Source: Planctomycetia bacterium (GTDB taxonomy: Bacteria > Planctomycetota > Phycisphaerae > Phycisphaerales > SM1A02). Taken from it: a stretch of DNA of 14,638 nucleotides. The notes below the pieces were generated by a model, which did no database searches, was not told where the DNA came from, and was given only the letters and a program-made list of their open reading frames with translations. Positions 1 to 14,638 of the stretch are shown piece by piece (within the stretch, counting starts at the first letter, position 1; every line of letters begins with the position of its first letter). Both the position numbers and the translations under genes were made by a program. The stretch covers positions 1 to 14,638 of the forward strand of contig SYPI01000096.1 of assembly GCA_005804005.1 (NCBI GenBank). The letters are read 5' to 3'.

Positions 1-1901
1 AGCGAGGTAGTGGCCTGGGCCACAGTCTGCGGATGGCGCGTGGTCTGGGCGGCGCGGATCTGCACATGGGAGTGGGTGGAGAAGTCCTTCTGCGCCGCCA
101 CCACCGTCCATTGAATCTGCGTAGGTGTTGTCCACTCAAAGATCGCCGAGCGCTGGGTGTCACCGACGCCCACGCGAGTAGCGCCGTTGTGCGAGTCGCT
201 AGTCAGCCAAGTGAAGTCGGCGTTGGCGTCGTTCATCAAGCCTTCGGCCAAACCGGTCACCGTGGCAGTAACTGCCCCGCCGGAACTCGAGGTGCTGATC
301 GCGGTCTGGGTCGTGAAGTCGTCGATCACATGGCCAGCAGCACTGGCCAGCGGCACGAAGTCGCGCACTACTGTGGCGGTTGAAACCGTCGATGGCGGCC
401 GCAGCATCTCCCACTGCCGCCAGAGGTACTCGGTGGCCGCCTTCGATGTGCCCAGTTTCCACTGGATGCTGGCCAGAATCTGGCCCTTGGTGATGGTCTG
501 CACCGGCGCGGTGCCCAGCGCCGTGCCGGATGGGCCAGCGAAATCATTGACCCCGCAGCAATTGAAGTCGTTGTGGTCGGCACCGTGTATGTAGCAGCTG
601 GCCTTGTCCCCTTCGCAGCGCTCGTAGAGGTTGAAGCTCATCGCCACATTGCTGTTGGGGCAGCCGCACACATCGCCGTCGGCGGCCCCGTAGAGCATCA
701 TCATCGCGCAGGCGTGCGGGTCGCTGCCAGATCCCACGGCGCCCTGGCCATTGAAGTCAGTCGGGGCGATCGGGATGAGCAACTTGATGCTGGCGGTGTT
801 GTAGGCGGCGCTGGGTACCGAGTACGAGTTGTCAAAGAGCCGGTCGTAAGCACGGCAGATCCCATCTCCGCCGCGGCTATGGCCGATCCAGATGATGCGG
901 GTGTTGTCCATCCGGCCGTTGAGGGCCCCCGAGGCGATGGTCGCCTGCTGGTTGAACAGCGCTGCAGTGTGCTGAAGCGTGGTGGTCGAGCAGGTCTCAA
1001 TTCCCGGCACGGTGTTGTTCTGGTGGCTCATCACCACATAGCCCCAGCTGGCCAGATGATTGCCGAGGTAGTCGTTCCAGGTGTACTGGTGGCCGTTGCC
1101 GTGGCTAATGATCACCACTGGCACCACGCCGAGCGAGGCGATGGAGGTCGGGTAGTAGACCTTTGCGCTGGTGAATCCAGCGGTGGCACCGGAAGCGGTG
1201 TAGGTGACATTGGTCACCGCCAGCGGGCCGGTGGCGGCCGGGTCGCGGACCACTGTGAAACCGGGGCCCTCAGCGCCGTCGATCAGATCATTACCCGAAA
1301 GCGTGCCATCGCGATCGAGGTCGACCACCATGTCGTAGCCGCGGCCGAGTATCAGGCCGTTGTCGGCGCTCAGGCTGGCCGCGCCAGTCACCGCGAACCG
1401 ATTCGCCTGCAGGCCGCCAGCCAGAACCGTGACCGCCTGCGCCGCGCCGCGGACATCAACCAGTTGGGCATTGGCGGCCCACTCGGCGGCGCTGCGGTCG
1501 GCGACCACCCAACAGTCGGCGGTGGAACCAACCGAAATCCCGAGCGCGTCTGAGTCGATCCCGACGCTGAAGTTGGCCGCGGCGTTGTAGGCCAGCGCGA
1601 AGTGGGCCCACGGGTAGGAGGCCAGCGATACGCAGGCCAGCGGAGTGGCCCGTGGCGCGCTCTGGCATGGGCCCCAGGAACTCAGCAGGATTGCCAGATC
1701 CGCGCCACCAACCGTGCCATCGTTATCGAGGTCGGCGGTGCCGGACTGGCCCCATTCCGAGAGCATCCCGGCAAGGTCAGCGCCTTCAACTGTCCCGTTG
1801 CCATCAATATCGGGTGGGCAGGCGACGGCCTGTGGTGGGCCGAATGCACACAGAACAAGCGCAGCGGATGCAACAACTGTGGCGAGGGGAGGAGCGCGCA
1901 T
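1..1901 (-). CDS. Secreted alpha/beta hydrolase with N-terminal dockerin-like domain (partial, C-terminus beyond window)
   Basis: The frame from ATG 1901-1899 stays open for 633 codons and runs off the left edge. Residues 1-27 form a signal peptide ending AVA, cleaved before Cys28. Two dockerin-like calcium loops follow (D31-D42 and D57-D68), each leading into a helix ending in WG; the second ends WGPC at 76-79. A further DxDxDG loop lies at 194-205. The hydrolase domain, about 229-490, has an oxyanion-type HGNGH at 267-271, a nucleophile elbow GHSRG (Ser342), a likely acid at Asp408 or Asp410 in YGAADGD, and a likely catalytic His443 in GADHND. Several cysteines (413, 415, 429, 436, 448, 449) suggest disulfides. 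The region after about 505 looks like a beta-rich domain. It is probably an exported esterase, lipase or polyester hydrolase held at the surface or in a complex through the dockerin; the substrate cannot be told. AGGGAG lies 4 nt before the ATG. Confidence 0.88.
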   Translation of the reverse strand, partial: MRAPPLATVVASAALVLCAFGPPQAVACPPDIDGNGTVEGADLAGMLSEWGQSGTADLDNDGTVGGADLAILLSSWGPCQSAPRATPLACVSLASYPWAHFALAYNAAANFSVGIDSDALGISVGSTADCWVVADRSAAEWAANAQLVDVRGAAQAVTVLAGGLQANRFAVTGAASLSADNGLILGRGYDMVVDLDRDGTLSGNDLIDGAEGPGFTVVRDPAATGPLAVTNVTYTASGATAGFTSAKVYYPTSIASLGVVPVVIISHGNGHQYTWNDYLGNHLASWGYVVMSHQNNTVPGIETCSTTTLQHTAALFNQQATIASGALNGRMDNTRIIWIGHSRGGDGICRAYDRLFDNSYSVPSAAYNTASIKLLIPIAPTDFNGQGAVGSGSDPHACAMMMLYGAADGDVCGCPNSNVAMSFNLYERCEGDKASCYIHGADHNDFNCCGVNDFAGPSGTALGTAPVQTITKGQILASIQWKLGTSKAATEYLWRQWEMLRPPSTVSTATVVRDFVPLASAAGHVIDDFTTQTAISTSSSGGAVTATVTGLAEGLMNDANADFTWLTSDSHNGATRVGVGDTQRSAIFEWTTPTQIQWTVVAAQKDFSTHSHVQIRAAQTTRHPQTVAQATTS

Positions 1902-1912
1902 CCGACTCCCTG

Positions 1913-1918
1913 AGTTTA
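1913..1918 (-). promoter_or_regulatory. Candidate -10 element of the dockerin-hydrolase gene
   Basis: TAAACT on the minus strand lies 11 nt before the ATG at 1901. The same hexamer lies 8 nt before the homogentisate dioxygenase start (10968-10973). I see no convincing -35 box. The gap to the divergent transporter gene is short, so a promoter for this gene must lie about here or inside the transporter reading frame. Confidence 0.25.
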
Positions 1919-1938
1919 GCGCGTGATGCGCTTGAGGC

Positions 1939-1967
1939 TTGCCGAACCGCCCGGTTTCCCCGACACT
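1939..1967 (+). promoter_or_regulatory. Candidate promoter of the MFS-mla run
   Basis: A -35-like TTGCCG (1939-1944) and a weak -10-like GACACT (1962-1967) are separated by 17 bp. They sit 6 nt before GTG 1974. Transcription starting about 7 nt past the -10 would begin at or next to that start codon, giving a leaderless mRNA. This spacing is part of why GTG 1974 is preferred over the upstream GTG/ATG at 1923/1926. The hexamers are weak matches. Confidence 0.28.
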
Positions 1968-1973
1968 CACCGC

Positions 1974-3320
1974 GTGAATGAACCGCACCGGACGCTGACT
2001 CCCTCTGCCGCGTCCCCCGAACTTAGCGCGCCCGTGAGCCGCGCCGCAATCATGGCCGTAGTGGTGGCATCTCTGGGGTATTTCGTCGACATCTACGACC
2101 TGATTCTGTTCAGCGTGGTGCGCGTTCCCAGCCTAAAGGGGCTGGGCGCCACCGAATCCGAAGTCCTCACACTGGGCGCGTCGCTGATCAGTTGGCAAAT
2201 GTTCGGGATGGTGGTGGGCGGGCTGGCCTGGGGAATCTTGGGCGACAAGAAGGGGCGACTCTCCGTGCTGTTCGGCTCGATCATCCTCTACTCGTTGGCC
2301 AACATCGCCAACGGGTTGGTGGCCACGGTCGAGCCGGGCACTGCATGGGGCAATCTGCTGGCCACGCTAGGAATGAGCCACGGCATCGATCAGTACCGGG
2401 CGCTGCGATTCATCGCCGGGATCGGGCTGGCTGGCGAACTCGGCGCCGGTGTGACGCTGGTGAGCGAACTGCTGGGCCGCCACGCTCGCGGCTACGGCAC
2501 CACCATCGTGGCCACCTTTGGAATCTGCGGTGGCCTGATGGCTACCTTCGTGGCCGGCAAGTTCGACTGGCGCACGGCGTATTTCGTCGGCGGTGGGATG
2601 GGGCTGGCGCTCCTAGTCCTGCGCATCGGCGTGGTGGAGAGCGGGATGTTCAAGACACTTCGCACGACAACCGTCGTGCGCGGCAGCCTATTGATGCTGT
2701 TCTGGCCCCCGCGGCGCTTTCTTCGCTACGCGGCGATCGTGTTGGTGGCAGTGCCGATCTGGTTCGTGGTGGCTATCCCGGTGACCTTCGCCCCAGAGTT
2801 CGGAAAGCAGATGGGATTCACCGAGACGCTCAGTGCACCGACCGCAATCGCCTGGACATACACCGGTCTGGTGCTGGGCGACTTGGCCTCGGGACTGCTG
2901 AGCCAGTTCCTGCGCAGCCGCCGCCGGGCGCTATTGGTGTTCCTGCTGTTTACCACCGCGACCCTAGCTAGTTTCTTCATTGCCCCGAGGTTCGAGCGAG
3001 AGGCGTGGAGCTTCTACACGGTGTGTGCTGTGATGGGTCTGAGCATCGGCTACTGGGCGGTGTTTGTGACCACGGTTGGTGAACTATTCGGCACGAATCT
3101 GCGGGCCACCGCCACGACCAGCGCCCCGAATCTGGTGCGTGGGTTTGTTCCGCTGCTCACTTGGGCTTGGCTGGCGCTGGTCGGGGCTGGAATGAGCCAT
3201 GTCAACGCCGCCGCGGTAGTTGGCTTCGGCACTATCGTGGTTGCCATGGCCGCCTTGGCTTCACTTCCAGAAACTTACGGCCGCCACCTCGACTTCCTCG
3301 AAGGGCACGGCCGAGATTGA
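1974..3320 (+). CDS. MFS transporter (sugar/metabolite:H+ symporter type)
   Basis: An inner-membrane major facilitator of about 448 residues with roughly twelve hydrophobic segments. The first is AAIMAVVVASLGYFVDIYDL. The loop between segments 2 and 3 carries the MFS signature GDKKGR (residues 90-95). Segment 4 reads GIGLAGELGAGVTLVSE (149-165), with acidic and glycine residues typical of sugar and organic-acid porters. The C-terminus, LPETYGRHLDFLEG, matches the usual sugar-porter tail. The start is uncertain: GTG 1923 and ATG 1926 are in frame, but they leave only about 21 bp to the divergent gene, whereas GTG 1974 has a plausible promoter just upstream. The stop overlaps the next start as TTGA. 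The substrate is unknown; neighbouring tyrosine-degradation genes make an aromatic or organic acid possible, but that is a guess. Confidence 0.85.
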   Translation: MNEPHRTLTPSAASPELSAPVSRAAIMAVVVASLGYFVDIYDLILFSVVRVPSLKGLGATESEVLTLGASLISWQMFGMVVGGLAWGILGDKKGRLSVLFGSIILYSLANIANGLVATVEPGTAWGNLLATLGMSHGIDQYRALRFIAGIGLAGELGAGVTLVSELLGRHARGYGTTIVATFGICGGLMATFVAGKFDWRTAYFVGGGMGLALLVLRIGVVESGMFKTLRTTTVVRGSLLMLFWPPRRFLRYAAIVLVAVPIWFVVAIPVTFAPEFGKQMGFTETLSAPTAIAWTYTGLVLGDLASGLLSQFLRSRRRALLVFLLFTTATLASFFIAPRFEREAWSFYTVCAVMGLSIGYWAVFVTTVGELFGTNLRATATTSAPNLVRGFVPLLTWAWLALVGAGMSHVNAAAVVGFGTIVVAMAALASLPETYGRHLDFLEGHGRD

Positions 3321-4417
3321 GTTCTTGGGAGCCCAGCGCCGGGCCGGCGAGGCAACTCACGCTCGAAGGTGGGCTGGATGCGGCCGCCGTGGCCGCGCTC
3401 TGGGACGGCGTTGTGGAAACGATTCGTCAAGCTCCGCCACGCCAGGCGGTGATTGACATGACCAAGGTCTCCCGCGTCGACGGCGCCGGGCTGGCCATGC
3501 TGGCCGAGATCAGTCGGATCATCGCCGCTGGTGGCGGAACCCTGCGGCTGGAAGGCGCCCCGGCAGAGGCCGGGCGGATTGTTGACCAGATCGCCGCCTC
3601 GGCGCTGCCGCCGGCGCGCCAACCAGTTGGTGCGATCGAACAGATCGGGTGCGGGGTCATTGGCGCAGCGAACCATCTGGGCGATCTGGTGGAGTTCACC
3701 GGCGCGGTGGCGATCTCCTCGCGCGCGGCGCTGCGGGCCCCCGGCAGCGTGCGCTGGCGCGATGTCCTCTCAATCGCTGCGCGCACCGGTTTCGATGCCG
3801 TGGCCGTCACTTGCTTGCTCGGCTTCATCATCGGTTTCATCATCGCCTTCCAGACGCTGCCGTCGTTCCAGACTTACGGCGCTGGCAACATGGTGGCGGT
3901 GGTAATCGGTGTGGCCATGGTGCGCGAACTCGGGCCGCTGATCACCGGGGTGGTGCTGGCTGGGCGCAGCGGGTCAGCATTCGCCGCGGAACTGGGCACC
4001 ATGACGGTGACCAACGAGATCGATGCTCTGCGCACATTCGGCCTCGACCCGGTGCGCTTCCTGGTCATCCCGCGGATGCTGGCCGCCATGGTCACCACGC
4101 CGCTGCTGTCGCTGTTCTGCACCTTCCTCGGCGTACTCGGCGGCTACGCAGTGCTTGCTGGCACTGGGATGTCGGGGGCGTACTTCGTGCAAGAAGTGCA
4201 GAGTGCCATCGGTGTGATGGATCTGCTTCAGGGAATGGTCAAAGCGGGGGTGTTCGCTCTGCTAGTGGCCGGGGCCGGCTGCGCCAGCGGGCTGCAGACC
4301 GGTGCCGGGCCGGGGGCGGTCGGCGAGAGTGCCACGCGGGCGGTGGTGGCCGGGATCGTGCTGGTCATTCTCAGCGACGGCGTGATGGGTTGGCTCTTCT
4401 TCCTGATGGGCATCTGA
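3317..4417 (+). CDS. mlaE: MlaE-family ABC transporter permease with fused N-terminal STAS (MlaB-like) domain
   Basis: The membrane subunit of an Mla-type phospholipid transporter, about 366 residues. Residues 14-95 are a STAS domain (LTLEGGLDAAAVAALWDG, then IDMTKVSRVDGAGLAML) that aligns well with E. coli MlaB. Residues 108-366 are the MlaE permease, with the conserved run RELGPLITGVVLAGRSGSA followed by an E-x-G-T-M and E-I-D-A-L coupling-helix region (203-238) and about five hydrophobic segments. The start is taken as TTG 3317, overlapping the transporter stop as TTGA. No ATG or GTG lies between it and GTG 3449, which would remove most of the STAS domain; upstream in-frame starts would run through the transporter gene as an arginine/proline-rich peptide. 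The residue matching MlaB Thr52 (VDT) is Gly56 here (VDG). The ATPase gene begins on the base after the stop. Confidence 0.92.
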   Translation: MSSWEPSAGPARQLTLEGGLDAAAVAALWDGVVETIRQAPPRQAVIDMTKVSRVDGAGLAMLAEISRIIAAGGGTLRLEGAPAEAGRIVDQIAASALPPARQPVGAIEQIGCGVIGAANHLGDLVEFTGAVAISSRAALRAPGSVRWRDVLSIAARTGFDAVAVTCLLGFIIGFIIAFQTLPSFQTYGAGNMVAVVIGVAMVRELGPLITGVVLAGRSGSAFAAELGTMTVTNEIDALRTFGLDPVRFLVIPRMLAAMVTTPLLSLFCTFLGVLGGYAVLAGTGMSGAYFVQEVQSAIGVMDLLQGMVKAGVFALLVAGAGCASGLQTGAGPGAVGESATRAVVAGIVLVILSDGVMGWLFFLMGI

Positions 4418-5188
4418 ATGGCAACTGACGCAATCATCACCTTGAAGGATGCCGCAGTCGGCTACGGCGGTGAGCCGGTGCTGACGGGGTTGAACTTCTC
4501 GGTCAGGCGCGGCGAGATATTCGTGGTGGCTGGTGGCTCTGGCTGCGGCAAGTCGACAATCATGCGCACCCTCATCACACTCTTGCCGCCGATGGGCGGG
4601 CAAGTGATGCTCGATGGAGTAGACCTGGCCCGCGCCACGGGGGACGAGATCAACGCCTTGCGCCGCCGTATCGGGGTCATGTATCAGTCGGGGGCGCTGT
4701 TCGGCGGACTAACTCTCCTGGAGAATGTCCGACTGCCGCTGGAGGAGTTCACGGCCTTGAGCACCCCGGCGCAGACCGCGGTAGCCCGGGCCAAACTGGC
4801 GGTGGTGGGGCTCTCGGCCGACGCCGAGAAGCTGCCCTCGGAGGTTTCCGGCGGCATGCAGAAGCGCGCTGCCGTGGCCCGGGCGCTGGCCCTCGACGCC
4901 CCCATTGCCTTCCTCGACGAACCCACCGCCGGGCTCGACCCGGTGACGAGCGCCGAGTTCGACGAACTCATCCTCTCGCTCAATTCGCTGTTGGGCACTA
5001 CCTTCGTGGTGGTGACCCATGAACTGCCCAGCATCGAACGGATCGCTACGCGCATGGTGATCTGCGATCGGCGGCGCAAGACCGCCGTGGCCATCGGTGC
5101 GCCGCGTGAACTTCGCGAGCAGTGCACGGATCCCGAGGTTCAAGCATTCTTGAATCGGCGCTCCATGAGCGGGGCGGGGCAGTCATGA
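4418..5188 (+). CDS. mlaF: MlaF-type ABC transporter ATP-binding protein
   Basis: A cytoplasmic ATPase of 256 residues that powers the MlaE/MCE lipid transporter. All nucleotide-binding motifs are intact: Walker A GGSGCGKST (39-47), Q-loop Gln90 in MYQSGALF, signature SGGMQKR (144-150), Walker B IAFLDEP (163-169) followed by TAGLDP, and switch His201 in VVVTHEL. The MYQSGALF Q-loop and the SGGM(Q/R)KR signature are characteristic of the MlaF/MKL group rather than of sugar or amino-acid importers. The ATG directly follows the mlaE stop (TGA 4415-4417), and the gene's own stop overlaps the next start as ATGA, so translation is probably coupled along the transporter genes. Confidence 0.95.
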   Translation: MATDAIITLKDAAVGYGGEPVLTGLNFSVRRGEIFVVAGGSGCGKSTIMRTLITLLPPMGGQVMLDGVDLARATGDEINALRRRIGVMYQSGALFGGLTLLENVRLPLEEFTALSTPAQTAVARAKLAVVGLSADAEKLPSEVSGGMQKRAAVARALALDAPIAFLDEPTAGLDPVTSAEFDELILSLNSLLGTTFVVVTHELPSIERIATRMVICDRRRKTAVAIGAPRELREQCTDPEVQAFLNRRSMSGAGQS

Positions 5189-6186
5189 GTCAGGGTCGCA
5201 GCGCGGCATACAAGGTCGGCGTGTTCACTGTCGCGGCTACGGGATTGCTGTTGGCTGGGGTGGCCACGCTTTCCAGCCGGGCCATGTTTGCGCCTACGGT
5301 GCTGTGCGAGTCGTACTTCACTGAGTCAATCAATGGATTGGCCGTTGGTTCGGTGGTGAAGTACCAGGGGGTGACCGTCGGCCAGGTGGATCACATCGGA
5401 TTTCCAGCGCTGCAGTACGAGGAAGCTGGTTCGATGCTTCAGGCACCGTACGACACTTATGTCTCGGCCCACATGAGCCTTCACGTGGGGGCCGAAGGGC
5501 ACCTGACCGTCACCGAGTTGAAGGAGGCGCTGACCAAGGCCGTCAGTAGGGGATTGAGGGCCCGGGTGACCATGGCCGGGATTACCGGCGGCGCGTATGT
5601 TGCTCTGGAGGTAATGGACCCGGCCACCTACCCCGAACTCAAGGTGCCTTGGACACCGGCCAGTCTCTACATCCCATCGGCGCCCGGGCAGTTCGACCTG
5701 CTGATGCGCAACATTGACAACATCGCTGCTGGATTCTCCAAGATCGATTTCCCGGCGCTGGGCAAGGCTTCGCAGAAGCTGGTGGAGGATATCGACCGAG
5801 TGGTTGTGGATGACGCCAAGCCGATGCTCGATCAGATCGAAGCGGCCAGCGTGCGGCTGAAGGCCGTACTTGACGATCCCGGCATAAAGGCGACGATCGA
5901 CAATCTAGAGAGCACCTCGGCCGATCTTTCCGAGGTGATGGGTACCGGCAAGACCAGCCTGCGGCAGTTCATCGCCGCGTTGCCGGGCACGATTCAATCC
6001 ATCAAGGAATTGTCCGACCGGCTCGACTCAGTGGTGGCCGAGGATGAACCGCAGATACGGCAGTTGATCGACCAGCTCAACTCCATCGCCGCCAACCTTG
6101 ATGCCGTCGTCCGCAGTCTGAAGACCAATCCTTCCCGAATCCTGTTCGGTGAAAATCCGCCGGTGCAGGCCCCGAACGCGCCATGA
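5185..6186 (+). CDS. mlaD: MlaD-type MCE domain protein
   Basis: A periplasmic lipid-binding subunit of 333 residues, anchored by one N-terminal membrane segment (about 10-30, VGVFTVAATGLLLAGVATL). A single MCE domain covers about 37-145, with the diagnostic stretch SINGLAVGSVVKYQGVTVGQV. A long, mostly helical region (about 170-315) with regularly spaced hydrophobic residues follows and ends in SLKTNPSRILFGE, a motif common at the end of MlaD/YrbD-like and mycobacterial-like MCE proteins. The protein is much longer than E. coli MlaD (about 180 residues), so the extra helices may build a tunnel or needle across the periplasm, as in larger MCE assemblies; that is inference. ATG 5185 overlaps the mlaF stop (ATGA) and has a G-rich stretch just upstream. 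An upstream in-frame extension to 5122 would run back into mlaF. Confidence 0.93.
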   Translation: MSQGRSAAYKVGVFTVAATGLLLAGVATLSSRAMFAPTVLCESYFTESINGLAVGSVVKYQGVTVGQVDHIGFPALQYEEAGSMLQAPYDTYVSAHMSLHVGAEGHLTVTELKEALTKAVSRGLRARVTMAGITGGAYVALEVMDPATYPELKVPWTPASLYIPSAPGQFDLLMRNIDNIAAGFSKIDFPALGKASQKLVEDIDRVVVDDAKPMLDQIEAASVRLKAVLDDPGIKATIDNLESTSADLSEVMGTGKTSLRQFIAALPGTIQSIKELSDRLDSVVAEDEPQIRQLIDQLNSIAANLDAVVRSLKTNPSRILFGENPPVQAPNAP

Positions 6187-6809
6187 GGTTGCCAATGCGT
6201 CCACCCACGAGTGCTTTCATCCTGCTGCTGATCTGCGCGGTGAGTGCCACCGGGTGTTCGCAGCCGTATCAGGCTGAGTCGCTGTTCGGATTGGGCTCCG
6301 CACCTGCTGCCCAAGCGACTGCGGCGCGCAAGGATTCGCTGGAGGTGCGCTCGATCGCCATCGCCCCGCCCTGTGACTGCGAGCAGTTCACCTACCGCTA
6401 CGCCGATGGCCGCATGCGCAACGATGACTACGCCGGATTCATCGCTCCGCCCGCGGCGTTGCTGGGCACCACGCTGACCCAGCGGCTGGCGGCGGCGGGA
6501 GTGTTCCAGACGGTCATCGGTCCCCAGACTTCAATGGCGGCTGACTTCTCGCTGGTGGTGTCCATCGACTTCCTCGGCGTGGACTTCGACGCTGCTGGAA
6601 CTGGGGCAGGGCTGCTGACCGGTCGAGCGTGGCTGCTGGACGGGGAGGGGCGGTCAGGAAAGCCGGTGTTCCAGTGGGAGCACAGTGCGAGTTCGGCCCT
6701 CACGGCCAACACTCCCGACGCAGTTGCTCAGGCCCTCAGCGCCGCCACCGATTCATGGCTAGACGCGCTGGCGGCGGCGCTGCGCAGCGGCGCCCCATCC
6801 GCGCCATAA
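6183..6809 (+). CDS. ABC-type transport auxiliary lipoprotein (PqiC/YmbA-like)
   Basis: A 208-residue lipoprotein with a hydrophobic segment (residues 11-20) and lipobox SATGC, lipidated at Cys25. The domain at about 53-200 fits the ABC_trans_aux family: SLEVRSIAIAPP, then FTYRYADGRMRNDDYAGFIAPPAALL, then LTQRLAAAGVFQTV. Such proteins sit at the inner face of the outer membrane and receive or deliver lipid for MCE transporters, so it probably takes the outer-membrane role here; no MlaA or MlaC gene is seen. The annotated ATG overlaps the mlaD stop (ATGA). A second ATG at 6195 has a better-spaced GAGG and may be the true start, which would shorten the leader by four residues. An unusual CDC pair lies at 64-66. 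Confidence 0.86.
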   Translation: MRLPMRPPTSAFILLLICAVSATGCSQPYQAESLFGLGSAPAAQATAARKDSLEVRSIAIAPPCDCEQFTYRYADGRMRNDDYAGFIAPPAALLGTTLTQRLAAAGVFQTVIGPQTSMAADFSLVVSIDFLGVDFDAAGTGAGLLTGRAWLLDGEGRSGKPVFQWEHSASSALTANTPDAVAQALSAATDSWLDALAAALRSGAPSAP

Positions 6810-6816
6810 TGCCCCA

Positions 6817-7737
6817 GTGAAGAGCGTCCACGCACTCATGTCGACGGTGGTCGACTACGCGGGCCTGTACCCACCAGCGGCACTTGATGCCCCGACGGTG
6901 GTTGCCAACTATGGCAAGATCACCGCCGGCCGCAACAGCTGGATGCTGGGCCGCTTGGTCTGGCCAACGGCACGGCTGCCGGAACTCTCTGAAATTGCCA
7001 AGTCGCATGCCCCGACCGCGCAGCCGCCCGAAACCGAGGGCGCGTGGGCCATTACCGCGGTCACCTTGCCCGCCAACGATGCGGCCTTCGCCGATTCGCT
7101 GACTGCGGTGGAGCACTTCAACCACCGGCACGAGCAGGAAGGCGAGCCAGCCATGCGCATCGACTCGCTGGAGATTCGGGTTGCCTCGGCAGTGGATGTG
7201 CAACGCACCGCCGACCGGTTGCCCGAGGGGCTGTTCCCATACTTCGAGATTCCCTGGGAACCCGACCCCCGCGGGATGATCGCCGCGCTGGCCGACTTGG
7301 ACTGCGGCGCGAAAGTGCGGACCGGCGGAGAAGCAGCAGCGGCGTTCCCTTCACCCCGCCAACTGGCCCGCTTCATCGCCGCCTGTCACTTCGCCCGCGT
7401 GCCGTTCAAGGCCACCGCTGGCCTTCACCGGGCGCTGGGGCACGCTTCGGAAGCGACTGGCGCAACCCACTTCGGCTTTCTGAATGTGTTCTTGGGCGCC
7501 TGCCTGCTGCACGCGGGCCGAGTCGATGCCGAGGCGCTGGAGATGCTGTTGTCCGACTCAGATCTAGGTTCGTTTGACTTCTGCGACCGAGCGATCGCCT
7601 GGCGCGAGGCATCTCTCTCCGCCGAAGAAATCGAAGATGCCCGTGGTCGCTTTGTTCACTCTTTCGGCAGCTGCTCATTCGAGGAGCCGCTGCACGATCT
7701 GGTGCATCTCGAACTGGTTCCGGCGGGGGTGTCGTGA
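6817..7737 (+). CDS. Conserved protein of unknown function, coupled to fumarylacetoacetase
   Basis: A soluble protein of 306 residues with no signal peptide or membrane segment. I do not recognise a named domain, but several stretches look like conserved motifs: DYAGLYPPA (13-21), YFEIPWE (142-148), GAKVRTGG (164-171), PFKATAGLH (196-204), HFGFLNVFLGA (218-228) and FGSCSFEEP (283-291). Short beta strands ending in charged residues and alternating with helices suggest a (beta/alpha) barrel with Lys166, Arg168, Lys198 and His204 near an active site; this is inference. From memory, similar proteins occur in other phyla without an assigned role. It starts at GTG 6817, 7 nt after the lipoprotein stop, with CATAAT just upstream, and its stop overlaps the fumarylacetoacetase start as GTGA. 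That tight link suggests a role in tyrosine/homogentisate breakdown. Confidence 0.8.
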   Translation: MKSVHALMSTVVDYAGLYPPAALDAPTVVANYGKITAGRNSWMLGRLVWPTARLPELSEIAKSHAPTAQPPETEGAWAITAVTLPANDAAFADSLTAVEHFNHRHEQEGEPAMRIDSLEIRVASAVDVQRTADRLPEGLFPYFEIPWEPDPRGMIAALADLDCGAKVRTGGEAAAAFPSPRQLARFIAACHFARVPFKATAGLHRALGHASEATGATHFGFLNVFLGACLLHAGRVDAEALEMLLSDSDLGSFDFCDRAIAWREASLSAEEIEDARGRFVHSFGSCSFEEPLHDLVHLELVPAGVS

Positions 7738-9023
7738 GCGCGAAATCCTGGGTGACATCGGCGAATGAACTGGGCGACTTCCCGCTGGCGAACTTGCCCT
7801 ACGGTTCGTTCGAGGGCGAATCGCGCCCGCGTCGACTCGGAGTGCGCATCGGCGACGAAGTGGTCGACCTGCGCGCTCTGGTGGAGTGCGGTCTGCTGGG
7901 CGGACTTGATGGGCGAGTTTCTCCGGCACTGACGCAGCCGACTCTCAACGCGTTTCTGGCTCTGGGGCCTGAGGCTTGGCGGCTGACTCGCGCGAGGCTC
8001 ACCCAACTGCTCAGGGCCGATTGTCCGGAGTTGCGCGATCATCCCAAGCGGGGGGCCTGCCTCGTGCCGGTGTGGGGCCTCTCAATGCGCCTGCCGTGTG
8101 ACATCGGCGACTACACCGACTTCTACGCCAGCGTCCACCACGCCACCAATGTCGGCACCATGTTCCGGCCGACCAACCCGCTGCTGCCAAACTGGAAGCA
8201 CCTGCCGGTGGGTTACCACGGCCGATCGAGCAGCCTGTGCGCTAGCCCGACGCAGGTGCGCCGTCCCTGCGGGCAGACCAGCGCCACTGATGAAGGGCCG
8301 CCAGTGTTCGGGCCGACGAAGCTGCTCGATTATGAACTCGAGGTTGGGGCGATCATCGGCACCGGCAACCCGATCGGCACCCGCGTCACGCCGTCCGACG
8401 CGTGGCGGCGAATCTTCGGACTGGTGCTGGTGAACGACTGGTCGGCGCGGGATGTGCAGAAGTGGGAGTACCAGCCGCTGGGCCCATTCACCGCCAAAAA
8501 CTTCGTAACCACTGTGTCGCCCTGGGTGGTCACAATGGAAGCCCTGCGTCCGTATTGTGAGCCGGTTGTGGCGCGACCCGGCGGCGACCCAATGCCATTG
8601 CCGCACCTGATCTGCCCCAACGATGTGGCGATTCCCATTCAACTTGAGGTGACCATTGCATCCGAGAAGATGCGCCAGGCGCGCCAGACGCCGCACTTGC
8701 TCAGTCGCGGCAACTTCCGCGACATGTATTGGTCGTTCGCTCAGATGCTCGCCCACCACACTTCCACCGGCTGCGCGATGCAGCCCGGAGACCTGATCGC
8801 CAGCGGCACTGTTAGCGGCCCCGCCAAGGATTCGCGCGGCTGCCTCTTGGAACTGACTTGGCGCGGCACAGAGCCGATCGATCTGCCCGATGGCACACAG
8901 CGGCGCTTCCTGCAAGATGGCGACGAGGTGGGCATGAGCGGCCGACTCGAGCGCGCTGGACTGCCGCGCCTCGGATTCGGCGACTGCACCGGCACAGTGC
9001 TACCGGCCCACCCGGCCGACTAG
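7734..9023 (+). CDS. fahA: Fumarylacetoacetase
   Basis: Hydrolyses 4-fumarylacetoacetate to fumarate and acetoacetate, the last step of the homogentisate route of tyrosine breakdown, in the cytoplasm. The 429 residues match the usual family length (about 420). A smaller N-terminal domain (about 15-115) precedes the catalytic FAH domain. Residues matching the mouse enzyme are present: metal ligand Asp129 in DYTDFY, catalytic His136 in HHATN, Glu201 and Glu203 in DYELEV, Asp235 in NDWSARD and Lys255 in FTAKNF. Other hallmark runs are LLPNWKHLPVGYHGR and QKWEYQPLGPF. GTG 7734 overlaps the stop of the preceding unknown gene (GTGA). The gene ends 2 bp before the end of a convergent gene, so there is no room for a terminator between them. 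Confidence 0.97.
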   Translation: MSAKSWVTSANELGDFPLANLPYGSFEGESRPRRLGVRIGDEVVDLRALVECGLLGGLDGRVSPALTQPTLNAFLALGPEAWRLTRARLTQLLRADCPELRDHPKRGACLVPVWGLSMRLPCDIGDYTDFYASVHHATNVGTMFRPTNPLLPNWKHLPVGYHGRSSSLCASPTQVRRPCGQTSATDEGPPVFGPTKLLDYELEVGAIIGTGNPIGTRVTPSDAWRRIFGLVLVNDWSARDVQKWEYQPLGPFTAKNFVTTVSPWVVTMEALRPYCEPVVARPGGDPMPLPHLICPNDVAIPIQLEVTIASEKMRQARQTPHLLSRGNFRDMYWSFAQMLAHHTSTGCAMQPGDLIASGTVSGPAKDSRGCLLELTWRGTEPIDLPDGTQRRFLQDGDEVGMSGRLERAGLPRLGFGDCTGTVLPAHPAD

Positions 9024-9025
9024 AC

Positions 9026-9661
9026 CTACCACTTCATCATCTTGTCGATAGCCGGGATGTCCAGCGCCACCTGATCGCCGACTTTGATTCCCAGCTTGGC
9101 ATTGGTTCCCGCGCGCGTCTCGATGGCGAAGCGGGCTGGCCGCCCTGACGGATAGCGCTGCAGTCGCAGCCGGTACCCCTCGTCGGCCTCGCCGGGCAGG
9201 CGAAGCTCTTCCTTCTTCATGGTGTAGATCGCCGTCACCACGCCGCGGGCATCTAGGAAAGCGATGTCGATGTCGATCACGCAGTCGTACATCCAGAACG
9301 ACAGGCGATCGGAGATCGGGTAGACGAACAGCATTCCGGTGCCTTCGGGAATGTCAGTGCGCTTGCCGAGCCCGCGCTGCACGCTCAGATTGCTGGCGGC
9401 TACTTCCAACGCGAAGGTCTGCCCGCCAAACTGCTGGTCAATGATTGGGAGCTGGCTCATTGGATGGACGCGGCGCTTGGGTGGGGCTGGTGCAGCGGGA
9501 GGCGTCGGCGCGTTGGGCGCGGCGTTTGCTGGCGGCGTCGCCTGGTTGGGCCCCGGCGGAGTACGCGTGACTTCAGGAAGCACCGCCAAAGCGCATGCGG
9601 TCAGCCCCACGATGGCGATGATGGCGATCTTGGCACTAAGGCGCACGATTGACCTCACCAT
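9026..9661 (-). CDS. DUF192 family lipoprotein
   Basis: A 211-residue exported protein. Residues 1-23 are a hydrophobic leader ending in a good lipobox, LTAC (Cys23). A Pro/Ala-rich flexible linker (about 29-62) precedes a DUF192 domain (about 78-205) with the usual runs: ALEVAASNLSVQRGLGKR, GTGMLFVYPISDRLSFWMYD and IDIAFLDARGVVTAIYTM, closing with GIKVGDQVALDI. The biochemical role of DUF192 is unknown. ATG 9661 overlaps the end of the homogentisate dioxygenase gene (ATGGTGA), so the two are probably translated together; GTG 9658 is an alternative start. An in-frame extension upstream to 9793 would lie inside the dioxygenase gene and lose the leader at the N-terminus, so it is rejected. Confidence 0.88.
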   Translation of the reverse strand: MVRSIVRLSAKIAIIAIVGLTACALAVLPEVTRTPPGPNQATPPANAAPNAPTPPAAPAPPKRRVHPMSQLPIIDQQFGGQTFALEVAASNLSVQRGLGKRTDIPEGTGMLFVYPISDRLSFWMYDCVIDIDIAFLDARGVVTAIYTMKKEELRLPGEADEGYRLRLQRYPSGRPARFAIETRAGTNAKLGIKVGDQVALDIPAIDKMMKW

Positions 9662-10959
9662 GTGTCGGCGTCGGACTCGCCGTTGGCCACTGCAGCGCGC
9701 CGACCCGGTTTGGCCGCCTTGGCCGCCTTGCCGCCGGATTTCGCCTTCGCCTTGCCATTGACCGGGGCAAACGGCGCCGCCGCACCCTCCCACGACTTCG
9801 GATACGCGGCGTCATCCAGTTCCAGCGCGGCGCGCGTGGGGAACAGCGGACGGAATGTGTCGCACATCACGGCCAGTTCATTGGTGTGCGTCGCGCCCAG
9901 AGACGCTTCCACCGTGCCCGGGTGCGGTCCATGCGGGATGCCTTGAGGATGCAGAGTCAGGCTGGCCGGCTCGATCCCCTTGCGGGCCTTGTAGTTGCCC
10001 TCGACGTAGTACAGCACCTCGTCGGAGTCGAGGTTGGAGTGGTAGTAGGGCACCACAACTGCCTGCGGATGGAAGTCCAGGGGCCGCGGGCAGAATGAGC
10101 AGATGACGAAATTGTGCGCGTCAAATGTCTGGTGAGTCGGCGGGGGCATGTGGTGCTTGCCGACGATCGGGCTGAAGTCATCGATGTTGAAGATGTACGG
10201 GTAGTAGCACCCGTCCCAGCCGACCACATCGAGGGGGTGGTAGCCGTAGCTGTAGGAGTGCACCATCCCGCGACTCTTGATTCGCACCTCGAACGAGCCC
10301 TTCTTGTCGTAGGTCAGCGGCAGTTGCGGTAGGCGCAGGTCGCGCTCGCAGTAGGGAGCGTGTTCCAGAAACTGGGAACTGGTCCGCGAGACATAGCGCT
10401 TGGGCGGTCCGATGTGGCTGCCGTTGACGCTCTCGATGACTAGAAAGCGCGCGGGTGGGTCGCCATCCATCGGCTCATCGAAGGCCATCCGATAGGTCGT
10501 TCCCTTGGGAATCAGGATGTAGTCCTTGGCGCGGAAGTTCAGGGTGCCGAATGAAGTCCATACCGTGCCATTGCCGTGGTGAATGAAGATGCATTCATCG
10601 CCGACCCCATTCTTGTAGTGGTATCTCATCCCCTCGGCGGGTACGCACACCGCCATTTCGACATCAGAGTTGCCGAACAGGACCACCCGACCGGTGATCG
10701 GGTCGCCGCGCGGTGGCATGGCGGCACTCTTGAGGTGCCGCATGCGCATGGTGTCGGTTTCCACGAACTCGGCGGCGCAGGAGTAGAGGGTCTTCCAGCC
10801 AGAAACTTGAGTGGGGGGGTGGATGTGGTAGAGGGTCGAGGTCGGGCCAACGAACCCCTCGGTGCCGAACACCTCTTCGGAGTACAACGCACCGTCCTTG
10901 CGACGGAATTGGATGTGGCGCTTGGCGGGAATGTTGCCGAGCCGGCTGTAGAAGGGCAT
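9655..10959 (-). CDS. hmgA: Homogentisate 1,2-dioxygenase
   Basis: A non-haem Fe(II) enzyme that opens the homogentisate ring to maleylacetoacetate in tyrosine and phenylalanine breakdown. The 434 residues form two cupin-like halves. Iron ligands are visible as His307 (VVPYYHSN), Glu314 (DSDEVLYY) and His343 (QGIPHGPHPG), matching human His335, Glu341 and His371. Other family stretches are HIHPPTQVSGW (45-55) and HPLDVVGWDGCYYPYIFNI (241-259). The start is ATG 10959, which begins MPFYSRLGNIP as in related proteins; an in-frame extension to 11298 would run through the promoter gap and the divergent gene. An unusual Lys/Ala/Gly-rich basic tail covers about 402-425. There is no Shine-Dalgarno sequence, and TAAACT lies 8 nt upstream. 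The DUF192 gene overlaps its end. Confidence 0.95.
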   Translation of the reverse strand: MPFYSRLGNIPAKRHIQFRRKDGALYSEEVFGTEGFVGPTSTLYHIHPPTQVSGWKTLYSCAAEFVETDTMRMRHLKSAAMPPRGDPITGRVVLFGNSDVEMAVCVPAEGMRYHYKNGVGDECIFIHHGNGTVWTSFGTLNFRAKDYILIPKGTTYRMAFDEPMDGDPPARFLVIESVNGSHIGPPKRYVSRTSSQFLEHAPYCERDLRLPQLPLTYDKKGSFEVRIKSRGMVHSYSYGYHPLDVVGWDGCYYPYIFNIDDFSPIVGKHHMPPPTHQTFDAHNFVICSFCPRPLDFHPQAVVVPYYHSNLDSDEVLYYVEGNYKARKGIEPASLTLHPQGIPHGPHPGTVEASLGATHTNELAVMCDTFRPLFPTRAALELDDAAYPKSWEGAAAPFAPVNGKAKAKSGGKAAKAAKPGRRAAVANGESDADTW

Positions 10960-10967
10960 GGCATTAC

Positions 10968-10973
10968 AGTTTA
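10968..10973 (-). promoter_or_regulatory. Candidate -10 element of hmgA
   Basis: TAAACT on the minus strand ends 8 nt before the hmgA ATG, in the 63-bp divergent gap. There is no Shine-Dalgarno sequence between it and the start. Transcription would begin within a few bases of the ATG. The upstream hexamer TCGCAA (10989-10994, 15-bp spacing) is only a weak -35 match. Confidence 0.27.
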
Positions 10974-10988
10974 GGAGGAGCGCCGCCC

Positions 10989-11016
10989 TTGCGAGTGCGG
11001 CCGCTGGGCCTATCTT
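10989..11016 (+). promoter_or_regulatory. Candidate leaderless promoter of the FAD oxidoreductase gene
   Basis: TTGCGA (10989-10994) and TATCTT (11011-11016) are separated by 16 bp, a reasonable sigma-70-type pair. The ATG begins at 11023, 6 nt after the -10 hexamer, so the transcript would start at or next to the start codon. The AGGAGG at 10973-10978 is about 44 nt from the ATG, too far to act as its ribosome binding site. Confidence 0.35.
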
Positions 11017-11022
11017 CAATTC

Positions 11023-12759
11023 ATGGCGCGAGGCGTTGGGCAACTTGGTCGCCGGGCTTTTCTCGGCCACGGCCTCGGTGCGCTGTCGGCTGGCCTGAGT
11101 TTGGGCGCCATTGGTGCTCTGGGCAGCCGCCGGGCGGGCGCGTTCCCGATGGCCCCGGGCGCTTGGACTCCCGCCGGAAAGTGTGGTCCGTTCTTGAGTC
11201 TGGGTGATACGCCGGGGGCATCGCAAGTGATCGGCGGCCTGCCATACTCGCCGCGCTGGTACGGCGACGACTTCTCCTTCGCAAACATTCCGTTCCACTC
11301 TTGTGAATCATGCGACTCGCCACCCCTGGCCAGCGACACCGAGACCGATGTCATCATCATCGGCGGTGGGATTTCCGGATTGGCGACTGCTCACGCCCTG
11401 CGCGACCAGTGCAAGTTCGTGGTGCTTGACCTGCGGCCGCGGTTGGGCGGAAATGCAATGGGCGAATCTTGGCGCGGGCTGAACTGCTCGCTCGGCTCGG
11501 CCTACTTCATGGTCCCTGACAAGGGCGATGAGTTCGACTCGTTCTACAAGTCGCTGGGGGTTTACGAGGCGGCGCGCATCGACGAGGGGGGCGGCTTCAA
11601 GGTGGAGTACGGCATGCGCCTGATTGATGACCTGGCGCAAGGTGCTAGTCCGGAGCAACGGCTCGCCTTCGCGCGCTACCGAGCCATGGTGGCCCACTAC
11701 GCCAACGACGCCTACCCGGACATCCCGCTGAGCAATGGCCCCGAGGTGCGCGATGTTCTGCGATTGGACCAGAGCAGTTTCGCCGACCATGTGACCGCGG
11801 GCTGCGGACCGCTGCCGCCGCTGGTGACGCAGGCCATTCAGGCTTACTGCTACTCGTCGTTCGGGGTCGGCTGGCAGTACCTCTCGGCGGCTGCTGGCTG
11901 GAACTTCATCGCCGCCGAAGAGTGGGGGCGGATTGTCCTACCTGGTGGCAACGCCGGATTGGTGAAACTGATGCACGATTCAATGCGCCACCTCGATCCA
12001 GCCGCCGACAGCGAGCCCGGCATGGTGTTCCGCGCTGGCTGCATGGCCACTGATGTGCGCATCGAAGGGGATCGCGTTCGGGTGCAGTTCCGAGATCAGG
12101 CTGGCGCCCTGCACCAGTTGCGCGGCAAGCACGCGGTAGTTGCCACCAGCAAGCACATCAGCAGGCACTTCTTCCCGCAAATGGAGACCCTTGACCGAGA
12201 GAAATGGGACCTGATCCCGGCAGTGGAGAACATGGCCTATCTGGTGGCAAATGTTTTGCTGACCAAGCGCGTGGCGCTGGACTTCTACGACATTTTCACG
12301 GTGCACGACGCCCAGTTCCCGATGGACGACGAGGCCTTCAACCTCGACCGCCGGGTCACCGACACGCTCTTGGGCTCGTTCGCCGTTACCAGCAGCGCCC
12401 AGCGCGATGACATCCTCACCATGTTCTGGCCGCTGCCGTGGTTCACGGCGCGCTTCTCGGTGATTGGCGAAACCGACTGGCGCGACTACGCCAGTCTCGG
12501 TAGTGGGCAGATTCGCCGCGCTTTGCGAATCTTGGGCCTGCGCGACTCGGATGTTGCCCAAGTGCGCCTCACTCGCTGGGGTCACGCCATGCCGATCGCC
12601 ATGCCAGGGCAGATTTCGTCGGGGTTGCCGCAGGTCATTCGCCGCCCGGTGCAGGATCGGGTCTGGTTCGTGAATCAAGACAACTGGATGCTGCCAGCGG
12701 TTGAGACCTGCCTCAGCGAGGCTTGGGAGATGGCCGGAGAGATCGTTCAGCGGTTGTAG
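11023..12759 (+). CDS. Tat-exported FAD-dependent oxidoreductase (flavin amine oxidase-like)
   Basis: A 578-residue flavoprotein. The N-terminus carries a twin-arginine export signal (GRRAFLGHGLGALSAGL, residues 9-25), implying that it folds with its cofactor and is then sent to the periplasm. The FAD-binding dinucleotide fold starts at DVIIIGGGISGLATAHAL (109-126), followed by VVLDLRPRLGGNAMGESW (133-150), as in amine oxidases and phytoene-desaturase-like enzymes. The C-terminal FAD closure is RVWFVNQDNWMLPAVETCLSEA-like, near 546-567. A CxxC pair (Cys94, Cys97) lies just before the FAD domain. The true substrate is unknown; polyamines, amino acids or isoprenoid-type compounds are all possible. 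It is divergent from hmgA across a 63-bp gap, which may reflect shared control or simple packing. Confidence 0.85.
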   Translation: MARGVGQLGRRAFLGHGLGALSAGLSLGAIGALGSRRAGAFPMAPGAWTPAGKCGPFLSLGDTPGASQVIGGLPYSPRWYGDDFSFANIPFHSCESCDSPPLASDTETDVIIIGGGISGLATAHALRDQCKFVVLDLRPRLGGNAMGESWRGLNCSLGSAYFMVPDKGDEFDSFYKSLGVYEAARIDEGGGFKVEYGMRLIDDLAQGASPEQRLAFARYRAMVAHYANDAYPDIPLSNGPEVRDVLRLDQSSFADHVTAGCGPLPPLVTQAIQAYCYSSFGVGWQYLSAAAGWNFIAAEEWGRIVLPGGNAGLVKLMHDSMRHLDPAADSEPGMVFRAGCMATDVRIEGDRVRVQFRDQAGALHQLRGKHAVVATSKHISRHFFPQMETLDREKWDLIPAVENMAYLVANVLLTKRVALDFYDIFTVHDAQFPMDDEAFNLDRRVTDTLLGSFAVTSSAQRDDILTMFWPLPWFTARFSVIGETDWRDYASLGSGQIRRALRILGLRDSDVAQVRLTRWGHAMPIAMPGQISSGLPQVIRRPVQDRVWFVNQDNWMLPAVETCLSEAWEMAGEIVQRL

Positions 12760-12784
12760 CCGTCGCCCCCGAGACCGCTAACAT
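12754..12784 (+). promoter_or_regulatory. Candidate leaderless promoter of the DUF3313-like lipoprotein gene
   Basis: TTGTAG (12754-12759, overlapping the preceding stop codon) and TAACAT (12779-12784) are separated by 19 bp. The next gene's ATG lies 7 nt after the -10 hexamer and has no Shine-Dalgarno sequence. The spacing is longer than ideal, so this is tentative. Confidence 0.28.
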
Positions 12785-12791
12785 TGCCGCG

Positions 12792-13403
12792 ATGAACTTC
12801 TCTCACTCGCGCTTTGTTTCCCGGTGTGCCACTGCGGCCGTTGCCTTGGCATTGTTGTCCCTGTTCGCTTGCCAATCGAAGCAGGAGACCGTGCTCACCG
12901 GGTTCATCCCCGACTTTGTGCCACTACGCGGCGCGAAGGGCGAGGTGCAGTCATGGGTTTCCGGTACGGGCCTTCGCCAGTACCGCCAGTTCTTCGTTTC
13001 GCCAGTGGCGCTGGCGGCCGGAGTGGGCGATGGCGAGTCGTCCGAGGACATCGCCCAGTTGCAGGCGACGCTTTCCAACGACATCAACACCGCATTCGCC
13101 GCAACGCGCACCGCCGCCGCAGTCGCCGGGCCCGGCGTGCTGGTCATCAACAGCTCGATTTCATGCCTCAAGCCGAACAATCCGCTGCTGAACATCGCCC
13201 CGCAGACCCAGATACGCGGGCGGGGGTACGGGCACACCTGTATCGAGGTCACCTTCACCGATGGCGGTACGGGGCAGATCGTCGCCGCCTACGCCGATGC
13301 CGATACCACCCAGCGCTTCTCCACAGCCAAGGCCACCAAGTGGGGCTCAACCGAGGCGGCCTTCACACACTGGGCGCAGGCTCTGGCCGGTTTGGCCCAG
13401 TGA
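12792..13403 (+). CDS. DUF3313-like lipoprotein
   Basis: A 203-residue exported protein with a hydrophobic leader (about 12-26) ending SLFAC, probably lipidated at Cys27; Phe at -2 is a slightly unusual lipobox residue. The mature part resembles DUF3313-type lipoproteins: an opening TGFIPDF, a tyrosine-rich RQYRQFFVSPVAL, a SSEDIAQLQATLSNDINTAF helix, and a closing CIEVTFTDGGTGQIVAAYADADTT strand pair with the typical E-x-x-F-x-D-x-x-x-G-Q/E pattern. The molecular role of that family is unknown. ATG 12792 is chosen because it begins the leader; upstream in-frame codons lie inside the flavoprotein gene. The stop overlaps the next start as GTGA. Confidence 0.78.
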   Translation: MNFSHSRFVSRCATAAVALALLSLFACQSKQETVLTGFIPDFVPLRGAKGEVQSWVSGTGLRQYRQFFVSPVALAAGVGDGESSEDIAQLQATLSNDINTAFAATRTAAAVAGPGVLVINSSISCLKPNNPLLNIAPQTQIRGRGYGHTCIEVTFTDGGTGQIVAAYADADTTQRFSTAKATKWGSTEAAFTHWAQALAGLAQ

Positions 13404-14090
13404 CCGCCGGCCAGCCTCGGATCATCGAACGCCACCCGCGCTGGTTGGCGCTGGACAAGCCATCGGGCTGGCACTCGGTTCGCGTTGCCAACTCTGATGG
13501 CGGGCCTGATGTGCAGTCGTGGCTGGCCTACAACGAGCCATCGCAGGCGGCGCTGCACGAAAGCGGTCTGGCGCACCGTATCGATGTGGCCACCTCCGGG
13601 GTGATGGTGGCCGGTCGCGATGAGGAATCGCTCGCTTGGCTGCGAGCCGGGTTCGGCCGCCGGGAAGGTGGCCCGGTGATCGAGAAGTTCTACGCCGCCC
13701 TGGTGGCTCCGGGCATCGCTCCGACCGGCCAGTTCCTGCTGCACTTCTTCAGCCGCTACAAGAGTTCGCATCAGGTGTCGGTGGAAGAGCAGGGCATCGA
13801 GAAGGAGCGCGGTCAGTGCCGTTGGCGAGTGATTCGCCCCGGAGTCGCAGCGGCAACCGGCCGCGCGGTTTGGTTTGATCTGGTGGAGGTAGAACTGGTC
13901 GGCCCGGGAAAACGCCACCAGATCCGTGCGGGGCTGGCCCACATTGGTCATCCGCTGGCCAATGACAACATCTACGGTGGTGTTGCGGCTAGCGAACTGG
14001 AGGGCGGCTTGGGGCTGCACTCATGGCGTATGACGATTGAGGGTGAGAGCGCGCAGGCGCCGCTGCCCCCGGTCTTCGGCCAGAGCGCCG

Positions 14091-14116
<26 letters not shown>
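13400..14116 (+). CDS. RluA-family RNA pseudouridine synthase
   Basis: A 238-residue enzyme that isomerises specific uridines in rRNA or tRNA to pseudouridine. It has a single catalytic domain and no N-terminal S4 domain, like the short RluA/TruC members. Visible motifs are WLALDKPSGWHSV (15-27), the catalytic-aspartate motif LAHRIDVATSGVMV (Asp62) in place of the usual HRLDxxTSG, KFYAALV (96-102) and the C-terminal GKRHQIRAGLAHIGHPLAND (170-189). GTG 13400 overlaps the lipoprotein stop (GTGA), and longer in-frame versions would run through that gene. The exact RNA target cannot be told from the sequence. Its 3' end overlaps the convergent I42 inhibitor gene by 26 bp. Confidence 0.92.

Positions 14117-14638
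<522 letters not shown>

Follow-up and report, generated by a model that had tools for sequence, protein, structure and literature searches.

The locus and its neighbours

The window that we analysed, 14,638 nucleotides of a planctomycete contig (SYPI01000096.1), carries on its forward strand a real gene at positions 6817-7737, here called X, that begins with GTG and comprises 306 codons for an uncharacterised protein. Translation may start at GTG 6817, the position at which many relatives begin, or at the alternative ATG 6838, which would fit the database gene call of 299 amino acids (P0002). As the sequence-only reading had noted, X overlaps the start of the gene that follows, its TGA stop and the next GTG start forming a four-base overlap, GTGA, at 7734-7737 on the forward strand. 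That next gene (7734-9023, forward) encodes fumarylacetoacetase (FAH), which scores 518.7 bits against TIGR01266 (cut-off 375.3) and contains PF01557 and PF09298.

On the reverse strand, at 9655-11298, lies a divergent homogentisate 1,2-dioxygenase (HGD). Its HgmA_N and HgmA_C domains exceed their cut-offs, its TIGR01015 score of 64.9 bits is well under the cut-off of 510.75, and it matches the solved HGDs 1ey2 (E 2.2e-9) and 3zds (E 2e-8) in the PDB. Many homologous matches start only at residue 104-114 of this open reading frame (ORF), and its first ~100 codons, which overlap an FAD-enzyme gene on the opposite strand, are probably not translated. The adjoining gene for an FAD-dependent amine-oxidase-like protein (11023-12759, forward) is placed divergently to that of HGD.

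The same reading had placed HPPD, HGD and FAH together in the window. FAH stands, and so does HGD as a divergent form, but HPPD had no match among the window's 14 main ORFs scanned. Those 14 ORFs likewise contain no GST. Because the source assembly amounts to 1.3 Mb and is 55.6% complete, the missing GST is uninformative alone, and we left this genome out of any argument from the absence of maiA.

An Mla-type transport cluster (STAS-MlaE, ABC ATPase, MlaD and an auxiliary lipoprotein; 3161-6809, forward) ends 7 bases upstream of X. A gene for an MFS transporter lies at 1923-3320 (forward); its best NCBIfam match, far under cut-off, is to an aromatic acid/H+ symport subfamily, and it could conceivably be an uptake system for the homogentisate pathway. 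A 662-aa protein encoded at 3-1988 on the reverse strand, running off the window edge, contains a PETase-like hydrolase domain (PF12740, E 9e-15); its EF-hand matches are weak and fall under the cut-off.

The X family is widespread in bacteria and is without a name. We found at least 3,381 homologues, and those named by source among the 120 listed are hypothetical proteins. The window protein gave zero matches to Pfam and NCBIfam at E ≤ 1, and zero as a single protein to PADLOC, PHROGs and PDB sequences. The profile of alignment A3, which holds 40 diverse family members, retrieved from the PDB only three unrelated chains (E 0.12 to 0.5); the same 40 members, scanned singly against Pfam, touched nine families with one member each, PF01791 not being among them. 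Among the open-access literature matches listed, none describes the X family or a glutathione-independent maleylacetoacetate isomerase.

The company of X across genomes

Scanning a single genome per species, we found at least 580 X loci and kept the best 80. Similarity to the window protein determined the ranking, so these 80 are not a random set; they are labelled mainly Planctomycetota, with Acidobacteria, Gemmatimonadota, Chlorobi, Chloroflexota and one Nostoc. In 57 of the 80, FAH is the next gene downstream of X, on the same strand and within 300 bp. It lies at 300-3000 bp in five more and on the opposite strand of the locus in two, while in six the contig ends too soon. The other ten have no FAH in the locus, to which the search was limited, and for six of these (all but L036, L057, L066 and L068) the neighbours were worked out.

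Plasmid-borne copies of X, at 27-35% identity, come from Streptomyces, Priestia, Rhodococcus, Pseudonocardia, Nonomuraea, Tsukamurella and the cyanobacterium Kovacikia, and several sit within recognisable pathway clusters. The Streptomyces plasmid has the order HGD-X-FAH-CoA transferase A-B, those of Pseudonocardia and Rhodococcus have HGD-X-FAH, that of Priestia has HPPD-X-FAH-hisC-HGD and that of Kovacikia has X-FAH. The neighbour of X in Nostoc encodes an AsnC-type regulator, HPPD and HGD follow shortly after it, and the locus contains no FAH. A Sphingobium plasmid carries phhA-HPPD-HGD-FAH-maiA, and there an X-like gene is not annotated. Plasmid records with X number 24, none of them Proteobacterial; those with FAH number 118, at least 62 of which belong to Proteobacterial genera in our tally. 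This comparison is partial, covering 60 of 222 maiA records and 40 of 118 FAH records, and none of the 24 X records is among the 60 listed for maiA.

We then counted X and FAH in samples of three phyla, 415 genomes altogether. Matches to X were accepted at E ≤ 1e-3 in Planctomycetota (A1) and at E ≤ 1e-10 in Acidobacteriota and Bacteroidota (A2); distant copies may escape a single-sequence tblastn. The proposal that the family should be linked to fahA across genomes held up well, as all 51 carriers of X have FAH. In Planctomycetota, X and FAH each occur in 8 of 148 genomes, and the two sets coincide, even though the two genes are far apart or on different contigs in four of the eight. In Acidobacteriota, the 21 carriers among 119 genomes all fall within the 25 that have FAH; in 19 of the 21, X lies upstream of FAH on the same strand, the distance being at most 715 bp in 18 of them and 2,825 bp in the other, and in two it lies elsewhere. 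In Bacteroidota, 22 of 148 genomes carry X, all within the 55 with FAH, and of these copies 12 are adjacent to FAH, four lie at about 3 kb and six are unlinked. Fisher tests of the co-occurrence gave P values of 1e-11 to 1e-19, which ignore relatedness and are descriptive only, the counts not being independent because the genomes are related.

A homologue of HGD (E ≤ 1e-8) accompanies X in 49 of the 51 carriers, in many of them under the hmgA cut-off. We searched 80 of the 88 FAH genomes for HGD and found a homologue in 75, but only 16 pass the hmgA cut-off and 59 have solely sub-cut-off matches. With scores this far under the cut-off, annotation pipelines may miss or misname HGD. Taken as a whole, we regard it as almost certain that X acts somewhere in the homogentisate pathway.

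The sequence-only reading had named a maiA gene elsewhere in most carriers as evidence against its proposal. No zeta-class maiA (TIGR01262) over the cut-off was found in any of 47 carriers, in any of the 119 Acidobacteriota or in any of the 148 Bacteroidota, with searches run at E ≤ 1e-5 for the carriers and Acidobacteriota and at E ≤ 1e-20 for Bacteroidota, where Caulobacter scored as the positive control. Among the carriers, sub-cut-off GST matches occurred at 13 places in Nostoc (best 79.4 bits) and in the genomes G217 (42.3 bits) and G258 (34 bits). In the carriers, therefore, FAH is present without a recognisable MaiA.

The anti-correlation with maiA that had also been anticipated is borne out only in part: carriers do lack maiA, but so do whole phyla, and the absence of maiA is for that reason not an independent test of an isomerase role. 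The phyla without maiA are said to be poor in glutathione, which confounds its absence in X carriers; cyanobacteria make glutathione, yet Nostoc carries X. Moreover, 37 of the 88 FAH genomes (4 Acidobacteriota and 33 Bacteroidota) have neither X nor a maiA over the cut-off, so that X must be dispensable in some genomes with FAH. Our own prediction that the four X-less, FAH-bearing Acidobacteriota would have maiA failed, neither gene being present. Among ORFs near FAH, A2 and A3 had no matches in 40 loci, namely those of the 37 genomes lacking X and of three genomes with divergent copies, described below.

Some of these FAH loci have neighbours of their own. A flavin-reductase-like protein of about 300 aa occurs in the FAH loci of 7 of the 37 X-lacking genomes, and a protein of the same type lies near FAH in all three examined genomes with divergent copies (together L222, L224, L225, L226, L243, L244, L248 and L253-L255). 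The three that were scanned contain PF01613, and the rest, 51-59% identical, were recognised by BLAST; an acetoacetate-CoA ligase gene comes next in L225. This protein could be a separate, unrelated solution to the isomerisation. Two Acidobacteriota without X (L218 and L219) have an ORF of about 1,085-1,088 aa beside FAH; in L218, the locus of the two that was scanned, HPPD lies on the other side of FAH.

Conserved residues and the predicted fold

Four motif-like stretches had been singled out in X, and all were found in the protein: GAKVRTGG at residues 164-171, PFKATAGLH at 196-204, HFGFLNVF at 218-225 and FGSCSFEEP at 283-291. Their conservation goes well beyond chance. The proposed Schiff-base lysine, Lys166 (codon 7312-7314, this and the following codons all on the forward strand), is present in 80 of 80 relatives and invariant in A3, and the second conserved lysine, Lys198 (7408-7410), is present in 79 of 80 and also invariant in A3. 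Arg168 is identical in 80 of 80 relatives on genome contigs. His204 (7426-7428) and Cys286 (7672-7674), the proposed nucleophile, are each present in 80 of 80, the cysteine also being kept in the three actinobacterial members of A3. Glu119 (7171-7173) is invariant in alignments A1, A2 and A3, and Glu144 (7246-7248) is invariant in A2 and at least 90% conserved in A3.

The guess that X is a barrel enzyme agrees with AlphaFold, which predicts TIM barrels for the family with pLDDT 95-96 and, for the window protein, an eight-stranded alpha/beta barrel with pLDDT 96. In these models Glu119 lies on strand 4, Glu144 at the end of strand 5, Lys166 on strand 6, Lys198 on strand 7, His204 in the loop after strand 7 and Cys286 at the end of strand 8, which would place all six at the catalytic end of the predicted barrel. 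Near-invariant polar residues concentrate on the catalytic face, as we defined it from the strands of the model: 13 of 20 in A1 (P 2.5e-4), 12 of 15 in A2 (P 1.6e-5) and 5 of 7 in A3 (P 0.02). The expectation that the conserved residues share one pocket is thus consistent with the 12 of 15 at the predicted catalytic end, the clustering being read from strand positions, not from coordinates.

The models are structurally closest to deoxyribose-phosphate aldolase (DeoC/DERA, PF01791), with which X is predicted to share the DERA-like (beta/alpha)8 fold. Lys166 and Lys198 lie on strands 6 and 7, which in DeoC carry the Schiff-base pair. In contrast to DeoC, X is 306 aa long, has additional strands ahead of the final one and a cysteine where DeoC has a serine, and is linked to HGD and FAH; moreover, it falls short of the PF01791 gathering cut-off, having no Pfam match at E ≤ 1.

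Membership of X in the DeoC family was also tried by profile-profile comparison, and homology was undetected. Compared by hhalign with a set made up of E. coli DeoC and 20 PF01791-matched sequences, A2 and A3 reached probabilities of 7.6% and 6.7% over 21 columns. At full length, the best pairing of the X and DeoC profiles brings together segments other than the lysine strands. Lys166 and Lys198 pair with DeoC Lys167 and Lys201 solely in a non-significant partial alignment (strands 5-8, 18 sequences with KTSTG, P 0.13), from which the 3 of 21 DeoC-set sequences without KTSTG were dropped, these being kept in the full-length hhalign run. The DeoC set was built from shorter PF01791 matches instead of the top PF01791 loci, which resemble the class I fructose-bisphosphate aldolase type and not DeoC.

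Five of the 22 Bacteroidota copies of X are divergent, at 20-24% identity to the window protein and unlinked to FAH (L146:4438-5415 reverse, L147:4292-5263 forward, L148:4378-5349 reverse, L149:4313-5299 forward and L150:4383-5360 forward). Both lysines and Glu119 are kept in them, and Arg168, His204 and Cys286 are gone. Their genomes all have FAH elsewhere, and the 17 copies that are left when the five are set aside still all come from FAH genomes. It is possible that these five are paralogues of other function. Near the copies in L146, L147 and L149 lies a gene for an HU/IHF-type DNA-binding protein; those in L146 and L147 also have a gene for a T9SS-tailed metalloprotease nearby.

A candidate maleylacetoacetate isomerase

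HGD yields maleylacetoacetate, the cis compound, and FAH takes the trans form, fumarylacetoacetate; textbooks place a single step between the two enzymes, the cis-trans isomerisation of maleylacetoacetate. To our knowledge, this step of the homogentisate pathway is known only as a glutathione enzyme, in which the thiol is added to the double bond, the bond rotates and the thiol is removed again. Since X is linked to FAH and HGD, co-occurs one-way with FAH, is found in carriers without maiA, and is predicted to be a TIM barrel with a polar cluster, we infer that it probably converts maleylacetoacetate to fumarylacetoacetate independently of glutathione, although with appreciable room for another reaction. 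The sequence-only suggestion of a non-orthologous maleylacetoacetate isomerase thus gains support from the FAH link, the absence of maiA and the barrel, the activity itself being inferred.

X would then probably be a non-orthologous isomerase, a new family for a known reaction. The zeta-class GST MaiA/GSTZ1 (TIGR01262) resembles it in the proposed reaction and in the company of HGD and FAH. MaiA, however, has the GST fold, a thioredoxin-like N domain and a helical C domain, whereas X is a predicted TIM barrel, and MaiA depends on glutathione whereas X is assumed to work without it. X as a zeta-class GST is ruled out by this predicted fold and by the TIGR01262 cut-off, which a protein with no NCBIfam match at E ≤ 1 does not reach. 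In the gentisate pathway, mycothiol-dependent (DinB-type) and other glutathione-independent maleylpyruvate isomerases carry out the corresponding cis-trans step without glutathione; X differs from them in having no Pfam match. Maleate cis-trans isomerase, of the Asp/Glu racemase superfamily, adds a cysteine to a cis double bond, as is proposed here for Cys286, but its fold differs from that of X, which again has no Pfam match.

A detailed mechanism can be offered tentatively, and we would not be surprised to see it replaced. By analogy with deoxyribose-phosphate aldolase and its substrate, Lys166 (or Lys198) would condense with the C4 ketone to a Schiff base, and the iminium at C4 would activate C2 for Cys286. 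The cysteine could then add to C2 of the activated double bond, the C2-C3 bond would rotate and Cys286 would leave, while His204, Glu119, Glu144 and Arg168 may handle protons and carboxylates.

Several other roles could account for part of these observations. The strongest, though unlikely, is that X performs another Schiff-base reaction on maleyl- or fumarylacetoacetate, such as retro-aldol or retro-Claisen cleavage, hydrolysis of maleylacetoacetate, or repair of an off-pathway product. Such chemistry would go well with the two conserved lysines of a class I aldolase-like fold, and a maleylacetoacetate hydrolase has been reported in some Bacillus (Crawford 1976, as cited in PMC4457819). Direct cleavage, however, would make FAH unnecessary, and FAH is kept in 51 of 51 carriers; X also lies between HGD and FAH in three clusters.

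The tight and sometimes overlapping linkage to FAH, and the one-way co-occurrence with it, would equally be expected of a protein that is not itself an enzyme but partners FAH or HGD or helps in their assembly. We consider this improbable, as the predicted catalytic end of the TIM barrel has 12 of the 15 near-invariant polar residues, X is unlinked to FAH in four Planctomycetota genomes, and 37 genomes have FAH without X.

Still less probable is a role in the handling of acetoacetate, which FAH also produces: X does stand beside FAH, and a barrel with two lysines could bind acetoacetate as a Schiff base, but the Streptomyces X cluster already has CoA transferase subunits A and B after FAH. An equally slight chance attaches to a role upstream of homogentisate, in 4-hydroxyphenylpyruvate handling or another tyrosine step. 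X adjoins HPPD in Priestia and is near it in Nostoc, whereas the Streptomyces, Pseudonocardia and Rhodococcus clusters run HGD-X-FAH, and the neighbours shown there do not include HPPD. That X is a mere neighbour by descent with no pathway role is a general possibility only, and scarcely a credible one, given that X adjoins FAH in loci labelled Planctomycetota, Acidobacteria, Gemmatimonadota, Chlorobiales, Chloroflexota, Actinomycetota, Bacillota and Cyanobacteriota, that this adjacency persists at 27-55% identity to the window protein, and that the two genes co-occur even where unlinked.

An isomerase role for X would leave a further gap in the pathway. In PMC6193087, the Bacillus thuringiensis operon is described as consisting of hppD, fahA and hmgA, and the authors were unable to identify genes for the isomerisation; the same gap is stated for a related Bacillus species in PMC4457819, which cites the maleylacetoacetate hydrolase mentioned above. 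X alone does not solve this Bacillus gap, for the operons described in these two papers are without X. Together with the 37 of 88 FAH genomes that have no known isomerase, these accounts suggest that some FAHs accept the cis substrate, that there are further isomerases or that the step proceeds without an enzyme.

In conclusion, X is best read as a maleylacetoacetate isomerase of a family not previously named. It might even represent a new class of cis-trans isomerase, with a DERA-like barrel, a lysine iminium and its own cysteine in place of glutathione, that replaces the zeta-class GST in about eight phyla and needs no cofactor; this wider proposal we put forward as speculative. If the isomerase reading is true, a family of thousands completes tyrosine catabolism in bacteria without maiA across many phyla, and annotation pipelines could name a large family that is tied to a textbook pathway. 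Furthermore, X could reveal a new way of isomerising a double bond.
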